Below are positions 1 through 64,000 of a DNA stretch of 64,000 nucleotides, one piece after another. Below the pieces are notes generated by a model. It did not search any database. It saw only the letters and a program-made list of their open reading frames with translations, and was not told the origin of the DNA. A program made the translations under genes and the position numbers. Every line of letters starts with the position of its first letter. The stretch's first letter is position 1. The stretch is from positions 1,240,001 through 1,304,000 of the forward strand of contig NZ_AP018738.1 in the NCBI RefSeq assembly GCF_000974685.2, in the 5' to 3' direction. The stretch comes from Ferriphaselus amnicola (GTDB lineage: Bacteria > Pseudomonadota > Gammaproteobacteria > Burkholderiales > Gallionellaceae).

Positions 1-291
1 ACCGGTGATGACCAACTCCTTCACGGCATTGGCATTAGCTCCGGCAGCATTGAACACCGGCACGCCGCGCGCGCTCATCTGCGCTACCGGAACGTTGTTG
101 GTTCCCGCACCGGCACGCGCAATCGCCAGCACCGAGGCTGGGATGTCCATTTCGTGCATATTCTGCGATCGAACCAATATCGCATCCGGCTCAGCGATGT
201 CATTGCCAATGCGATAGCTGGCCGTCGGCAGACGCTTCAGTCCGACCGACGAGATCTTGTTCAGCGTGAGGATGCCGTAGGTCTTAGCCAT
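1..291 (-). CDS. serA: D-3-phosphoglycerate dehydrogenase, N-terminal part
   Basis: This enzyme oxidises 3-phosphoglycerate with NAD, the first step of serine synthesis in the cytoplasm. Only the first 97 codons are present; the gene runs off the left edge. The N-terminus begins MAKTYGILTLNKIS, followed by SQNMHEM and ARAGAGTNNVP, which are typical of the substrate-binding half of the family (recognised from memory, not searched). The ATG at 291-289 overlaps the serC stop by 8 bases, so the two are probably translationally coupled. Together with serC this gives two consecutive steps of one pathway. Confidence 0.85.
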   Translation of the reverse strand, partial: MAKTYGILTLNKISSVGLKRLPTASYRIGNDIAEPDAILVRSQNMHEMDIPASVLAIARAGAGTNNVPVAQMSARGVPVFNAAGANANAVKELVITG

Positions 292-1366
292 GGCTCTTGG
301 CGAACTCGCCCATGAATTCGACCAAAGCTTGTACTCCTTCGACCGTCATAGCGTTGTAAATCGAGGCGCGCATACCGCCTACCGAGCGGTGGCCCTTCAG
401 TTGCAACAAGCCACGCGCATCGGCTTGCTTCAGAAAATCGCTATCTAGGGCAGCATCCTTGAGCGTGAACGGCACATTCATGCGCGAACGGTCGGCATGG
501 TTTACTGGGCAGTTGTAGAAGCCGTTGCTGGAATCAATGGCGGCATACAGCAAATTCGCCTTGAGGATATTGGTCTGCTCCATCGCGGCGATACCACCGC
601 TCTTCTTCAGCCACTGGAACACCAGCCCAGCCATGTAGATAGCGAAGGTGGGCGGCGTGTTGTACATGGAGTCGTTATCGGCGTGGGTCTTGTAATCCAG
701 CATCGTCGGCGTGCCAGCGGGCACTTGGCCGATCAGGTCGTCGCGAACAATGACCAATGTCAGGCCAGCCGGGCCGATGTTCTTTTGCGCACCGGCGTAG
801 ATCAGGCCGAATTTGCTCACATCAATGACGCGCGACAGAATGTTGGAGGACATGTCCGCCACCAGTGGCACGTCGCCAGTCTCAGGAACCCAGTTGAACT
901 CGACACCGCCGATGGTCTCGTTCGGCGTGTAATGCAGAAAAGCCGCGTTCGGGTCGCATTTCCAAGTATCGAAAGCTGGGACGTAAGAGCAGTTTTTGTC
1001 CTTGTTGTCAGCCACCACGTTCACGCCGCCAAACTTCTTCGCCTCACCGATGGCCTTCTTCGACCACTCACCAGTGTTGAGGTAATCGGCGGAAGCCTTA
1101 CCCCGCAACAAGTTCAATGGGATCATCGAGAATTGCAGATGCGCACCACCTTGCAGGAACAGCACCTTGTAGTTCGCTGGGATGCCCATCAATTCGCGCA
1201 GATCGGCTTCGGCTTGAGCATGGATGCCCATGTATTCCTTGCCGCGATGCGACATTTCCATCACCGACATGCCGCTGCCCTGCCAATCGGCCAGTTCGGC
1301 TTGTGCCTGTTGCAATACAGCCTTAGGTAATACGGCTGGGCCTGCGCTGAAATTGTAGATGGTCAT
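284..1366 (-). CDS. serC: phosphoserine aminotransferase
   Basis: SerC transfers an amino group from glutamate to 3-phosphohydroxypyruvate; it also serves pyridoxal phosphate synthesis. The 360-residue product is the usual full length. It opens with TIYNFSAGPAVLP, the classic SerC start, and carries the pyridoxal phosphate lysine in GLIYAGAQKNIGPAG near residue 195. The C-terminal GHRSVGGMRASIYNA is also typical. It lies 21 bases behind gyrA and overlaps serA by 8 bases, so gyrA-serC-serA is probably one transcript, an arrangement common in betaproteobacteria. Confidence 0.97.
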   Translation of the reverse strand: MTIYNFSAGPAVLPKAVLQQAQAELADWQGSGMSVMEMSHRGKEYMGIHAQAEADLRELMGIPANYKVLFLQGGAHLQFSMIPLNLLRGKASADYLNTGEWSKKAIGEAKKFGGVNVVADNKDKNCSYVPAFDTWKCDPNAAFLHYTPNETIGGVEFNWVPETGDVPLVADMSSNILSRVIDVSKFGLIYAGAQKNIGPAGLTLVIVRDDLIGQVPAGTPTMLDYKTHADNDSMYNTPPTFAIYMAGLVFQWLKKSGGIAAMEQTNILKANLLYAAIDSSNGFYNCPVNHADRSRMNVPFTLKDAALDSDFLKQADARGLLQLKGHRSVGGMRASIYNAMTVEGVQALVEFMGEFAKSHG

Positions 1367-1387
1367 CTTGCTCGTGCTCCGTTCAGA

Positions 1388-3973
1388 TTATTCGGATACT
1401 TCTTCAGATACTTCGGTGTCATCAGGCTCTTCCGTCTCGGCGATCCGGCTCAACCCCGCCAGTTTGTCGCCCGCTTCCAAATTGATGAGTGTCACGCCCT
1501 GAGTCGCGCGGCTCATTTCCCGGATCTCCCTGACGCGAGTGCGGATCAGTACGCCATTGGTTCCGATCAGCATGATCTCGTCTTCGGTATTTACCAGTGC
1601 TGCCGCGACAACCTTGCCATTACGTTCCGAGGTCTGGATAGCGATCATGCCTTGCGTACCACGACCATGACGGGTGTATTCGGCGATCGGAGTGCGTTTG
1701 CCATAGCCGTTCTCGGTGGCCGTCAACACGCCCTGCTGCTCATCTTCTGCCACCAGCAAGGCGATTACCTTACCGCCTTTAGCCAGATTCATGCCGCGTA
1801 CGCCGCGCGTGTCACGCCCCATCGGACGGACATCATCTTCATCGAAGCGCACGGCTTTACCTTCATCCGAGAACAGCATCACGTCATGCTTGCCATCTGT
1901 GACCGCCACGCCAATGAGGAAATCCCCCTCATCCAGCGCAATGGCAATGATACCTGCCTTGCGGGGATTACCGAACTGGGACAGCGCCGTTTTCTTGACC
2001 GTACCGCCTGCCGTAGCAAAGAAGATGAACTTGTCTTCGACGAACTCGCGTACCGGCAAGATAGCATTGATCTTTTCGCCCGGCTCCAATGCCAACATAT
2101 TGACGATAGGCTTGCCGCGCGATGTTCGGCTACCCAGCGGAACTTCATACACCTTGAGCCAATAAGCGCGGCCACGGTTAGTGAAGCACAGGATGTAGTC
2201 GTGGGTATTGGCGATGAACAGATTATCAACAAAGTCATCTTCTTTGGTCGATGCCGCCTGCTTGCCGCGTCCACCGCGCTTTTGCGCACGGTACTCATCC
2301 AGCGACTGCGCCTTCATATAGCCCGCATGAGACAAGGTCACCACCACATCTTCCGAGGCGATCATGTCTTCCATGGTCATGTCTTGCACGTAGGTAATGA
2401 TCTCGCTGCGACGCTTGTCGCCGAACTGGTTCTTGATGAGATTGAGCTCTTCACCGATGATGAACGAGACACGCTCGGGCTTGGCTAGGATATCGAGCAG
2501 GTCAGCGATCTTGTCCATCACTTCGCGGTATTCACCGACGATCTTGTCTTGCTCCAGCCCTGTCAGTCGTTGCAAACGCAACTCCAAAATGGCTTGCGCC
2601 TGAACTTCGGATAGGCGATAGCCTCGTTCTGCGCCCTCACCAACCAGTCCGAACTCTAGAGACAGATTATCAGGGCGCGAGGCGTTGCTAACGCGACTCA
2701 ACATATCTTCAACCAAAGACGAGCGCCAAGTACGCGACATCAGCCCACGCTTGGCATCAGCAGGCGCAGCAGCCGCTTTGATAAGGGCAATGATCTCGTC
2801 CACATTAGACAACGCAACCGCTAGGCCTTCCAACACATGGCCGCGTTCACGCGCCTTGCGCAGTTCAAAGATGGTGCGACGTGTCACCACTTCGCGGCGG
2901 TGGCGCAGGAAGGCGTCGAGGAATTGCTTAAGATTGAGCAGCTTGGGCTGGCCGTCGAGCAAGGCGACCATGTTCATGCCAAAACTATCTTGCAACTGGG
3001 TTTGCTTGTACAGCTGGTTGAGGATCACTTCCGGTACTTCACCGCGCTTTAGCTCGATCACTGCGCGCATCCCGGATTTATCTGATTCATCACGAATCTC
3101 GGAAATCCCCTCAATCTTCTTTTCACGTACAAGCTCGCCAATCTTGATCAGCAAGTTGGCCTTATTCACTTGGTAAGGCAACTCATCGATAATGATGGCC
3201 TGACGATCATTGCTCTTACTAATCGGCTCGAAATGGCAGCGACCACGCATGATGACGCGACCACGACCAGTGCGATAGCCCTCCTTGATGCCGGCTGTGC
3301 CATAGATCAGGGCAGCGGTCGGAAAGTCTGGCGCAGGAATCAATTCGATCAGCTCTTCGATATCCATATCTGGGTTGGCCAGCAACGCCAGACAGCCATC
3401 GATCACCTCATTCATATTGTGCGGCGGAATGTTGGTCGCCATGCCGACAGCAATACCCGAGGAACCATTCACCAGCAAATTGGGGAAGCGCGCGGGAAAT
3501 ACCAGCGGTTCATGCTCCGAACCATCGTAGTTCGGTCCGAAATCCACCGTTTCTTTGTCTAGATCTTCCAGCAACTGATGGGCGATCTTCGACATACGGA
3601 TCTCGGTGTAACGCATCGCGGCGGCATTGTCGCCATCGACCGAACCGAAGTTACCCTGACCGTCCACCAACATGTAGCGCAGAGAAAAGCTCTGCGCCAT
3701 ACGCACGATGGTGTCGTACACCGCAGTATCTCCGTGCGGGTGATACTTACCGATCACATCACCGACGATACGCGCCGACTTCTTATAAGCGCGATTCCAG
3801 TCGTTAGATAATTCGTGCATCGCAAACAGGACACGGCGATGGACCGGCTTCAGCCCATCGCGCGCATCTGGCAAGGCACGACCTACGATTACGCTCATGG
3901 CGTAATCCAAGTAGGACTTGCGCATTTCCTCTTCAAGACTGACCGACAGGGTTTCCTTAGCGAATTGTTCCAT
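1388..3973 (-). CDS. gyrA: DNA gyrase subunit A
   Basis: GyrA is the breakage-reunion subunit of DNA gyrase, which introduces negative supercoils. The protein has 861 residues. The N-terminal winged-helix and tower region holds the catalytic tyrosine in [11 protein letters not shown] (residue 122 by ungapped comparison with E. coli), and the C-terminal beta-pinwheel carries the GyrA-box in AQKRGGRGK near residue 560. In the quinolone-resistance region the sequence is [12 protein letters not shown]: threonine stands where E. coli has Ser83, and Asp87 is kept. The acidic tail ([14 protein letters not shown]) is normal. Its promoter must lie in the 200-base divergent gap shared with the OmpA-like gene. 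Confidence 0.98.
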
Positions 3974-4173
3974 AGTGGCAGCGATACCTGATTTATTGAC
4001 TGGTAAAAACAGCCCGCGAGTTTATCACGCCAGACCAAGGCAAAACAAAGCAAAAATGCCACAGTTTTGTTGCAATAGCGCATCACTATTTACAAGCCGC
4101 CGCGCTACGCTTACTATCCCGCCCAGTGTGCAGTGAGCACCGAAAGAACATCAACTAATATAAGGATTCCACC

Positions 4174-4821
4174 ATGAAACTGAGCCTCGGACAAACTCTG
4201 CTGTTGGCAGCCCTTTCTTCCTCCAGCTTGACCGCATTAGCCCACCCAAACAGCATTGGATACGCATACGACGAGCGCGGAGTTATTGCTCGTGATGGCT
4301 ACGGAAATTGCGTTCGCACCGCTGAGTGGGCAAAGGAAAATGCAGTTAAAGAGTGTGATCCCGCACTGTTCCCAGCTCCCGTTGCTGTTAAGCCAGCACC
4401 TGTAGTCGTTGCACCCGCTCCAGCACCGGCACCTATGCCAGTTAAGATTGAACTGAGCGCCGATAACTCCTTCGACACCGGCAAATCGACACTGAAGCCT
4501 GAAGGTCAAGCCGTACTTGACAAGCTGGCAGCCGATTTGAATGGCGTAACTTTCGACAAGCTCACCATCGTTGGTCATGCTGACCGTCGCGGCTCCAAAG
4601 CTAGCAACCAGAAGCTGTCTGAAGATCGCGCTAACTCGGTCAAGGCTTATCTGGCAAGCAAGGGTGTTGATGGCGGAAAGATGAGTGCTTCCGGCATGGG
4701 TAGCAGCGAGCCTGTAACTGCAGCTGGCGATTGCAAGAAGCTGAAGGGTGCCAAGCTGGCAACATGCCTGTCTCCTGATCGTCGCGTATCTATCCGCGTA
4801 TCTGGCACAAAACTGAAGTAA
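4174..4821 (+). CDS. OmpA-family outer-membrane/peptidoglycan-binding protein
   Basis: The protein has 215 residues and an apparent Sec signal peptide (MKLSLGQTLLLAALSSSSLTALA, cleaved before HPNS). A proline- and alanine-rich linker occupies residues 65-90. A C-terminal OmpA domain follows from about residue 93 (LSADNSFDTGKSTLKPEG, then VGHADRRGSKASNQKLSEDRANSV), the part that binds diaminopimelate in peptidoglycan. There is no N-terminal beta-barrel, so it is not a classical porin-type OmpA. Cysteines in GDCKKLKGAKLATCLS are probably disulfide-bonded. The start is supported by AAGGA nine bases upstream. A strong terminator follows directly, so the gene is probably monocistronic. Confidence 0.9.
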   Translation: MKLSLGQTLLLAALSSSSLTALAHPNSIGYAYDERGVIARDGYGNCVRTAEWAKENAVKECDPALFPAPVAVKPAPVVVAPAPAPAPMPVKIELSADNSFDTGKSTLKPEGQAVLDKLAADLNGVTFDKLTIVGHADRRGSKASNQKLSEDRANSVKAYLASKGVDGGKMSASGMGSSEPVTAAGDCKKLKGAKLATCLSPDRRVSIRVSGTKLK

Positions 4822-4840
4822 TTCAGTTAAGCAGTTTTAA

Positions 4841-4866
4841 AAGCCCCGCAATGCGGGGCTTTTTTA
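4841..4866 (+). terminator. rho-independent terminator of the OmpA-family gene
   Basis: AGCCCCGCA and TGCGGGGCT form a 9-bp stem with almost no loop beyond the central bases, followed by a T6 tract. It begins 20 bases after the stop codon of the OmpA-family gene. Confidence 0.93.
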
Positions 4867-4916
4867 TTGCCTGCCAATTTGTTACATTTCACTGACACCC
4901 AAACTGGAAATATGTG

Positions 4917-5612
4917 ATGAGCAACGCCGACCCCATAGAACTTGAGAAATTCAGCCAACTCGCCCATCGCTGGTGGGATCAAAACAGTGAGTTCAAGCCG
5001 CTACACGAGATCAACCCCTTACGCTTAGACTACATCAACCGCCTCGCCCAATTGCCCGGAAAATCCGTATTGGATGTCGGCTGCGGCGGCGGGATATTGT
5101 CTGAGAGCATGGCCGGTATCGGCGCGCATGTCACCGGTATCGACCTAGGTGACAAAGCGCTGCAAGTGGCCAAATTGCACCTACTCGAAAGTGGCAAGCA
5201 AGTCACTTACCGCAAGATTGCGGTCGAGGAGCTCGCCGCAGAACAGCCTGCTAGCTTTGATGTCGTCACCTGCATGGAGATGCTGGAGCATGTTCCCGAC
5301 CCACAAAGTGTCATCCGTGCCTGTTCGCAACTGGTCAAACCCGGCGGTCATGTCTTCTTTTCCACGCTAAATCGTAATCCAAAATCCTACTTATTTGCGG
5401 TCATCGGAGCAGAGTACTTGCTTAACCTACTGCCGCGAGGCACGCACGATTACGCTAAGTTCATCAAACCCTCGGAGCTGGCCCAGTTCAGCCGCAACGC
5501 TGGACTCAATACGCTCGATCTGACCGGCATGAGTTACAACCCAATCAGCAAAGTCTATTTGCTAGGCAAAGATACCGACGTCAACTACATAGTGGCTTGT
5601 CAGCGTGATTAA
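4917..5612 (+). CDS. ubiG: ubiquinone biosynthesis O-methyltransferase
   Basis: UbiG carries out both SAM-dependent O-methylations of ubiquinone synthesis at the inner membrane. Seen here: the start region [21 protein letters not shown], motif [17 protein letters not shown] at residues 48-63, and the family's C-terminal signature [14 protein letters not shown]. The length of 231 residues is normal. The ATG at 4917 is chosen; an in-frame GTG at 4914 is an alternative, and GGAAA lies just upstream. The stop overlaps the gph GTG start by 8 bases, the usual ubiG-gph pairing in this group. Confidence 0.96.
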
Positions 5613-6252
5613 AGCCGTCCTGTTTGACCTTGATGGCACCTTTGCTGACACTGCACCCGATCTAGCCGCAGCTACTAATCATGTGCGCGCTCAGCATGGT
5701 CTTGCCCCTCTGCCCCTAGACGTACTGCGTCCACAAGCCTCCCACGGCTCTGCAGGTCTGCTCAGCGTCGGCATGAACATCTCACCGGAACACCCTGACT
5801 TTCCAGCACTTCGTGAACAGTTCTTAGCACATTACACCGCTCATATCTGCGACCATACCTGCCTATTCACTGGCATGGCCGAATTGATTGATGAGCTAGA
5901 ACAGCGCAATTTGCCGTGGGGAATCGTCACCAACAAGCCCCACCGATTCACTCTTCCGCTCATGCACGCACTTAGCTACTCAGACCGCACCCACTGCCTA
6001 GTTAGCGGAGATAGCTGTGACCACGCAAAACCACATCCCGAACCAATGCTATATGCGGCCAAACTACTTAGCGTCGATCCGCAACACTGCCTCTATCTGG
6101 GCGATGACCGACGCGACATGGAAGCCGCACAAGCTGCCAATATGCATGGCGTCGTCGCTACTTATGGCTATGTCAATGCCGACTGGCCAAGCTGGCCAGC
6201 CACCGCCTCCATACAAACCCCGCAGGAACTAATCCTCCATCTCAACAAGTGA
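5605..6252 (+). CDS. gph: phosphoglycolate phosphatase (HAD family)
   Basis: This is a HAD-superfamily phosphatase of 215 residues. Motif I is [19 protein letters not shown], with the nucleophile Asp8 and acid/base Asp10. Motif III lies at KPHPEPML and motif IV at [14 protein letters not shown]. Known members remove phosphoglycolate formed during repair of oxidised DNA ends and by Rubisco. It starts with GTG inside the ubiG stop region, indicating translational coupling. The substrate is inferred from family and context; related HAD enzymes such as MupP are alternatives. It ends 32 bases before the mature end of ssrA. Confidence 0.88.
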
Positions 6253-6284
6253 AGCTGCTACAATCGCCCTGCTAGTAACAAAAC

Positions 6285-6651
6285 GGGGGCGACTTGGCTT
6301 CGACGTGGGTTGCAAAGCAGCGTAGGGCATACCGAGGACCCGCAACCTCGTAAATCAGCTGGAAAACAAATAGTCGCAAACGACGAAACTTACGCACTGG
6401 CCGCTTAAGGCCTGCCCTCACACCCCGTTGTCCATGGAGGGGCTCGATACCGCAAGGTTGAGATGAGTGAGGTCATTACATGGAATCGTGCGGCGTAGGG
6501 TTACTTTACGCAGCACTAAACGCAAGGTAACTCGTCCCGTACCAGCCTGCCGATTGGCGTGTCCGGGCCTAAAACAAATAATCAGGCTAAGTATGTAGAA
6601 CTATCTGTAGAGGACTCGCGGACGGGGGTTCAATTCCCCCCGCCTCCACCA
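6285..6651 (+). ncRNA. ssrA: transfer-messenger RNA (tmRNA)
   Basis: tmRNA rescues stalled ribosomes and tags the unfinished peptide for proteolysis with SmpB. The 5' end GGGGGCGACTTGGCTTCGAC pairs with the 3' acceptor CGCCTCC followed by ACCA. The tag frame at 6376-6408 reads ANDETYALAA and ends in TAA. The T-arm GGACGGGGGTTCAATTCC is at 6621 and following. The length of 367 bases is normal. A TACAAT -10 box lies at 6259-6264. The gene is intact even though a prophage abuts its 3' end, so the element must restore the 3' sequence on insertion. Confidence 0.97.
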
Positions 6652-6660
6652 ATATATAAA

Positions 6661-6688
6661 GGTCAACGGTTATCCGTTGGCCTTTTTT
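6661..6688 (+). terminator. terminator behind ssrA
   Basis: GGTCAACGG and CCGTTGGCC form a 9-bp stem with one G-T pair and a TTAT loop, followed by T6. It begins 10 bases after the CCA end of ssrA. A terminator of different sequence but the same position follows the ssrA-like relic at 60151. Confidence 0.9.
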
Positions 6689-6919
6689 ATTACGTATTGC
6701 CGCGTATCCGTGGGGTTTCCTGCTAACTCTTGCGGACTTCCTGTCCCGCCATTCGGTCACGGTTTGGTCAAAAATTTCTCTCTCTGCGCCGTTATTCTCT
6801 CCTGCCCCACCTAACCACCAAGCTGCGAAGTCCGCGAGATGAAAATTTTATATCGCATGATTTCAATAAATTACGCGCGGACTCGTCAACACGGTTTGAT
6901 TGGAAAATTGGCAAGGAGA
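6689..6919. other. left end of the prophage with repeated GCGGACT sites
   Basis: This stretch has no convincing gene. It contains TTGCGGACTTC at 6730-6740, its inverse GCGAAGTCCGC at 6825-6835 and ATTACGCGCGGACTCG at 6870-6885. The same three motifs recur in the same order and nearly the same spacing at 60222-60377. GCGGAC also occurs in ssrA itself at 6618-6623. They are plausible recombinase or accessory-protein binding sites (inference). An open frame at 6730-6966 is not supported by codon character or a ribosome site. Confidence 0.6.
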
Positions 6920-7318
6920 TTACTCCCAAACCAGCGGTGGATCAGCTGCCAACTCCAGTAGCGTGATATTGTCCGGCAGTGTGTCGTTCAGGATTGCAGC
7001 AACAACGTATGGCGACAGCATGGTCAGATTGATCATCCGGCTGACGTAGCTATTGTCCACGCCTTCGCGGGTGGCTAGTTCGCGTATGGTCGTTACCTCG
7101 CCCGATTCCAGCATGGCGAGCCACCGATGGCCTCGTGCCAGTGCCAATTGAATGGACGTGGGATTCTGCGGTTTGTGCGGCGTCCCCGTTTCACCGTTCG
7201 GCAGCGTGATCCGCTTACACCCACCACGCCGACGAATCTGGATCGGGATGTTCAGCGTCAGCTTGCCGTCGCTGGACGGGATGACGTCGGCAGCGCCGTT
7301 GACGTTGATCGCGGTCAT
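6920..7318 (-). CDS. HTH protein partner of the serine recombinase
   Basis: The 132-residue product has a helix-turn-helix-like segment, TIRELATREGVDNSYVSRMINLTMLSP, at about residues 78-104. Its C-terminus, TLPDNITLLELAADPPLVWE, matches a type often encoded directly behind, or fused to, large serine recombinases in proteobacterial prophages (recalled from such genomes, not searched). It overlaps the recombinase by 4 bases. It may direct the recombinase to the attachment site or control direction; that is inference. A decayed second copy of its C-terminus lies at 60444-60539. Confidence 0.75.
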   Translation of the reverse strand: MTAINVNGAADVIPSSDGKLTLNIPIQIRRRGGCKRITLPNGETGTPHKPQNPTSIQLALARGHRWLAMLESGEVTTIRELATREGVDNSYVSRMINLTMLSPYVVAAILNDTLPDNITLLELAADPPLVWE

Positions 7319-8670
7319 GCCATCACCTTTTCATCCACATCCACCTTGGCAGGTTGCAACTCCATCACCATCTGCTCGATGCCGTTGGCTCGCAGCCGCA
7401 GCTCGATATTGGTCGGAGACACGATGACCTTTTCTACCAGCAATTTGACGATGCGCGTCTGCTCTGCCGGAAACAGTTGCTCCCAGATGATGTCCAGCCG
7501 TGTCATCGCTACCGTAATCTGCGCCTCGTCGAGTTTGTCGTTGAGTGCGATGGCCTGCGGCACGATCTCACCGATCATCGTGGGCTGGCGCATGATGGCG
7601 CGCAACTGGTCGAGTACCGCTGTTTCCAGTTGATCGGCAGGCAAACGCGGCAGACCCGATGCACCGGCGAACTCCTTGGCATCACGTTGCGGTATGTAAT
7701 ATCGGTAGCGCCGCCCATTTTTCTTGGTGGTGTGCCATGGCGACAGCGCGCGTCCGTCATTGCCGAACACAATGCCTTTGAGCAAATACGGAACCTTGGC
7801 TCGGGTGGCATTGCCGCGCACGCGGCCATTGCTGGCCAGTATTGCCTGTACGTCGCCCCACAGTTTTTCGTCGATGATGGCAATGTGCTCCGCCTGATAC
7901 CACTGCTCTTTGTGGCGCAGCTCGCCAAGGTATGTCCTATTATTGAGTAGCTTGTAAATCAGGCTTTTGTCGATCGGTTTGCCCTCGCGCACCTTGCCGT
8001 CCTGTGTCACCCACGCCTTGGAGGTCACGCCATCCAGTCGCAGCTCTTTGACCAGCAGCGTGGTCGAACCGATTTCCACGAAGCGCTGGAAGATATGCCG
8101 GATCAACTTCGCTTCCTTGGCATTTTGGACAAGGCGACGGTTTTCGACATCGTAGCCCAGCGGCGGGATGCCGCCCATCCACATCCCCTTCTTCTTGCTG
8201 GCGGTGATCTTGTCGCGGATGCGCTCGCCGGTGACCTCACGCTCGAACTGGGCGAAGGACAGCAGCACATTGAGCATCAGCCGTCCCATGCTGGTCGTGG
8301 TGTTGAACTGCTGGGTGACGGAAACAAATGACACACCTTGGCGCTCGAACACCTCGACCATTCTGGAGAAATCGGAAAGGCTGCGAGTCAGGCGGTCAAT
8401 TTTGTAGATCACGACCACATCGATCTTGCCCGCCTCGATGTCGGCGATCAGACGTTTCAGTCCCGGACGCTCCATATTGCCGCCGGAGAATGCCGGATCG
8501 TCATAATCGTCAGCGACCGCAATCCACCCCTCGGCGCGCTGACTGGCGATATAGGCATGACCGGCATCACGTTGTGCATCGATGGAGTTGTATTCCTGAT
8601 CCAGTCCTTCCTCGCTGGACTTGCGGGTGTAGACCGCGCAGCGCAGGCGACGTTTGATTGTCTCGCTCAT
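7315..8670 (-). CDS. large serine recombinase (phage integrase)
   Basis: The protein has 451 residues. The resolvase domain, about residues 8-160, has catalytic Ser18 in AVYTRKSS, then DDYDDPAFSGGNMERPGL and VVVIYKIDRLTRSLSDF with its conserved arginines. A recombinase domain follows (KKKGMWMGGIPPLGYD, residues 165-270), then a region in the zinc-ribbon position (GIVFGNDGRALSPWHTTKKNG) that lacks the usual cysteines, then a C-terminal helical part. It should catalyse integration at ssrA through a Ser-DNA intermediate. It is part of a four-gene minus operon with 4-base overlaps on both sides. Confidence 0.95.
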   Translation of the reverse strand: MSETIKRRLRCAVYTRKSSEEGLDQEYNSIDAQRDAGHAYIASQRAEGWIAVADDYDDPAFSGGNMERPGLKRLIADIEAGKIDVVVIYKIDRLTRSLSDFSRMVEVFERQGVSFVSVTQQFNTTTSMGRLMLNVLLSFAQFEREVTGERIRDKITASKKKGMWMGGIPPLGYDVENRRLVQNAKEAKLIRHIFQRFVEIGSTTLLVKELRLDGVTSKAWVTQDGKVREGKPIDKSLIYKLLNNRTYLGELRHKEQWYQAEHIAIIDEKLWGDVQAILASNGRVRGNATRAKVPYLLKGIVFGNDGRALSPWHTTKKNGRRYRYYIPQRDAKEFAGASGLPRLPADQLETAVLDQLRAIMRQPTMIGEIVPQAIALNDKLDEAQITVAMTRLDIIWEQLFPAEQTRIVKLLVEKVIVSPTNIELRLRANGIEQMVMELQPAKVDVDEKVMA

Positions 8671-9170
8671 TTACGCGCTCCCCTCTTCGACTTCTTCGCG
8701 GGTTGATTTTGACGGAGACCGAAAAACAACGGCCCAGACCAACGCGTTCCGGTGATCTCGCGGGCGATGATGGACAGGCTGCCGTAGCGCCTGCCCTCGT
8801 ACTCATACTGACCATCGGCTTCGACGACCACGCGATGTTCGACATCCTGATATAGCCGGGTCAGCACGGTTCCGACCGACGGCAGATAATCCTTGCTGCG
8901 CGCAGTCACCTTGCCCCGCTCCATCAGTGTTTCGATACGGCGCTTGTTACTCTCCAGCAGGTTGCGATCCACCTTGCGGAATTCGACGATCTGCAATTTG
9001 TAGGCGATGCGCCGTTCCAGAAACTGCCGGTTGTGGGTTGGCGTGTCGCCACCGAACAGGCGTTTCCACATAGCCTTGATCTCGGCCATATTCATCTGCG
9101 GCAACTGTGATATTTGCGCAACGACCGATGGCGGCGTGGTGAATTGGGTAGTTCTTGCGTTCATTTTCAT
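8667..9170 (-). CDS. DUF2924-type protein of the recombinase module
   Basis: The 167-residue product carries MNMAEIKAMWKRLFGGDTPTHNRQFLERRIAYKLQIVEFR at residues 28-67, the hallmark of DUF2924 proteins found next to large serine recombinases. A second half (VLTRLYQDVEHRVVVEADGQYEYEGRRYGSLSIIAREITGTRWSG) resembles a small DNA-binding fold used in this family. The terminus is basic (KKSKRGARK). The function is not known. It overlaps both neighbours by 4 bases, implying co-expression with the recombinase; it may be a directionality or accessory factor (inference). Confidence 0.85.
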   Translation of the reverse strand: MKMNARTTQFTTPPSVVAQISQLPQMNMAEIKAMWKRLFGGDTPTHNRQFLERRIAYKLQIVEFRKVDRNLLESNKRRIETLMERGKVTARSKDYLPSVGTVLTRLYQDVEHRVVVEADGQYEYEGRRYGSLSIIAREITGTRWSGPLFFGLRQNQPAKKSKRGARK

Positions 9171-9379
9171 TCCTTATTTCTCTGGTTGTTGGAGACCCCA
9201 TGAACGCTTCGTCCGGGCTGAATAGCAAGTTCAAACTCGCTCTCTAATTCCATGGTTTCTGGTTGACGCGATCTTGGCTCATGCATGCGTGCAATGCCGC
9301 GTGCCAGCAACGTGGCGACCTCCTGCCTGCGCTGTTCCGAGGTCATCCGGTCGGGTGGTGTTTGGTTCACATCCATCAT
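9167..9379 (-). CDS. small protein of the recombinase module
   Basis: This is a 70-residue product. The start at 9379 is chosen because AGGAG lies 8 bases upstream of the ATG pair; a longer frame to 9403 would place that ribosome site inside the gene. Residues MTSEQRRQEVATLLARGIARM form an amphipathic helix. The same kind of small protein commonly precedes DUF2924 genes. Function is unknown. It is the first gene of the recombinase operon and is divergent from the repressor. Confidence 0.7.
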   Translation of the reverse strand: MMDVNQTPPDRMTSEQRRQEVATLLARGIARMHEPRSRQPETMELESEFELAIQPGRSVHGVSNNQRNKE

Positions 9380-9528
9380 TGGTATCACTCCTGTTCTGTC
9401 CAACTGTTTCGATACAGAAATTGTGCAACGACAGGGGCTGAAATCCAGCGAGGGAGTTTCAAACAGCTACGAACGGATGCGGGCTATTGCGAAAAAGATA
9501 TGAAGATTTTTTACTGGGATGATTATTT

Positions 9529-9557
9529 TTGACGAGAGAACGCCCGTTCTCTACAAT
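9529..9557 (+). promoter_or_regulatory. repressor promoter with an operator filling the spacer
   Basis: TTGACG (9529-9534) and TACAAT (9552-9557) are separated by exactly 17 bases. The palindrome AGAGAACGCCCGTTCTCT (9535-9552, 8-bp perfect arms) fills the spacer. Transcription should start near 9564, at the ATG of the repressor. This is a sigma70-type promoter whose occupation by the repressor would shut off its own gene. Confidence 0.88.
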
Positions 9558-9564
9558 ATCACCC

Positions 9565-10164
9565 ATGAAAACTTCCCAGCAAAAATCGGCCAACGACCGG
9601 GAGCATTTGGCCCGTCTGCAGGCGTACTACGCCGAGTATCGGACCTTTCCGTCCTATGCCCGTCTGATGGCGATACTAGGGTTTGCCTCCAAGTCCGCCA
9701 TCAAGAAGGTATTGGAACGGCTCGAAGCGGCAGGAATGCTGGAACGCACGCCGGATGGTGACTGGGCACCGAGTGACAGTTTCTTCGAGCGCACGATTGC
9801 CAGCCAGCCGGTTCCGGCAGGTGCGCCGGTCGCCGTATCAGACGAGACCTGCGAGCAGGTCATGCTGGATCGCTTCCTGATCGAGAAACCGGCGCAAACC
9901 GTGATCATTCGGGTCAAGGGGGAGTCGATGATCGATGCTGGCATCCACAGCGGCGATCTAGCCATCGTCGAACGCCGGACTCACGCGCAGCCCGGCGAAC
10001 TGGTGGTCGGCATCGTCGATGACGAGTTCACGCTCAAGACACTGGGGCGTGACAAGGAAGGTTTTCATCTGATTCCAGCCAATCCGGATTTCTCGATCAT
10101 CCGGCCACAGGGCAAACTGGAAATTTTTGGGGTCGTTGTCGGCCTGGTGCGCAAATATTCGTAA
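9565..10164 (+). CDS. S24-family phage repressor (LexA/CI-like)
   Basis: The protein has 199 residues. The N-terminal winged-helix region (RTFPSYARLMAILGFASKSAIKKVLERLEAAGML) resembles the LexA DNA-binding domain. The C-terminal S24 autoprotease has its serine in VKGESMIDAGIHSGDLA and its lysine in FTLKTLGRDKEG. An Ala-Gly in QPVPAGAPVAV near residue 86 is a likely self-cleavage site. So it should be inactivated by RecA filaments after DNA damage, inducing the prophage. An upstream in-frame start at 9529 would lie inside the -35 box, so the ATG at 9565 is chosen; the mRNA is then essentially leaderless. Two unknown genes follow without a terminator. Confidence 0.92.
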   Translation: MKTSQQKSANDREHLARLQAYYAEYRTFPSYARLMAILGFASKSAIKKVLERLEAAGMLERTPDGDWAPSDSFFERTIASQPVPAGAPVAVSDETCEQVMLDRFLIEKPAQTVIIRVKGESMIDAGIHSGDLAIVERRTHAQPGELVVGIVDDEFTLKTLGRDKEGFHLIPANPDFSIIRPQGKLEIFGVVVGLVRKYS

Positions 10165-10179
10165 AGGAAAACCCCATAC

Positions 10180-11421
10180 ATGAAAATCTTCAACCCACGC
10201 CATTTCCTCCGGCACATCTCGATGCCGACGCTGCACGAATTCACCGAAGCGCATGTTCTTAATTCCCGACTGAACATCGACTGGGAACAGCCACCCGAAA
10301 CCCTGCCCACACAACTGGCTGATGCGGTCGAGGCACTGGATGCGTCGCTGCCCAATTCAGACCTACCTGCCGCCGAACGTGAGGCAATCGGCCACGACAT
10401 CCATATCTGGTACGACGATCTGCGCCGTGCGCACATGATGTCGAACGGTCTGGCGATCAAAGAATTTCAGGTGGCCTGCAATGGCGATGCCGAGGTGGAA
10501 GCCGCCTTCGCCTCGCGTGACGAACGTGAAAAAGCCCTCTGGATGATGGCATTCCGTGACAAGGCGTTTCGCGATGCCGAACTGCACATCGCGTTTCAGG
10601 CCAAAACCAACGGCAAGTATTGGAAGAAACACCGCATCCAACCCGGCCTCGATCCGACCCGCGATCGCGCGAAACTGGAAGCCTTCTGTCACGAGGTCGC
10701 CAAGCTCTACAAGAAGGTCGGCGCGGGTGATGGCACCCACATCGAGATCAGCGAGCGCGCCGCCGATGGCAGTATCCAGTTGGCCATTTATGTGGAAGGT
10801 CCGGTGACAGCCATTGCCCATTTTAGCGAGAACCATTTCAAACGCATCACCACCCGCATCGCACTGGAAACTGCGCTGGTCTACCACCCCGACTCCGGGT
10901 TTGTGGAAACGATCGTCAAAGGCGGTGCTGCCAACCACACTGCCGTCCTCCAGTTGTTCGGCAAGCATGTGGTCGAGAAAGAAATCGCGCCCGAGGCGAT
11001 CGAGAAGGCACGATTCAAACTCAATGCGCTGCGTGACGGCATGCTGGAACCGTTCGATGACTGGTCGGTTCACGGAGTCGAAAAGGTTCGGCTGCGCCGC
11101 GCACGTTTCAGTCCCAATGGCAGCACCGGGATTTCCTTCGAGGTCGAAGCGCCACCTGCAAAGGATCAGGACGATGCCATCAAGCTCGCACTCGAGAATC
11201 TCAAAATCCAGCACACCTTCGAAGCCGAATACAACCTGATCCGTGCCTGCCTCATGGTTTACCCGCTGACCTCGGCAGATCAAAAAACCACGCATTTCAG
11301 CTTCGACGTGAGTTCGACCGGATCGTCCACCATCAAAAACCTATCCGCGCACAATCAGCAGATTGCCAACATCGTCTTGCAGGCGCTGAATGTCATCGAG
11401 GCCGACGAGGTGCCTGCATGA
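10180..11421 (+). CDS. unknown protein co-transcribed with the repressor (A)
   Basis: I do not recognise this 413-residue protein. It is mostly charged and soluble, with no signal peptide or membrane segment. The N-terminal half is helical (residues 1-170); the C-terminal half contains beta-rich segments (HIEISERAADGSIQLAIYVEGP, KVRLRRARFSPNGSTGISFEVEAP, THFSFDVSSTGSSTIKNL). A good ribosome site (AAAGGAAAA) lies upstream. It starts 16 bases after the repressor and overlaps the next gene by ATGA, so all three probably form one operon expressed in the lysogen. Such genes are often lysogenic conversion or anti-phage genes; here that is inference only. Confidence 0.8.
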   Translation: MKIFNPRHFLRHISMPTLHEFTEAHVLNSRLNIDWEQPPETLPTQLADAVEALDASLPNSDLPAAEREAIGHDIHIWYDDLRRAHMMSNGLAIKEFQVACNGDAEVEAAFASRDEREKALWMMAFRDKAFRDAELHIAFQAKTNGKYWKKHRIQPGLDPTRDRAKLEAFCHEVAKLYKKVGAGDGTHIEISERAADGSIQLAIYVEGPVTAIAHFSENHFKRITTRIALETALVYHPDSGFVETIVKGGAANHTAVLQLFGKHVVEKEIAPEAIEKARFKLNALRDGMLEPFDDWSVHGVEKVRLRRARFSPNGSTGISFEVEAPPAKDQDDAIKLALENLKIQHTFEAEYNLIRACLMVYPLTSADQKTTHFSFDVSSTGSSTIKNLSAHNQQIANIVLQALNVIEADEVPA

Positions 11422-12383
11422 GTCAGTCGCAGTGTGATGCCACCGCACTCCTCTGCCGCCTACTGGATAGCAGCAAGCCTGAAATCAATGGGCTGACGCT
11501 GTGCAGCGGCGAGCATGCCAATGCCGGACAGCAATTGCTGCGCGAACGCGTGCTGGTGATCGGCACCCCGCTTGACTGGGTGACTTGCTCCGAGTGCGGC
11601 ATCGAAACTGCGCGCGTCGTGCGCGAACTGGCGCATGACCACATCCTGCTGTTATGTCCGTCATGCGGTGAGGTCAGTGCGCCGCGTCGCCTGCGCGAGA
11701 CATTCAAGCCCAGCCTGCCCAAACTGATAACCGCCCTGCAGCTCGGGCTCGGCCTGTCACCCACCGGTGCAAAAACCATCGAACCGGAGATCTGCTGGAG
11801 GCTAGGCACCACCGAGCCCACACGCGGCAAACTGGTCACATGGTATTTCGCGCGCCACCTGCATCAGCCCAAGGTCGCGCATCACCTGCGGGAACAGATC
11901 AAGCTCGACAAGGTCGTCCAGTCCTGCCGAATCATCACCTGCAGCGAATTACCGTTGCCGGATGGCTCACCCTTGATGGGACTGAATGTCGCCAACTTGG
12001 CCACACTCGCGCGTATCAGTCAGAGCAAATTTGAGTTTTTTGCAGATCGGCTGACGGCACCCGGACCGCAAGTCCCCGAAGAAGCCACACCGGGAACATC
12101 CCTGAAATATGTGGATGCGCAGGCCAAGGTCTATATCGACGGGCAGGCCTATGACTTGGAACCACGGCACCGGTCCATTCTGCTGGCGCTGATGAACGAC
12201 CTCGACCACGAGATGGACAAGGATGCACTCAAATCAGCGTGCGGTTCGGAATCACAGCGCTTTTCTCCGAGCAAGGAGTTCGACCGCATCCCAGCTGTGT
12301 ATCGGACTTTCATCCGATATCTGCGTGGTGACGAGCGCTATGCATTGATCATTCCGGAAGAGGATCAGCACTGGCTGCACTGA
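11418..12383 (+). CDS. unknown Zn-ribbon protein co-transcribed with the repressor (B)
   Basis: The 321-residue protein has two CxxC knuckles about 25 residues apart (TCSECGIE and LCPSCGEV, near residues 55-85), consistent with a zinc ribbon. The C-terminal part (YVDAQAKVYIDGQAYDLEPRHRSILLALMNDLDHEMDKDALKSACG) looks like a winged-helix domain. It could therefore bind DNA or RNA. It overlaps the preceding unknown gene by 4 bases and meets the HEPN gene tail to tail 22 bases further on. I do not recognise the family; the tight pairing with gene A suggests a joint function. Confidence 0.8.
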   Translation: MSQSQCDATALLCRLLDSSKPEINGLTLCSGEHANAGQQLLRERVLVIGTPLDWVTCSECGIETARVVRELAHDHILLLCPSCGEVSAPRRLRETFKPSLPKLITALQLGLGLSPTGAKTIEPEICWRLGTTEPTRGKLVTWYFARHLHQPKVAHHLREQIKLDKVVQSCRIITCSELPLPDGSPLMGLNVANLATLARISQSKFEFFADRLTAPGPQVPEEATPGTSLKYVDAQAKVYIDGQAYDLEPRHRSILLALMNDLDHEMDKDALKSACGSESQRFSPSKEFDRIPAVYRTFIRYLRGDERYALIIPEEDQHWLH

Positions 12384-12405
12384 TTTTACTTTCCGAGCCA
12401 GAAAA

Positions 12406-13365
12406 CTAAGGTTTAAGCTCAGCTATCTCGGGACAAGCCAGCTCGAGCAAACTTGTATTTAACGTTTGCGTAAACGTGTCAGTAAAATACTCCAGCGTAG
12501 CCAAATCATTAATAGTTATCTGAAACTTGTCTCCAGCTTTGAATGAAAAGAATAATCCCTTGTAATCTCGACAAAAATCTTCCAACTCTTGTGGGACAGT
12601 TGATGCACCATGAATAAAACAGTTCCTTATGAGCGCAATACCGCCAAGAGTTTTGCCTATATCTGTGTAATCGTACTCACCTTTGTATCCGCTTGGAATT
12701 TTAAGGCCGGTTTTATTTATAAAATTGTTAAAAACCTTCTCAAGACCATCGTAAAGTTTTTTTCGGTGCCAAGCCTCAAGTCTTTCAGACCATAAGCTAG
12801 TCCAGCAATTTTTCTTTTCCTCGCTTTCCAGCCTCTCTCGATGTGCTTTTCTATGCCCACTAAATTCAGGCCCTTTACAAATCTCGAGAGGATTTGCATC
12901 AAGATATGACCGAAATATTTTAAAGATAAATTCCTCCAAACAGGAATACATATTACAAAAAGCCCATGCAGATAACATCGGAATTGAGCTCTCATGAATC
13001 TTTGCTGCCATGTCCGCCTGCCATATTCTGACAGCCCCAAGCTTTGGTCCTGTTCCATCAACTGCATTTCTTATTCCGAAAACAGAAAACGCCTTATCTC
13101 CTTTGAGCCATTCTTCACCGTTGTATCTTTCAGTTGCAACGTGAAGACCATTGATAGTAACTGCCCAACGCAGAAAAATGCTGTGAAACACCCCACCGAA
13201 ATCCATAACAATTTTGTTTGCTTCGCAAATCCATTGATTTTCAGCCGAGCATGGAAAATCAATCCATTTTATGGGTAAATCTTCCAAAATATCCGATGAC
13301 ATAATCGAGGTCATTTGCCTCTCAATAAAGTTAAGTTCTGTCCAAGATGTCTCGTGGCTGCTCAT
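12406..13365 (-). CDS. HEPN-type protein, possible abortive-infection RNase
   Basis: This 319-residue protein stands out by low GC and AT-rich codon use against GC-rich phage neighbours. Near residue 250 it has GIALIRNCFIHG, which fits the HEPN RNase motif R-N-x-x-x-H, preceded by an all-helical region (SAWAFCNMYSCLEEFIFKIFRSYLD). HEPN proteins are often toxins or abortive-infection RNases. It is transcribed against the phage genes as a single cargo gene between the repressor operon and the early operon, typical of a moron. The start at 13365 has a weak ribosome site; Met18 is an alternative. Function is inferred from one motif. Confidence 0.65.
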   Translation of the reverse strand: MSSHETSWTELNFIERQMTSIMSSDILEDLPIKWIDFPCSAENQWICEANKIVMDFGGVFHSIFLRWAVTINGLHVATERYNGEEWLKGDKAFSVFGIRNAVDGTGPKLGAVRIWQADMAAKIHESSIPMLSAWAFCNMYSCLEEFIFKIFRSYLDANPLEICKGPEFSGHRKAHRERLESEEKKNCWTSLWSERLEAWHRKKLYDGLEKVFNNFINKTGLKIPSGYKGEYDYTDIGKTLGGIALIRNCFIHGASTVPQELEDFCRDYKGLFFSFKAGDKFQITINDLATLEYFTDTFTQTLNTSLLELACPEIAELKP

Positions 13366-13523
13366 AAATTTTATAAAGGAATTGAATTAATTGATCATTA
13401 TGGCCTATAGCACGCTTGCCAGACCATAACCAAATAAAATCGACGGAAATACTTCAATATGTGCAGAACTCGGCATTGGCCTCAACCAATCCGGGTTTTT
13501 TGTTATCTGTTCGCACGAATCGA

Positions 13524-13573
13524 GTTTGAGGAACGATTCCGAGGAATCTGCGGAATGGTTTGAGGAATCTCGC
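13524..13573. repeat. short direct repeats before the early operon
   Basis: TTTGAGGAA occurs at 13525-13533 and 13559-13567, with a further GAGGAATCT at 13541-13549 and again at 13562-13570. They lie in the 288-base gap between the HEPN gene and the first early gene. They may be regulator binding sites; no strong -10/-35 pair is evident here. The rest of the gap (13366-13523, 13574-13653) shows nothing further. Confidence 0.4.
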
Positions 13574-13653
13574 TTGAGAAATTCGCTTTACCGGTTGGCG
13601 GCACTCGTCGAGTACCCGAAACCGGTGACATCGAAACCATCAAGGAGACTCAA

Positions 13654-13872
13654 ATGCAGCAACAAATCAGACACCTCAATCAAGGTGAACTCGCCACGCG
13701 CTGGGATTGCAGCGAAGCATCACTCGAGCGTTGGCGCTCGGAGGGCATCGGCCCCGTGTTCATGAAACTGCACGGTCGCGTGCTCTATCGCATCGAGGAT
13801 ATCGAAAGCTACGAGCAGCAATGCCTGCGCAGCGGCACCTCGAAACCGCTGGTCACGGGAGGTGCAGCATGA
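13654..13872 (+). CDS. small HTH (AlpA/excisionase-like) DNA-binding protein
   Basis: The 72-residue product (HLNQGELATRWDCSEASLERWRSEGIGPVFMKLHGRVLYRIEDIESYEQQ) is a MerR/AlpA-type winged-helix domain, the fold used by phage excisionases and small early regulators. AAGGAG lies 7 bases before the ATG. It is the first gene of the plus-strand early operon and overlaps the next by ATGA. It might act as an excisionase or a Cro-like early regulator; the sequence does not decide between them. Confidence 0.85.
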   Translation: MQQQIRHLNQGELATRWDCSEASLERWRSEGIGPVFMKLHGRVLYRIEDIESYEQQCLRSGTSKPLVTGGAA

Positions 13873-14354
13873 GCCACCTCACCCTCACGCCTTCCACGCT
13901 GCCGGACCTGTCGGTCAGCCAACTGGCGGCACTGTCGCAACAGGAATTGCAGGAGTTCGACATCTCGCTGGCAATGCTCGCGACCTGGGTGAAGTTGTCC
14001 CGTGATCGCCTCAACACTGCACTCGAACAACGCTATGGCGAACAGGCGCGCACTGCACTACTGGAATCGGGACGCGATTTCGGCGTGACGCATCTGTCCG
14101 ATGGTCAGCTGCGTGTGACCTACGAGTTGCCCAAGCGCGTGTCATGGGATCAGGCGCAACTCTCCAAAATCGCCGAACGTATCGTTGCTGCCGGAGATCG
14201 CATTCAGGATTACATGGATGTCGACCTGTCGGTGTCGGAGTCGCGCTTCAACAACTGGCCGCCCGCACTCAAAGAACAGTTTTCCGCCGCACGCACCGTG
14301 AAACCGGGTAAACCAACCTTCCGTCTGGCACGCGTCGAAGGAGAATCAGCATGA
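13869..14354 (+). CDS. unknown phage early protein
   Basis: This 161-residue product begins MSHLTLTPSTLPDLSV. It contains a helical segment (AALSQQELQEFDISLAMLATWVKLSRDRLNTALEQRYGEQA) and a central portion ending FRLARVEGES. The start at 13869 gives a 4-base overlap with the HTH gene; a longer open frame upstream is a shadow. Its position directly before the AAA ATPase and SSB-like genes suggests a role in phage recombination or replication. No family name is claimed. Confidence 0.75.
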   Translation: MSHLTLTPSTLPDLSVSQLAALSQQELQEFDISLAMLATWVKLSRDRLNTALEQRYGEQARTALLESGRDFGVTHLSDGQLRVTYELPKRVSWDQAQLSKIAERIVAAGDRIQDYMDVDLSVSESRFNNWPPALKEQFSAARTVKPGKPTFRLARVEGESA

Positions 14355-15172
14355 GCGGACTTCCCATCATCTCTGCCGAACAACGCCGCGCAGAAAAGCG
14401 TGGCGTGAAGATGGCCTTGCTCGGCAAGAGTGGGCTTGGCAAAACCTCCCAGCTCAAAACGCTGGGCATCGACAACACACTGTTCATCGATCTGGAAGCA
14501 GGCGATCTGGCGGTGGCCGACTGGTCGGGCGACACCATCCGTCCGCGCACTTGGCCCGAGTTTCGCGATCTGGCGGTGTTTCTGGCTGGCCCCAATCCGG
14601 CACTGCCCGCCGAACTGCCCTTCTCACAAGCGCACTTCGATCACGTGTGTCAGCAGTACGGCGACCCGGCCAGTCTGGCCAAGTATCAAACCTATTTCTG
14701 CGACTCGATCACCGCCCTGTCACGCCTGTGCTTTACCTGGGCCAAGAGCCAGCCTGCGGCAATTTCGGAGCGCTCCGGCAAGCCGGACAGCCGGGGTGCT
14801 TACGGATTGCTCGGACAGGAAATGATCACCGCACTCACCCACCTGCAGCACGCACGCGGCAAGAACGTGGTGTTCGTCGCCATCCTCGACGAGAAGATCG
14901 ACGACTTCAATCGCAAGGTGTTCATGCCGCAGATCGAGGGTTCCAAGACCTCACTCGAACTGCCCGGCATCGTTGATGAGGTCGTGACGCTCGCCGAACT
15001 CAAAGCGGATGACGGCAGCAGTTATCGCGCCTTCGTCTGCCACACGCTCAATCCATGGGGCTTCCCTGCCAAGGACCGGTCTGGCCGTCTGTCCATGCAG
15101 GAAGAACCGCATCTCGGACGACTGATCGCCAAGTGCGCAGCCGCCACCACACCTCAATCTGACAAGGAGTAA
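14351..15172 (+). CDS. phage AAA-type ATP-binding protein
   Basis: The protein has 273 residues. Walker A is LLGKSGLGKTSQLKTL at about residues 24-39; the following LFIDLEAGDLAVADWSGD and the later KNVVFVAILDEK supply Walker B-like acidic positions. The C-terminal part has the GSKTSLELPGIVDEVVTLAEL stretch common to phage-encoded nucleotide-binding proteins of RecA/Sak4-like type. It probably takes part in phage recombination with the SSB-like protein encoded 3 bases downstream. It overlaps the preceding gene by 4 bases. Confidence 0.82.
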   Translation: MSGLPIISAEQRRAEKRGVKMALLGKSGLGKTSQLKTLGIDNTLFIDLEAGDLAVADWSGDTIRPRTWPEFRDLAVFLAGPNPALPAELPFSQAHFDHVCQQYGDPASLAKYQTYFCDSITALSRLCFTWAKSQPAAISERSGKPDSRGAYGLLGQEMITALTHLQHARGKNVVFVAILDEKIDDFNRKVFMPQIEGSKTSLELPGIVDEVVTLAELKADDGSSYRAFVCHTLNPWGFPAKDRSGRLSMQEEPHLGRLIAKCAAATTPQSDKE

Positions 15173-15175
15173 GCC

Positions 15176-15781
15176 ATGAACTGGAATGATTTTAACGATG
15201 CCGAACAACAAACCTCATTCGACCTGATCCCGAAAGGGACGCTGGCCAAGGTGCGCATGACGCTCAAGCCCGGCGGTCACGACGATGCATCCAAGGGGTG
15301 GACGGATGGCTATGCCACCGAGAGCTTCGATACCGGCTCGATTTATCTGGCCGCCGAATTCGTCGTGCTCGAAGGCGAATATGCCAAACGCAAGCTGTGG
15401 AGCAACATCGGTCTGCATTCTGCCAAGGGCGATGCATGGGCCAACATGGGACGCACCTTAATTCGTGCGCTGCTCAATTCGGCTCATGGTGTGCAGCCTG
15501 CCGACCAATCGCCGGAAGCGCAAAAAGCCCGCCGCATCGCCAGCTTCGCCGCCATCGACGGTATCGAGTTCGTCGCACGCATCGATGTCGAAAAGGATGC
15601 CAAGGGCGAGAACCGCAACATCGTCAAACAGGCCATCGAACCCGATCACAAGGATTACGCCCGTCTGATGGGAATGACACCGAAGATCGGCAACCCATCC
15701 CAAGGTGGCCATTCCGGCTCAGCCGCACAACCCGCTCCGCAACGCCCTGCCGCAACCGGCAAACCGGCGTGGGCGCAATAA
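15176..15781 (+). CDS. phage single-stranded DNA-binding-like protein
   Basis: The 201-residue product has a compact N-terminal domain (FDLIPKGTLAKVRMTLKPGG ... GSIYLAAEFVVLEGEYAKRKLWSNIGLHS) and a disordered Gly/Pro/Ala-rich tail ending KPAWAQ. This layout, an OB-like core plus flexible tail, resembles phage SSB proteins paired with Sak4-type recombinases. Assignment rests on layout and context rather than a diagnostic motif. AAGGAG lies upstream of the ATG. Confidence 0.7.
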   Translation: MNWNDFNDAEQQTSFDLIPKGTLAKVRMTLKPGGHDDASKGWTDGYATESFDTGSIYLAAEFVVLEGEYAKRKLWSNIGLHSAKGDAWANMGRTLIRALLNSAHGVQPADQSPEAQKARRIASFAAIDGIEFVARIDVEKDAKGENRNIVKQAIEPDHKDYARLMGMTPKIGNPSQGGHSGSAAQPAPQRPAATGKPAWAQ

Positions 15782-15790
15782 GGAGGGATC

Positions 15791-16273
15791 GTGAAATGCT
15801 GGATTTGTTCACGAGAGGCACGTGGCTTTGGAATCACAGACACGCGTTATGCCATCGGCGATGCAAGACGCTATCCGGTGCGCTGGGTGTTCTGCTCAAA
15901 GCGCTGTCAGGACGCATTTCATCGATTCTACAGCGTGCGCGTCGAGGCAGAACGCAAGGACGAGGAGCTGCCCATGATTGATGCGACTGAATTCGAGCAG
16001 GCCGCGATGCGCGGCTGCCTCAAGGCGTTCGGCAGTGCAGCGGGCGAGATCGGTTACGCCAAACCGCTGGGCGACTACACCGAAGCGGACGCCTTGCGGG
16101 TGATTGATGCCATCGTCACCTGCTTCGTCAATGCGATGGCCGATCGCTACGGCTCAACCGGCTTCAACTTCCCACCCGTTCGCGGGTTGGCTGAAGTAGT
16201 GCAGGACCCGTTCAGCGATCTCAAGAACGACCTGCCGTGGGAAGAAGGTACTGCACAGAAAGGCGGTGCGTAA
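15791..16273 (+). CDS. phage protein with N-terminal zinc-binding motif (DUF6511-like)
   Basis: This 160-residue protein begins MKCWICSREARGFGITDTRY and continues VRWVFCSKRCQDAFHRFY, so two C-x2/3-C pairs make a likely zinc finger in residues 3-42. The remaining part (AADEFEQAAMRGCLKAFGSAAGEIGYAKPLGDYTEADALRVIDAIVTCFVNAM) is helical. The combination resembles the phage family I recall as DUF6511. A ribosome site (AAGGAGG) precedes the ATG. It sits between the SSB-like and nuclease genes of the replication block. Confidence 0.75.
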   Translation: MKCWICSREARGFGITDTRYAIGDARRYPVRWVFCSKRCQDAFHRFYSVRVEAERKDEELPMIDATEFEQAAMRGCLKAFGSAAGEIGYAKPLGDYTEADALRVIDAIVTCFVNAMADRYGSTGFNFPPVRGLAEVVQDPFSDLKNDLPWEEGTAQKGGA

Positions 16274-17028
16274 TGCTGGATTTCAATCACCGCCCCAAGT
16301 TGCACGACCTGATCACCGCCCACATCGATGTGGCACTGGTGGCAGAACGCGCAGAGCAAACCCGTCGTACCTACCTCGGGGCCTCCCGCTTAGGCGTGGC
16401 ATGTGACCGCGCGTTGCAGTTCGAGTTTGCCGGAGCCCCTGCCGATCCAGGTCGTGATTTCGACGGGCGCGTGCTGCGCATCTTCGAGGTTGGGCATGTG
16501 CTGGAAGATATGACGATTCGCTGGCTGCGTCTGGCCGGATTCGACCTGCATACCCGCACGCGTTCCGGCGGCCAGTTTGGCTTCTCGGTTTGTGACGGTC
16601 TGATCCAAGGTCATGTAGACGGCATCATCATGGGCGCACCGGATGATCTGGGCTGCACATTCCCGATGCTGTGGGAGTGCAAAACCATGAACGCGCAGAA
16701 CTGGCGGGATTGCGTGAAGCGCGGCGTGGCTGTCTCCAAACCGGTGTATGCCGCACAGATGGCGATCTACCAAGCCTACATGGAAGGCACGGTTGATGGC
16801 ATCAGCCGCAATCCCGCGCTGTTCACCGCGATCAACAAGGACACGCAGGAGATCTGGTTTGAGCAGGTTGATTTCGATGCGGCACTGGCGCAGCGCGCAT
16901 CCGATCGTGCCGTGAAGATCATCGCGGCCACCGAGCATGGCGAGTTGCTACCGAGATCGTTCAACGATGCCACGCATTTCGAATGCAAGTTCTGTTCATG
17001 GCAGGAACGGTGTGGGAGGTCGGCATGA
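16273..17028 (+). CDS. RecB/Cas4-like PD-(D/E)XK nuclease
   Basis: The 251-residue protein has the nuclease elements GHVDGIIMGAP (catalytic Asp) and LWECKTMN (E-x-K), then a C-terminal cysteine group (FECKFCSWQERCG), which together with an upstream cysteine could hold an iron-sulfur cluster as in Cas4/AddB-like exonucleases. It probably processes DNA ends in phage recombination or replication. The start at 16273 overlaps the previous stop by one base (TAATG). Confidence 0.85.
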   Translation: MLDFNHRPKLHDLITAHIDVALVAERAEQTRRTYLGASRLGVACDRALQFEFAGAPADPGRDFDGRVLRIFEVGHVLEDMTIRWLRLAGFDLHTRTRSGGQFGFSVCDGLIQGHVDGIIMGAPDDLGCTFPMLWECKTMNAQNWRDCVKRGVAVSKPVYAAQMAIYQAYMEGTVDGISRNPALFTAINKDTQEIWFEQVDFDAALAQRASDRAVKIIAATEHGELLPRSFNDATHFECKFCSWQERCGRSA

Positions 17029-17369
17029 ACGCGGCCCTGATTCCAAAAGCGTCGAGCAAGCCACCGGTGCCACTGATCGGCATGCGCGCCATCGAGCGGA
17101 TGCTGTTGCGCCATGTGTTTGCACCCGTGCCGGAAGCGAAGCTGATCGTGGCGGTGATTTGTCAGGGCATCGCCGATGCGGCTGTGCTCGAGGACTACAC
17201 CCGGCGCAGAGCGTATCAGTTTCTGCTGGGCAGCGATCTCGACCATCTCGCAGACCTCGTCGAACTCAACCCGGAATTTGTCAGGGAGGTGGCGCGCCGG
17301 GCGCGCTATCTCACCACACAGAAAACGCCGAAACCTAAAAAACGAACCAGAAAGTCAGGTGCAAGATGA
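17025..17369 (+). CDS. unknown phage protein with basic tail
   Basis: The 114-residue product starts MNAALIPKASSKPPVPLIGMRAIERMLLRHV and ends with a strongly basic tail (KTPKPKKRTRKSGAR). The middle is helical. GGGAGGT precedes the ATG, and the start overlaps the nuclease stop by ATGA. It overlaps the primase-helicase start by 4 bases, so it is translated in the same chain of coupled genes. Function unknown; the basic tail fits nucleic-acid contact. Confidence 0.72.
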   Translation: MNAALIPKASSKPPVPLIGMRAIERMLLRHVFAPVPEAKLIVAVICQGIADAAVLEDYTRRRAYQFLLGSDLDHLADLVELNPEFVREVARRARYLTTQKTPKPKKRTRKSGAR

Positions 17370-19660
17370 TGGATTTCAACGATACGACGGCTCAAGCAAG
17401 CCCAAGCCGCGAAATAGAACGCGAGGAGATTCGGCAGGCGTTACTCGCCCAACTGGAGTCAGTGCTGTTCACACTGTTTCCTGCTGGCAAGAAGCGTCAC
17501 GGCAAGTTTCACATCGGTGATGTGTTGGGCAGCCCCGGCGACAGTCTGGAGATCGTGCTCAGCGGTGAGAAAGCCGGTCTGTGGACCGACCGGGCCGAAG
17601 GCAGTGGCGGCGACATCTTCGATCTGCTTGCTCGACACCATGGCTGCGATGCACACAACGATTTCACCAGTGTCCTGCAGCATGCGCGTGATCTGGTAGG
17701 ACGCGCGCCTGCCCTGCCTGCCCGTAAAACCAAACGCGAAGCGCCGGTCGACGATCTCGGCCCTGCCACCGCCAAGTGGGACTATCAGAATGCAGCTGGC
17801 AATCTGATTGCAGTAGTCTATCGCTACGACCCGCCCGGTCGCCGCAAGGAGTTCCGTCCATGGGATGCCAAGCGCCGCAAGATGTCGCCACCCGATCCGC
17901 GCCCGCTCTACAACCAACCTGGCATCGCTGCGTCCAGCACCGTGGTACTGGTCGAAGGCGAAAAATGCGCGCATGCACTAATTGCGATCGGCCTGTGCGC
18001 CACCACCGCGATGCACGGAGCCAAGGCTCCCGTCGATAAAACCGACTGGTCGCCACTCACTGGCAAGTCGGTCGCCATCTGGCCGGACAAGGACAAACCG
18101 GGCTGGGAGTATGCACAGTCAGCCTCGCAGGCTGTGTTGGCGGCTGGTGCAATATCGTGCGCCATTCTGCTACCACCCGAAGATCGTCCGGAAGGCTGGG
18201 ATGCAGCAGACGCGATTGCAGAAGGCTTTGATGTCGCGGCATTCATCGCCAGCGGCCCGCGCATTGAAATACACCTGCCGGATGACGAACATGACTCCGA
18301 CGATACAGACGAGCAAGAACAAGCCGAGCAGACGGTATGGGGTACCGAGGATGCACTGGCGCTCTCCTTCACCCGTCGCTATCAGCGAGATTGGCGTTAT
18401 GTCGCGGCATGGGGCAAGTGGCTGATGTGGGACGGTCAGCGCTGGCGTACCGAGGATACCTTGGCGGCAACCGATCTGATTCGCCATGTCTGCCGCCATG
18501 CCGCAGTGCGTTCTGACAATCCCAGAGTAGCCGCCAAACTGGCCGGTTCAAGCACGATCAGTGGTGTGGAACGTCTTGCCCGTGCCGACCGTCGCCATGC
18601 GGGCAACACGGAAGAGTGGGATGCCGACATCTGGTTGCTGAACACGCCCGGAGGTGTCGTCGATCTGCGCACGGGACGAATGCGGGCGCATTGCCGGGAA
18701 GACCGGATGACCAAGATCACCACTGCCACGCCAAAGGGCGACTGCCCGACATGGAAGGCGTTTTTAGCTGATGTGACTGGCAACGATCCGGAGCTGATGA
18801 GCTACCTGCAACGCATGGCGGGTTACGGCATGACTGGCGTCAGCAGCGAACATGCGCTGTTCTTCCTGTACGGCACGGGAGCCAACGGCAAGAGCGTTTT
18901 CCTGAATGTCCTCTCCACGATTCTGGGTGACTACGCGGCAAATGCACCGATGGACACCTTCATGGAAACACGCTCCGACCGGCACCCCACCGATCTGGCC
19001 GGATTGCGTGGAGCGCGTTTCGTGTCGGCGACCGAAACCGAACAGGGACGTCGCTGGAATGAATCCAAGATGAAGGAAATCACCGGTGGCGACCGGGTAT
19101 CCGCACGCTTCATGCGGCAGGACTTTTTTACGTTCATTCCACAATTCAAGCTCTTCATCGCGGGAAATCATAAACCGTCGATTCGCAATATCGACGAGGC
19201 GATGAAACGCCGCATGCATCTGGTGCCCTTCACCGTCACGATTCCGGCAGAACGGCGTGACGGGAATCTGACCGTGAAGTTGCTCAGGGAACGCGACGGC
19301 ATTCTGGCATGGATGCTCGAAGGTTGCCTTGCATGGCAAAAGGAAAAACTCATTCGCCCCGAGAAAGTGATCGCCGCCACCGACGAGTACTTCGAAGCGG
19401 AAGACTCGATTGGCCGCTGGCTCGAGGAACGCTGTGTGCGCAAAGACACTGCCAAATCTCTCACCGCAGAACTATTCAGCGACTGGAAACGTTGGGCTGA
19501 CGATTCCGGTGAATTCGCAGGCTCACAGCGGCGCTTCTCCGATCTGCTGCTCACTCGTGGCTTGGAGAAGTGGCGCAACAACTCCGGCATACGCGGCTTT
19601 CAGGGTATCGGACTTCGGGAATTACCGACTGATAGACGCATGCCTTATGCGGAAAACTGA
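17366..19660 (+). CDS. phage primase-helicase (P4/D5 type)
   Basis: The protein has 764 residues. It combines a TOPRIM-like part (VVLVEGEKCAHALIAIG near residue 192, then SVAIWPDKDKPG) with a C-terminal superfamily 3 helicase: Walker A FFLYGTGANGKSVFLNVL at residues 498-515, then RFVSATETEQGRRW and LFIAGNHKPSI. A short acidic linker (DDEHDSDDTDEQEQAEQ) separates the halves. It would prime and unwind at the phage origin. A symmetric nested palindrome that could be that origin lies 29 bases downstream. Confidence 0.93.
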   Translation: MMDFNDTTAQASPSREIEREEIRQALLAQLESVLFTLFPAGKKRHGKFHIGDVLGSPGDSLEIVLSGEKAGLWTDRAEGSGGDIFDLLARHHGCDAHNDFTSVLQHARDLVGRAPALPARKTKREAPVDDLGPATAKWDYQNAAGNLIAVVYRYDPPGRRKEFRPWDAKRRKMSPPDPRPLYNQPGIAASSTVVLVEGEKCAHALIAIGLCATTAMHGAKAPVDKTDWSPLTGKSVAIWPDKDKPGWEYAQSASQAVLAAGAISCAILLPPEDRPEGWDAADAIAEGFDVAAFIASGPRIEIHLPDDEHDSDDTDEQEQAEQTVWGTEDALALSFTRRYQRDWRYVAAWGKWLMWDGQRWRTEDTLAATDLIRHVCRHAAVRSDNPRVAAKLAGSSTISGVERLARADRRHAGNTEEWDADIWLLNTPGGVVDLRTGRMRAHCREDRMTKITTATPKGDCPTWKAFLADVTGNDPELMSYLQRMAGYGMTGVSSEHALFFLYGTGANGKSVFLNVLSTILGDYAANAPMDTFMETRSDRHPTDLAGLRGARFVSATETEQGRRWNESKMKEITGGDRVSARFMRQDFFTFIPQFKLFIAGNHKPSIRNIDEAMKRRMHLVPFTVTIPAERRDGNLTVKLLRERDGILAWMLEGCLAWQKEKLIRPEKVIAATDEYFEAEDSIGRWLEERCVRKDTAKSLTAELFSDWKRWADDSGEFAGSQRRFSDLLLTRGLEKWRNNSGIRGFQGIGLRELPTDRRMPYAEN

Positions 19661-19688
19661 AACATACAACCGACTGATTTTATTGATA

Positions 19689-19775
19689 ACTGACGCAGAC
19701 TGACATAGCTACTGATTTACCCCTACACGTGCGCACGTAAGAGGTTAACCGGCATAAGCGTCAGTCTGCGTCAGT
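19689..19775. repeat. nested symmetric palindrome, candidate replication origin
   Basis: ACTGACGCAGACTGAC (19689-19704) and its exact inverse (19760-19775) form 16-bp arms. A 12-bp perfect palindrome, ACGTGCGCACGT (19727-19738), has its centre within half a base of the centre of the large repeat. The whole 87-base unit lies in the only sizable gap (142 bases) of the replication block, between the primase-helicase and the RuvC-like gene. Confidence 0.85.
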
Positions 19776-19802
19776 CGCCCCAAACACACAAGGAATACTG
19801 AC

Positions 19803-20267
19803 ATGCAAAACACAATACTCGCCCTCGATCTAGGCACGACAACCGGCTGGGCATTGATGCCCCGCGACGGCAGCATCACCAGTGGCACCGAATCATTCAA
19901 ACCGCACCGCTTTGAAGGCGGCGGCATGCGATTCCTGCGTTTCAAGCGCTGGCTGACCGAGATCAAGCAAACCTCTGACGGCATCGATGCCGTGTATTTC
20001 GAGGAAGTGCGGCGTCATCTGGGCGTGGATGCGGCCCACGCCTACGGCGGCTTCATGGCGCATCTGACCGCTTGGTGCGAACACCACCAGATCCCGTATC
20101 AGGGTGTTCCGGTCGGCACGATCAAAAAACACGCTACGGGTAAAGGCAACGCCAGCAAGGACGAGATGATTGCGGCGATGAAGTCACGCGGTCATTCACC
20201 CGCCGATGATAACGAAGCGGATGCGCTGGCGCTGCTTCACTATGCTCTGACGCAGCAGGAGGTGTGA
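19803..20267 (+). CDS. RuvC-like Holliday-junction endonuclease
   Basis: The protein has 154 residues and an RNase H fold pattern: ILALDLGTTTGWAL (first Asp, residue 8), VYFEEVRRH (Glu), GTIKKHATGKGNASKDEMI, and the final acidic pair in DDNEADALALLHYAL. These are the conserved positions of phage RuvC-like resolvases. It would cut four-way junctions before packaging. AAGGAA lies upstream. The preceding intergenic sequence can itself extrude as a cruciform. Confidence 0.9.
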   Translation: MQNTILALDLGTTTGWALMPRDGSITSGTESFKPHRFEGGGMRFLRFKRWLTEIKQTSDGIDAVYFEEVRRHLGVDAAHAYGGFMAHLTAWCEHHQIPYQGVPVGTIKKHATGKGNASKDEMIAAMKSRGHSPADDNEADALALLHYALTQQEV

Positions 20268-20268
20268 G

Positions 20269-20466
20269 ATGAAGCCACAACCCTATCGCTGCCCGCTGGG
20301 CAAGCTGCAACCGCAGACCACCGACCTTGATGCCGTCAAGGAATCCGGATGGCGCGAGCAACACATCCTCGTGGTGAATGAAGCCGATGAGCGTCTGGAT
20401 TTCGTTGAGCGAGAGATCGTGCGCCGCATCGGTGAGCGCCTGTACGGAAGGAAGCGCAATGGATGA
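20269..20466 (+). CDS. small unknown phage protein
   Basis: A 65-residue product (MKPQPYRCPLGKLQPQTTDLDAVKESGWREQHILVV...). It starts one base after the resolvase stop, behind a GGAGGTG ribosome site, and overlaps the next start by 8 bases. Its tail is basic. No family recognised; the coupling on both sides supports it as a real gene. Confidence 0.7.
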   Translation: MKPQPYRCPLGKLQPQTTDLDAVKESGWREQHILVVNEADERLDFVEREIVRRIGERLYGRKRNG

Positions 20467-20851
20467 CTGGAGTATCGACGAGGTGGAAGCCCGATTTTCG
20501 GAGGCGGCAGAAACAGCGCGGCGCTTGCCGCCTGCCCGCGTGATGGGCTATCTCAACGTATGGCCGATTCTGCTGCGCATGGCTCCGGAACGCGCCCCGG
20601 CGGATGACGAGGTGCATCACTTTCCGCCATCCCCTGCGGCCATCGACCGGATGCTGGAAGTCACACGCTGGGTGCAGTGGCTTGATACCGAATCACGGCA
20701 TATCGTGTGGATGCGCGCAGATCGCTGCGAGTGGTCGCAGATCGCCAGACGGTTCGGTTGTGCAGTCAGGACGGTTCAGCGCAGACGCAAGATTGCGCTG
20801 TCCATCGTGACAGAGCATCTGAATGGAGTGAGTGAAGTTGCGGCAAGTTGA
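20459..20851 (+). CDS. HTH protein (DUF6362-like)
   Basis: The 130-residue protein begins MDDWSIDEVEARFSEAAETARRLPPARVMGYLNVWP and ends with a sigma-region-4-like helix-turn-helix (WSQIARRFGCAVRTVQRRRKIALSIV). This matches a phage family I recall as DUF6362. It closes the early operon and may act as a late regulator (inference). The start at 20459 overlaps the previous gene by 8 bases behind GGAAGG; a longer frame from 20378 is a shadow. Confidence 0.75.
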   Translation: MDDWSIDEVEARFSEAAETARRLPPARVMGYLNVWPILLRMAPERAPADDEVHHFPPSPAAIDRMLEVTRWVQWLDTESRHIVWMRADRCEWSQIARRFGCAVRTVQRRRKIALSIVTEHLNGVSEVAAS

Positions 20852-20934
20852 TAGCGGGTACGAACACATGCGTAAAGATGAGTATTGGTGCGGGTTTCAA
20901 GCGTTTTTTAGGGTGTCGCGTTTGGAAGATTTTC

Positions 20935-21014
20935 TGCTAATATTTGTGCCATGTTCGAAGTTTGAACGACCCCATTCAACACATCCCCCAAACCGCCCGC
21001 GAGGCGGTTTTTTT
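20935..21014 (+). promoter_or_regulatory. possible promoter and attenuator-like hairpin before the methylase
   Basis: TGCTAATAT at 20935-20943 fits an extended -10 box; no good -35 is seen. AACCGCC (20991-20997) and GGCGGTT (21003-21009) form a 7-bp stem with a T7 run ending at 21014, only six bases before the methylase ATG. The methylase start has no visible Shine-Dalgarno, so the hairpin probably affects its expression, either as a terminator or through start-codon access. Confidence 0.6.
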
Positions 21015-21020
21015 ACGCCC

Positions 21021-22268
21021 ATGGAAAAGCTAAACATCGAATATCGCCCGGTCGAATTGCTGGTTCCGTTCGTGAACAACGCCCGTACCCACAGCGATGA
21101 GCAGGTCGCACAAATCGCGGCCTCAATCCGTGAGTTTGGTTTTAACAACCCAATCTTGGTGGATGGCGAACGTGGCTTGATCGCAGGCCACGGCAGGCTG
21201 CTCGCCGCACGCAAGTTGGGACTGGACACCGTGCCGGTCATCGAACTGGCGCATCTGTCTCCCACGCAAAAGCGTGCCTACATTCTGGCCGACAACCGCC
21301 TCGCTGAAAACGCCGGATGGGACAAGGAACTGCTGGCGCTGGAACTGGCCGATCTCAAGCTCTCCGAGTTCGATCTCAATCTGCTGGGCTTCAGTGGCGA
21401 TGAACTCGACGAGTTGCTGAATGCTGCAAACAAGGAAGGCTTGACCGACGACGATGCCGTACCTGAAGTAACAGAGAATTCCGTTTCACGCACCGGTGAC
21501 GTTTGGCTGCTGGGCAATCACCGCCTGCTCTGTGGCGATGCCACCAAGCAGGAGGATTACCAACGATTGCTGGGTGCCGAACTGGTCGACATGACGTTCA
21601 CCGACCCGCCCTACAACGTGAACTACGCCAACACGGCAAAAGACAAACTGCGCGGTAAAAACCGCCCCATCCTGAACGACAACTTGGGCGATAACTTCGG
21701 TGAGTTTCTCACTGCAGCCTGCACCAATATCCTGTCGGTCACCAAGGGTGCCGTGTATGTCGCGATGAGTTCATCCGAACTCGACACGCTGCAATCCGCG
21801 TTCCGTGCTGCCGGTGGCAAGTGGTCAACGTTCATCATCTGGGCCAAGAACACTTTCACGCTCGGACGCGCTGACTATCAGCGCCAGTACGAGCCGATTC
21901 TGTACGGCTGGCGCGACGGAGCCGATCACTTCTGGTGCGGCGCACGCGATCAGGGCGATGTCTGGCAGATCAAGAAACCTGCCAAGAACGATCTGCACCC
22001 AACCATGAAGCCGGTGGAACTGGTGGAGCGCGCCATCCTCAACAGCAGCAAGAGCCGCGACATCGTGCTCGATCCGTTCGGCGGTTCCGGCACCACACTG
22101 ATCGCCGCCGAAAAGTCAGGTCGGCAAGCGCGCCTGATCGAACTCGATCCCAAGTACGTGGATGTCATCGTGAAGCGCTGGCAGGACTACTCGGGAGGCC
22201 GTGCCACCCGTCAATCGGATGGCATGGCGTTTGACGAGCTGGTTGAGGTTGTTCAGCCAGCGATGTAA
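21021..22268 (+). CDS. ParB-domain / DNA methyltransferase fusion
   Basis: The protein has 415 residues. Residues 8-100 form a ParB/sulfiredoxin-like domain (NARTHSDEQVAQIAASIREFGFNNPILVDGE ... AGHGRLLAARKLG). Residues 165-400 form a beta-type amino-methyltransferase: catalytic FTDPPYNVNY at about residue 193 and SAM-binding FGGSGTTLIAAEKSGR at about 352. It probably methylates adenine N6 or cytosine N4 in phage DNA to avoid restriction; the modified base is not decided. There is no paired endonuclease. It overlaps the convergent DUF3489 gene by 16 bases. Confidence 0.92.
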   Translation: MEKLNIEYRPVELLVPFVNNARTHSDEQVAQIAASIREFGFNNPILVDGERGLIAGHGRLLAARKLGLDTVPVIELAHLSPTQKRAYILADNRLAENAGWDKELLALELADLKLSEFDLNLLGFSGDELDELLNAANKEGLTDDDAVPEVTENSVSRTGDVWLLGNHRLLCGDATKQEDYQRLLGAELVDMTFTDPPYNVNYANTAKDKLRGKNRPILNDNLGDNFGEFLTAACTNILSVTKGAVYVAMSSSELDTLQSAFRAAGGKWSTFIIWAKNTFTLGRADYQRQYEPILYGWRDGADHFWCGARDQGDVWQIKKPAKNDLHPTMKPVELVERAILNSSKSRDIVLDPFGGSGTTLIAAEKSGRQARLIELDPKYVDVIVKRWQDYSGGRATRQSDGMAFDELVEVVQPAM

Positions 22269-22717
22269 TACACCCGCTCGCCGCCAACCTCTTTGCTTGA
22301 GGTGATGTCGAGTCCCAGTTTCTTCTTGAAGGCTCCGGCGAAGGTGCCGCGCACGGTGTGCGATTGCCATCCCGTGGCTGCGCAAATCTGGTTGATGGTG
22401 GCCCCCTCCGGTCGTTTGAGCATGGCAATGACTTCCGCCTGCTTGCTGTTGGCGCGTGTGCGCCGCTGTTCGGGTTCTGTTGGCTGAGTAGCCTCACAGC
22501 CCGGACGTGCCACACCCAGCGCATCGTAACCCTCGGCTGCCACGCACCAGCCATCCCCGTCGCGGGTGATCAGCGCGCGGTTGAACAGGGAATCGATCAC
22601 CTTGTTGCGCGCGCCGCCCTTGATGTTGTCGGGAAACCAGTCGAGTTTGCCGCTGGTGTGCTGCACGGCGTGTTCGAGAATCTGGCGCTGTGTGTCGGTG
22701 AGTTTGATGTCGGTCAT
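22253..22717 (-). CDS. DUF3489-type protein
   Basis: This 154-residue protein consists of an N-terminal helical part (LTDTQRQILEHAVQHTSGKLDWFPDNIKGGARNKVIDSLFNRALI) and a C-terminal winged helix (SKQAEVIAMLKRPEGATINQICAATGWQSHTVRGTFAGAFKKKLGLDI), both typical of DUF3489. It is likely a small DNA-binding regulator. It lies in a three-gene minus operon (22253-23163) against the direction of the phage's other genes and overlaps the methylase tail to tail. GGAGAA precedes the start. Confidence 0.85.
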   Translation of the reverse strand: MTDIKLTDTQRQILEHAVQHTSGKLDWFPDNIKGGARNKVIDSLFNRALITRDGDGWCVAAEGYDALGVARPGCEATQPTEPEQRRTRANSKQAEVIAMLKRPEGATINQICAATGWQSHTVRGTFAGAFKKKLGLDITSSKEVGGERVYYIAG

Positions 22718-22744
22718 GGTGTTCTCCTCGTGGATTGATGTTGA

Positions 22745-22954
22745 TTAAGGTTGTGCGGCAATTTCGGCTTCGCTGGCTTTGGGCGTTTGGAGCCCGACTT
22801 CGCATCCGGCCATGAAGGCGGCGTGCAAGGCTTCCTTGATGCGCCACACCGCGACATCGTGAAAGTCCAGTCGGTCGCTGTGGCGTGTTTCCAGCGTCTC
22901 GATGTCGAGGTGCATCTCGGCGATCAGGGTCAGGATGGTGTCGAGTTGGTTCAT
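22745..22954 (-). CDS. small conserved phage protein (DUF6900-like)
   Basis: A 69-residue product (MNQLDTILTLIAEMHLDIETLETRHSDRLDFHDVAVWRIKEALHAAFMAGCEVG). The ETLETRHSDRLDFHDVAVW core is one I recall from phage and plasmid proteins grouped as DUF6900. The ribosome site AAGGAG precedes the ATG at 22954. Function unknown; it is expressed with the DUF3489 gene. Confidence 0.75.
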   Translation of the reverse strand: MNQLDTILTLIAEMHLDIETLETRHSDRLDFHDVAVWRIKEALHAAFMAGCEVGLQTPKASEAEIAAQP

Positions 22955-22965
22955 GGCGTATCTCC

Positions 22966-23163
22966 TTAAACGTTGTGGATTTTTGCGGCCTTGTCGAACC
23001 CGACCCAAGCACCGTTTTTGTCGAGGCCGCGTGCAGCCAGTTCTTCGCGGGCAATCAGGTTCAGGTCCAGCTCGCCGCGTGCGACCGCTGCCAGCACCTT
23101 AGTTATTGCTGTCTGGATAAAACCGATTTCGTCGACCGTAAATTCGTTGCTTGTGTAGCTCAT
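22966..23163 (-). CDS. small unknown phage protein
   Basis: The 65-residue product (MSYTSNEFTVDEIGFIQTAITKVLAAVARGELDLNLIAREELAARGLDKNGAWVGF) is the first gene of the minus three-gene operon. Homologues of similar appearance accompany DUF3489 genes in proteobacterial prophages (recalled, not checked). The promoter must lie in 23164-23280, the gap divergent to the HNH gene. Confidence 0.72.
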   Translation of the reverse strand: MSYTSNEFTVDEIGFIQTAITKVLAAVARGELDLNLIAREELAARGLDKNGAWVGFDKAAKIHNV

Positions 23164-23280
23164 TTTGTTTGCTCCGTTGTTGTTGATGACGGTGACATGA
23201 ACGCTTCATTTTTTAAGTTAATCAACTGGTTTCTGAACAAAGTACCAGTACCGTTTGTTAACTGTTGTTGATTACCTCCA

Positions 23281-23655
23281 ATGCCCCGCAAAGCCCCCAC
23301 ACCCTGCCGTCACCCCGGTTGTCCGGTAGTGCTGGAGGTGTCCGGCTACTGCGACAAGCATCGTGCGGCGATGCACCGTGATTACGACCGGACACGCCGA
23401 CACGAACCTGAGCGGGCGTTCTACAAATCACTGGCGTGGCAGCGCACACGAGCGGCGTTCCTGCGGGCACACCCGTTGTGCTGTGCATGTGAGGCGAAGG
23501 GTTTGATTGTTGCAGCACGGGTGGTCGATCACATCCAACCGATCAAGTCGGGTGGTGACCGCCTCGACTGGCGCAACCTGCAGGCGTTGTGCATTGCCTG
23601 TCACAACCGCAAGACCACCAGCGAGTGGCAATCGCGCAGGCATACCACCCCCTAG
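23281..23655 (+). CDS. phage HNH endonuclease
   Basis: A 124-residue HNH nuclease. The motif is spread over CCACEAKGLIVAARVVDHIQPIKSGGDRLDWRNLQALCIACHNRKT, with zinc-binding Cys pairs on both sides and an N-terminal CRHPGCPVV..CDKH zinc finger. HNH proteins encoded just before the terminase are needed for DNA packaging in several cos-type phages, so this gene marks a likely cos-packaging strategy. It is followed by the terminase small subunit 92 bases downstream. Confidence 0.92.
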   Translation: MPRKAPTPCRHPGCPVVLEVSGYCDKHRAAMHRDYDRTRRHEPERAFYKSLAWQRTRAAFLRAHPLCCACEAKGLIVAARVVDHIQPIKSGGDRLDWRNLQALCIACHNRKTTSEWQSRRHTTP

Positions 23656-23747
23656 GGGGTATGAATCTCTACAACCCGCACGCAGTGGACCGGACGCCTG
23701 CCCAAATTTTTGTGCGTGCAAAATGAAAAACTTTTTTTGTGGAAACC

Positions 23748-24212
23748 ATGGCCGGACGTAAACCCCTTCCCGTTGCGATCAAGAAGATCAAAGGGACGTT
23801 GCAGAAGTGCCGCACCAATCCGCGTGAGCCGAAGCCCACTGGCGTGCTGTGCTCGCCACCCGAGTACATGTCCGAGGGTGCCAAGGAGGCGTGGCGCTAC
23901 GCGGTGGAGAATTCACCGCCCGGCTTGCTGTCGGCACTGGATGGTGCGGTGCTGGAACGCTGGGCGAATTGCTCCGGCATGTATCGCGAGGCACTGGCCA
24001 AGATCAACCAGACCGGGGTGTCCGGCATGCTGGTCAAAACCCCCAGCGGCATCTTGCGGCGCTCGCCGCTGATGGACGTGATCCGTGACCTGGCGCTTGA
24101 GATGAAAAGTTACGAAACCGAGATGGGCTTCACCCCGGCATCGCGCTCGCGCGTCACGCTGCCCTCGGGCGGTTCTGAACCGGCTGATCCATGGTCGGAG
24201 ATCGCAGGCTGA
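23748..24212 (+). CDS. terminase small subunit (P27 type)
   Basis: The 154-residue protein (MAGRKPLPVAIKKIKGTLQKCRTNP..KPTGVLCSPPEYMSEGAKEAWRYAV) fits the P27 family of small terminases, which bind the packaging site and recruit the large subunit. The ATG at 23748 is chosen; a GTG at 23739 in the same frame is possible. It ends within the start of the large subunit. The gap 23656-23747 holds CACCCCCTAGGGGGT, a short palindrome near 23646-23660. Confidence 0.88.
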   Translation: MAGRKPLPVAIKKIKGTLQKCRTNPREPKPTGVLCSPPEYMSEGAKEAWRYAVENSPPGLLSALDGAVLERWANCSGMYREALAKINQTGVSGMLVKTPSGILRRSPLMDVIRDLALEMKSYETEMGFTPASRSRVTLPSGGSEPADPWSEIAG

Positions 24213-25930
24213 TGGCGGCGCGCAACTATGCTGCCATCGCCCGCCAGTATGCCGAGTCCGTTGTCGCGGGAGACACGCCCGCCTGTCGCTGGGTGCAACT
24301 GGCCTGCCAGCGGCAACTGAACGATCTGGCCAAATTCCGTGGCAGGAACAGTCCGTACCGCTTCAACCCGAAGCTGACGGATCGAACAGGCAAAGCCTAC
24401 TACCCTGCCGACAACCTGTGCGCCTTCATTGAACGGTTGCCGCATGTGAAAGGGCCTCTGGCTGGTGAGTCGATCAAGCTGGAGCCGTGGCAGGTGTTCA
24501 TCCTCGCCACCGTGTTCGGCTGGGTCAAACCGAATGGTCGTCGCCGTTTCCGGCGTTCCTACATCGAGGTGCCGCGCGGTAATGCCAAGTCGACACTCTC
24601 CTCGGCGGTCGCGCTGTACATGCTGACCGCCGATGGTGAAGGTGGTGCCGAAGTGTATTCACTGGCGACCACCCGTGATCAGGCGCGCATCGTGTTTGGC
24701 GATGCACAGACCATGGCACGCAAGTCCGCCGGGTTCCGTAGTCGCTTTGGTGTGAACGTCGGCGCGCACAACATGAACGTGCTGACCAGCGGCTCAAAGT
24801 TCGAAGCACTGTCGGCGGAAGGTTCGACCCTCGATGGTCTGAACATCCACTTCGGTTGCGTCGACGAATTGCACGCGCACAAGTCGCGCACCGTCTATGA
24901 CGTAGTGGAGACCGGCACGGGCAAGCGCGACAACTCGCTGCTGTGGGTCATCACCACCGCAGGCAGCAACCGCGCGGGGATTTGCTACGAGGTGCGTACC
25001 TTCGTCACCCGACTGCTCGATGGCGTGTTCGAGGACGACAGTCAGTTCGGCATCGTCTACGGCATCGATGACGGTTCCGAGGTGGACTGGACATCCGAGT
25101 CGGCCTTGGTCATGGCCAACCCGAACTGGAACATCTCGGTGCGTCCTGAAGTGTTGTTGCCGCTGCAGGCCAAGGCGATGCAGATGCCGAGCGCGGTCAA
25201 CAACTTCAAGACCAAGCACCTGAACGAGTGGGTCAATGCAGACACGGCATGGATGGACATGCGCGCTTGGGATGCCTGTTCTGATGCCACGCTCGATCTG
25301 GACAATTTTAGCGGCCAGCCATGCTGGATCGGTCTGGATCTGGCAAGCAAGACCGACATCGCAGCCTTGATGCTGGTGTTCCAGCATCCGCACATGGCTG
25401 GAGCCTATGCCGTATTCGGACGTTACTACCTGCCAGAAGACACGGTCAACTCTTCGGCCAACAGCCAATACTCCGGCTGGATGCGCGCAGGCAGGCTGAC
25501 GGTGACACCCGGCAACGTGATCGACTTCGGCTGGATCGAGGCCGACCTGATCGACTTTGCCTCCCGCTTCGAGATTCAGTCGGTGGCGTTCGACCCGTTC
25601 CAAGCTACGCAACTCTCCACCCGCATGATCGCGGAGGGATTGCCGATGCTGGAGGTGCGCCCCACCGTGCTCAATTTTTCCGAGCCGATGAAGACGCTGG
25701 AAGCACTGGTGCTGCAAAAGAAACTCATCCACGACAGCGACCCGGTGCTGGGCTGGATGGCCTCCAACGTGGTGGCACATCTGGATGCCAAGGACAACAT
25801 CTATCCGCGCAAGGAACGACCCGAGAACAAGATCGACGGCATCGTGGCACTGATCATGGCGATCTCCCGCGCAATTTTGCCGGGTGATGCGGTGGTGCTG
25901 GATAGCGATTACGAATTGATGATGCTGTAA
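24212..25930 (+). CDS. terminase large subunit
   Basis: The 572-residue motor that pumps DNA into the capsid. The N-terminal ATPase has Walker A VPRGNAKSTLSS at about residues 120-131 and the Walker B region NIHFGCVDELHAHK; the C-terminal nuclease has its first acid in CWIGLDLASKTDIAAL and later DNIYPRKERPENKIDGIVALIMAI. The type is the HK97/P27-like terminase 1 family. It starts at 24212 (TGATG overlap with the small subunit). Confidence 0.95.
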   Translation: MAARNYAAIARQYAESVVAGDTPACRWVQLACQRQLNDLAKFRGRNSPYRFNPKLTDRTGKAYYPADNLCAFIERLPHVKGPLAGESIKLEPWQVFILATVFGWVKPNGRRRFRRSYIEVPRGNAKSTLSSAVALYMLTADGEGGAEVYSLATTRDQARIVFGDAQTMARKSAGFRSRFGVNVGAHNMNVLTSGSKFEALSAEGSTLDGLNIHFGCVDELHAHKSRTVYDVVETGTGKRDNSLLWVITTAGSNRAGICYEVRTFVTRLLDGVFEDDSQFGIVYGIDDGSEVDWTSESALVMANPNWNISVRPEVLLPLQAKAMQMPSAVNNFKTKHLNEWVNADTAWMDMRAWDACSDATLDLDNFSGQPCWIGLDLASKTDIAALMLVFQHPHMAGAYAVFGRYYLPEDTVNSSANSQYSGWMRAGRLTVTPGNVIDFGWIEADLIDFASRFEIQSVAFDPFQATQLSTRMIAEGLPMLEVRPTVLNFSEPMKTLEALVLQKKLIHDSDPVLGWMASNVVAHLDAKDNIYPRKERPENKIDGIVALIMAISRAILPGDAVVLDSDYELMML

Positions 25931-25953
25931 CCAACTTTGACTGGAATTGGCGA

Positions 25954-27240
25954 ATGGGGATGTTTGATTTCTTGTCGCGCTGGCGTGCTTCCAGCAGCGA
26001 CCGTTCGCCATGGGGTGACTTCTGGTTCGAACCGGTCAGTGCGCGCAGCAGTAGCGGCATGCGTGTATCGGCAGATGCGGCACTGCGTTTGTCAGCGGTG
26101 TACGCCGCCGTGCGTATCCTGTCGGAAACCATGGCCTCACTGCCCTTCGTTCTGTATCGGCAGCGCGCCGATGGCGGCAAGGAACGCGTGACCGAACACT
26201 GGCTATATGACCTGTTCGCCAAGCGTCCGAACCGCTTTCAAAACCCGTTCGAGTGGCGCGAAATGCTGCAGGGCCATCTGGCGTTACGCGGCAATGCGTA
26301 CAACCGCATCGTGTCGAATGCGCGCGGTGAGATCATCGAACTGATGCCGATCCATCCGGATCGGATTCGCATGGAGTTGCTGCCCAACGGTGACTACCGC
26401 TATCGCGTGACCGACCGGCTGGGGAATGAAACGATCGTGCCGCGCGGCGAGATCTGGCATCTGCGCGGCCTGTCCTCCGATGGCCTGCTGGGTATGAGTC
26501 CGATCGAACTGGCACGCGAGAGCATCGGCATGGCACTGGCAGCTCAAGATTATGGTGCACGCTTCTTTGCCAACGATGCCAAGCCCACCGGTGGCTGGAT
26601 CGAGTTTCCGGGATCGTTCAAGGATAACGATGCCAAGCGGGTGTTCCGCGAGTCGTATCAACAGGCACAGTCGGGAGCCAATCGCGGCAAGGTGCTCGTG
26701 CTGGAAAACGGCATGAAATTCCATGAGGTCGGTGTGACCAACAAGGATGCGCAGTTCCTCGAACTACGCAAATTCCAGATCACCGACATTGCGCGGCTGT
26801 TCCGCGTGCCGCCGCACATGATCGGCGACCTGGACCGAGCTACCTTCAGCAACATCGAACAGCAAAGTCTCGAATTCGTCATGCACACCATGACCCCATG
26901 GGCCGAACGCTGGGAAGCCAGCATCGAAGCCGACCTGCTGCTCGATGACGACAAACTGGAAGTGGAATTCGATTTCGCCAACCTGATGCGTGGCGATGCC
27001 GCCAGTCGTGCCGGTTATTACCAGAGCGGCATTCAAAATGGCTGGCTGACCCGCAACGAAGCGCGTATCGCAGAAAACCTCGACCCGATCGACGGACTGG
27101 ACGAACCGCTGCGACCACTCAACATGGTCGAGAACTCCGATGTCGAGGAAGCCGAAGGCGAAGCTAAACCGACCAAGCAACCCACAGCACCTCGATCACC
27201 CGCTGATTCAGAACAGAAAGACGCCGAAGATGAAACGTGA
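25954..27240 (+). CDS. portal protein (HK97 family)
   Basis: The 428-residue protein forms the ring through which DNA enters and leaves the head. Typical HK97-family segments are VSADAALRLSAVYAAVRILSETMASLPFVLYR near the N-terminus, LRGNAYNRIV, and FRVPPHMIGDLDRATFSNIEQQSLEFV at about residues 285-311. The C-terminal acidic tail is usual. It overlaps the protease start by 11 bases. Confidence 0.95.
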   Translation: MGMFDFLSRWRASSSDRSPWGDFWFEPVSARSSSGMRVSADAALRLSAVYAAVRILSETMASLPFVLYRQRADGGKERVTEHWLYDLFAKRPNRFQNPFEWREMLQGHLALRGNAYNRIVSNARGEIIELMPIHPDRIRMELLPNGDYRYRVTDRLGNETIVPRGEIWHLRGLSSDGLLGMSPIELARESIGMALAAQDYGARFFANDAKPTGGWIEFPGSFKDNDAKRVFRESYQQAQSGANRGKVLVLENGMKFHEVGVTNKDAQFLELRKFQITDIARLFRVPPHMIGDLDRATFSNIEQQSLEFVMHTMTPWAERWEASIEADLLLDDDKLEVEFDFANLMRGDAASRAGYYQSGIQNGWLTRNEARIAENLDPIDGLDEPLRPLNMVENSDVEEAEGEAKPTKQPTAPRSPADSEQKDAEDET

Positions 27241-28153
27241 ACTCCTGCTGGCCGAGTTTCTGGCCACACCATGGGCAATGATGCCCGAGCGACTGGCTGC
27301 CGTAACCTCGGTCATGAACCGATGGTCACGCGGTGATGCCGCCACCCAAGCCGCACTGAAACAGGTCGCGGCAGATCAGTCGGCACGCAACACGCGTCGC
27401 CAAGCGCTGGCCAACTCGGCTGGCAACGGCATCGCGGTATTGCCACTGTATGGGGTCGTCACCCAGCGCGGCAACATGGTCGACGATGTGTCTGGTCCCG
27501 GCAGTGTCAGCACACAACTGTTTGCAGCGGCCTTGCGCGATGCCATTGCCGATCCTGCGGTCGGCAGCATCCTGATCGACATCGACAGTCCCGGCGGCAG
27601 TGTCTATGGCGTGGCCGAACTGGCCGACGAGATCGCTGCGGCCCGTAGCCAGAAACCGGTAGTCGCCATCGCCAACAGTCTCGCAGCCTCGGCTGCCTAC
27701 TGGATCGGTGCGCAGGCCTCCGAACTGTATGTCACGCCCGGTGGCGAGGTGGGCAGCATCGGTGTGTGGCAGGCGCACTTTGATTATTCCGAAGCGATGT
27801 CTCGTGATGGTGTAAAGCCCACGCTGATTTCGGCGGGCAAATTCAAGGTCGAAGGTAATCCCTACGCACCACTGGATGACGAGGCCCGCTCGTTCCTGCA
27901 ATCGCGCACCGACGATTACTACGCCGCCTTCACCAAGGCCGTCGCAAAGGGACGTGGTGTCGCCATCTCGCAGGTGCGGGAGGGTATGGGACAAGGGCGT
28001 GTATTGGGTGCCGATGCTGCACTGGCCGAGAAAATGGTTGATGGCATCAGCACCTTTTCCGATGTCCTCAAAAAAATGCAGCGTGATGCAAAGTCATCGA
28101 AGCCAAAGGCATCCCGCCTCGCCATCGCCCGTCGCGAACTGGAAATTCTGTAG
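27230..28153 (+). CDS. S49-family prohead protease
   Basis: The protein has 307 residues. It is a ClpP/SppA-fold serine protease: ILIDIDSPGGSVYGVAELADEI, catalytic serine in ANSLAASAAYWIG, then TPGGEVGSIGVW and the lysine in SAGKFKVEGNPY. In HK97-like phages with a SppA-type protease this enzyme matures the capsid and scaffold. The start at 27230 lies inside the end of the portal gene. A pair of hairpins separates it from the capsid gene. Confidence 0.92.
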   Translation: MKRELLLAEFLATPWAMMPERLAAVTSVMNRWSRGDAATQAALKQVAADQSARNTRRQALANSAGNGIAVLPLYGVVTQRGNMVDDVSGPGSVSTQLFAAALRDAIADPAVGSILIDIDSPGGSVYGVAELADEIAAARSQKPVVAIANSLAASAAYWIGAQASELYVTPGGEVGSIGVWQAHFDYSEAMSRDGVKPTLISAGKFKVEGNPYAPLDDEARSFLQSRTDDYYAAFTKAVAKGRGVAISQVREGMGQGRVLGADAALAEKMVDGISTFSDVLKKMQRDAKSSKPKASRLAIARRELEIL

Positions 28154-28185
28154 CAAACCCCGCGAGTAATCGCACCTCAAATCTG

Positions 28186-28231
28186 ACCGCAACGTTGCGG
28201 TTTTTTATCGCCCGCCTCGTGCGGGTTTTTT
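28186..28231 (+). terminator. two tandem hairpins with T-tracts before the capsid gene
   Basis: First, ACCGCAACGTTGCGGT (28186-28201), a perfect palindrome, is followed by T6. Second, CCCGC (28211-28215) and GCGGG (28221-28225) with a CTCGT loop are followed by T6. Both are plus-strand terminator-like. They lie between the protease stop and the ribosome site GGAGA (28236-28240) of the capsid gene. Confidence 0.75.
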
Positions 28232-28248
28232 ATTTGGAGAACCCAAGC

Positions 28249-29541
28249 ATGAGCAAACAACTACGAGCGTTACAGGCACGCAAGAGTGCGCTGGTCAAAG
28301 AGGCCCGCGCATTGACTGATCTGGCGGCAACCGAATCCCGCGACATGACCGATGCCGAGGTCACCGCCTTCGATGCGTTACGCGGAAAAATCGATGCGGC
28401 CTCGGCATCCATCGACCGCGAAGCTGCCCTGATCGCCGAAGAAGCACGGTTGTCGGCAAGCAACGCCCTCGGGGTGGTGGTCACCGATAACCGCGAACTG
28501 GACCCCAAGCGCGGCTTCGCCAGCATTGGCGAATTCATGCAGGCAGTGTATCTGTCGCAGAAACCCGGCAAGTCGATGGATGAACGCCTGTTCATAGGTG
28601 CTGCAGCACCGACCAGCTTTGGTAACGAGAGTGCCGGTCAGGATGGTGGTTTCTTGGTGCCGCCCGATTTCTCCAAGGAAATTTTCCGGCTGAGTCTGGG
28701 CGAGGATTCGCTGATGCCGCTGACCGACAACGTCGAGATCACGGCAAACAGCATGGCCTTCCCCAAGGATGAAACCACGCCATGGGGTACCAACGGCATT
28801 CGTGCCTACTGGCAAGGCGAAGCAGCGGCGGCCAATGCCACCAAACCGGTGATGGGTCTGTCCACCTTGCGGCTCAAAAAGCTGATGGCACTGGTGCCGA
28901 CCACCGACGAGTTGCTGGACGATGCCAGTGCCCTGACCAGCTACCTGCCGGACAAGGTCGCCACCTCGATCCGCTGGAAGACCAACGAATCCATCCTGTT
29001 CGGTGCGGGTAACGGCATCCCCATCGGCTGCATGAACGCCGGTGCCGTGGTGACGGTCGCGAAGGAAACCGGTCAGACCACACAAACACTGGTGCCGCAG
29101 AATCTGGCCAAGATGATCGCGCGCCTGCCACCCGGCTCGTTCGGCAACGCGGTGTGGATCATCAACAACGATGTGCTGCCCGCGCTGTTCACGCTGTCGC
29201 TTGGCAACTACCCGATCTACCTGCCCAACGGACTGACGGTCGGCGGTATCCAGGTCTCACCCTACGGCACCTTGCTGGGTCGTCCGGTGATCGTGTCGCA
29301 GCACGCCAACACCTTCTCGTCGCAGGGTGACGTGATGCTGGTAGACCTGTCGTACTACCAGACCATCACCAAGGCCGGTGGCTTGCAGACGGCGACCTCG
29401 ATGCATCTGTATTTCGATGCCGATCTGACCGCATTTCGCACCACCTTCCGCATGGATGGACAGTCGAAGATCGCCAGCGCGATCGATCCTGCCAAGGGCA
29501 GCAGCAAGCTGTCGCCATTCATCCAGCTGGCCGCACGCTAA
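28249..29541 (+). CDS. major capsid protein (HK97 fold)
   Basis: The 430-residue protein has an N-terminal coiled-coil delta domain (LRALQARKSALVKEARALTDLAATESRDMTDAEVTAFDALRGKIDAASASIDREAAL), likely removed by the protease, then the HK97 core from about residue 100 (QDGGFLVPPDFSKEIFRLSLGEDSLMPLTDNV, and GRPVIVSQHANTFSSQGDVMLVDLSYYQT). The start at 28249 follows GGAGA and avoids reading through the hairpins. It is likely the most abundant late protein. Confidence 0.95.
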   Translation: MSKQLRALQARKSALVKEARALTDLAATESRDMTDAEVTAFDALRGKIDAASASIDREAALIAEEARLSASNALGVVVTDNRELDPKRGFASIGEFMQAVYLSQKPGKSMDERLFIGAAAPTSFGNESAGQDGGFLVPPDFSKEIFRLSLGEDSLMPLTDNVEITANSMAFPKDETTPWGTNGIRAYWQGEAAAANATKPVMGLSTLRLKKLMALVPTTDELLDDASALTSYLPDKVATSIRWKTNESILFGAGNGIPIGCMNAGAVVTVAKETGQTTQTLVPQNLAKMIARLPPGSFGNAVWIINNDVLPALFTLSLGNYPIYLPNGLTVGGIQVSPYGTLLGRPVIVSQHANTFSSQGDVMLVDLSYYQTITKAGGLQTATSMHLYFDADLTAFRTTFRMDGQSKIASAIDPAKGSSKLSPFIQLAAR

Positions 29542-29588
29542 CCAGCGACTTGGCACGCGTCGTTTGAGTGCTTAGTCGATTGGCTATG
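29542..29588. repeat. hairpin repeat core, copy C (behind the capsid gene)
   Basis: CCAGCGACTTGG ... GTGCTTAGTCGATTGGCTA starts directly after the capsid stop codon. Outer arms CGACT (29546-29550) and AGTCG (29574-29578) pair perfectly, and the inner GCAC and GTGC pair as well. The string GCTTAGTCGATTG is shared with two copies inside the cobD-cobQ gene (48291-48384 and 49115-49206). Confidence 0.7.
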
Positions 29589-29614
29589 CAGAGCTAATCG
29601 TTAAACCCCTATCG

Positions 29615-29633
29615 GGCGGGACAGTCTCCCGCC
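29615..29633 (+). terminator. hairpin behind the capsid gene
   Basis: GGCGGGA and TCCCGCC form a 7-bp GC-rich stem with loop CAGTC; only a weak T run (TGAACTTTTAC) follows. It may be a partial terminator or an RNA-stabilising 3' end of the capsid message. Confidence 0.5.
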
Positions 29634-29657
29634 TGAACTTTTACAGGAGATTCCAAT

Positions 29658-30110
29658 ATGTTTCCCAACGCAAAAGGCAGCGAACTGATGTCCATTCTCG
29701 CCACCGTCGATCCGGTCAGTCAGGCAGTTGGTACTGTCACCACCGGCTGGATTTCAGTGGCGAATTTCCATGCCCTCATGGCCATTCTTGAAACCGGTGC
29801 GCTGGGCGTAGCAGGTACGGTGGATGCAAAACTGCAGCAGGCACTGGATGCAGCCGGTACCGGGGTGAAGGACATCACCGGTCGCGCCATCGTGCAATTC
29901 ACTCAGGTGGGCGGTGGCAGTGCCAAGCAGGCCCTCCTCAATCTGAAACCCGAAGATCTGGATATCGCCAATGGCTATGGATTCGTGCGTCTGTCGATCA
30001 CGGTCGGAGTCGCTGCGAGTGTCGTGGCAGCTCAGATCATCGGCCTCAATCCGCGTTATGCCGATGCGGATGCCTTCAACCAAGCGGCTGTAACGCAGAT
30101 CATCTACTGA
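29658..30110 (+). CDS. unknown head-associated protein
   Basis: The 150-residue protein (MFPNAKGSELMSILATVDPVSQAVGTVTTGWISVANFHALMAILETGALG) is alanine- and glycine-rich with regular beta-type alternation. AGGAGA lies 7 bases before the ATG. By position directly behind the capsid gene it may be a head decoration or minor structural protein; no motif proves it. Confidence 0.7.
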   Translation: MFPNAKGSELMSILATVDPVSQAVGTVTTGWISVANFHALMAILETGALGVAGTVDAKLQQALDAAGTGVKDITGRAIVQFTQVGGGSAKQALLNLKPEDLDIANGYGFVRLSITVGVAASVVAAQIIGLNPRYADADAFNQAAVTQIIY

Positions 30111-30125
30111 TAACGGAGGCAACTC

Positions 30126-30356
30126 ATGACCCGTCACATTCGCTTCACCGAAAACTTCCACGCCGTCGATGGCGCGGGCAACAGCAGCATCAAATACCGC
30201 GCAGGAGAAACTTATCCGGCGACAGAGGAAACAGAACGTCTGACTGCCAGCGGCATCGCGGTAGCGGTTGAGATTGCCGACGAGCCCACTCCTGCGATCG
30301 ATGCGATTGATGCGCCCGCCACTGATCCAGCCTCCGCCGATACACCCGTGAGCTAA
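30126..30356 (+). CDS. small unknown head-region protein
   Basis: A 76-residue product (MTRHIRFTENFHAVDGAGNSSIKYRAGETYPATEETERLTASG) with an acidic Pro/Ala-rich tail. The N-terminal part resembles small phage head-tail proteins of unknown role. GGAGG precedes the start. It lies between the unknown head protein and the connector genes. Confidence 0.7.
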   Translation: MTRHIRFTENFHAVDGAGNSSIKYRAGETYPATEETERLTASGIAVAVEIADEPTPAIDAIDAPATDPASADTPVS

Positions 30357-30359
30357 CCC

Positions 30360-30935
30360 ATGCCGTTGCAACTCGTCACCCCTCCCGCACTGGAGCCGGT
30401 CACCCTCAGTGAAGCCCGACTCCACCTGCGGGTGGACACGGCGGACGACGATCCTCTGATCGGCGCGCTGATCTCGGCGGCCAGATTGCACGCGGAGATG
30501 CTGACTGCCCGGCAGTTTCTGCCCGCACGCTGGCGCTTGGTGCTGGATCGGTTCACGCCAATGGTTCTGCTCAACCGTTCGCCGGTCGTGAGCGTGGTCA
30601 GTGTGCGATACCTGGACATGGGCGGCCTCTGGCAAATCATGCCCGCGACCGACTATGTCGTGGAGTCGAGTTCCGAACCGGCGCGCATCACGCCTGCCTT
30701 CGGCAAGATCTGGCCGCCCACCCTGCCGCAGATCGGCAGTGTAGAAATTCTGTTCGATGCTGGTTATGCCGATGCCACCAAGGTACCGGATGGCATCAAG
30801 CGCTGGATGCTGCTGCGTGTCGGCAGCCTGTACCAGCACCGCGAGGAAATGAGCGTGTTGCCTGCCGGACGTATCGATCCGCTGCCGTTCGTGGACAGCC
30901 TGCTCGACCCATACCGGGTGGTGACCTTGCTATGA
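30360..30935 (+). CDS. head-tail connector protein (gp6-like)
   Basis: The 191-residue protein (LVTPPALEPVTLSEARLHLRVDTADDDPLIGALISAARLHAEMLTARQFLPARWRLVLD) shows the helical pattern of HK97 gp6-type connectors, in which the early SEA-LRV-DDDPLI segment is diagnostic. These proteins form a ring beneath the portal. It overlaps the next gene by 4 bases. Confidence 0.88.
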   Translation: MPLQLVTPPALEPVTLSEARLHLRVDTADDDPLIGALISAARLHAEMLTARQFLPARWRLVLDRFTPMVLLNRSPVVSVVSVRYLDMGGLWQIMPATDYVVESSSEPARITPAFGKIWPPTLPQIGSVEILFDAGYADATKVPDGIKRWMLLRVGSLYQHREEMSVLPAGRIDPLPFVDSLLDPYRVVTLL

Positions 30936-31264
30936 GCGTGCGTGTCTCGGCAGGACGTCTGGATCGTCGCATCACGCTCCAGCAAAAAACCATCACGCGC
31001 GGCAATCTGGGTGGTCATCAGGAAGTGTGGACGGATATTGCAACCGTGTGGGCGGAAGTGCGCGAGCTGTCCGGTCGGGAAATCTTCAATGCCAAGGCGG
31101 TCGGTAGTTCCGCCACCCGCATGATCACCTTGCGCCACCGAGCTGACGTGCATGCGGATCAGCGCGTGGTTTTTTCAGATGGGCGCATTGCGCGTATCGA
31201 ATGGCTGCGCCGCACCGAGCGCCACGAATATCTCGAACTATATTGCCTCGACCTCGATGACTGA
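30932..31264 (+). CDS. head-tail adaptor protein
   Basis: The 110-residue protein (AGRLDRRITLQQKTITRGNLGGHQEVWTDIATVWAEVRELSGREIFNAKAVGSSATRMITLRHRADV) matches the phage head-tail joining family (SPP1 gp16-like stopper), including the WAEVRELSGRE segment. It links the connector to the tail. It overlaps genes on both sides. Confidence 0.9.
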   Translation: MSVRVSAGRLDRRITLQQKTITRGNLGGHQEVWTDIATVWAEVRELSGREIFNAKAVGSSATRMITLRHRADVHADQRVVFSDGRIARIEWLRRTERHEYLELYCLDLDD

Positions 31265-31760
31265 TTTCAAGATTAACGGACTCGCCGAACTGCAGAAGCT
31301 GCTCGACGAACTGCCTGCGCGTATCGAAGCAAATGTCGTGCGCGGTGGTGTACGTGCCGGAGCACGGGTGATAGCCGATGAGGCCAAACGTCTCTGCCCC
31401 ATCGGCGGTGTAGAAAACAGTACCCGCGCAGGCGAGCAACCCGGCGCATTGCGTGATTCGATCCGGGTATCGGCCAAGTCACAGCGAGGCCGTGTCACCG
31501 CCACCATCAAGGCCGGTGGCAAAAACGGTGTGTTTTATGCAGGCATGGTCGAGTACGGCACAGCCCGTCACCTGATCAAGCCGAAGAATCGCAAAAGCCT
31601 GCTCCTTGCCGGTGTCGCGCGCGAAACGGTCCAGCATCCCGGTGCCAAAAAGAAACCCTTCATGCGTCCGGCACTGGATGGCAAGGCTGCCGATGCGGTG
31701 GAAACCATGGCCGATTACGCGCGTACTCGCCTGCCGCTCGAAATCGAGAAGATGAAATGA
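31257..31760 (+). CDS. HK97 gp10-like tail-completion protein
   Basis: The 167-residue protein (MTDFKINGLAELQKLLDELPARIEANVVRGGVRAGARVIADEAKRLCP) carries the HK97 gp10 signature, with YAGMVEYGTARHLIKPKN and KKKPFMRPALDGKA toward the C-terminus. The start at 31257 overlaps the adaptor gene by 8 bases; a longer frame upstream is a shadow. Confidence 0.9.
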   Translation: MTDFKINGLAELQKLLDELPARIEANVVRGGVRAGARVIADEAKRLCPIGGVENSTRAGEQPGALRDSIRVSAKSQRGRVTATIKAGGKNGVFYAGMVEYGTARHLIKPKNRKSLLLAGVARETVQHPGAKKKPFMRPALDGKAADAVETMADYARTRLPLEIEKMK

Positions 31761-32155
31761 AATCCGAAACCGTCATCAAGTCATTGCTGGATGTATCAGT
31801 TGATCTCACTGCACTGGTTGGCACGCGCATCTATCTGGATACCCGGCCCGAGGCGGACTTACTGCCTGCCGTGGTGTTCGAACTGATCAGTGATCGACCG
31901 GACACGCCCGCCTTTCCCGGCACGAATAGCGAGATGTGCACGGCGCGCATGCAGGTGAACTGTCTGGCACGAACGGCAGAATCGGCTGTTGCCCTACGCG
32001 AGGCTGTCAAAGCTGCCTGCCATCTGCATTACGGCGTGATCAATGGCATCGCGGTCACCGCCTGTTTGCAGGACCAGTGCGGTGCCGACAGTTACGACGC
32101 ACTGGTGGACATCTACACCAAGCCGGTCGATTTCATTTTGCGCTACCTGCGCTAA
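31757..32155 (+). CDS. tail completion/terminator protein (DUF3168-like)
   Basis: The 132-residue protein (MKSETVIKSLLDVSVDLTALVGTRIYLDTRPEADLLPAVVFELISDRPDTP) has the layout of DUF3168 tail terminators, which cap the tail tube and set its length. It overlaps the preceding gene by ATGA and is followed by a small gene and the tail tube gene. Confidence 0.85.
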   Translation: MKSETVIKSLLDVSVDLTALVGTRIYLDTRPEADLLPAVVFELISDRPDTPAFPGTNSEMCTARMQVNCLARTAESAVALREAVKAACHLHYGVINGIAVTACLQDQCGADSYDALVDIYTKPVDFILRYLR

Positions 32156-32173
32156 CTTCAAAAGGAATACCCC

Positions 32174-32365
32174 ATGGCCAAAACCGACCCTGCCACACCC
32201 GTGGCAGCCATCGACGCGTCTGCAGTCATCGAGGTCTGGTTCACCGATCTGCTGGCAAGCCTGCCTGCACTTCGCGAAACCGACACCTACAACCCGCTAC
32301 GGGCGGCACTCGACGACCTCAAGGTGCGATTGCAACCCGCAGCACCTGTCCCACCCACCCTTTAA
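32174..32365 (+). CDS. small unknown tail-region protein
   Basis: A 63-residue product (MAKTDPATPVAAIDASAVIEVWFTDLLASLPALRETDTYNPLRAALDDLKVRLQ) with a helical middle and a proline-rich tail. AAGGAA precedes the start. Its role is unknown. Confidence 0.65.
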   Translation: MAKTDPATPVAAIDASAVIEVWFTDLLASLPALRETDTYNPLRAALDDLKVRLQPAAPVPPTL

Positions 32366-32383
32366 TCTCAGGAGACAACCACC

Positions 32384-33109
32384 ATGAGTCTGACCTTTGG
32401 TAGCGGATTTCTGTACGGCATCAATGCCGCCGCGAACTCGACGCCGATCAAACTCGGCAAATTGCAGGATGTGTCGTTCGACTTCTCGTTCACGCTGAAG
32501 GAGCTGCGCGGACAGAGCCAGTTTCCGCTGGATGTGCGACGCGGTTCCGGCAAGCTGACCGGCAAGGCAAAATTCGCCGAACTGAACGGGCGCGCGCTGA
32601 ACGACCTGTTCTTTAGCGGCACCTCGGCGACCGGTCTGCTGCTCTCGGCAGTGAACGAAGTCGGTACGGTCACCACCGCCACGGTGACGGTTGCCAATGC
32701 CGCCACTTTCGATACCGATCTGGGCGTAGTGTATGGCGCAACGGGCCTGCCGCTGACCAAGGTAGCGAGTGCACCGGCTGCCGGTCAGTACAGCGTGTCG
32801 GTCACCGGCGTGTATACCTTCAACACCGCCGACAATACCAAGCAGGTGCTGATCGACTATCTGTACAACGCCACCACCGGCGGCAGCAAGATCACGCTGG
32901 GCAATGCGTTGATGGGCAACACGCCAACCTTCATGGGCGTGTTCAGCGCACAGGTCGGCGGCAAGACCAACACTCTGAAACTCAACTCCTGCACCTCGTC
33001 GAAACTGGCGCTGGCAACCAAGTTGGAAGACTACGCCATCCCCGAAATGGACTTCGAGGCGATGGCCGATGCAACCGGCTCTCTTGGCATCTTCTCTGTG
33101 GCGGACTAA
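32384..33109 (+). CDS. major tail tube protein
   Basis: The 241-residue protein (MSLTFGSGFLYGINAAANSTPIKLGKLQDVSFDFSFTLKELRGQSQFPLDVRRGSGKLTGKAKFAELNGRALNDLFF) is beta-rich and fits long-tail tube proteins. Its position between the tail terminator and the frameshifted chaperone is the standard place. AGGAGA lies before the ATG. Confidence 0.85.
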   Translation: MSLTFGSGFLYGINAAANSTPIKLGKLQDVSFDFSFTLKELRGQSQFPLDVRRGSGKLTGKAKFAELNGRALNDLFFSGTSATGLLLSAVNEVGTVTTATVTVANAATFDTDLGVVYGATGLPLTKVASAPAAGQYSVSVTGVYTFNTADNTKQVLIDYLYNATTGGSKITLGNALMGNTPTFMGVFSAQVGGKTNTLKLNSCTSSKLALATKLEDYAIPEMDFEAMADATGSLGIFSVAD

Positions 33110-33111
33110 TC

Positions 33112-33432
33112 ATGATCAACGGTAAAACAATCACCCTCTCGGGGCGCGAGTTTATCGCCCCACCGGTCAACTGGGCCACCTTCAAACAGTTCAAGGCGGA
33201 ATTTGCCGAAATCCAGAAGGGAACGTGGGTGCCGGACTTCGATGTCATGGGTACCATCATCCTGCAGGCGTTGCAGCGCAACTACCCTGAACTGACCGAA
33301 GCGGAACTGGGCACGCTGCTCGACATCGGCAACATGGGACAAGCGTTCTCGGCGGTAATGAATGCCAGCGGTTTTGAGGATCGCGCGCCGGGGGAGGTTC
33401 ACGCGGCGAGCTCATCGACTGGGACGAACTGA
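33112..33432 (+). CDS. tail assembly chaperone, upstream frame
   Basis: The 106-residue protein (MINGKTITLSGREFIAPPVNWATFKQFKAEFAEIQKG) ends just after a -1 slip site. It corresponds to gpG of lambda-like phages, which binds the tape measure while the tube assembles. In most long-tailed phages a fraction of ribosomes shift into an overlapping downstream frame; the frame here is open for that (next entry). Confidence 0.85.
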   Translation: MINGKTITLSGREFIAPPVNWATFKQFKAEFAEIQKGTWVPDFDVMGTIILQALQRNYPELTEAELGTLLDIGNMGQAFSAVMNASGFEDRAPGEVHAASSSTGTN

Positions 33433-33683
33433 CTGCGCACATTGCCATGAGTACCGGTTGGTCGTGGGACACCATCGATCGGGAAATGGATTTGATGCGG
33501 CTTGCCGCGCTGAATCATTACTGGGACAGGCATCCCCCGCTACACCTGATGGTGCAAAGCTATCTCGGTATCAAACCGGTGTCGCGTAGTTCAGCTTCAT
33601 GGCAACGGGAAGCGGACAACACAGAGCGGGATGTTCAGGAATTTGCCGAGATGTTTACAGCGGCAGGCGGACTTAGCGCTTGA
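33390..33683 (+). CDS. tail assembly chaperone, -1 frameshift extension
   Basis: At 33388-33396 the zero-frame codons are CCG GGG GAG. Slipping back one base gives GGG GGA GGT and continues GSRGELIDWDELTAHIAMSTGWSWDTIDREMDL without a stop to 33683. The extension thus reaches well upstream of the first ATG (33447), and the family (gpG-gpGT) is known to use such a shift. The slip run is GGGGG plus A at 33390-33395, less canonical than lambda's GGGAAAG. The fused product would have about 190 residues. Confidence 0.8.
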   Translation, partial: GGGSRGELIDWDELTAHIAMSTGWSWDTIDREMDLMRLAALNHYWDRHPPLHLMVQSYLGIKPVSRSSASWQREADNTERDVQEFAEMFTAAGGLSA

Positions 33684-33951
33684 GATCGCGGTAAAAATTC
33701 TCGTGAGAACCTATGGCTTCCAGATAAACCAACTGGACACCTTCGTCGAGTGTGTAGCCCAGCAGATAGAGCTGTCCTTGACTACGAAATTTGTAGACTA
33801 ACAACTCAGCGAGATCACCTTTTTTACGCTCGCCGATGGAAGGTTTCTCAGCAACTAGTTCGACTGCATTATCGACATCTGCCGCGACGTTATCGTGCAG
33901 TTTCTTGTACTGACGGGCAAAGCGCCGCGTCTGTTCAACGGTGTAACTCAT
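33673..33951 (-). CDS. RelE/ParE-type toxin
   Basis: The 92-residue protein (MSYTVEQTRRFARQYKKLHDNVAADVDNAVELVAEKPSIGERKKGDLAELLVYKFRSQGQLYLLGYTLDEGVQLVYLEAIGSHENFYRDLKR) has the compact RelE/ParE fold pattern and its C-terminal GSHENFYRDLK. It would cut ribosome-bound mRNA or poison gyrase; which is not decided. It is antisense within the tail operon, overlaps the chaperone frame by 11 bases at its 3' end and overlaps its antitoxin by 4 bases. Confidence 0.88.
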   Translation of the reverse strand: MSYTVEQTRRFARQYKKLHDNVAADVDNAVELVAEKPSIGERKKGDLAELLVYKFRSQGQLYLLGYTLDEGVQLVYLEAIGSHENFYRDLKR

Positions 33952-34175
33952 GCACGGCGACTGCGTGGCACGAACGGTGTTGCCTGATCGCGTGGCTCAC
34001 GCATTGAGGCCAAAGCTTCCGCCACAAAACTAACTGGCAAATCCGGATTGTCGAGTGATGCACGACCAACCATGGCCCAATACTCAATCTGTCCTGCGAT
34101 TGTACGGTGCTCAACCTGCGCTTCGGTGCGCGCCTGCTCGTACAGCGTGTCGTCGATTCTAACTGGCATACCCAT
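33948..34175 (-). CDS. antitoxin partner of the RelE/ParE-type toxin
   Basis: A 75-residue product. The start at 34175 (MGMPVRIDDTLYEQARTEAQVEHRTIAGQIEYWAMVGRASLDNPDL) is preceded by GGGAGAG; a much longer open frame to 34316 runs into the tape measure gene and is not used. The N-terminal ribbon-helix-helix pattern (PVRIDDTLYEQA...RTIAGQIEYWA) fits ParD-like antitoxins. It precedes the toxin, the usual order, and its promoter must lie in 34176-34237. Confidence 0.85.
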   Translation of the reverse strand: MGMPVRIDDTLYEQARTEAQVEHRTIAGQIEYWAMVGRASLDNPDLPVSFVAEALASMREPRDQATPFVPRSRRA

Positions 34176-34237
34176 TTTGGCTCTCCCAATAACATTTACT
34201 ACAAAAGTAGCGACATTGTAGACCCGAAGGACTGAAT

Positions 34238-36967
34238 ATGGCAACCACCATCGGCACCATCGAAATCGAGATGGCCGCGAATATCGCGCGTCTGTCTGCC
34301 GATCTCGGGGCCGCACGCAATGAAGTCAATCGCACCATGGGTGAGATTCAGCGTTCGGTGTCCAGCATGCAGGATGGCATCCAGTCTGGCATGAATGGTG
34401 TCACGGCAGCGTTTGGCAAGGTGAATGTTGCCCTCGCAGCCATCACCACGGCACTGGCCGGAGGTGCTGCCTTCAAGAGTGCCGTGGAAGAAACGGTCAA
34501 TATGACCAAAGAGGCCAATGCGCTGGGCAAGTCGCTCGGCATCTCGGCGACCGAAGCGTCCATCCTCAACATCGCACTGGGCGACATCTACCAGTCCAGC
34601 GACACCATGCTGGCCGCCAACAAGGCGATGACGAAACAACTGGTCAGCAACGAGGACGCGTTCAAGTCATTGGGCGTTGCCACCCGCGATCAGAACGGTC
34701 ACTACCGCAACAGCCTGGACATCATGCTGGACGTGAACGGACGGCTGCTCGCCTTCCGCGAAGGCACGGATCGCAACATCGAAGGCATGAAGGTCTACGG
34801 CAAGGCGTGGGGTGAAGTCCAGGGCATCCTGAAACTCAACACCGAGTTGATGGAAGCCTCGCGCACCAAGGCGCGTGAACTGGGGTTGGCCGTCGGCGCA
34901 GAAAACGTCGAAGCCACGGCACGCTATCGCGCCGCCATGAATGACGTGGGCGATGTAATCTCGGCGGTCCGCAAAACCATCGGTGATGCGATGCTGCCGC
35001 GCCTGACTGAAACCGCCAACTGGTTCGCCAATATCGGACCTCAGGCGGTCGAAGTCATGCGCGCCGTGATGGAAACTTTCGTATCCGTTTCCAGCAGCGT
35101 GAGTACAGCCGTTTCTGCGGCATGGAATGCAATTGCCGATGTATTTGTCACGGTGGTCGAGGTAGTCAAAGCGGCGCTTGGCGATGGCAGTCCCTCGATC
35201 TCCGGCATGCAGTTGTTCAAGAACATGTGCGCCGTAGTCGAGATTGCGGTCATCGCCCTGCGCACGGGCTTTCAGGAATCGTTCGCCGCGATTGGTCTGG
35301 CTGTTGAGCTGGTCGTGATCGGTCTGAAGGAGTTTGGCCAGATCGCTGCTGCCGCCCTTCGTCTCGACTGGGCCGGTGTGAAGCAGGCATGGGCCGATGG
35401 TTCGGCAGCGGCTGCCGAAGCGGTCGAACGCAATGCCGCGCGTATGTCCAAGGCCGCCGCTCAGGCTCGTCAGGATATGGGCGCTGCCGTAGAGCGTGCC
35501 TATGCCGATCCCAAGCAACCCACACCCACTCAGGCTAAAACCGGCGGCCAGCAATCGTCCGGCAAAACCGACTCAGGCGCAAAACCAAAATCGCGTATCA
35601 AGGATTTTGAGGCGGGACTGGTCGAACTCAAGGCTGCACGCGATCGCGAGAATGATCTCAATCACACATTTTTTGAATTCTCCAAGGAACAGGAACGCGC
35701 CTACTGGCAGAACATTCTGCAGACCCGCAATTTGTCCAAAGAGGAGCGGATTGCCGTAGAGCGCAAACTGCTCGATGCCTCGCTGGCCGTACACAAGGAA
35801 GCGGCACAAGCCCAGCAGGAAGAGATCAAGCGCCAGATCGATGCCACCCGCGCAGGATCGCTCGAGCGTGTTCAGCTCACGATGCAGGCCGCCGCCAAGA
35901 TCGGTGAGCAATATGGTCTGGAAAGTCGGGAGTATCGCAAGGCGCAGGACGAGGTCCGCCGTGCCGCAATCGAACGTGCCAAGGAAATCGAAAAGATGGA
36001 ACAGATGCAGGTCGATGCCAGACGCAATGCCAGCCTGCACGGCCTTGCCATGGAACGTGACCGGCTGAGTCAGTCCAAACAACTCGGTGACATTTCCGGC
36101 GCGGAAGAACTGGCCGCCCTGCGCGATCTGGAAGAACGCAAATACCGCATCGAGCTGAAGGCTGCCGAAGATCGTGCCGCGCTGGTTGCGGCTGACCCGA
36201 TCGCATACCAGCAGGCAATGGACAAGATAGCCCAGATCAAGCAGCAACATGATCTGGAAATGCAGCGCAACAGTGCGGCGATGGCGCTGGAACAACGTCA
36301 GGAAGCACTGCAGATGTTCCAGCCCTTCACCAACGCTTTTGAAAAAAGCATCAACGGCATGATTCAGGGCACGCTCATCTTCAGTCAGGCGATGCGCAAC
36401 ATGGCGCAATCCATCGTGCTGGAGTTCGTCAACATGGGCGTGAAGATGGTGGCGCAATGGCTGGCTGCAGAAGCGGCCAAGACACTGGCCTCCCGGACCG
36501 GTACTGCGGTGCGCAGCACACTGGAACAATCTGCCGCCGTCGCCAGCAAGTCGATCGCGGTCACCAGTGCCAATGTGGAAATCGGTGCCAAGGCAGCCGG
36601 TGCCGCAGCGGGTGCAGCGCAATCACAAGCCTCTATCCCGTTTGCCGGATGGGGACTGGCTGCCGCCGCGTTTGCCTCGGTCATGGCCTTGGTGCTGGGC
36701 GCGAAGAGTGTTGTCGCATCGGCTGCCGGAGGTTTTGATATTCCGGCGGGCTTGAATCCGATGACGCAGTTGCATGAGCGCGAGATGGTGCTGCCTGCCG
36801 AGCATGCGGACACGATTCGTGGCCTGTCCGGCACGGGCGGACAACAACCCATCAACATCCAGTTGAGCACGTTCGATACCCAAGGTGTGAAACGCTTTCT
36901 GATGGACAACGGCAACGTGATCGCCGATTCCCTGCGTGCGCAGGCCAGAAACTTTAAAACCGTCTAG
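34238..36967 (+). CDS. tape measure protein
   Basis: The 909-residue protein sets tail length. It has long helical and coiled-coil segments (residues 1-80, 455-690), a hydrophobic stretch near residues 235-300, a Pro/Lys/Gln-rich break at residues 425-455, and a C-terminal hydrophobic region (SIPFAGWGLAAAAFASVMALVLGAKSVVASAAGGFDIPAG). The latter ends in LHEREMVLPAEHADTIRGL, typical for tape measures. It begins on the far side of the antisense toxin-antitoxin insertion. Confidence 0.93.
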   Translation: MATTIGTIEIEMAANIARLSADLGAARNEVNRTMGEIQRSVSSMQDGIQSGMNGVTAAFGKVNVALAAITTALAGGAAFKSAVEETVNMTKEANALGKSLGISATEASILNIALGDIYQSSDTMLAANKAMTKQLVSNEDAFKSLGVATRDQNGHYRNSLDIMLDVNGRLLAFREGTDRNIEGMKVYGKAWGEVQGILKLNTELMEASRTKARELGLAVGAENVEATARYRAAMNDVGDVISAVRKTIGDAMLPRLTETANWFANIGPQAVEVMRAVMETFVSVSSSVSTAVSAAWNAIADVFVTVVEVVKAALGDGSPSISGMQLFKNMCAVVEIAVIALRTGFQESFAAIGLAVELVVIGLKEFGQIAAAALRLDWAGVKQAWADGSAAAAEAVERNAARMSKAAAQARQDMGAAVERAYADPKQPTPTQAKTGGQQSSGKTDSGAKPKSRIKDFEAGLVELKAARDRENDLNHTFFEFSKEQERAYWQNILQTRNLSKEERIAVERKLLDASLAVHKEAAQAQQEEIKRQIDATRAGSLERVQLTMQAAAKIGEQYGLESREYRKAQDEVRRAAIERAKEIEKMEQMQVDARRNASLHGLAMERDRLSQSKQLGDISGAEELAALRDLEERKYRIELKAAEDRAALVAADPIAYQQAMDKIAQIKQQHDLEMQRNSAAMALEQRQEALQMFQPFTNAFEKSINGMIQGTLIFSQAMRNMAQSIVLEFVNMGVKMVAQWLAAEAAKTLASRTGTAVRSTLEQSAAVASKSIAVTSANVEIGAKAAGAAAGAAQSQASIPFAGWGLAAAAFASVMALVLGAKSVVASAAGGFDIPAGLNPMTQLHEREMVLPAEHADTIRGLSGTGGQQPINIQLSTFDTQGVKRFLMDNGNVIADSLRAQARNFKTV

Positions 36968-36969
36968 TC

Positions 36970-37575
36970 ATGAGCAATCAGGTCTTTCCAACGCTACCGG
37001 GGCTGACCTGGAATGTGGTACGCGCCCCCCAGTGGGCGACCCGCATCCAGAAAGCCGTTTCCGGCAAGGAGTTCCGCAGTGCATGGATGTCGGCACCGAT
37101 CTACACGTTTCGGTTGTCCTACGAGGTGTTGCGCGAAGCGGCCAGTTATCAGGAAATCCAGCAACTGGTCGCATTCTTCAATAATGTGCGTGGCTCGTTC
37201 GACTCGTTCCTGTATTCCGACCCGAACGACAACAGCATCACCGCGCAAAACTTCGGTACCGGCAACGGCGTGCAAACGGCCTTTCAGTTGATGCGCAGCT
37301 ATGGCGGCAATCTGGAAGCAGTCGGCCAGTTGAACGGCACACCCTCGCTCTACCTCAACGGGGTGCTGCAAGCTGCAGGTTTTACGGTCGGCAGTACCGG
37401 GCTGGTGACGTTCACCACGGCACCCGTGGCAGGTGGCGCACTGACCTGGACCGGCAGCTACTACTACCGCTGTCGTTTCCTGCAGGACACGCTGGAATTC
37501 AACGAATTCATGAACAGCCTGTGGGAAGCCAAGAAGGTCGAGTTTATCGGCTCCCTCACACCCAACCGCATCTGA
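36970..37575 (+). CDS. distal tail protein (DUF2460, GTA gp12-like)
   Basis: The 201-residue protein (MSNQVFPTLPGLTWNVVRAPQWATRIQKAVSGKEFRSAWMSAPIYTFRLSYEVL) matches DUF2460, the distal tail protein of the Rhodobacter gene transfer agent (g12). It links the tube to the tip. It starts two bases after the tape measure stop and is followed two bases after its own stop by the DUF2163 gene. Confidence 0.9.
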   Translation: MSNQVFPTLPGLTWNVVRAPQWATRIQKAVSGKEFRSAWMSAPIYTFRLSYEVLREAASYQEIQQLVAFFNNVRGSFDSFLYSDPNDNSITAQNFGTGNGVQTAFQLMRSYGGNLEAVGQLNGTPSLYLNGVLQAAGFTVGSTGLVTFTTAPVAGGALTWTGSYYYRCRFLQDTLEFNEFMNSLWEAKKVEFIGSLTPNRI

Positions 37576-37577
37576 TT

Positions 37578-38432
37578 ATGAAGACAGCTTCCGCCAATCT
37601 GCTCGCCATGCTCAATGGCACGGGCAATGCACTGGTCATGGCCGATTGCTACACACTAACGCTGCTGGGTGGTCAGGTGTTGCGCTATACCGACTTCGAT
37701 CTGGACCTGATGCTGGGCGGCGCACTATATATAAGTAGCGGCATCAAATTCAAGCGCAGCCGGATTCGCTGGATTGCCGGACTGGAAGTCGATACGCTGG
37801 ACCTGACGCTTTATGCGAATCCGACCGATACGGTGAACGGCGTGCATTTCCTGCGCCAGGTCAAGGGCGGCATTCTGGATGGTGCGACCATACGCCTCGA
37901 TCGTGCCTACATGATTATCGGCAGCACGGTAGCTGAAGGCTTGCAGCTATTTTCCGGGCGAGTCGCGGAAGTGCAGACCGGCAGGACGGAAGCACGCCTC
38001 AAGGTAAAAAGCTGGCTCGAACTGCTCAACGTCAAAATGCCGCGCAACCAGTATCAGGCCGGATGCGGCAATACCCTGTTCGATGGCATGTGTGGTTTAT
38101 CTAAGGCCGCACTCGCCGTGGCAGGGACGGTCAGCGGCACATCGACGGCAACATGGTTTCCGTCTGCCTTGGCGCAAGCGGCAAGCTGGTTCGATCTGGG
38201 TACGGTGACCTTCACCAGTGGCGCGAACAGCGGAATCTCCCGCACCGTGCGTGCGTTTGCGGGTGGAGCCTTTGCCTTCAACCTGCCGTGGCCGAATGTG
38301 CCGCAACTGGGTGATACCTTCACGGCCTATCCCGGCTGCGACAAGCAGCTTGTAACCTGCACCAGCAAATTTGCCAACGCGCCGAAATTCCGGGGCGAAC
38401 CGTTCATCCCCATCCCTGAAACCGCATACTGA
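37578..38432 (+). CDS. tail hub protein (DUF2163, GTA gp13-like)
   Basis: The 284-residue protein (MKTASANLLAMLNGTGNALVMADCYTLTLLGGQVLRYTDFDLDLMLGGALYISSGIKFKRSRIRWIAGLEVDTLDLTLYA) matches DUF2163. Cysteines in QAGCGNTLFDGMCGL and YPGCDKQLVTCTSKFANAPKFRGEPFIP are characteristic; in the gene transfer agent hub the cysteine set holds an iron-sulfur cluster. The start at 37578 follows the previous stop directly. Confidence 0.9.
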   Translation: MKTASANLLAMLNGTGNALVMADCYTLTLLGGQVLRYTDFDLDLMLGGALYISSGIKFKRSRIRWIAGLEVDTLDLTLYANPTDTVNGVHFLRQVKGGILDGATIRLDRAYMIIGSTVAEGLQLFSGRVAEVQTGRTEARLKVKSWLELLNVKMPRNQYQAGCGNTLFDGMCGLSKAALAVAGTVSGTSTATWFPSALAQAASWFDLGTVTFTSGANSGISRTVRAFAGGAFAFNLPWPNVPQLGDTFTAYPGCDKQLVTCTSKFANAPKFRGEPFIPIPETAY

Positions 38433-38434
38433 TC

Positions 38435-38872
38435 ATGGCCGAAGCTCAACAACGAACTGCGCTGGTGGATGCTGCGCGCAGCTGGCTCAACACGCCCTAC
38501 CACCACAAGGCACGGGTCAAGGGTGCCGGTGTGGATTGCGCGCAACTCCTGATCGGTGTTTACGCCGATGCCGGATTGATCGAGGCATTCGACACCGGTG
38601 ACTATCCACCGGACTGGATGCTGCACCGTGAGGAAGAACGCTTTTTGGTATGGGTCGAGCGCTATCTAGTGGAAGTGGAATCACCTCTACCGGGGGATGT
38701 GGCGATCTGGCGTTTCGGTCGATCGTTCTCGCACGGAGCCATCGTCGTGGAGTGGCCGCAGTTCATCCACGCCTATCGGGTGGCTGGATGTGTCTGCCTC
38801 GGGCAACTCGATCAGGACATCGACCTGATGCGGCGATCCATCAAGTTTTACAGTTTTTTCATTCAGGAATAG
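38435..38872 (+). CDS. NlpC/P60 tail peptidase (GTA gp14-like)
   Basis: The 145-residue peptidase has the catalytic cysteine in GAGVDCAQLLIGVYADAGL and the histidine in FGRSFSHGAIVVEWP. NlpC/P60 tail peptidases cut peptidoglycan stems to let the tail pass the wall. It follows the hub gene by two bases, in the same order as g13-g14 of the gene transfer agent. Confidence 0.92.
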   Translation: MAEAQQRTALVDAARSWLNTPYHHKARVKGAGVDCAQLLIGVYADAGLIEAFDTGDYPPDWMLHREEERFLVWVERYLVEVESPLPGDVAIWRFGRSFSHGAIVVEWPQFIHAYRVAGCVCLGQLDQDIDLMRRSIKFYSFFIQE

Positions 38873-38899
38873 GTGATTTATCACCTTATATTCCGTGGG

Positions 38900-38922
38900 A
38901 AGCCCCTTGCGGGCTTAAGGGG
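38900..38922 (+). promoter_or_regulatory. alternative hairpins masking the tail-tip ribosome site
   Basis: AAGCCC (38900-38905) can pair with GGGCTT (38911-38916), leaving the Shine-Dalgarno AAGGGG free. Alternatively CCCCTT (38903-38908) can pair with AAGGGG (38917-38922), hiding it. The two are mutually exclusive, and the tail-tip ATG follows at 38930. Confidence 0.5.
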
Positions 38923-38929
38923 ATAAGAA

Positions 38930-41900
38930 ATGGGCGGTTTGTTTGGCGGTGGCGGCAGTGCTCCCAGTGCGCCAGCCCCGCAACGTCTTTCTGGCGTGCG
39001 CATGCAAAGCTCGACCTTCGGGCTGCCCAAGCAGATCGTCTATGGTCGGCATCGCATCACCGGCAACATCCTCTGGTACGGTGATTTCGTGGCCACCGCA
39101 CAGACCTCGCAAGCGGCCTCCGGTGGCAAGGGCGGCGGTGGTGGCGGAGGAGGAAGTCCTCAGGTGACCGGCTATCAGTACAGCGCCTCGGTTGCCATCG
39201 GCTTGTGTGAAGGTACCGTCGGCGGCATCGTCAGCATCTGGGAAGGTAAAAAACAGGTCAACGGCATACAGGGTTCACCCACGACCAACAATTTCAAAGG
39301 GCTGCTCGCAGGTGGTGGTCAGGCCAAGTTCACCGGCGTGCCGGGACAAGCACCTTGGGCGTATCTGTCCTCGCGCTATCCGGCACAGGCATTGAATTAT
39401 CCGGGGCTGGCCTACATTGCCGCGACCAAGGTTGATTTAGGCACCAACGCGCAACTACCCAACTACTCCTTTGAGATGCAGGGCATGGCGCAATACTCCA
39501 CTGCCATCGTCGATGCCAATCCCCGCGATCTCATTTATGACTTTCTGACCAACGCCAAGCACGGTGCGCTATTTCCGTCGGTGCAGGTCGGTGACACGGC
39601 GCAGTTCTCCAATTACTGTGTAGCCAACGGCATATTCATCAGTGCAGTGGTGGATGCGCAGAAATCGGCTGCCGAATGGATATTGCAGTGGCTCAAGTGC
39701 TGCAATTCCACCGTGGTCTACTCGGACGGGCTACTCAAGTTCGTTCCCTATGGCGACGAGGTAGTGACCGGTAATGGCGTGACCTACACACCTGCCATCG
39801 CCCCGATTTACGACCTGGACGATGATGCATTCATTGCGGATACCGGCAGCGATCCGGTGACCGTGGTGCGCAAGGCGCAATCGGACACGCCCAATTCGAT
39901 CAAGGTCGAGTTTGCAAACCGGGGCAACTTTTACAACCCTGAACTCGCAGAAGCGCTCGATCAGGCCAACATCGAAGCCTACGGGCTGCGTCCGGCCTCA
40001 CCCGAAAAATTGTCGGAAATCTGCAATGCCACCATCGCACGGCATGTCGCACAACTGATCCTGCAGCGCGGCCTGTACATCCGCAATCATTACGAATTCC
40101 GCCTGCCGTGGAAATACGCGTTGCTGGAACCGATGGATGTTGTGACGCTCACCGATAGCGCCTTGGGACTGAACCGTGAACCGGTGCGTATCGTGAGCAT
40201 CGAGGAAGACGAGTTCGGCTTGCTGACAGTGAGCGCCGAAGAGTTGCCGATCGGTGTAGCTGCCGCCGCCCGATACGCGCAACAGGCAGGCAGCGGGTTT
40301 GCCGCCAACTACAACGTCGATCCGGGCAATGTCAATGCGCCAGTGATTTTTGAAGCGCCGGATCTGCTCACCGCAGGTACCGGACTAGAAGTTTGGATTG
40401 CCGCATCGGGTGGAGCCAATTGGGGCGGTTGTGAAGTATGGGTGTCACGCGACAACGCCACCTATCAGAAGGTCGGCGAGATTCATGGTGCGGCGCGTCA
40501 CGGTGTACTGACGGCGGCCATAGCTAGCAGCAGTGATCCTGACCGAACCAACACACTGGCCGTAGATATATCGGTATCCACTGGACAACTGACCGGCGGC
40601 ACACAGGCGGATGCCGATGCGCTGAATACGCTGTGCTATGTCGATGGCGAACTGATCGCGTACCAGACGGCCACCCTGACCGGTACTGGCAAATACACGC
40701 TCGGCACCTATCTGAGACGCGGAGCCTATGGCACGACCATCGGTGCGCACAACAAGGGTGGGCTGTTCGCACGACTGGATCAGGCGATTTTCGGTTACCC
40801 GTTCACCGCCGATATGATCGGGTTGCCGCTCTATATCAAGCTGCTGTCCTTCAACCAGTTTGGTAGTGCGAGGCAGTCGCTCGACATGGTGCAGCCTGTT
40901 ACTTACAACGTGACCGGCATCGCATTGAAGTCCCCGCTGCCGAATGTTGCAGGGCTGTCGAATGCCTACCGGAACGGACAAACCTTGCTGTCATGGCAGC
41001 CGGTAACTGATTTCCGCAGTGTCGATTATGAGGTACGACTGGGCGTCAACTGGCAAACCGCAATCGTGCAGGGCCGCACACCGCTGCATGAGTTTGTGGT
41101 GGCGCAATCCGGCACCTATTGGGTGGCAGCACATTTCAGCAATGCCAGTGGAGTCACGGCCTATTCGGCTACAGCGCAATCCATCGCCATCGGTGGCGGC
41201 GTGTTGCCAGCCAATATCGTGGCCAGCGTTGACGAAGCTGTAACCGGATGGCGAGGTAGTTGCACCACTCCCGCGTTCCGCGATCCTGTAGAAAATGCCG
41301 TGAAGCTCGGTGGTTCGGCCCTGTTCTCTGGCATTCCGCTGATCTCTGCGGCCAACACCGTGGAGTATTACGGGGGCATCGCCACCGGTGGTTACTACCA
41401 GATCCCGGTTTCACATGAGATCGATATCGCTACCGCACAGGCCTGCAACGTGTCGGTCAGTGTGCAAGCAGCATCCGATACGCCGTTTGGTTCGGTGGCG
41501 GCAATTCCGGTGTTCTCCGCGCAGGCCAGTGTGGCGGGCAATTTCTCGGGTAAATCGAGTCTGGCTATCGAGATCGATACCGCACCCAACACACTAGTCT
41601 GGCAAGGCTGGCGACCGTTCGTGCCGGGACAGTATGTCGCGCGCCGATTCCGTTTTAGGGTGAAGCTCGACAGCAACGATCCTTCGGTGTCGACGATTCT
41701 GTCCGGCATGAGCTTCACGGTGGATATGCCGGATCGGGTGGATACCGGCACGGCACTGGCCGTACCGGCAGCAGGCAAGGCGATCGTGTTTGTCACGCCG
41801 TTCCAGATCACACCCAACGTGCAGATCACCATCCTCAACCCCAGTGCCGGAGACGTCATCGCCTTTCCGGCACAACCCACCACGACCGGCTTTACCGTGC

Positions 41901-41962
41901 AAATCACCAATGCTGGGGTCGGCGTGGCACGCAACATCAATTGGCTCGCCAAGGGCTACTAA
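38930..41962 (+). CDS. tail tip / host specificity protein (GTA gp15-like)
   Basis: The 1010-residue protein is the largest structural component. It opens MGGLFGGGGSAPSAPAPQRLSGVRMQSSTFGLPKQIVYGRHRITGNILWYGDF, continues through a glycine-rich loop (SGGKGGGGGGGGS) and the hub-like region to residue 480, then fibronectin-like beta domains (residues 640-760). This fits the tip 'megatron' of gene transfer agents and lambda gpJ-type proteins. It contacts the receptor. The start is preceded by AAGGGG, which lies in a hairpin. Confidence 0.92.
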   Translation: MGGLFGGGGSAPSAPAPQRLSGVRMQSSTFGLPKQIVYGRHRITGNILWYGDFVATAQTSQAASGGKGGGGGGGGSPQVTGYQYSASVAIGLCEGTVGGIVSIWEGKKQVNGIQGSPTTNNFKGLLAGGGQAKFTGVPGQAPWAYLSSRYPAQALNYPGLAYIAATKVDLGTNAQLPNYSFEMQGMAQYSTAIVDANPRDLIYDFLTNAKHGALFPSVQVGDTAQFSNYCVANGIFISAVVDAQKSAAEWILQWLKCCNSTVVYSDGLLKFVPYGDEVVTGNGVTYTPAIAPIYDLDDDAFIADTGSDPVTVVRKAQSDTPNSIKVEFANRGNFYNPELAEALDQANIEAYGLRPASPEKLSEICNATIARHVAQLILQRGLYIRNHYEFRLPWKYALLEPMDVVTLTDSALGLNREPVRIVSIEEDEFGLLTVSAEELPIGVAAAARYAQQAGSGFAANYNVDPGNVNAPVIFEAPDLLTAGTGLEVWIAASGGANWGGCEVWVSRDNATYQKVGEIHGAARHGVLTAAIASSSDPDRTNTLAVDISVSTGQLTGGTQADADALNTLCYVDGELIAYQTATLTGTGKYTLGTYLRRGAYGTTIGAHNKGGLFARLDQAIFGYPFTADMIGLPLYIKLLSFNQFGSARQSLDMVQPVTYNVTGIALKSPLPNVAGLSNAYRNGQTLLSWQPVTDFRSVDYEVRLGVNWQTAIVQGRTPLHEFVVAQSGTYWVAAHFSNASGVTAYSATAQSIAIGGGVLPANIVASVDEAVTGWRGSCTTPAFRDPVENAVKLGGSALFSGIPLISAANTVEYYGGIATGGYYQIPVSHEIDIATAQACNVSVSVQAASDTPFGSVAAIPVFSAQASVAGNFSGKSSLAIEIDTAPNTLVWQGWRPFVPGQYVARRFRFRVKLDSNDPSVSTILSGMSFTVDMPDRVDTGTALAVPAAGKAIVFVTPFQITPNVQITILNPSAGDVIAFPAQPTTTGFTVQITNAGVGVARNINWLAKGY

Positions 41963-41976
41963 CTCCAGGAGTTCTC

Positions 41977-42918
41977 ATGTCTCAAAACTCACTAGTCGTG
42001 GCCGATGGCACCGGTGCGCAGGTGCTCGCCGCAATGAACAATGCGCTGGATACACTGCGCACGCAGTTTTCTGGTCCGACGCCACCCGGCACACCCCTGC
42101 CGTATCAGGTCTGGGCAGATACGACCACCGGGGTGCTGAAGGTCCGAGATGCGGCCAATACCGTCTGGATTCCGGTCCAGCCATTGAGTGGTCTCGGTTA
42201 CAACGTCACCAAGACACTGGCGGGTGGCACCTACACACTGACCGAGTTTGAAGCACTGGCCTCCAGCTTCGAGTTCAACGGCGCGCTGACCTCAAACCTG
42301 GTCATCGTTGTACCCAACAACATGCCGGTGTTCGCTGTGGAAAATCTGACCACCGGTGCATTTACGGTGACCATCAAGACCGCAGCTGGCACAGGACAAG
42401 CCATCGGTCAGGGCGAAATCTCGATGTTGTATTGCAACGGGGTGAACTGCGAGTTCATCTCGGATACGCAGGGGACTGCGCCGCAGCGTCCCATTCTCTC
42501 CTTGCTGCGCACGACGGCTCAAGCACTGACATCAAGTGTGTGGAACACCATCGTGTTTCCCATTCCGTCGGTGCAGGGAGTGAACGGCGGCATGAAGCAA
42601 GACCCGGCAACCGGTGGTGCGGTGATTTCGCAAACCGGCTGGTACCGGATCACCGGACAGGCGACCTTCACTGTCAGCCCCGCGTTGCATATGGCGGTCG
42701 CCATCATGCTCAATCGCGTAATCGCATGGTATGGCGGTGCGGCGACCACGACAGCAGGCTGGTACAGCTCGCCGGTCGTGGATTACATCGCGTACATCGC
42801 TGCCGGAACCATTGTCGATCTGGCCGTGATCCCGTGGGGTGCTACGGCCACCCTGCAGGCATGGGGAGCAACCTACGGCCCCGGTGCCTCACAACTCAAA
42901 GTCGTTCGCATCGCCTAA
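41977..42918 (+). CDS. tail fibre / receptor-binding protein
   Basis: The 313-residue protein has an N-terminal attachment region (ADGTGAQVLAAMNNALDTLRTQFSGPTPPGTPLPYQVWADTTTGVLKVRDAANTVWIPVQPL) common in phage fibre proteins, a middle beta region, and a C-terminal domain (GGAVISQTGWYRITGQATFTVSPALHMAVAIMLNRVIAWYGG) with the pattern of a C1q-like jelly roll. It probably determines host binding. The start at 41977 follows AGGAG. Confidence 0.8.
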   Translation: MSQNSLVVADGTGAQVLAAMNNALDTLRTQFSGPTPPGTPLPYQVWADTTTGVLKVRDAANTVWIPVQPLSGLGYNVTKTLAGGTYTLTEFEALASSFEFNGALTSNLVIVVPNNMPVFAVENLTTGAFTVTIKTAAGTGQAIGQGEISMLYCNGVNCEFISDTQGTAPQRPILSLLRTTAQALTSSVWNTIVFPIPSVQGVNGGMKQDPATGGAVISQTGWYRITGQATFTVSPALHMAVAIMLNRVIAWYGGAATTTAGWYSSPVVDYIAYIAAGTIVDLAVIPWGATATLQAWGATYGPGASQLKVVRIA

Positions 42919-42928
42919 AGGACTCCCC

Positions 42929-43297
42929 ATGAAAAATCTCGATCACAGCGCCGTGCTGCGCATTCATCCGACTGCCGTACCCAACAAGGATTTCTATGTG
43001 CGCATCGTCGCCGAAGGTGGGCTGCCAGAACTGGTTTGGCTCTCACCAGAGTTGCCCGAACCGTCTTCGACAGAACTGGAAACAGCCATCGCAGCCGAAC
43101 AGGCCGTTATCAAAACTGCGGCCTACCTTGGTCAGCGCGCCGCCGAATATCCAGCGCTCACCGATTACATCGATGCGCAGGTCAAAAAAGCATCCAACGA
43201 TCCGGTGGTGCAACAGGCTGGTCGCGAGCAGGAGGCGGCTTACCTCAATGCCTGCCTGTCCATCAAACAAAAATACCCCAAAGGAGATAAGTCATGA
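42929..43297 (+). CDS. tail-fibre-associated protein of unknown role
   Basis: The 122-residue product (MKNLDHSAVLRIHPTAVPNKDFYVRIVAEGGLPELVWLSPELPEPSSTELE) has a C-terminal helical part, RAAEYPALTDYIDAQVKKASNDPVV, that resembles the short segment seen in small proteins encoded behind phage tail fibres. It may assist fibre assembly. It overlaps the next gene by 4 bases. Confidence 0.68.
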   Translation: MKNLDHSAVLRIHPTAVPNKDFYVRIVAEGGLPELVWLSPELPEPSSTELETAIAAEQAVIKTAAYLGQRAAEYPALTDYIDAQVKKASNDPVVQQAGREQEAAYLNACLSIKQKYPKGDKS

Positions 43298-43599
43298 GTC
43301 ACGAAATCGATGACGGATATATCAAGCCGCACCATCGGCAGGAAGTGGGACGCGAGCACTGGCATGTCGGCAAGGAAATCCCGCTGGCACTGATCGTGGT
43401 GATTATGACCCAGACCGCTGCCGGTATCTGGTGGCTGTCCGGTGTATCTACCAAGCTGGACAGTCTGTCCAGTCAGGTCAAGGAAATGCGCGACGAGCGC
43501 TACACCCGAAACGATGCGATGCGCGATACGGCGCTGGTCAATCAGATGCTGCACGACATGGATCGGCGTGTCACCACACTGGAGGCGAGACACAAATGA
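43294..43599 (+). CDS. small membrane protein of the lysis block
   Basis: The 101-residue protein has one membrane segment (IPLALIVVIMTQTAAGIWWLSGV, residues 28-50) followed by a coiled coil (TKLDSLSSQVKEMRDERYTRNDAM). This layout fits small phage membrane proteins encoded beside endolysins. It could be a holin partner or spanin-like protein. It overlaps the endolysin start by 4 bases. Confidence 0.75.
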   Translation: MSHEIDDGYIKPHHRQEVGREHWHVGKEIPLALIVVIMTQTAAGIWWLSGVSTKLDSLSSQVKEMRDERYTRNDAMRDTALVNQMLHDMDRRVTTLEARHK

Positions 43600-44045
43600 T
43601 CGATAGTCGTGATTTGAATGAGCTCTCCCCCGCTGCACGCAAACGTGCTCAAACCTTTTTCGCCGCGTGCGCGGATGATCCCTATTTGCTTGCCAACGGC
43701 ATCACGGTGATTGCCACCAGCACCTACCGTGATTTCGAAGCACAGGATGCGATCTACGCACGGGGGCGCACCGCACCCGGCAAGGTCGTGACCAAGGCCA
43801 AGGCTGGCGACAGCTGGCACAACTGGCGCTGCGCCTTCGATGTGTTGCCGCTTCGCTGCGGCAAGCCGGTGTGGAGTACGACCGGCACGGACGGTGAGGT
43901 GTGGCGCAGATTGGGTGAAATTGGCGAAACCTGTGGACTGGAATGGGCTGGCCGCTGGACCACGTTCCGGGAGTTGGCGCATTTCCAGTACACCGGTGGA
44001 CTGACACTGGCGGATTTCAAGGCTGGCAAAACGATGATGGCGTAA
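43596..44045 (+). CDS. endolysin, M15-family peptidase
   Basis: The 149-residue enzyme carries the VanY/M15 pattern DFEAQDAIYARGRT, zinc ligands in AGDSWHNWRCAFDVLP (His and Asp) and the last histidine in FRELAHFQYTGG. It would cut the peptide stems of peptidoglycan for lysis. It has no signal peptide, so release needs a holin. The start at 43596 overlaps the membrane protein gene. Confidence 0.9.
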   Translation: MIDSRDLNELSPAARKRAQTFFAACADDPYLLANGITVIATSTYRDFEAQDAIYARGRTAPGKVVTKAKAGDSWHNWRCAFDVLPLRCGKPVWSTTGTDGEVWRRLGEIGETCGLEWAGRWTTFRELAHFQYTGGLTLADFKAGKTMMA

Positions 44046-44055
44046 GGAGAATCTT

Positions 44056-44583
44056 ATGAGTGATTTCGATTGGAAAAAAGCGGTGACCACGATCGCACCG
44101 AGTCTGGCAACGGCACTGGCGCCCGAACTCGGGCTGGCCGGTGTCGCGATACGTGCAATCGGTCAGGCGTTCGGTTTGCCGAATGCGATCGAGCAGCAAG
44201 TGTCCGAGGCAATTGCCAAAGCAACGCCAGCCGATCTGATGGCAATCAGGCTGGCCGATCAGCAGTTCGAAAAGGATATGGCATCCATCGGTGTCGATCT
44301 GACCAAGATTGCTGCCGAGGATCGTGCCAATGCGCGCGACCGGGAGATCAAAACTGGCGACAGCTGGACTCCGCGTATTTTGGCAGCCGTTGTCGTCGTG
44401 GGGTATTTGTCGGTGCAGTGGTACATCATGTCGCACATCGTGCCGACCGAAATGCGTGAAATCGTGCTACGTTCGATGGGCACGCTGGATATGGCGCTGG
44501 GACTGGTGCTGGGTTACTACTTTGGCTCCAGTGCCGGGAGCGCGCGGAAGGATGTGGTGATTGGGCGGTTGTCAACGGGTTAA
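44056..44583 (+). CDS. holin-like membrane protein
   Basis: The 175-residue protein has a soluble N-terminal half and two membrane segments (WTPRILAAVVVVGYLSVQWYIM and LDMALGLVLGYYFGSSAG). This matches the 3TM/GTA-type holin family. It is the last recognisable phage gene. The segment 44584-44674 behind it holds no gene, terminator or ssrA-like sequence that I can see. Confidence 0.82.
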   Translation: MSDFDWKKAVTTIAPSLATALAPELGLAGVAIRAIGQAFGLPNAIEQQVSEAIAKATPADLMAIRLADQQFEKDMASIGVDLTKIAAEDRANARDREIKTGDSWTPRILAAVVVVGYLSVQWYIMSHIVPTEMREIVLRSMGTLDMALGLVLGYYFGSSAGSARKDVVIGRLSTG

Positions 44584-44674
44584 GTTTGGAACACGACCAA
44601 ATCGACACACACCATGTCAACTGAGCTCAACCGCTCACGGACAACACTATTACTGATGGCGACAAGGATGGTCA

Positions 44675-45397
44675 TCAACCATAAATACTTACTTGAATTA
44701 TCAAGATCAACAGGGCTAGACTTTCCATCAACTCCACACCAGCGCCAAGCAAGTCACCCGTCATACCACCCAAGCGCTGTAGAAGGAATTGCCTCCACGC
44801 CAGCGCCAATAATGGCATCACCCAAAAAATCGGTGCAACAATGCTACCAATAACAAGAGCCACACCACACAGCCAAATTGTGATCAGAGAGACTTGCCAA
44901 CCAAAGCGCTCGCCCATGCCAACTTTGAGGGGCGGTAGCCGCGCCCAAATCAGCGCTCCCCATCGAGCCCAAGCTGGAATCAACAACACTTCCCAATAAT
45001 GACCGTTACGTGCCAACAGCGTCAACAATGTTAATTTAGTGATAAGTTGCAACAGCAAGCTCACTACACCGAAAGCGCCTAGATGCGGATCGGCCAACAC
45101 AGCCAAGAACCGGTCACGGTCGCGGTGCGCCGCTCCCATTGCGTCACTCATGTCGGCCAGACCATCCAAGTGCAACGCGCCGGTAATCCATATCCAGACC
45201 CATAAGCCGAGTAACGCGCCCAATGCGGGATCGACGCGACTACCCAGCCACAGCGCGCTGGCGACAAATGCACCGACCATCAGCCCCACCCAGGGAAACC
45301 AGTGGGCACAGCGGCTGAGTTCAGCCGGGTTAAAGTCGTGCAACTGCGGTGTAGGCAAACGGGTCAGAAACTGGAGAGCGAGTATCAAACCGCGCAT
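44675..45397 (-). CDS. cobS: adenosylcobinamide-GDP ribazoletransferase
   Basis: CobS joins activated cobinamide (adenosylcobinamide-GDP) with alpha-ribazole or its phosphate in the inner membrane, completing the cobalamin nucleotide loop. The 240-residue product opens LILALQFLTRLPTP, has the catalytic-site acidic segment TGALHLDGLADMSDAMGAAHRDRDRFLAVLADPHLGAFGV, and several membrane helices. It is the last gene of the B12 operon; its start overlaps the cobC stop by one base. The prophage ends 92 bases beyond. Confidence 0.94.
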   Translation of the reverse strand: MRGLILALQFLTRLPTPQLHDFNPAELSRCAHWFPWVGLMVGAFVASALWLGSRVDPALGALLGLWVWIWITGALHLDGLADMSDAMGAAHRDRDRFLAVLADPHLGAFGVVSLLLQLITKLTLLTLLARNGHYWEVLLIPAWARWGALIWARLPPLKVGMGERFGWQVSLITIWLCGVALVIGSIVAPIFWVMPLLALAWRQFLLQRLGGMTGDLLGAGVELMESLALLILIIQVSIYG

Positions 45398-45999
45398 CAG
45401 TTAATCCCCAGCAGAAAAGGTGGCTGGCCGTGTAAATGCGAAATGCGCAGGCAGGCAGCTTCGGGCAGGGCGATTTGAAACGCCTGCGCCGGGGTAAAAC
45501 CGAACAACTCCATCAACAGGGCTCGCATCACACCGGCATGAGTCACCAGCAAACGCTGAGCACCGCAATCGTGGTTCATCCATTCGAGCCATCCCTGCAT
45601 GACGCGGCTACGCAGTGCAGTCAGGGATTCGCCGTGAGGAGGGGGGTGGACTCCATGCGAATCGCGGAATGCCCGATAGCTGGCCGGATCACGTTGCGCC
45701 GCTTCATCGGGTGTCAGCTCTTCCCATTCGCCAAAACTCAGCTCACTAAAGCACGGCATGTCCAGCAACGGCACGCCCGAGTGCGCCGCATAATCAGCGG
45801 CAAATGACCGGCAACGGCGCAGAGGCGAGGTAGCGAGGACATCGAAAGCTGGTGTCGCCCACCGCGCCAGCGTGGCGTTCATCTGCGCAATACCTTGCGG
45901 AGTCAGCGGCACATCGCTGATTCCGCGAAAAACCTGCGCCCGCCCGGCGACTTCGCCGTGGCGCAGCACCGTCACGATGATCGGCCTAGTGCTGCTCAC
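45397..45999 (-). CDS. cobC: alpha-ribazole phosphatase
   Basis: This is a histidine phosphatase of 200 residues with the RHGE signature at the N-terminus ([26 protein letters not shown]) and the second histidine in [14 protein letters not shown]. In B12 synthesis it removes the 5' phosphate of alpha-ribazole phosphate or adenosylcobalamin phosphate. The role is inferred from the operon: it lies between cobT and cobS, both nucleotide-loop enzymes. It overlaps cobT by 14 bases. Confidence 0.88.
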
Positions 46000-47044
46000 T
46001 GACCCCGGCCTCGGCGAAAGTCGCCATGCCGCTGTGCAGGGTGCACGCCAGTTGCAACAATGGCACGGCCACTGCCGCCCCGCTGCCTTCGCCCAGACGC
46101 ATCCCGAGTTGCAGCAAGGGTTGCGCGTCGAGTGCGCTTAACACGCGCTGATGCCCCGCTTCGGCGGAGGTGTGCGCAAACAGCATCCACGCGCGCGCCG
46201 ATGGGTTAATGCGTACCGCGACGAGGGCGGCAACCGAGCTGATAAAGCCGTCCACCAAGATGGGCAAACCTAGCTGCGCAGCAGCAATGTATGCGCCCGC
46301 CAAGCCTGCGATTTCAAAGCCGCCTAAGCGGCGCAAAATTTCTTGTGCCTCAATGCGCACGCCCTCAACCCCGTGCAACACCAAGGCGGCAGCAATGACA
46401 TCAGCCTTGTGTGACACGCCTGCCGCATCCAGGCCCGTGCCGCGTCCGGCCAGATTGTGCGGCGACTCACCCAACAGCGCACAGGCCAGCGCCGAAGCCG
46501 ACGTGGTGTTGGCGATGCCCATTTCGCCACCGACAAATAATTGTGCATCGGCGTGCTTGGCACGTACTGCCGCGTTGCGCCCCGCTTGCAAGGCCTCTGT
46601 GCATTGCGCTTGCGTCATGGCAGGAGTTCTAGCCAAATTCGCCGTACCTGCTGCGATACGTTCGTCGCGCACACCGGGCAAAGGCTCAACTGCCGTCACA
46701 GTCCCCAGATTGATGACCTCCAAGTCCGCATTCAACTGCCTGGCCAGCACGCTGATCGCCGCCCCTCCGCGCGCAAAGTTACGCACCATTTCTGCGGTAA
46801 CCGCTTGCGGAAACAGCGACACCCCTTCTTCCGCCACGCCATGATCGGCAGCGAAAATGCTGATATGGATGCGCTGCAGGGTCGGTTGCGCCACTCCCTG
46901 CCAGGCGGCCAGTTGTACGGCAATATCTTCCAAACGCCCCAGCGCGCCCGGTGGTTTGGTAAGTTGTTCTTGCCGCGCCAACGCTGCGCTACGCGCCGCC
47001 TCATGCAATACCGCGCACGGCTGTTGCAACCAGTCATTGTCCAT
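45986..47044 (-). CDS. cobT: nicotinate-nucleotide-dimethylbenzimidazole phosphoribosyltransferase
   Basis: CobT activates the lower ligand by making alpha-ribazole phosphate from dimethylbenzimidazole and nicotinate mononucleotide. The 352-residue product shows the family stretches [61 protein letters not shown] and [15 protein letters not shown], and the C-terminal [13 protein letters not shown] with catalytic Glu. Its substrate is made by BluB of the same operon. Confidence 0.96.
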
Positions 47045-47046
47045 CT

Positions 47047-47562
47047 TCAGCTTCCTTTCACCACCAGCGGCAAACCTGCCACCGTCAAAATTACACGATT
47101 ACACAGCGCACCCAGTTGTTGATGCAGCCGCCCCATCTCGTCGCAATAGCGGCGCGACAATTCGCCCAGAGGCACAATGCCCATATTGGTTTCGTTGCTC
47201 ACCAGAATAATCTGCCCCGGCAAGCGCGGCAGCACGTCCAGCAACGCGGCGACTTCGCGCCGCAACATCGTTTCATCAGCGTCGCACAATAGTTGCGTGA
47301 GCCACATCGTCAGACAATCCACCAGCACACAGCGCCCAGCCTGCGCTTCGCGTTGCAATACCTCCGCCAAATTGGGCCCCGCCTCGACCAACAACCACGC
47401 GGCAGGACGACGGGCTTGATGATGCGCGATGCGCTGCTGCATTTCTTCGTCGCGCACGTGCGCGGTGGCGATGTAAACAACCGGCACGCCCGCATCCAAA
47501 GCGTGCTGTTCCGCCAGACGGCTTTTGCCAGAGCGCACGCCGCCCAAAATCAATTCCCGCAT
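47047..47562 (-). CDS. cobU: adenosylcobinamide kinase / guanylyltransferase
   Basis: CobU phosphorylates adenosylcobinamide and adds GMP. The 171-residue protein begins [22 protein letters not shown] (P-loop) and has [10 protein letters not shown] with the guanylylated histidine, followed by [14 protein letters not shown] and [13 protein letters not shown]. Its product is the substrate for CobS. It overlaps the cobD-cobQ gene by 13 bases. Confidence 0.95.
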
Positions 47563-50183
47563 CGGTCGCCCTCCAGTCCAAACAATGCCGCCAACTTTTT
47601 CCGATCGAGATGCTGCTCCACAGCATCGGCCAGCCGCTCAATGTCTGCCTCGCGGCGGGCGGCGTAGTCAGGCGTGCTCACCGTGTGCAAACCCGCCCAG
47701 CGCAACAGCGCATCCAGCGCGGCGGTCGATTCAAATAGACCGTGCAGATAGGTCGCGAGAATTTTCCCGTCGTCCGAGATGGCGCCATCCTCGCCGTGCG
47801 CCAGGCGCAATGCAGGTTTGGCCAATGCCGCACCGCTGGAGACTCCGGCGTGAATCTCGTATCCAGACACGGGAGCGTCCTCCAGTAGCAGTGTGCCGCC
47901 TACATTGCGCAACTGTTTTTGCGCCGCCAGCGTGGTTTGCAGTTTCAGCAGGCCCAGCCCTGGACTGCTGCCCGCCTCACCTTCGATGGCCAGTGGGTCG
48001 TGGATGAATTCACCCAGCATCTGCAAGCCACCACATATACCGATCAGCTTTCCGCCATAGCGCAGATGCTGGTTGATCGCCCACTCCCAACCGGCGCGAC
48101 GCAAACTTTGAAGGTCGCTACGCACCGCCTTGCTGCCGGGCAGAATGATTAAATCGGCGAGCGGTAACGGTGCAGTGATGGGAGCAAAAATCAACTCGAC
48201 TTGCGGATGCAAGCGCAGCGGATCGAAATCGGTGTGATTGCTGATGTGGGGGAGGACGGGGACGACGATGCGTAGCTTTGGCGTGGCGCGCCCCCTCACC
48301 CCCGCCCCATCTGATGGAACTACCGAGCAATCGACTAAGCCAGCAAGCTGGCGAGTCGCTGCTTGTCCCAAAGGGCGAGGGGAGTTAATCGGTAGCGCGT
48401 CTTCCGCTTCCAGATGCAGGCCATGCAGATACGGCAGCACGCCCAATACCGGCTTGCCGGTGCGTTGCTCCAGCCAGTCCAGACCGTCTTGCAGCAGTGC
48501 GATGTCGCCGCGAAAGCGGTTAATGACGAAACCAACTACACGCGCCTGCTCGGTTTCGGACAGCAAGGCCAGTGTACCCACCAGATGCGCGAACACGCCG
48601 CCGCGATCTATGTCAGCAATCAAAACAACCGGGCAATCGACCGCTTCGGCGAATCCCATGTTGGCAATATCACCGGCACGCAGATTGATTTCTGCCGGGC
48701 TGCCCGCGCCTTCCACCACCACCGCCTGGTATTGCGCCGCCAGCCGTTGATGCGATTGCATCACTGCCGCACGCGCGGTGTTTTTGTACGCGTGATATTC
48801 CAGCGCCTCCATGTTACCGATGGCATGACCGTGAATGATGACCTGCGCGCCGGTGTCGCTATTGGGTTTGAGCAGCACGGGATTCATGTCGGTGTGTGGC
48901 GCAAGGTTTGCCGCCATTGCCTGCACTGCCTGCGCCCGCCCGATCTCGCCGCCATCGCGGGTAACCGCACTGTTCAACGCCATGTTCTGCGGCTTGAAGG
49001 GCGCAACGCGCACACCTTGCCTTACCAGCCAACGACACAGCGCAGCAACCAAGGTACTTTTTCCGGCATCGGACGTGGTGCCTTGCACCATCACGGTACG
49101 CGCCACCGTCTTTACCCCCTCCCCCATCGGGAGATAACCAGCAACCTGCCCGCGTGCGGGCTTAGTCGATTGGCTAGTTGTTTCATCAGGGCTGGGGTGA
49201 GGGGGGGCTCGTTGAGTTAACGCCGCCTCCAGTCTCCGCCATTGCGCTTCATCGCGCGGCAAGCCAAAGCGCAGACTGGCAGGCTCTACAAACAAACGCG
49301 TCAGTACGCCTTGCTGCGCCAGTTGCCGGTGAATGCTCGCGGCATCGGCGCGCCGCACCCAGGCGAACAACGCCGTACTGCCACTCACCTGCAAGTCCTG
49401 TTGTTCCAGCAAGGCGCACAGGCGCGCGGCTGCCCTCGGCAAGGTGTTGCGCGTAGCGGTTTGCCAGACCGTATCACGCAAGGCGCGGCTGACGACGAAG
49501 CGCGACGGCGCACTAATCGGCCACGGACCGAGCAGTTCACGTAAGCGGAGTAGGATGGTTTGCTCGGCTAAAACGAAGCCGACGCGCGCGCCCGCCAAAC
49601 CGAAAAATTTTCCGATGGAGCGCAACACGACCAAGCCTGTACGCGGACAATCACCCGCTAGGCTGTGCTCTGGCGTGGCATCCATAAAGGCTTCATCCAC
49701 GATAAGCGTGCCGCCACGCGAAGCGAGTGTTTCATGCAAAGCCAACACGTCTGCACGACTGAAAAGTTGCCCCGTGGGATTGTTGGGATTGACGATAACG
49801 ACGATGTTAATGGCCTCATCGAGCGGCAATATCTGCTCGGCGGGCAGGGCTAAAACCTCATGCCCCGCTTGCTGCCAAGCGTGTGTATGTTCGGCATAAC
49901 TGGGAGTAAGCAGTGCGACACGGCTGGGCGAAAACAAGCGCGGCAAGGCTTGAATGGCGGCTTGCGAACCGGCCACCGCGAGTAGTGAGGCACAGCCGTA
50001 ATACGCACTCGCGGCAGCGGGTAAATCGTCTTCGTCCTGCGGCAAGGTTTGCCACACCTGCTGCGGCACGACGGGAACCAGCCAGCCGTTCGGATTGATG
50101 CCCGTGGATAAATCCAGCCAGTGTTTTTCGGCGATGCCGAAGTGCTGTGCGGCTGCGCGTACTCTGCCACCGTGCTCAAGCAT
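47550..50183 (-). CDS. cobQ: fused threonine-phosphate decarboxylase and cobyric acid synthase
   Basis: One frame of 877 residues joins two enzymes. Residues 1-325 are CobD/CobC-type: [21 protein letters not shown] and the pyridoxal lysine in [17 protein letters not shown] near 191; it makes aminopropanol phosphate. Residues 360-877 are CobQ: P-loop [20 protein letters not shown], catalytic Cys in [13 protein letters not shown] and His in TYLHGLFES; it amidates cobyrinic acid diamide. A linker at 324-355 and an extra segment at about 598-629 are encoded by two copies of a hairpin repeat. The domains are normally separate genes. Confidence 0.93.
48291..48384. repeat. hairpin repeat copy A, inside the CobQ domain
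   Basis: Starting CCCCCTCACCCCCGCCCC and ending GGGCGAGGGGAG, it contains GCCAG-CAAG-CTGGC (48339-48352) flanked by CGACT (48332-48336) and AGTCG (48354-48358). It aligns along its whole length with copy B at 49115-49206 in the opposite orientation. It adds about 31 in-frame residues ([19 protein letters not shown]...) where CobQ proteins I recall have a short loop. Confidence 0.82.
49115..49206. repeat. hairpin repeat copy B, in the CobD-CobQ linker
   Basis: The unit runs from CCCCCTCCCCCATCGGGAG to GCTGGGGTGAGGGGGGG. Its core is GCCCG-CGTG-CGGGC (49148-49161) followed by TTAGTCGATTGGCT. The inner stem differs from copy A at positions on both strands (CAG/CTG against CCG/CGG), so pairing is kept. 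It encodes most of the linker [20 protein letters not shown] of the fused enzyme. Confidence 0.82.
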
Positions 50184-51129
50184 GAGCTACCTCCCACACG
50201 GATGAAGCGACAAAAATCAACCCCAGCCAAACCCACAACACGCGCTGCACCAGCGCACAGGCACGCCGAATATCCGCTGCGCCCACAGCCTCGCCACCGC
50301 CCAACAGCGGGCGCGTTTCCTCTACCCCGCAATAGCGCGCCGCACCGCCGAGTTGCACCTGCAACGCCCCCGCGCCCGCCGCCATCACCGGCCCGGCATT
50401 CGGGCTGTCCCACAGCGGGGCTTGAGTGCGCCAGCAGCGCAAGGCTGATGAAGTCTTGCCCAACAAAGCGTAGCTCAGAGCGGTGAGCCGCGCGGGAATG
50501 AAATTCAGCCAGTCGTCTAGGCGCGCCGCCGCCCAGCCGAAATACTGATAGCGCGCATTGCGATAGCCCCACATCGCATCCAGCGTGTTGCTGATGCGGT
50601 ACAACACCACACCCGGCGCACCTGCCACAACGAACCAAAATAGCGCGGCAAAAATCGCGTCATTGCCGTTTTCCAATACCGATTCCACGGTCGCCTTGGC
50701 TACCGCACGCTCATCCAGCTGCGTGGTGTCGCGGCTCACCATCATGCTGACCGCCGTGCGCGCCGCCACCAGCTCCCTGGCTTGCAAGGCAAGCCAGACC
50801 CTTTCGGCGTGCTCGCGCAAACTGCGTGGCGCGATGCAAAAATATAAAACGACGATAGGAAAAAACACGCCAACAACCTGCAACGTTTGCAGCCATACGG
50901 CCAGTAAAACGAATGGAGCTATCACTAGACACACCGCCGCCATGCCTTGCGAATACAGCCTTGAGGCCGATTTTGTGTGGGATGGATAACAGAGGTCTTC
51001 CACCCGCCGCGCAAAATTCCCTAAGCCTACTAGCGGATGAAAACGGCGGGGTTCACCGAGTAGTTGATCGAGCAGTACGGCGGCTAGAACCAACAGCGGC
51101 AGGCTGTATGCGCACAGCAAGTCCATCAT
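50176..51129 (-). CDS. cbiB: adenosylcobinamide-phosphate synthase (membrane)
   Basis: CbiB (also called cobD) couples cobyric acid to aminopropanol phosphate in the inner membrane. The 317-residue protein opens [44 protein letters not shown], has several hydrophobic segments and the conserved [60 protein letters not shown]. The start at 51129 overlaps the bluB stop by ATGA. It uses the products of both halves of the cobD-cobQ fusion encoded next. Confidence 0.95.
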
Positions 51130-51773
51130 GCTGCACGCTCGTCCCATTGATTTTCAAACAGCAAATTCGCCAGCGGTTGCGCATCGCGCCAGCCTTGCAG
51201 TTGCAGCATCGGTGCGGTGTAAAACGCTTCGACCTGCCCTAGGCACAAGATGGCGATGGGCTTACCCCCGGCTGGCACATTGAGTAAGCGTGCCAAGGCG
51301 AGCGGTTCAAACAGCGACACCCAGCCCATACCCAATCCTTCGGCACGCGCCGCCAGCCACAGGTTTTGTATGGCACAAGCGACCGATGCCAGATCCATTT
51401 CGGGCAGGGTGCGTCGGCCAAATAGCGTGCCGTCATCGGGAGCCAATACTGCTACCAATAACTCTGCACAATCGCGCACGCCTTCGACTTTGAGGCGTAA
51501 AAACTCTGCATCGCGTTCGCCCATCTCCTGCGCGGTTAAATGCCGTTCGGCTGCAACCAGCTGGTAAATTCTTTCGCGCAACGCGCCGTCGCTAATACGG
51601 ATAAAACGCCACGGCTGCATCAGCCCCACGCTGGGTGCCTGATGTGCCGCCTGCAAGATGCGTTGCAGCGTTGCTGCGGGAATGTCCGAGCCACAAAAGT
51701 GGCGCATATCGCGCCGCTCGGCGATAACGCGGTAGATGGCAGCGCGTTCGGAATCGGAGTAGCGATGCGTCAT
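51126..51773 (-). CDS. bluB: 5,6-dimethylbenzimidazole synthase
   Basis: BluB breaks down reduced FMN with oxygen to dimethylbenzimidazole, the lower ligand of B12. The 215-residue flavin-reductase-fold protein has RRDMRHFCGSDIPAATLQRILQAAHQAPSVGLMQPWRFI and GWVSLFEPLALARLLNVPAG. The start at 51773 overlaps cobB by ATGA; a longer open frame upstream is a shadow in cobB. The enzyme needs oxygen, so the host meets oxygen at least at low levels. It feeds cobT. Confidence 0.94.
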   Translation of the reverse strand: MTHRYSDSERAAIYRVIAERRDMRHFCGSDIPAATLQRILQAAHQAPSVGLMQPWRFIRISDGALRERIYQLVAAERHLTAQEMGERDAEFLRLKVEGVRDCAELLVAVLAPDDGTLFGRRTLPEMDLASVACAIQNLWLAARAEGLGMGWVSLFEPLALARLLNVPAGGKPIAILCLGQVEAFYTAPMLQLQGWRDAQPLANLLFENQWDERAA

Positions 51774-53056
51774 GGCAAGAATAATTGCGCCACGGCAAGT
51801 GGATTGGAGGGAAAGTAAAAGTGGATGTAGGAAGCGGTCAAACGACCTTGCTGATACACCGCTTCGCTGGTGGCGTAGCCATTGGGACATGCGCCGCGCG
51901 CGACGGGCAGCAGATCGCTTTCCAGTTTGGAATAATGAAAAGTATGGCCGCGCAACGTCCCCTGCGGCAGCACTGCACTTTGCAAGGCGAGGGCGGTCAG
52001 GCGCGGCTGCATGGTGGCTGTGCTATTCAATAAACCTAGCAAATTGGCTGACGCACCTTGCTTGTCGGCCAAGGATTGCAAGGCATACAACATGCCGCCA
52101 CATTCGGCCAGTATGGGCTTCTCCGCGCTGTGATGATTGCGCAGTGCCGTCAACATCGTAGCATTGGATGATAATTTTTTCAGGTGTAATTCAGGATAGC
52201 CGCCGGGCAGATATACGCTGTCGCAATCAGGCAAGTTGGCATCCTCTAGCGGCGAGAAGAAGCGCAGTTCCGCGCCCAGTTCACGCAGCACATCGAGATT
52301 GGCTTGATACAAGAATGAGAACGCCGCATCGCGCGCCACAGCGATTCTTACGCCCGCCAATCCACCTTGCAACGCGACGAGTGGTGCGGGCAAAAATCCT
52401 ACCGCTGGTGGCAATTCGGTCACGCCGTATTGCGCCCACAGCGTTGCCGCATGAGTGATGCGCGCCGTGATGTCGGGCAGCTCGGCAGCTTGCAACAAGC
52501 CCAGATGGCGTTCGGGCAAAGTGATTTCAGCCGTGCGCGGCAATGCGCCACAAAAGTTCAAATCATCAGGTAAATGTTCGGTCAGCATCTCGGCATGCCG
52601 CGTGCTCGCGACCCGATTTGCCAGCACGCCGAAGAAGGGCAGCTCGCTGTCCAGGCGTGCCAGCCCAACGGCGAGTGCGGCAAAGGTTTGCGCCATCGCG
52701 CTCGCATCGATCACCGCCAAAATGGGTACGCCAAATTGACGGGCTAAATCGGCACTGGAGGGCTTGCCATCGAACAAGCCCATCACGCCTTCGATCAAAA
52801 TCAAATCTGCTTCACCCGCTGCGTCATACAAGCGCGCACAGCATTCGTCCACGCTGCCCATCCATAAATCGAGCTGGTAAACCGCCTGTCCCGAAGCGGT
52901 TGCCAGAATAGTCGGGTCGATAAAATCTGGACCGGTTTTGAATACGCGCACACGCCGCCCTTGCCCGCGATGGTAGGCTGCAATGGCAGCGGTGACGGTG
53001 GTTTTCCCCTGCCCTGATGCGGGTGCGCTGATAAATAAAGCGGGACAAAAACGCAT
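51770..53056 (-). CDS. cobB: cobyrinic acid a,c-diamide synthase
   Basis: CobB/CbiA amidates side chains a and c of (hydrogeno)cobyrinic acid using glutamine and ATP. The 428-residue protein has a P-loop FISAPASGQGKTTVTAAIAA, GVMGLFDGKPSSADLARQF, and a glutaminase domain with Cys in ILAECGGMLYAL and the late GHTFHYSKLE histidines. It starts one base into the cobO stop. The glutaminase triad and length are complete. Confidence 0.95.
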   Translation of the reverse strand: MRFCPALFISAPASGQGKTTVTAAIAAYHRGQGRRVRVFKTGPDFIDPTILATASGQAVYQLDLWMGSVDECCARLYDAAGEADLILIEGVMGLFDGKPSSADLARQFGVPILAVIDASAMAQTFAALAVGLARLDSELPFFGVLANRVASTRHAEMLTEHLPDDLNFCGALPRTAEITLPERHLGLLQAAELPDITARITHAATLWAQYGVTELPPAVGFLPAPLVALQGGLAGVRIAVARDAAFSFLYQANLDVLRELGAELRFFSPLEDANLPDCDSVYLPGGYPELHLKKLSSNATMLTALRNHHSAEKPILAECGGMLYALQSLADKQGASANLLGLLNSTATMQPRLTALALQSAVLPQGTLRGHTFHYSKLESDLLPVARGACPNGYATSEAVYQQGRLTASYIHFYFPSNPLAVAQLFLP

Positions 53057-53655
53057 TACAAATCTATTCCAGGCTGGGCTTTGATGCCTGCGCGATAGGC
53101 GTGTTTGACATCATTGATTTCACTGACGGTGTCGGCGAGTTCCAGCAAGCAATCGGGTGCGGCACGACCCGTAATGACGACGTGCTGCATGGCAGGGCGC
53201 GCTGCCAGATCGGCACACACTTGTGCGGCTTCGAGGTAGCCGTATTTGAGCAAATAGGTCAGCTCGTCCAGCACCACCAGATGCAATGAGGTATCGCGCA
53301 ACATGGCTTGCGCCACCTGCCAGCCGCGTTGCGCTGTGGCGGTGTCGGCGGCTTTGTCTTGCGTATCCCAGGTAAAGCCGTCGCCCAGCACTTGCCAGTC
53401 CACCCCGGCTTGCGCGCCGAGGAATTTTTCTTCGCCGGTGTCGCGGCGGCTTTTGAGGAATTGCGCCACGCCAACCTTGAAGCCGTAGCCCAAACTGCGC
53501 GCCACCATACCGAACGCCGAGCTGGATTTTCCTTTGCCGTTGCCCGTGAGCACCAGCAGCAAACCCTTGTCCTGATTGGCCTGGGCAATCGCGGCATCGA
53601 TAACCTTTTTCTTGCGCGCCATGCGCGCCTGGTGTTGCGCTGAATTATCCGGCAT
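53056..53655 (-). CDS. cobO: cob(I)alamin adenosyltransferase (BtuR/CobO type)
   Basis: The enzyme adds the 5'-deoxyadenosyl group to the corrinoid cobalt. The 199-residue protein has LLLVLTGNGKGKSSSAFGMVARSLGYGFKVGVAQFLK (P-loop) and HLVVLDELTYLLKYGYLEA, and ends KAQPGIDL, all typical. The N-terminus (HQARMARKKKVIDAAIAQANQDKG) is the usual helix. It overlaps the BtuM-like gene by 11 bases upstream and cobB by one base downstream. Confidence 0.95.
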   Translation of the reverse strand: MPDNSAQHQARMARKKKVIDAAIAQANQDKGLLLVLTGNGKGKSSSAFGMVARSLGYGFKVGVAQFLKSRRDTGEEKFLGAQAGVDWQVLGDGFTWDTQDKAADTATAQRGWQVAQAMLRDTSLHLVVLDELTYLLKYGYLEAAQVCADLAARPAMQHVVITGRAAPDCLLELADTVSEINDVKHAYRAGIKAQPGIDL

Positions 53656-54205
53656 GAGCTTTCAGGCGTTGTTGCGCCACGGCATAAATCAGCACGGCGG
53701 GGATAAGATAGACCACTGCGCTGCTAAGGTAAGGCACGTAGTATTGCGCCACACGTTCAGTGTATTCGCTGAAATTCATCTCTGGGAAACGTCCAGAAAA
53801 CACGTAGAACGCACTATTGGAAATCAGGAACGCGATACTCATGGCAAGAAAGGAGATCGCGGAAAATACGCTTAAGCTGCGCAGTGTATCTTGATGCAAA
53901 CGCGCATAAACCCTCCCCGCCGCCCATAATACGAGGTAGGTCGGAATCAACGCCCAATACGCAGGTGTAACGCAAAAGTCGCTCACACCAAATTGCGTGA
54001 TGGCGAGGTAATCAATTACGACCGCTTCGATGAACAATGCAGCAAAAAATACGGGACTAGCAATAAAAAATCCCGCGAGAATAAAAATCGCTAACGACGC
54101 GTCGGGTAAATGCAGCGATGTGCCGAAGTGGTGCATACGCGTAGCTGCCATCAAGGCCACCAAACTTACCGCGATGAGCAGCGAGCGATTCGATAAAGTT
54201 TTCAT
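53645..54205 (-). CDS. btuM: BtuM-like solitary cobalamin importer
   Basis: The 186-residue integral membrane protein has about six hydrophobic segments and no ATP-binding part. Its size, its place between btuB and cobO, and a cysteine at residue 78 in FGVSDFCVTPAYWALIP fit BtuM, the solitary ECF-type S-component whose Cys80 in Thiobacillus denitrificans holds the cobalt. BtuM imports cobalamin across the inner membrane without a recognised ATPase. Here it would receive B12 from BtuB. The assignment rests on that pattern and should be checked by alignment. Confidence 0.78.
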   Translation of the reverse strand: MKTLSNRSLLIAVSLVALMAATRMHHFGTSLHLPDASLAIFILAGFFIASPVFFAALFIEAVVIDYLAITQFGVSDFCVTPAYWALIPTYLVLWAAGRVYARLHQDTLRSLSVFSAISFLAMSIAFLISNSAFYVFSGRFPEMNFSEYTERVAQYYVPYLSSAVVYLIPAVLIYAVAQQRLKAHAG

Positions 54206-54258
54206 ATGGGCTCCTTAACATAGGGAGTGAGCGCGATGACACGCCCACTTGAGTCAGA

Positions 54259-56082
54259 TTATTGCTTGGCTTGGTAATTCAGCGTGAAGTATAACCCGCG
54301 TCGTGCCTGATTAAAGAACTGTGCCGTCTCATATTGCTTGTCGAGCAAGTTGTCCAGGCGACCCTGCAACAGCCATTCGGGCGAAAAGCGATACTCTGCA
54401 CGAATATCGAGCAGGCCGTAACCCGCCAGCTTTTTACCCGCCGTATTGGCCAGATCGTCGTAACGGCGGCCTTCGCCATACAATGAGCTGGCCACACGAA
54501 TTGCGCCAAAGTCATGCGCCACTTCGATACGAAGCGCTTCAGTCGCTCGGCGGTTTAACAATTTGCCACTATTTCTACCCGAGGTCTGACGCGGATCTTG
54601 CAATGTCAACGTAGTGTTAATGTCCCACTCCGCCAATTGCGCTTTGAGTTGCCCCTCCACGCCAGTCAACCGTGCCGTGTTAATATTGACTGGATTGAAA
54701 AACGCATCAAAGCCAATCAAATCGGTAATGTCCGTTTGATAGGCATTCAGCGACCATTTGCCCAGCACTCCACGTCCCGCCAGGCCAACTTCCGCGCTGC
54801 GTGACAACTCTGGACGCAAGGTCGCCGAGCCAAAACCAGGGTAATACAACTGGTTGAAGGTCGGTGCCTTGAATGCCGTGCCATAGGAGGCGGTCAACCG
54901 AGTAGCGTCACTCAGCGCATAACCGTAGCTCAATCCCCCCGTGGTGTGCCCGCCGAATTGCTGATTGTCGTCACGGCGTGCGTTGGCTTGCACGCTGTGG
55001 GCACCGAAACCGCCCTGATACTGCCCAAACACAGCTTGGTTGTTGCGCGTAGTTTTGGCGTACAGTGTAGAGCTGTCCACGCGATCATTTTGATAGTCCG
55101 CCCCTGCCGTGAGCAGATGACTATCGCCCACGGCAACATCGTTTTGCCACGTCAAACTGTCACGTTGCGTGTTGAAGCGACTGTTGTAAAGACCATTAAA
55201 AAAGGCGGTTGAATTATCTTGGCTACTACCCGCACGCAGCGTCATCTTCCAGTCTTGCATGGGGGAAAATTTGAGCGAGCCGCCAACAACCTGTTGCACG
55301 CCTTCAGCTTGATTTCCGGCGAAGCGGCTGCCGTCATATTGATTTTTGCTATTCGCACGCAACACCTGCGCTTCAGCCACTAGACCGTTGTCAAAGTGAT
55401 AGCCTCCATTCAAGCCTAGCGAAGTCGTGTGGTAGCCGTCCTTGTCCGGTTCATTGACAAAACAGCCTGCGACTAAACTACCGCGACAGGCGTTGAAGCC
55501 GCGCACATTTTGCTGATTCACTTTGGCATTGAACCAGCCCTGCTCACCGCCACCGCTCAAGCCAGCACTACTATTGTACGTGCCATAACTGCCCGCCGTG
55601 AAGCTCGCGCTAGGAGTCAAGGCTCCACCGCCTTTTTTGGTAAATATCTGGATCACGCCGCCAATCGCTTCCGAGCCATACAGGCTGGCACGCGGACCGC
55701 GCACAATTTCAATTCTCTCGATTTGTGCGACTGGAATATCCTGAAATGAGGCTGTACCCGTAGTTGCCGAACCGATTTTTATTCCGTCGACTAACACCAA
55801 CACATGATCGGCATTACTACCGCGTAAAAATACTGAGGTAGCTTTCCCTGCGCCACCGTTATTACTGATCGTCAAACCCGCCACACCGCGCAACACGTCC
55901 TGCATGGACTGCGCCTGCAAGCGATCTATCTGTTCACGGGTGATAACAGTAACGGACGCCAAAGTTGCATCGGCAGATTGCTCGGTGCGCGTGGCGGTCA
56001 CCAACACTTCCGGCAGCGTATTTTCTGCAAATGCGTGGGAGGTTGCTGCACATAAAATGGCAGCAGAAAGTTTGTATTGCAT
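54259..56082 (-). CDS. btuB: TonB-dependent cobalamin receptor
   Basis: The 607-residue protein has a signal peptide (MQYKLSAAILCAATSHAFA), a TonB box region LPEVLVTATR at the mature N-terminus, a plug domain (SVTVITREQIDRLQAQSMQDVLRGVAGLTI ... VFLRGSNADHVLVLVDGIKI ... IERIEIVRGPRASLYGSEAIGGVIQIFTK) and a beta-barrel ending RRGLYFTLNYQAKQ. It would take up cobalamin or cobinamide through the outer membrane. It is the first gene of the B12 operon behind a riboswitch; AGGAG lies near 56090. Confidence 0.95.
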   Translation of the reverse strand: MQYKLSAAILCAATSHAFAENTLPEVLVTATRTEQSADATLASVTVITREQIDRLQAQSMQDVLRGVAGLTISNNGGAGKATSVFLRGSNADHVLVLVDGIKIGSATTGTASFQDIPVAQIERIEIVRGPRASLYGSEAIGGVIQIFTKKGGGALTPSASFTAGSYGTYNSSAGLSGGGEQGWFNAKVNQQNVRGFNACRGSLVAGCFVNEPDKDGYHTTSLGLNGGYHFDNGLVAEAQVLRANSKNQYDGSRFAGNQAEGVQQVVGGSLKFSPMQDWKMTLRAGSSQDNSTAFFNGLYNSRFNTQRDSLTWQNDVAVGDSHLLTAGADYQNDRVDSSTLYAKTTRNNQAVFGQYQGGFGAHSVQANARRDDNQQFGGHTTGGLSYGYALSDATRLTASYGTAFKAPTFNQLYYPGFGSATLRPELSRSAEVGLAGRGVLGKWSLNAYQTDITDLIGFDAFFNPVNINTARLTGVEGQLKAQLAEWDINTTLTLQDPRQTSGRNSGKLLNRRATEALRIEVAHDFGAIRVASSLYGEGRRYDDLANTAGKKLAGYGLLDIRAEYRFSPEWLLQGRLDNLLDKQYETAQFFNQARRGLYFTLNYQAKQ

Positions 56083-56162
56083 AATTTAAAGCACTCCTGA
56101 TAAACCCCAGCGACCCCGCTAGAGCGTTAATAATCAGAAGAAGTGCGGACAGCAAACAATCA

Positions 56163-56179
56163 GCTTTCTTTGAGAAAGC
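56163..56179 (-). promoter_or_regulatory. hairpin between the riboswitch and btuB
   Basis: GCTTTCT and AGAAAGC form a 7-bp stem with a 3-base loop. It lies about 50 bases behind the aptamer and lacks a T-tract on the minus strand, so the expression platform may act on translation rather than termination. Confidence 0.4.
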
Positions 56180-56229
56180 ACGCTGCAAAATGAATCACCA
56201 CGAAGCCGCCACCCGCGCCCTCTTCTGCT

Positions 56230-56405
56230 CGTATGCAATCAGGCCGGTATCCGGGCTCACAAGTTTTGATCTGTCGCCTTCCCATGATTGCTCACAGTGG
56301 CATGATGACAAACCCACACTTATTTACCGTTGCGGGGGCAGCACAGGTATTTCACCTGTTTCCCGTTTAACTTACCTGCAAGCAGGAAAGCACCTCAAAG
56401 CGGCG
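56230..56405 (-). promoter_or_regulatory. cobalamin riboswitch
   Basis: Read on the minus strand: the P3-P6 core contains CCCCCGCAACGGTAA, GCCACTG and GGGAAGGCGACAG, and the B12 box AGCCCGGATACCGGCC is at 56242-56257. These are the defining parts of a cobalamin aptamer. It lies about 150 bases before btuB and should repress uptake and the following synthesis genes when adenosylcobalamin is ample. Confidence 0.95.
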
Positions 56406-56580
56406 CGCATCCTAGCACAGAAGCCGAGTAACCACCAAACAGGCTATTGACAATACTTTTATGCTGGTTGGTGGTAAAAGTGGCGTAATACCATAACGCA
56501 TGACAGTTAGTTTGCAGCTCATATGATGTAACCGACGTTCTACAAAGAAGAGTTGCCGATAATATTGCCAAGCCAAAAAA

Positions 56581-56621
56581 GCAAGATTATCTTGCGGATT
56601 TCAATATGCAAGATGTAGAAT
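56581..56621 (+). promoter_or_regulatory. operator and promoter of the XRE-peptidase operon
   Basis: GCAAGATTATCTTGC (56581-56595) is a 15-base palindrome overlapping a -35 box TTGCGG (56592-56597). A half-site GCAAGAT (56608-56614) lies in the 18-base spacer before TAGAAT (56616-56621). Such layout fits autorepression by the first gene product. The segment 56411-56580 otherwise shows nothing definite. Confidence 0.75.
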
Positions 56622-56645
56622 ATCGACCTTGAGGGGGCAATTACC

Positions 56646-57767
56646 ATGTTTGAAAAAATCTCGCAAAAGCTGATCGGCTACCGCGTCAAAGCAGCACGCG
56701 ATGCGAAGGGCTGGACACAAGATCAGCTCACACAACACCTCGGCTTGAATGATCGCCAGTCGGTTTCCGATATTGAGAACGGCAAACGCGCGTTGAAGCC
56801 GGAGGAACTGCTGACGCTATCCGATCTTCTGGATCGTGACATCGAATTTTTCATTGATCCATTCACCGTCGCTGGCGAGGCACAATTCTCGTGGCGTGCA
56901 GCCCCCGAAGTTCCTGAAGACAGCCTTGACGGTTTCGAACTAAAGGCTGGGCAATGGATCGGCCTGCTGCGCTGGCTGCGTGAGCAGCAAGACAGCCGTG
57001 CGAGTGTACTCAAACGTGCCTTACGTCTGTCAGCACAGTCTTCATTCGAGGACGCACAAGAGCGCGCTGAAAGCTTGGCAGCCGAACTTGATCTTGGTGT
57101 CATTCCTGCAGAGTCCTTAATTGATAAAATCGAGCGCGAGCTCGACATTCCGGTGCTTTTTGTAGACACACTAGAGGCGGACGATGGCAAATCCATCTCG
57201 GGTGCGACCTGTCATCTCGAAGAAATGGGCGTTATTCTCATCAACCGAAATGAAACCGAGGCGCGTCGCCTCTACGATCTGGCACACGAGCTATTCCACG
57301 CGCTGACATGGGATGCAATGAAGCCTGACCATCGCGAATCCAACTCGCTTGAGGATCGTAATAAAAAGAAGCGAATCGAACAACTGGCCGACAATTTTGC
57401 AGCCGCGCTACTAATGCCTCGTGCGTCTCTCGACAAATTAATCGACCGTGACCGCCTAGACGACGTCGCACATCTCTGCGAAGTTGCAGCGCTGCTACGT
57501 GTTGCACCAGTCGCGCTCGCGTGGCGACTTTTAAACCTCAAACTCATCAGTGAGGACACTCGCCGCAACCTCTCGCTGGAGACGCAACGATCATCGGTAT
57601 CTGGTCCACCCAAACGGTTTTCAACAGCGTTTGTGCGCATGCTTCACGAAGCACTTGAAAATGGGCGATTGTCGGCACGTAAAGCCTCAAAAACCATGGG
57701 ACTGGGGCTGGGCGGTTTGAACGAACTTTTTGCTCAGTACGACCTCACCGCACCGTTCGAACTTTGA
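56646..57767 (+). CDS. XRE-family HTH fused to M78 (ImmA/IrrE) peptidase
   Basis: The 373-residue protein has an N-terminal XRE helix-turn-helix (LIGYRVKAARDAKGWTQDQLTQHLGLNDRQSVSDIENGKRALKPEELLTLSDLL, residues 8-62) and a zinc peptidase with HEXXH-type LAHELFHALT near residue 215. Related proteins cut repressors or act as antitoxins and sensors in toxin-antitoxin loci. AGGGGG lies before the ATG. It heads a four-gene operon and likely controls the palindromic operator in front of it. Confidence 0.92.
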   Translation: MFEKISQKLIGYRVKAARDAKGWTQDQLTQHLGLNDRQSVSDIENGKRALKPEELLTLSDLLDRDIEFFIDPFTVAGEAQFSWRAAPEVPEDSLDGFELKAGQWIGLLRWLREQQDSRASVLKRALRLSAQSSFEDAQERAESLAAELDLGVIPAESLIDKIERELDIPVLFVDTLEADDGKSISGATCHLEEMGVILINRNETEARRLYDLAHELFHALTWDAMKPDHRESNSLEDRNKKKRIEQLADNFAAALLMPRASLDKLIDRDRLDDVAHLCEVAALLRVAPVALAWRLLNLKLISEDTRRNLSLETQRSSVSGPPKRFSTAFVRMLHEALENGRLSARKASKTMGLGLGGLNELFAQYDLTAPFEL

Positions 57768-57779
57768 GGTGCAGACCGT

Positions 57780-58301
57780 ATGCCGACAACCCGAGTTTTC
57801 GCTGATACCAATGTCATCCTCGAAGCATTCCGAACCGGCTGCTGGACAGCAATCAGTAGCCATTTTTCTATTGAAACAGTCGAAAAATGTGTAGAGGAAA
57901 CTCTCACTGGCAACCCCAACGACCCGCGCCACATTTCGGTACTTCCGGCAGACCTGAATGCCGGACTCGCTGGCCAGCACCCTGTAACGCGCAAAGAACT
58001 TGCATCGCTGGTGCTCTCACATCACTCATGCAGCACGCTCGACGATGGTGAAAAACATCTACTGGCGTGGCTGCTCGCGAATAAGCTATTGCCCTCAGCA
58101 ATCGTTGTCGTGACAACCGCCGATAAGGCTGCGTTGATTGCGACGCACGCACTTGGCTGGCTTGACTGCGCGGTATCGCTGGAGGATTTGGCACGTAAAG
58201 CCGGGGTCGGTCGCACCAACCTTGACGCGCTCGCCCTACAGTACCGGGAAGATTGGCTGTCGGGCATCAAGACCAAGATTCGGATGGGTATTATCCCGTG
58301 A
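57780..58301 (+). CDS. PIN-like nuclease, possible toxin
   Basis: The 173-residue protein has the PIN pattern: FADTNVILEAF (first Asp), IETVEKCVEETL (Glu), DDGEKHLLAWLLANKLL and VVTTADKAALIA (late Asp). PIN domains are Mg-dependent RNases. It lies 12 bases after the XRE-peptidase gene. An XRE-ImmA gene plus a PIN-like gene is a known arrangement of type II toxin-antitoxin loci, in which the XRE protein is the antitoxin. Confidence 0.82.
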   Translation: MPTTRVFADTNVILEAFRTGCWTAISSHFSIETVEKCVEETLTGNPNDPRHISVLPADLNAGLAGQHPVTRKELASLVLSHHSCSTLDDGEKHLLAWLLANKLLPSAIVVVTTADKAALIATHALGWLDCAVSLEDLARKAGVGRTNLDALALQYREDWLSGIKTKIRMGIIP

Positions 58302-58331
58302 GCAAGGCGTAACCTTATAACTGGAGTGCAC

Positions 58332-58730
58332 ATGGGAATTACCAAATTATGGCTGCAGGATCAGCAATTCGCCCGAAGCATTGAGCGTCAAATTGATAGA
58401 TCGACACTGATCGATCTGCTCGGGATTGTGCTCTATGAAGCGGATCGCGCTGCGAGGCTGGAGGATGCTGGTTTTGCCGATCAAGCGCCAAGTGTTGACT
58501 GCCTGTTCGATTACGTTCTCGATGCACTGGGAATTCCTGCTGAAAACGACACGTTTAGTCGCGAGTCATTCAGCGCTCTGTTTTATAACGACTACTGGCT
58601 GGAACATCGGTTTGAGTCGTTGGATATGGTACTGACTGCGCTGGAAGAACTTCGGGATTCGATTGCTGCAAGGTCAGCCAGCGCTGAGGTACTGCGTGCT
58701 GGTTTTCGCGTTATCGATCCCGATGCATGA
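58332..58730 (+). CDS. unknown protein of the XRE-PIN-HNH operon
   Basis: The 132-residue acidic protein (MGITKLWLQDQQFARSIERQIDRSTLIDLLGIVLYEADRAARLEDAGFADQ) is largely helical. GGAG lies 6 bases before the ATG at 58332; a GTG at 58326 is less likely. It starts 30 bases after the PIN gene and overlaps the HNH gene by 8 bases, so it is coupled to it. I do not recognise the family. Confidence 0.78.
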   Translation: MGITKLWLQDQQFARSIERQIDRSTLIDLLGIVLYEADRAARLEDAGFADQAPSVDCLFDYVLDALGIPAENDTFSRESFSALFYNDYWLEHRFESLDMVLTALEELRDSIAARSASAEVLRAGFRVIDPDA

Positions 58731-59946
58731 ACAACCAACTTGTATTTACTGCGGGGAACCCGGTCAATTCACCGATGAACATATTTTTCCCGCTGGACTT
58801 GGCGGTGATGATCGGCGCTTTTTACTCAAGAAGCTAGTTTGTGCCAATTGCAATACGGGCATTTTTTCAAAGCTCGAAGCCAAGTTTATGAGAAACTCAC
58901 CAGCCGCACTTGCACGTATTTTTTTGCAAGGGCAAGGACGAGGAAGCGGCAAAAAAGCAAGCATCCCAAGACTGGATACAGCAAGCAACTCGATTGCAGA
59001 TCCTCATTCAGGTCATGAACTTGAATCTGGTCTGGGGGCCGGCGGCATACCGACTGTGATGCCGCAAATCGTTATCAGCAAAGAAAAACTAGGCCTTTCC
59101 GGGCCAGATGTTATCGGCATTCGAGCTTTGCTTGATCAGATTTCTTCCTTGCTCATTAAGGATGTACTCATTGTCGACAAACAAAAACAAAGCTCTATCA
59201 TTAGCTACGGTGTAACGACCTTCATTTGGTCAGATGATAAATACAACTTTGCTTCGACGGAACAGTTGGCACAACCACCAAGTGAGTGCATCTGGCTAGA
59301 GCCGCTGAAAAATTCCGGGGATACAGAAATAGCAAGATTATTTTTGCGGCCGACTGGGCAACTCGTTTTACGCTCAGAAACAACGGAACAAATTCCTGAA
59401 TGGCTCTCAATTGTAAGGTCACAACTTTCTGCTCTTTCTGGAGCAGAACTTCCCGATCCGAAGACCATTGAGAAACCGAGCATGCACATAGGCATGAATA
59501 TCGACACAGATGCTTACTCTCGTGTGCTGGCAAAAATCGGTATGAATATTGCGATCCACACCTATGGCGAACAGTATTGTCGCGATGCAGCTTTCGACGA
59601 CATCAAGGCCTCTGTTCTAACCGGGAAACCCCCTGTATACATGAATTTAGATGGGGATATTGGGGCCAACTTTGGTGAATTTTTTTCGGCTATGGATGGA
59701 AATTCTCATCTCATGATGTTGGCATCATACTCTCATGGAGCAGGCCGCCACTCAGTTCTATTTGTGATTCGACTATATGGCGGCGCTGTACATGTTATTC
59801 CGCTTGCACGTGATGGAGCTCCCTCCCCACCCATCTCCGAACCAACGTTCTTTACCGTCGATTACGACAATCACATAGTCGAGCAACTTAGCCTCGTTAA
59901 ATTGGCGGAAAAATTAATGGCTCGGAGCCAAATCGAAAATTTATAA
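58723..59946 (+). CDS. HNH nuclease-domain protein
   Basis: The 407-residue protein starts MHEQPTCIYCGEPGQFTDEHIFPAGLGGDDRRFLLKKLVCANCNTGIFSKLE. This is an HNH-like zinc module: two CxxC pairs flank DEHIFP with the catalytic-type histidine. The following 350 residues are unknown, with a beta-rich middle and a C-terminal FVIRLYGGAVHVIPLARDG segment. The start overlaps the preceding gene by 8 bases. GC is lower than in the upstream genes. It may be an effector nuclease of a defence system; that is inference. Confidence 0.82.
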   Translation: MHEQPTCIYCGEPGQFTDEHIFPAGLGGDDRRFLLKKLVCANCNTGIFSKLEAKFMRNSPAALARIFLQGQGRGSGKKASIPRLDTASNSIADPHSGHELESGLGAGGIPTVMPQIVISKEKLGLSGPDVIGIRALLDQISSLLIKDVLIVDKQKQSSIISYGVTTFIWSDDKYNFASTEQLAQPPSECIWLEPLKNSGDTEIARLFLRPTGQLVLRSETTEQIPEWLSIVRSQLSALSGAELPDPKTIEKPSMHIGMNIDTDAYSRVLAKIGMNIAIHTYGEQYCRDAAFDDIKASVLTGKPPVYMNLDGDIGANFGEFFSAMDGNSHLMMLASYSHGAGRHSVLFVIRLYGGAVHVIPLARDGAPSPPISEPTFFTVDYDNHIVEQLSLVKLAEKLMARSQIENL

Positions 59947-59953
59947 CTCAGGA

Positions 59954-59990
59954 CGCCGGTTCAATTCCAAAATCAGCAATTGAACTGGCG
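59954..59990. repeat. 13-bp inverted repeat resembling the ssrA T-arm
   Basis: CGCCGGTTCAATT (59954-59966) and AATTGAACTGGCG (59978-59990) form a long stem with one G-T pair, starting 8 bases after the HNH stop. It may work as a terminator although no T-tract follows. The left half, GGACGCCGGTTCAATTCC (59951-59968), matches the ssrA T-arm at 6621-6638 at 16 of 18 positions. Confidence 0.65.
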
Positions 59991-60089
59991 TTCGCAGTCA
60001 CTCTACCATCAACAAAACAACCTGGTAAATTCCTGATAAGATGCTGCGCAGATAAGGGGTTCTTGCAGATTTCCGCACCCGCCTTTAGT

Positions 60090-60143
60090 GGCTAGTGCGC
60101 GTTGCAGAGAATCGAATTGATACGGGGTTGCGCCCCACCACCA
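60090..60143 (+). pseudogene. decayed copy of the ssrA 3' end
   Basis: GGCTAGTGCGCG, TTGCAGAGAATCG and ACGGGGTTGCGCCCCACCACCA align in order with GGCTAAGTATG, CTGTAGAGGACTCG and ACGGGGGTT...CCCCGCCTCCACCA at the end of ssrA. The bases after it (AATAATAAGG) also match those after ssrA (AATATATAAAGG). A terminator then follows, as it does behind ssrA. Confidence 0.7.
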
Positions 60144-60150
60144 ATAATAA

Positions 60151-60178
60151 GGACTCAGACTCTCTCTGAGTCCTTTTT
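60151..60178 (+). terminator. terminator behind the ssrA relic
   Basis: GGACTCAGA (60151-60159) and TCTGAGTCC (60165-60173) form a perfect 9-bp stem with a 5-base loop, followed by T5. It occupies the same place relative to the relic as the ssrA terminator does at 6661. Confidence 0.88.
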
Positions 60179-60221
60179 CTTTTTCCAAAATCCCGCACAC
60201 GGCGGCTTTATTTTCAACAAG

Positions 60222-60443
60222 TTGCGGACTTCACCTCTCACCACCGGCCTCAAGATCGAGGGCTATTTTCTCTCTCCGCGCCGATATTCTCTGCCGACTC
60301 TCCAACCATGCCGAAACCGAAGTCCGCAAAGGCATTAAATTTCATCCTTTATTTTCATAGAATTACGCGCGGACTCGGATGAACGGTTTGATAGCAGAAT
60401 TACCAAGGGAAATAACCAGCCATATTAGAAGTCTATTCAGGCA
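60222..60443. repeat. diverged second copy of the prophage left end
   Basis: This segment matches 6730-6919: TTGCGGACTTC (60222), TTCTCTCTC-GCGCCG-TATTCTCT, CGAAGTCCGC (60318), ATTACGCGCGGACTCG (60362-60377) and ACGGTTTGAT (60383). Order and spacing are kept, while the sequence between the motifs has diverged. No gene is seen in it. Confidence 0.85.
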
Positions 60444-60539
60444 TCATCCCCATGCCAACAGTGGATCAACAGCCAGACCAAATAGGTTAACGTCGCCCGG
60501 CAACGTACCATCCCGAATCGCCGCAACTATTATTACGGC
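60444..60539 (-). pseudogene. C-terminal remnant of a second recombinase-associated HTH gene
   Basis: The minus strand reads VAAIRDGTLPGDVNLFGLAV and continues DPLLAWG, then a stop at 60446-60444. This aligns without gaps with the last 30 residues of the HTH protein at 6920-7318 (VAAILNDTLPDN...DPPLVWE), about 14 of 30 identical. The gene is cut at 60539, where the cytochrome gene begins. Recombinase and other parts of this second element are gone. Confidence 0.85.
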
Positions 60540-61007
60540 CTATTTTGAGTCCTCAACAAATCGATACATTTCGTGGCAAGCAATACAGTTATTCATAGCG
60601 ACACTCAATTTCGTAATCACCTGATTGCTGTCTTTTGACTTTGCAGCCTCGGCGGCAATGTCGTCAAACTTTCCGCGCGTATCAAAACCGAGCGCCTTCA
60701 TCTCGACGGGAAGCTTCCTAAACAATGACCCCGGTGTGTCTGCCTCAGCTTGCATGCCGGATGCTTTGGCAAATTTGATAACCGCATCAAAATCTTTTTC
60801 GGATGCCGCCGCCAATATTCCCTGTGAGCTTTGCAGCCACACACGCATCTCGAGTAGCAGTGCATTGCGCTCATCTTTACTCAATATGACCGCCTGACGG
60901 CCATCGTCCGATGGCTTGACATTACCTACTGTAAATTTATACCCCAATGCCGCGACAATGACGGTCAACACTGCGACCAGAGTCCAACTTAATTTGCAGC
61001 TCTTCAT
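60540..61007 (-). CDS. membrane-anchored c-type cytochrome (c'-like)
   Basis: The 155-residue protein has an N-terminal membrane anchor or uncleaved signal (LSWTLVAVLTVIVAALGYKF) and a single C-terminal haem site NNCIACHEMYRF (CxxCH). The haem site near the end of a helical domain is the layout of cytochrome c'. It is probably periplasmic. It lies 39 bases behind the second cytochrome gene, forming a pair. Its 3' end abuts the phage relic; the coding sequence appears complete. Confidence 0.85.
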   Translation of the reverse strand: MKSCKLSWTLVAVLTVIVAALGYKFTVGNVKPSDDGRQAVILSKDERNALLLEMRVWLQSSQGILAAASEKDFDAVIKFAKASGMQAEADTPGSLFRKLPVEMKALGFDTRGKFDDIAAEAAKSKDSNQVITKLSVAMNNCIACHEMYRFVEDSK

Positions 61008-61046
61008 ATGATTTGCTCCATGAATGATGGTTGATTATCCGCTGAT

Positions 61047-61484
61047 TTATTTGCTGACTGTGCCGTAGAAATGTTCGACAAATTTCCCACGGAAAGCCTG
61101 ATGGCAACTTAGGCATGAAGATTGCACTTTCTGAAAGGCTGCGATGACTTTCTTTCCATCCTTTTCTTGCGCCGCATGAAGTAGATCATGTGCGGCTTCA
61201 TGTGTTTCGCCATCAAGCGCTTTGAATTTGGGCATGTCAGTTCCCATGAACGACATAATGCGCATTTTTTCCGTCAGCGGAGGTTGTGGATGTTCTGCAA
61301 TCATTGGAGCCGTTTTAACAACCAACTCCCAGTCCTCACGGGAGATTCCATCGGTAATAACCTGCATATTTCTGCCAAGCTCTTTCATCACTTTTTGCAG
61401 TTCCAGTGGTTCTGCTGCCTGCACATGAGATGCGGACAACGCCAGGGAGATAAGGGATGTGGCTACGATCAACTGCTTTTTCAT
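61047..61484 (-). CDS. periplasmic cytochrome c'-type protein
   Basis: The 145-residue protein has a cleavable signal peptide (MKKQLIVATSLISLALSASHVQA, before AEPLELQ), a helical domain and a C-terminal haem motif SSCLSCHQAFRGKFVEHFYG. This is the cytochrome c' family pattern; such proteins bind NO or act as small electron carriers. AAGGA precedes the start. The gene lies downstream of the TetR gene on the same strand. Confidence 0.88.
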   Translation of the reverse strand: MKKQLIVATSLISLALSASHVQAAEPLELQKVMKELGRNMQVITDGISREDWELVVKTAPMIAEHPQPPLTEKMRIMSFMGTDMPKFKALDGETHEAAHDLLHAAQEKDGKKVIAAFQKVQSSCLSCHQAFRGKFVEHFYGTVSK

Positions 61485-61517
61485 GGTAAGTCCTTTCGTG
61501 GGTGAAAATATAATGAA

Positions 61518-62132
61518 TCAGCTGCGAGTTTTGATGCCATGTAAAAATATAGGGAAGGTTTTTCTAGCCTCGTCGAGCAGACTGCGTTTGTCGTTGAAGA
61601 TAGTGATCTGCATGACCAAGCCTTGAATCATTCCGATATACAGTACTGCCGCATGCTGACTGTCCAACTCATCCGACACCAGACCTTGCTCCTTGGCAGC
61701 ATCCAATAACGTGGCGATCTTGGTTTCGTATCCTGAAATGATGGTCTGGATAAGTACGCGCAATTTGCTGCTCTTTTTGTGCAGCATTTCGGAGAACAAT
61801 AGTCTGGGAATGGCCGGATGCTTGTTGATGAAGGTGATGTGTGCAAAGAACATGCGCTCGATAGCGTCAAGCGGATCAGCCGCCTCGGAAGCCGCTTTAT
61901 CCAGTACGGACATCAGCCGGTCGCGTACCCAGTTCATAACGCCGAACCAGATGTCGTCCTTGGTGGCGAAGTGCTTGAAGATCGCCCCTTGGGTGACGTT
62001 CATAGCATCCGCCATGTCCTGAGTGGTGACGCTGTCCACCCCCCTTTCCGCTGCAAGCTCGACGGCCACACGAATAATCTCGCCCTGCCTTTCTTCCGTA
62101 GGCAAACGGCGCTTGATAATTTCCTGAGTCAT
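61518..62132 (-). CDS. TetR-family transcriptional regulator
   Basis: The 204-residue regulator has an N-terminal HTH (RGVDSVTTQDMADAMNVTQGAIFKHFATKDDIWFGVMNWVR, residues 30-70) and a helical ligand domain. It lies 19 bases behind the ABC transporter genes and upstream of the cytochromes, so it probably controls this cluster. GGAGAA precedes the start. Confidence 0.92.
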   Translation of the reverse strand: MTQEIIKRRLPTEERQGEIIRVAVELAAERGVDSVTTQDMADAMNVTQGAIFKHFATKDDIWFGVMNWVRDRLMSVLDKAASEAADPLDAIERMFFAHITFINKHPAIPRLLFSEMLHKKSSKLRVLIQTIISGYETKIATLLDAAKEQGLVSDELDSQHAAVLYIGMIQGLVMQITIFNDKRSLLDEARKTFPIFLHGIKTRS

Positions 62133-62151
62133 TTCGTTCTCCTGTTAATTT

Positions 62152-62859
62152 CTAAGCTGGGCGCCCCTCGCCCGCTTCTTCATAGGTGCGGCCATCGCGA
62201 ATGTGATAAATACGCTTGAATGTTGGAATAATCTTTTCATCATGCGTCACCACGATAATGGCAGTTTGGTATTGCCCCGCCATCCGGTTAAGGATGCGCA
62301 CCACGTTGAGAGCGCGTTCGCTATCCAGCGGTGCGGTGGGTTCATCGGCTAAAATCACCGGCGGGCGATTCGCCAGTGCGCGTGCAATCGCCACGCGTTG
62401 CTGCTCGCCACCGGAAAGCTGAGAGACCTGTGCCTTGGCGCGATGACCGACATCCAAAGCAGCCAGCAACTCTCTGGCCCGCTCACGCGCTTGAACATCA
62501 GGAACACCAGCCAGCATGGGCAGCAAGGCGATATTGTCGGTAACATCCAGAAACGGGATCAAATAGGGTGCCTGGAACACGAAGCCTATCCGATCCCTGC
62601 GCAATACACGCAAGTCGTCGATCTTCCAGGTCTGATCAAATACGATATCGCCACCAAGCTGCATCTTCCCGGCAGTCGGCTCAATGACTGCCCCCAGACA
62701 TTTCAGCAGCGTGCTCTTGCCCGAGCCGCTCGGCCCAACCAGCCCGACAACCTCGCCGGGCCAGATCGTCATATCCACGCCCTTCAGGGCATCGACGGCA
62801 GTATCGCCCTCGCCATAGCGCTTGCTGAGATTCTCAATATGGATTGCGGGTTGGTTCAT
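62152..62859 (-). CDS. ABC transporter ATP-binding protein (MacB/DevA type)
   Basis: The 235-residue ATPase has Walker A GPSGSGKSTLLKCLGA, signature LSGGEQQRVAIARALAN, Walker B PVILADEPTAPLDSE and the H-loop VVTHDEK. It starts at 62859 (MNQPAIHIENLSKRYGEGDTAVDALKG); the longer frame upstream lies in the permease. It pairs with the FtsX-like permease to export a substrate or act on an envelope process; the substrate is not shown. Confidence 0.92.
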   Translation of the reverse strand: MNQPAIHIENLSKRYGEGDTAVDALKGVDMTIWPGEVVGLVGPSGSGKSTLLKCLGAVIEPTAGKMQLGGDIVFDQTWKIDDLRVLRRDRIGFVFQAPYLIPFLDVTDNIALLPMLAGVPDVQARERARELLAALDVGHRAKAQVSQLSGGEQQRVAIARALANRPPVILADEPTAPLDSERALNVVRILNRMAGQYQTAIIVVTHDEKIIPTFKRIYHIRDGRTYEEAGEGRPA

Positions 62860-62863
62860 GCTA

Positions 62864-64000
62864 TCAACCTCCAATCGCCGTCGCCGGATCAACTCGCAAG
62901 GCTGCGCGAATCGCAAAGATGCTGGCGATTGAGCAGATCAGCATGACCAGCACGAAACCTCTCAGTGCATCCCCCGGAATGAGCAGCACGTATTTAGGGA
63001 ACAGCGGCGCCCATAGCGTGGCCGAAGTTTTGCCAACAACGAAGCCGATCAGCCCCAGCCCCAGTGCCTGCTGCAACACCATTCCGCCGATCGTTTGGTC
63101 ACTGGCTCCGACCAGCTTGAGCACAGCGATCTCGCGGATCTTGTTCATAGTCATGGTGTAGATGATGAAGGCAACGATGGCAGCGCTGACGATAGCCAGA
63201 ATTACCAGGAACATGAAAATTTGTTTGGACGAGGTGGCGATTAATCGGGCGACCAGAATTTCTTCCATTTGATCCTTGGTATAGGCCTGCAAGTGTTTCC
63301 AGCGCCGGATGTCGCTGGCCACTTGTTCTGCCTCGAAACCCGGCCTGACCCGTACAAGCACCGCATTGACCATGTGACTGGAACTCTGTGCGGCGAGGAC
63401 GACGTTCAGTGCGCTAGTCGAGCCTGGACGGTTGAGCGCAGGATTCGCTGTCGTTCGCGCGCGCTCATTGAGCAGTGCATCATTGTCTTTGAGGTATTGT
63501 ACTTCCTGCGCATCTTTCAGCGGGACGAATACCATCGGATCGCCGCTGGAAGAAACCATGCGGCGCGTCAGCCCGACCACAGTGAATTGATGACGACGAA
63601 TCTGGACACGATCTCCCAAATTTAGCCCGGTTTTAACATCGGCCAGCGCTTCGTAGTGAGACTGTGCAATCGGTCGCCCGGACACCAGATACTCCGGATT
63701 ACCGGGTCGATCCGGCTCGATACCGACGAGCATGATACGCACCTCCTTGCCTTGATGCTGTATCTGCATCGTCAGATAGGCAACGTTGCCTGCTTCCATT
63801 ACACCGGGCTGCCCGAGTAGATCACGCACAACATCGTCATGAATGCTGGAAGGCTCAGCATACGGCCCCAGTGTATCTTGCTGTACCACCCACAAGTCTG
63901 CGCCCGCATTGGCGATCAGTACTTTGGCATCGTCTACCATGCCACGATAAACGCCTGCCATCGTCAAGGTGACACCAATCAGCAAGCCGAGCCCGACACC
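62864..64000 (-). CDS. ABC transporter permease (FtsX/DevC type), partial
   Basis: At least 378 residues are encoded; the true start lies beyond the right edge. A periplasmic domain (ANAGADLWVVQQDTLGPYAEPSSI ... RRMVSSSGDPMVFVPL) is followed by three membrane segments (IFMFLVILAIVSAAIVAFIIYTM, GGMVLQQALGLGLIGFVVGKTSA, GFVLVMLICSIASIFAIRAALRVDPATAIGG). This is the MacB/DevC layout. The gene lies 4 bases before the ATPase; a membrane-fusion partner would be expected further right. Confidence 0.9.
   Translation of the reverse strand, partial: GVGLGLLIGVTLTMAGVYRGMVDDAKVLIANAGADLWVVQQDTLGPYAEPSSIHDDVVRDLLGQPGVMEAGNVAYLTMQIQHQGKEVRIMLVGIEPDRPGNPEYLVSGRPIAQSHYEALADVKTGLNLGDRVQIRRHQFTVVGLTRRMVSSSGDPMVFVPLKDAQEVQYLKDNDALLNERARTTANPALNRPGSTSALNVVLAAQSSSHMVNAVLVRVRPGFEAEQVASDIRRWKHLQAYTKDQMEEILVARLIATSSKQIFMFLVILAIVSAAIVAFIIYTMTMNKIREIAVLKLVGASDQTIGGMVLQQALGLGLIGFVVGKTSATLWAPLFPKYVLLIPGDALRGFVLVMLICSIASIFAIRAALRVDPATAIGG

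Follow-up and report, generated by a model that had tools for sequence, protein, structure and literature searches.

Composite palindromes in frame in a cobC-cobQ reading frame of Ferriphaselus amnicola and DUF559 genes as candidate mobilisers

Two composite palindromes in a cobC-cobQ reading frame

The genome of Ferriphaselus amnicola consists of a single contig of 2,717,229 bp, from which a window of 64,000 nucleotides (the whole stretch of DNA analysed) was taken. One reading frame on its reverse strand encodes two enzymes and carries two palindromic inserts, A and B. R1 in the list below is a composite covariance model, and its scores for A and B are those of copies that were themselves among the three sequences used to build it.

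47550..50183, reverse strand: 877-aa ORF, CobC/CobD-type threonine-phosphate decarboxylase (aa 4-322) plus cobyric acid synthase CobQ (aa 363-867), according to TIGR01140, NF001989 and Pfam
49218..50174, reverse strand: CobC-type domain, aa 4-322 (TIGR01140)
49116..49203, reverse strand: copy B, composite palindrome, read by the gene in forward sense, aa 327-356 (R1, 107.2 bits)
49134..49187, reverse strand: 54-bp core of copy B (core scan, converted from locus L037)
48411..49094, reverse strand: CbiA domain of CobQ, aa 364-591 (Pfam PF01656), upstream of insert A
48293..48384, forward strand: copy A, composite palindrome (outer CCCTC REP plus core), read by the gene in reverse, aa 600-631 (R1, 91.6 bits)
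48313..48366, forward strand: 54-bp core of copy A (core scan, converted from locus L037)
47724..48272, reverse strand: GATase_3 domain of CobQ, aa 638-820 (Pfam PF07685), downstream of insert A

A previous reading of the sequence only had described A and B as a single hairpin repeat, alignable over about 90 bases in opposite orientations, that adds some 30 residues per copy and leaves the product unbroken. The repeat is borne out by a BLAST search of the whole genome, in which a 171-base query around A retrieved B with an E-value of 1.9e-11, and both copies are free of stop codons in the reverse-strand frame of 47550-50183. The inner-stem pairs are also as described, with GCCAGC/GCTGGC in A and GCCCGC/GCGGGC in B. 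What has to be revised is the unity of the hairpin: each copy is made up of two palindromes in one, an outer GC-rich REP (CCCTCACCCCnnCCC ... GGGnGAGGGG, with CCCTC/GAGGG ends) into which a hairpin core of 54 bp (GATGG...GGTTAT; GATGGAACTACTAGCCATTCGACTAAGCCCGCAAGCGGGCAAGTCGCTGGTTAT) is inserted. The length of the core is divisible by three, three of its six frames are open, and additional hairpins may nest within its loop. DNA folding alone marks A as unusual (z -3.16) and B as not (z -1.10).

Insert A lies in the linker between the CobQ domains, a placement that relies on Pfam boundaries and on gaps in the homologues, because the AlphaFold prediction of the CobQ part from its single sequence is uninformative (mean pLDDT 36.4). 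Alignment to relatives confirmed that CobQ homologues without the repeat do not have the inserted residues. Insert B, on the other hand, is not located within one enzyme but at the CobC/CobQ junction. In 15 relatives that have cobC and cobQ on one strand, inspection showed that the cobC stop codon overlaps the apparent start of cobQ (ATGA in 12, GTGA in three), and hence that cobQ is in a different frame. Copy B begins directly after the codon preceding the ancestral cobC stop, and the position of the former ATG reads ACG (comparison by eye with L049); the two frames were thus joined by the insertion. It removed the overlap of stop and start, so that the two ORFs now read through, and copy B is a candidate example of how a palindrome can link two adjacent enzyme genes. 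At slightly less than even odds, the two enzymes stay separate at B, with a CobC extended by the element and a CobQ that restarts at a GTG or ATG by means of the GGAGG of the REP. Such a restart is suggested by the GGGGGAGGGGG of the REP, which shortly precedes a GTG in the CobQ frame, and by the relatives, in which cobC and cobQ are separate genes with overlapping stop and start; it is opposed by the frame, open from CobC through CobQ, and by the ACG seen at the ancestral ATG position.

For model R1, A and B were combined with a third copy, at 778853 in the GluQ-RS gene of the same genome, and a nested extra hairpin was excluded. The covariance search found copies beyond these three, at 1451425 (E 1.2e-9) and, some 640 bp from it, at 1452064 (E 3.3e-4), and four weaker matches that rank below the latter, so the repeat is not confined to the window. 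Both conditions named as refuting the earlier reading, a lack of further genomic copies and CobQ homologues that have the same residues without the repeat, thus fail, which leaves that interpretation supported. Among the genomes of the family, 94 of 120 are matched by the model at E <= 0.001, although the weakest of these matches could be bare REPs, and the copy counts per genome are lower bounds because at most 36 candidates were scored in each. The outer REP is also common on its own, its exact pattern being present in 56 of the 120 genomes. When 42 matches (38 distinct) were aligned, 94.6% of the cells were paired and 13 pairs were changed on both sides, a number reached by none of 500 shuffles; these figures lean towards structure, because the alignment was fitted to it. 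The compensatory variation among the 38 distinct family copies agrees with the earlier claim that it is base pairing that is conserved. Since the hairpins lie within an operon-like gene cluster, they might be taken for RNA elements that regulate the cob operon or terminate its transcription. We consider this very improbable, given that at the positions of A and B the gathering score is not reached by any Rfam family, and that the same elements occur in unrelated genes across the family.

The core pattern was found in at least 119 genome stretches. Of the 119 listed, 102 are labelled as Gallionella-related genera, Gallionellaceae, Gallionellales or Nitrosomonadales; the other 17 have labels of broader or other taxa. 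An order-wide sample gave a core match, with two mismatches at most, in 10 of 13 genomes of the family versus 12 of 386 outside it; most of the latter are at chance level, because a reversed control pattern matched 11 genomes. The genomes outside the family that have several core copies (G180 with eight, G441 and G482 with three each) may be real cases.

The 54-bp core inside other repeats

Altogether, 141 distinct core copies were collected from 243 loci, a non-random set in that these loci had been gathered for the core, the REP or CobQ. A CCCTC-type arm lies within 22 nt upstream of the core in 69 of the copies. Other host repeats are CGTCATT^CCCGCG, GAGCCT^GTCGAAG, CTCCT^CGCAATG and TTCGCT^GCGCGGC, with the core at the caret, and a further one, AGGCT^CAGG, may correspond to the other strand of GAGCCT^GTCGAAG. 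Together with the CCCTC REP, these flanks amount to at least five types of host repeat; several of them are visibly palindromic, though not each one is established as a palindrome. One host repeat, CGTCATTCCCGCG, starts with CGTC.

Several observations characterise the insertion points. Firstly, the base before the core is a T in 137 of the 138 copies that have full flanks. Secondly, when the 18-mer flanks of the core were joined, the resulting empty site occurred core-free elsewhere for 106 of the 138 copies, versus 235 of 1380 random sites; the remaining 32 have no core-free counterpart, and two of the core sites (L030 and L128) lie in no recognised repeat. We rely on this empty-site test because a test for an enclosing stem of at least five pairs failed to separate real sites (104/138) from random ones (959/1379). 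Folding energy does separate them, a minimum free energy of -20 or lower being found at 34 of 138 real versus 85 of 1379 random insertion points.

The nifN gene provides an orthologous pair of empty and filled sites. The genome of F. amnicola has a bare REP there, and the loci of three relatives have the core within the REP at the same position of the gene; the alignment of filled and empty sequences shows a gap that is exactly 54 columns wide. At this one locus, there is no target site duplication of the kind typical of MITEs beyond one ambiguous base. In the comparison with the terminal repeats of MITEs, the arms of the outer REP turned out to be shared with DUF559 cassettes, and the ends of the core are not inverted repeats. 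A search of the loci for separated left and right core halves, as an autonomous core-ended element would have them, returned nested hairpins, variant cores and lone halves, with no recognised gene between the halves.

In-frame copies in conserved genes and recurrent landing sites

Of the 141 core copies, 23 are too near an end of their locus for a test of the reading frame. Among the 118 evaluated, 39, including A and B, are set in a frame free of stops that extends for 80 aa or more to either side, and 79 are not. Across genes, the core is read in three frames and in both orientations. Apart from the reading frame of the window, 37 ORFs carry a core, and 33 of them match Pfam families, the four others being L161, L163, L169 and L226. 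According to our reading of the coordinates, the Pfam matches span the insert or flank it on both sides in 26 of the 37, among which are MutL, two UvrD helicases, PriA, ValRS, CysS, MoeA, two NifN-type proteins, M3 peptidases and what we labelled HrpA-like helicases. In seven (L068, L075, L085, L125, L127, L131 and L168), the match is one-sided or unclear, and because of these and of the four without a Pfam match, some inserts, for instance those of L125 and L168, may precede the true start of the gene.

Where the flanks share a frame, open copies exceed those that are interrupted by stops only by 38 to 6 with flanks of 80 aa, by 36 to 4 with 100 aa and by 29 to 0 with 150 aa. There are also 14 core copies that are possible gene disruptions, having long flanking frames and no open frame that spans the insert. 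Within the genome of F. amnicola, in-frame palindromes were found in the genes of a YbbP-like permease, GluQ-RS, NifN, RecJ, CysS and a CusA/CzcA transporter. Comparison with solved homologues left aa 134-216 of GluQ-RS (1nzj) and aa 225-284 of RecJ (8y30) unaligned, and showed a gap of 16 aa in the case of NifN (3pdi); for CysS (1li5), just about five residues are missing at the insert site.

Two sites have received inserts repeatedly. When 59 relatives of the family were searched with the protein, 14 yielded a CobQ locus that was aligned, and a REP or a composite is present in the inter-domain linker of eight of these, with the frame open and, by eye, in both orientations. None of seven order-level relatives has a REP there. 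The linker of the 13 relatives without a REP measures 54-72 bp in 12 cases and 126 bp in one (L058). The second site is the loop of CysS that follows RLYTAL, which has a REP-type motif in nine of 27 loci of the family and in one of three loci outside it; the same loop also takes inserts of other or unclear origin (L280, L283 and L299).

That A and B both lie at linkers of one gene and contribute about 30 residues each could be taken to mean that the inserts are selected protein features, for instance a linker peptide that has a function and was duplicated inside the enzyme. This is extremely improbable in view of the three frames and both orientations in which the core is read in different genes, the compensatory nature of the stem changes, and the 79 of 118 copies that are not in a frame staying open for 80 aa to either side. 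In the reading that we prefer, A and B would have landed where the protein tolerates extra residues, and selection would keep those copies that leave the reading frame open and are located in linkers or loops.

DUF559 genes and other candidate mobilisers

The occurrence of genes for DUF559 proteins (PF04480) was surveyed in 30 chosen genomes of the family, 21 of which had been selected mostly for the presence of the elements, and nine of which belong to genus g9 and have no match to the composite model. DUF559 was found in 25 of the 30 genomes (51 matches), namely in 20 of the 21 element genomes and in five of the nine others, two of these being weak matches. In one genome (G056), the composite is present with at least 11 matches and PF04480 gave no match. 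Among 28 alignable DUF559 loci of the family, 14 carry a REP motif both before and after the gene at a distance of at most 150 nt, as opposed to four of 2804 ORFs of at least 100 aa, one of 4720 random windows and two of 358 ORFs in CysS loci. On at least one side, the motif is present at 22 of the 28 loci, versus 135 of the 2804 ORFs and 171 of the 4720 random windows; gene-matched controls had it on either side in none of 20 Y1_Tnp loci and in two of 28 CysS loci. Furthermore, the score of the flanking inverted repeats is at or above the 99th percentile of random windows at 24 of the 28 DUF559 loci, including L309, the only DUF559 locus of F. amnicola. DUF559 genes do lie between inverted copies of the same REP, although this is not universal. 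The closest solved chain, 3hrl, is named 'Endonuclease-Like Protein', and DUF559 is even found in frame inside a MetRS ORF (L322) and inside HrpA-like helicase ORFs (L077 and L082). Because DUF559 genes are located between inverted REPs in the same way as RAYT genes are, DUF559 is, to judge from its position, probably the mover of the outer REP.

Alternatively, the palindromes might be moved by a Y1 tyrosine transposase of the RAYT or IS200-IS605 type, as is the case for GTAG REPs, which would make the association with DUF559 incidental. PF01797 matches are present in 10 of 12 relatives, including two of the same genus (G001 and G002), and many are similar to RAYTs in size. In addition, the clean insertion of the 54-bp core without target duplication resembles the insertion of a single strand on the 3' side of a short target. 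Of 30 Y1_Tnp loci, four (L244, L257, L259 and L265) contain half-motifs of the short REP, located about 115 nt past the ORF in the case of L257. These indications are outweighed by the evidence against such a transposase, which we regard as an unlikely mover. The genome of F. amnicola has three Y1_Tnp genes, and neither the core nor the CCCTC motif is present in any of the three 3.4-kb loci, two of which, in our reading, also carry a TnpB-like ORF. In the 30 Y1_Tnp loci of the relatives, the core is adjacent in none, a core half in L244 being about 1.1 kb away, and in the 20 loci with full flanks, no REP motif lies 150 nt or less from the Y1_Tnp match. Moreover, the GTAG tag is not present, the core stem being preceded by CTAC, CAAC, CCAC or CGAC among the copies. 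The searches with PF01797 in F. amnicola and in 12 relatives, together with the scans of the flanks, lend no support to a RAYT as the mobiliser.

With a probability of roughly 0.8, our view is that A and B are insertions of a small mobile REP which the protein tolerates, that DUF559 is the probable mover of this REP, and that the core is a second mobile palindrome. On this reading, the outer REP would be non-autonomous and moved by the endonuclease-like DUF559 (PF04480) protein, and the core would insert after a T within other repeats, without duplicating its target.

How do these elements compare with known systems? Rickettsia palindromic elements (RPEs) are described, in the available part of PMC2229807, as sequences of 105-146 bp that are located between genes as well as in frame in conserved genes. 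The likeness to them that had been noted earlier holds for the way in which they work, since both kinds, as far as that part of the source goes, add tens of residues in frame within conserved genes and occur elsewhere too. It does not establish membership: the present elements are 88-92 bp long, are composites of two palindromes and belong to a betaproteobacterial family, and the CGTC-tagged end reported for RPE-4 and RPE-6 was not seen, on inspection, on any copy of the core or of the outer arms. The likeness is one by description.

GTAG/CGTC REPs and REP dimers within ORFs, where they add 20-30 residues, have been reported for several genera, many of the genes being involved in DNA synthesis or repair; one case is at about the same site in relatives, and some families lie inside other palindromes (available portion of PMC3733652). 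Location within ORFs, approximate number of residues and nesting in palindromes are, in terms of that portion, common to both. In contrast, the host repeats of the one core described here are of at least five types, no tag of either kind is present on the outer REP, and it is DUF559, not a RAYT, that is encoded beside it. Neither Gallionella nor Sideroxydans occurs in the portion of the text of PMC3733652 that was available. Inverted REPs stand on both sides of RAYT genes, and solo REPs are present at other places (available text of PMC2817692); to that extent the resemblance is close, a gene for a small DNA-cutting enzyme being placed between inverted REPs in both; here, this is the endonuclease-like DUF559 and not a Y1 tyrosine transposase. 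Finally, some IS elements target REPs, for example IS621, ISRm22 and ISPpu9, of which ISRm22 inserts at the palindrome axis (PMC1525189 and PMC8450116, from the parts accessible). Such elements, going by the same parts, bring their own transposase, whereas the 54-bp core encodes none. The elements described here work like RPEs and tagged REPs, but the tag, a RAYT gene flanked by the REP and, at the nifN locus, a target duplication were looked for and not found.

In-frame palindromes as such are already known elsewhere. As far as the open-licence literature shows, the element family, the presence of one core in several host repeats and the orthologous pair of empty and filled sites are new, and within the same scope so are the cobC-cobQ junction and the association of DUF559 with REPs, of which we found no earlier report in that literature. 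The sequence-only reading had missed the nesting, the fact that relatives have received insertions repeatedly in one and the same loop, the junction of two genes at B, and the location of DUF559 between outer palindromes.

These findings extend in-frame palindrome insertion, best known from the obligate intracellular Rickettsia, to an environmental family, with targets that are ordinary genes such as those for NifN, MutL, ValRS and CysS, and they provide empty sites to compare with filled ones at an orthologous position. If the link between DUF559 and inverted REPs is causal, it offers a candidate mobiliser for the CCCTC-type REP and gives a role to a protein family whose function is unknown. 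How palindromes can spread through coding sequence and leave genes intact is an old question that can now be tested at named sites.

A wider distribution was looked for in a plasmid collection, in which 33 records had a DUF559 match; 19 of these were examined, several of them close relatives of one another. The score of the flanking inverted repeats is at least 20 at nine of the 19 loci, the 99th percentile within the same loci being 17, and these nine come from Deinococcus, Sinorhizobium, Azospirillum and Pseudanabaena. Under a stricter cross-locus control with a 99th percentile of 28, six of the 19 pass. Another nine of the 19 have no flanking repeat that scores above 11 in either orientation. 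We would tentatively suggest, as an idea that is somewhat more doubtful than even, that REP-DUF559-REP represents a class of mobile element, so far unrecognised and extending across phyla, with a small endonuclease-like protein in the role of the RAYT. Its solo REPs would enter tolerant loops and serve as landing pads for the frame-preserving 54-bp hairpin, which would insert into many kinds of repeat, and whole cassettes may even be in frame in genes for MetRS and HrpA-like helicases.

The DUF559 locus of a Neisseria plasmid has direct repeats. As a separate observation, several of the flanks of plasmid DUF559 genes are themselves hairpins of the CCCTCTCCC/GGGAGAGGG type.

DUF559 domains inside or joined to other genes

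The endonuclease-like DUF559 domain (PF04480), a proposed mobiliser of the outer GC-rich palindromes (REPs), is present within the reading frames of other genes among the loci analysed. In the methionyl-tRNA synthetase ORF of L322 (1111-3318), an in-frame DUF559 flanked by REP-type peptides lies between the anticodon-binding domain and the C-terminal tRNA_bind domain, and the HrpA-like helicases of L077 and L082 carry a DUF559 domain, REP and core (the inserted hairpin), all in frame, between their DEAD and Helicase_C domains. At L313 (1231-1866), an Sdh5 (SdhE) domain is fused in frame to DUF559 via a REP-type stretch. On a Synechocystis sp. B12 plasmid (L346), a search for inverted repeats flanking the DUF559 gene found none; this gene adjoins a BREX PglX gene.

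Core variants and other palindromes

L157, L127 and L238 hold variant and tandem cores, about 60 bp long (e.g., TAGCCATTCCACTAAG...CAAGTGGCTGGTTAT), which indicates that the core comprises several subfamilies. The cobC-cobQ junction of L042, the same junction that holds copy B in the window, contains a different palindrome, GTAGGAGCGAGCCCTGCTCGCGA.

Other features of the window

In the genome of the window, the composite (core plus REP) covariance model gave a divergent core-like match at window 29539-29586 (E 1.36; locus L035). It sits directly after a long ORF that, by recognition, we take to resemble an HK97-type phage capsid protein. The analysis suggests that the surrounding region is a prophage with an old core copy.

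RNA features of the window (Rfam)
6285-6651, + strand, tmRNA gene
56225-56412, - strand, cobalamin riboswitch
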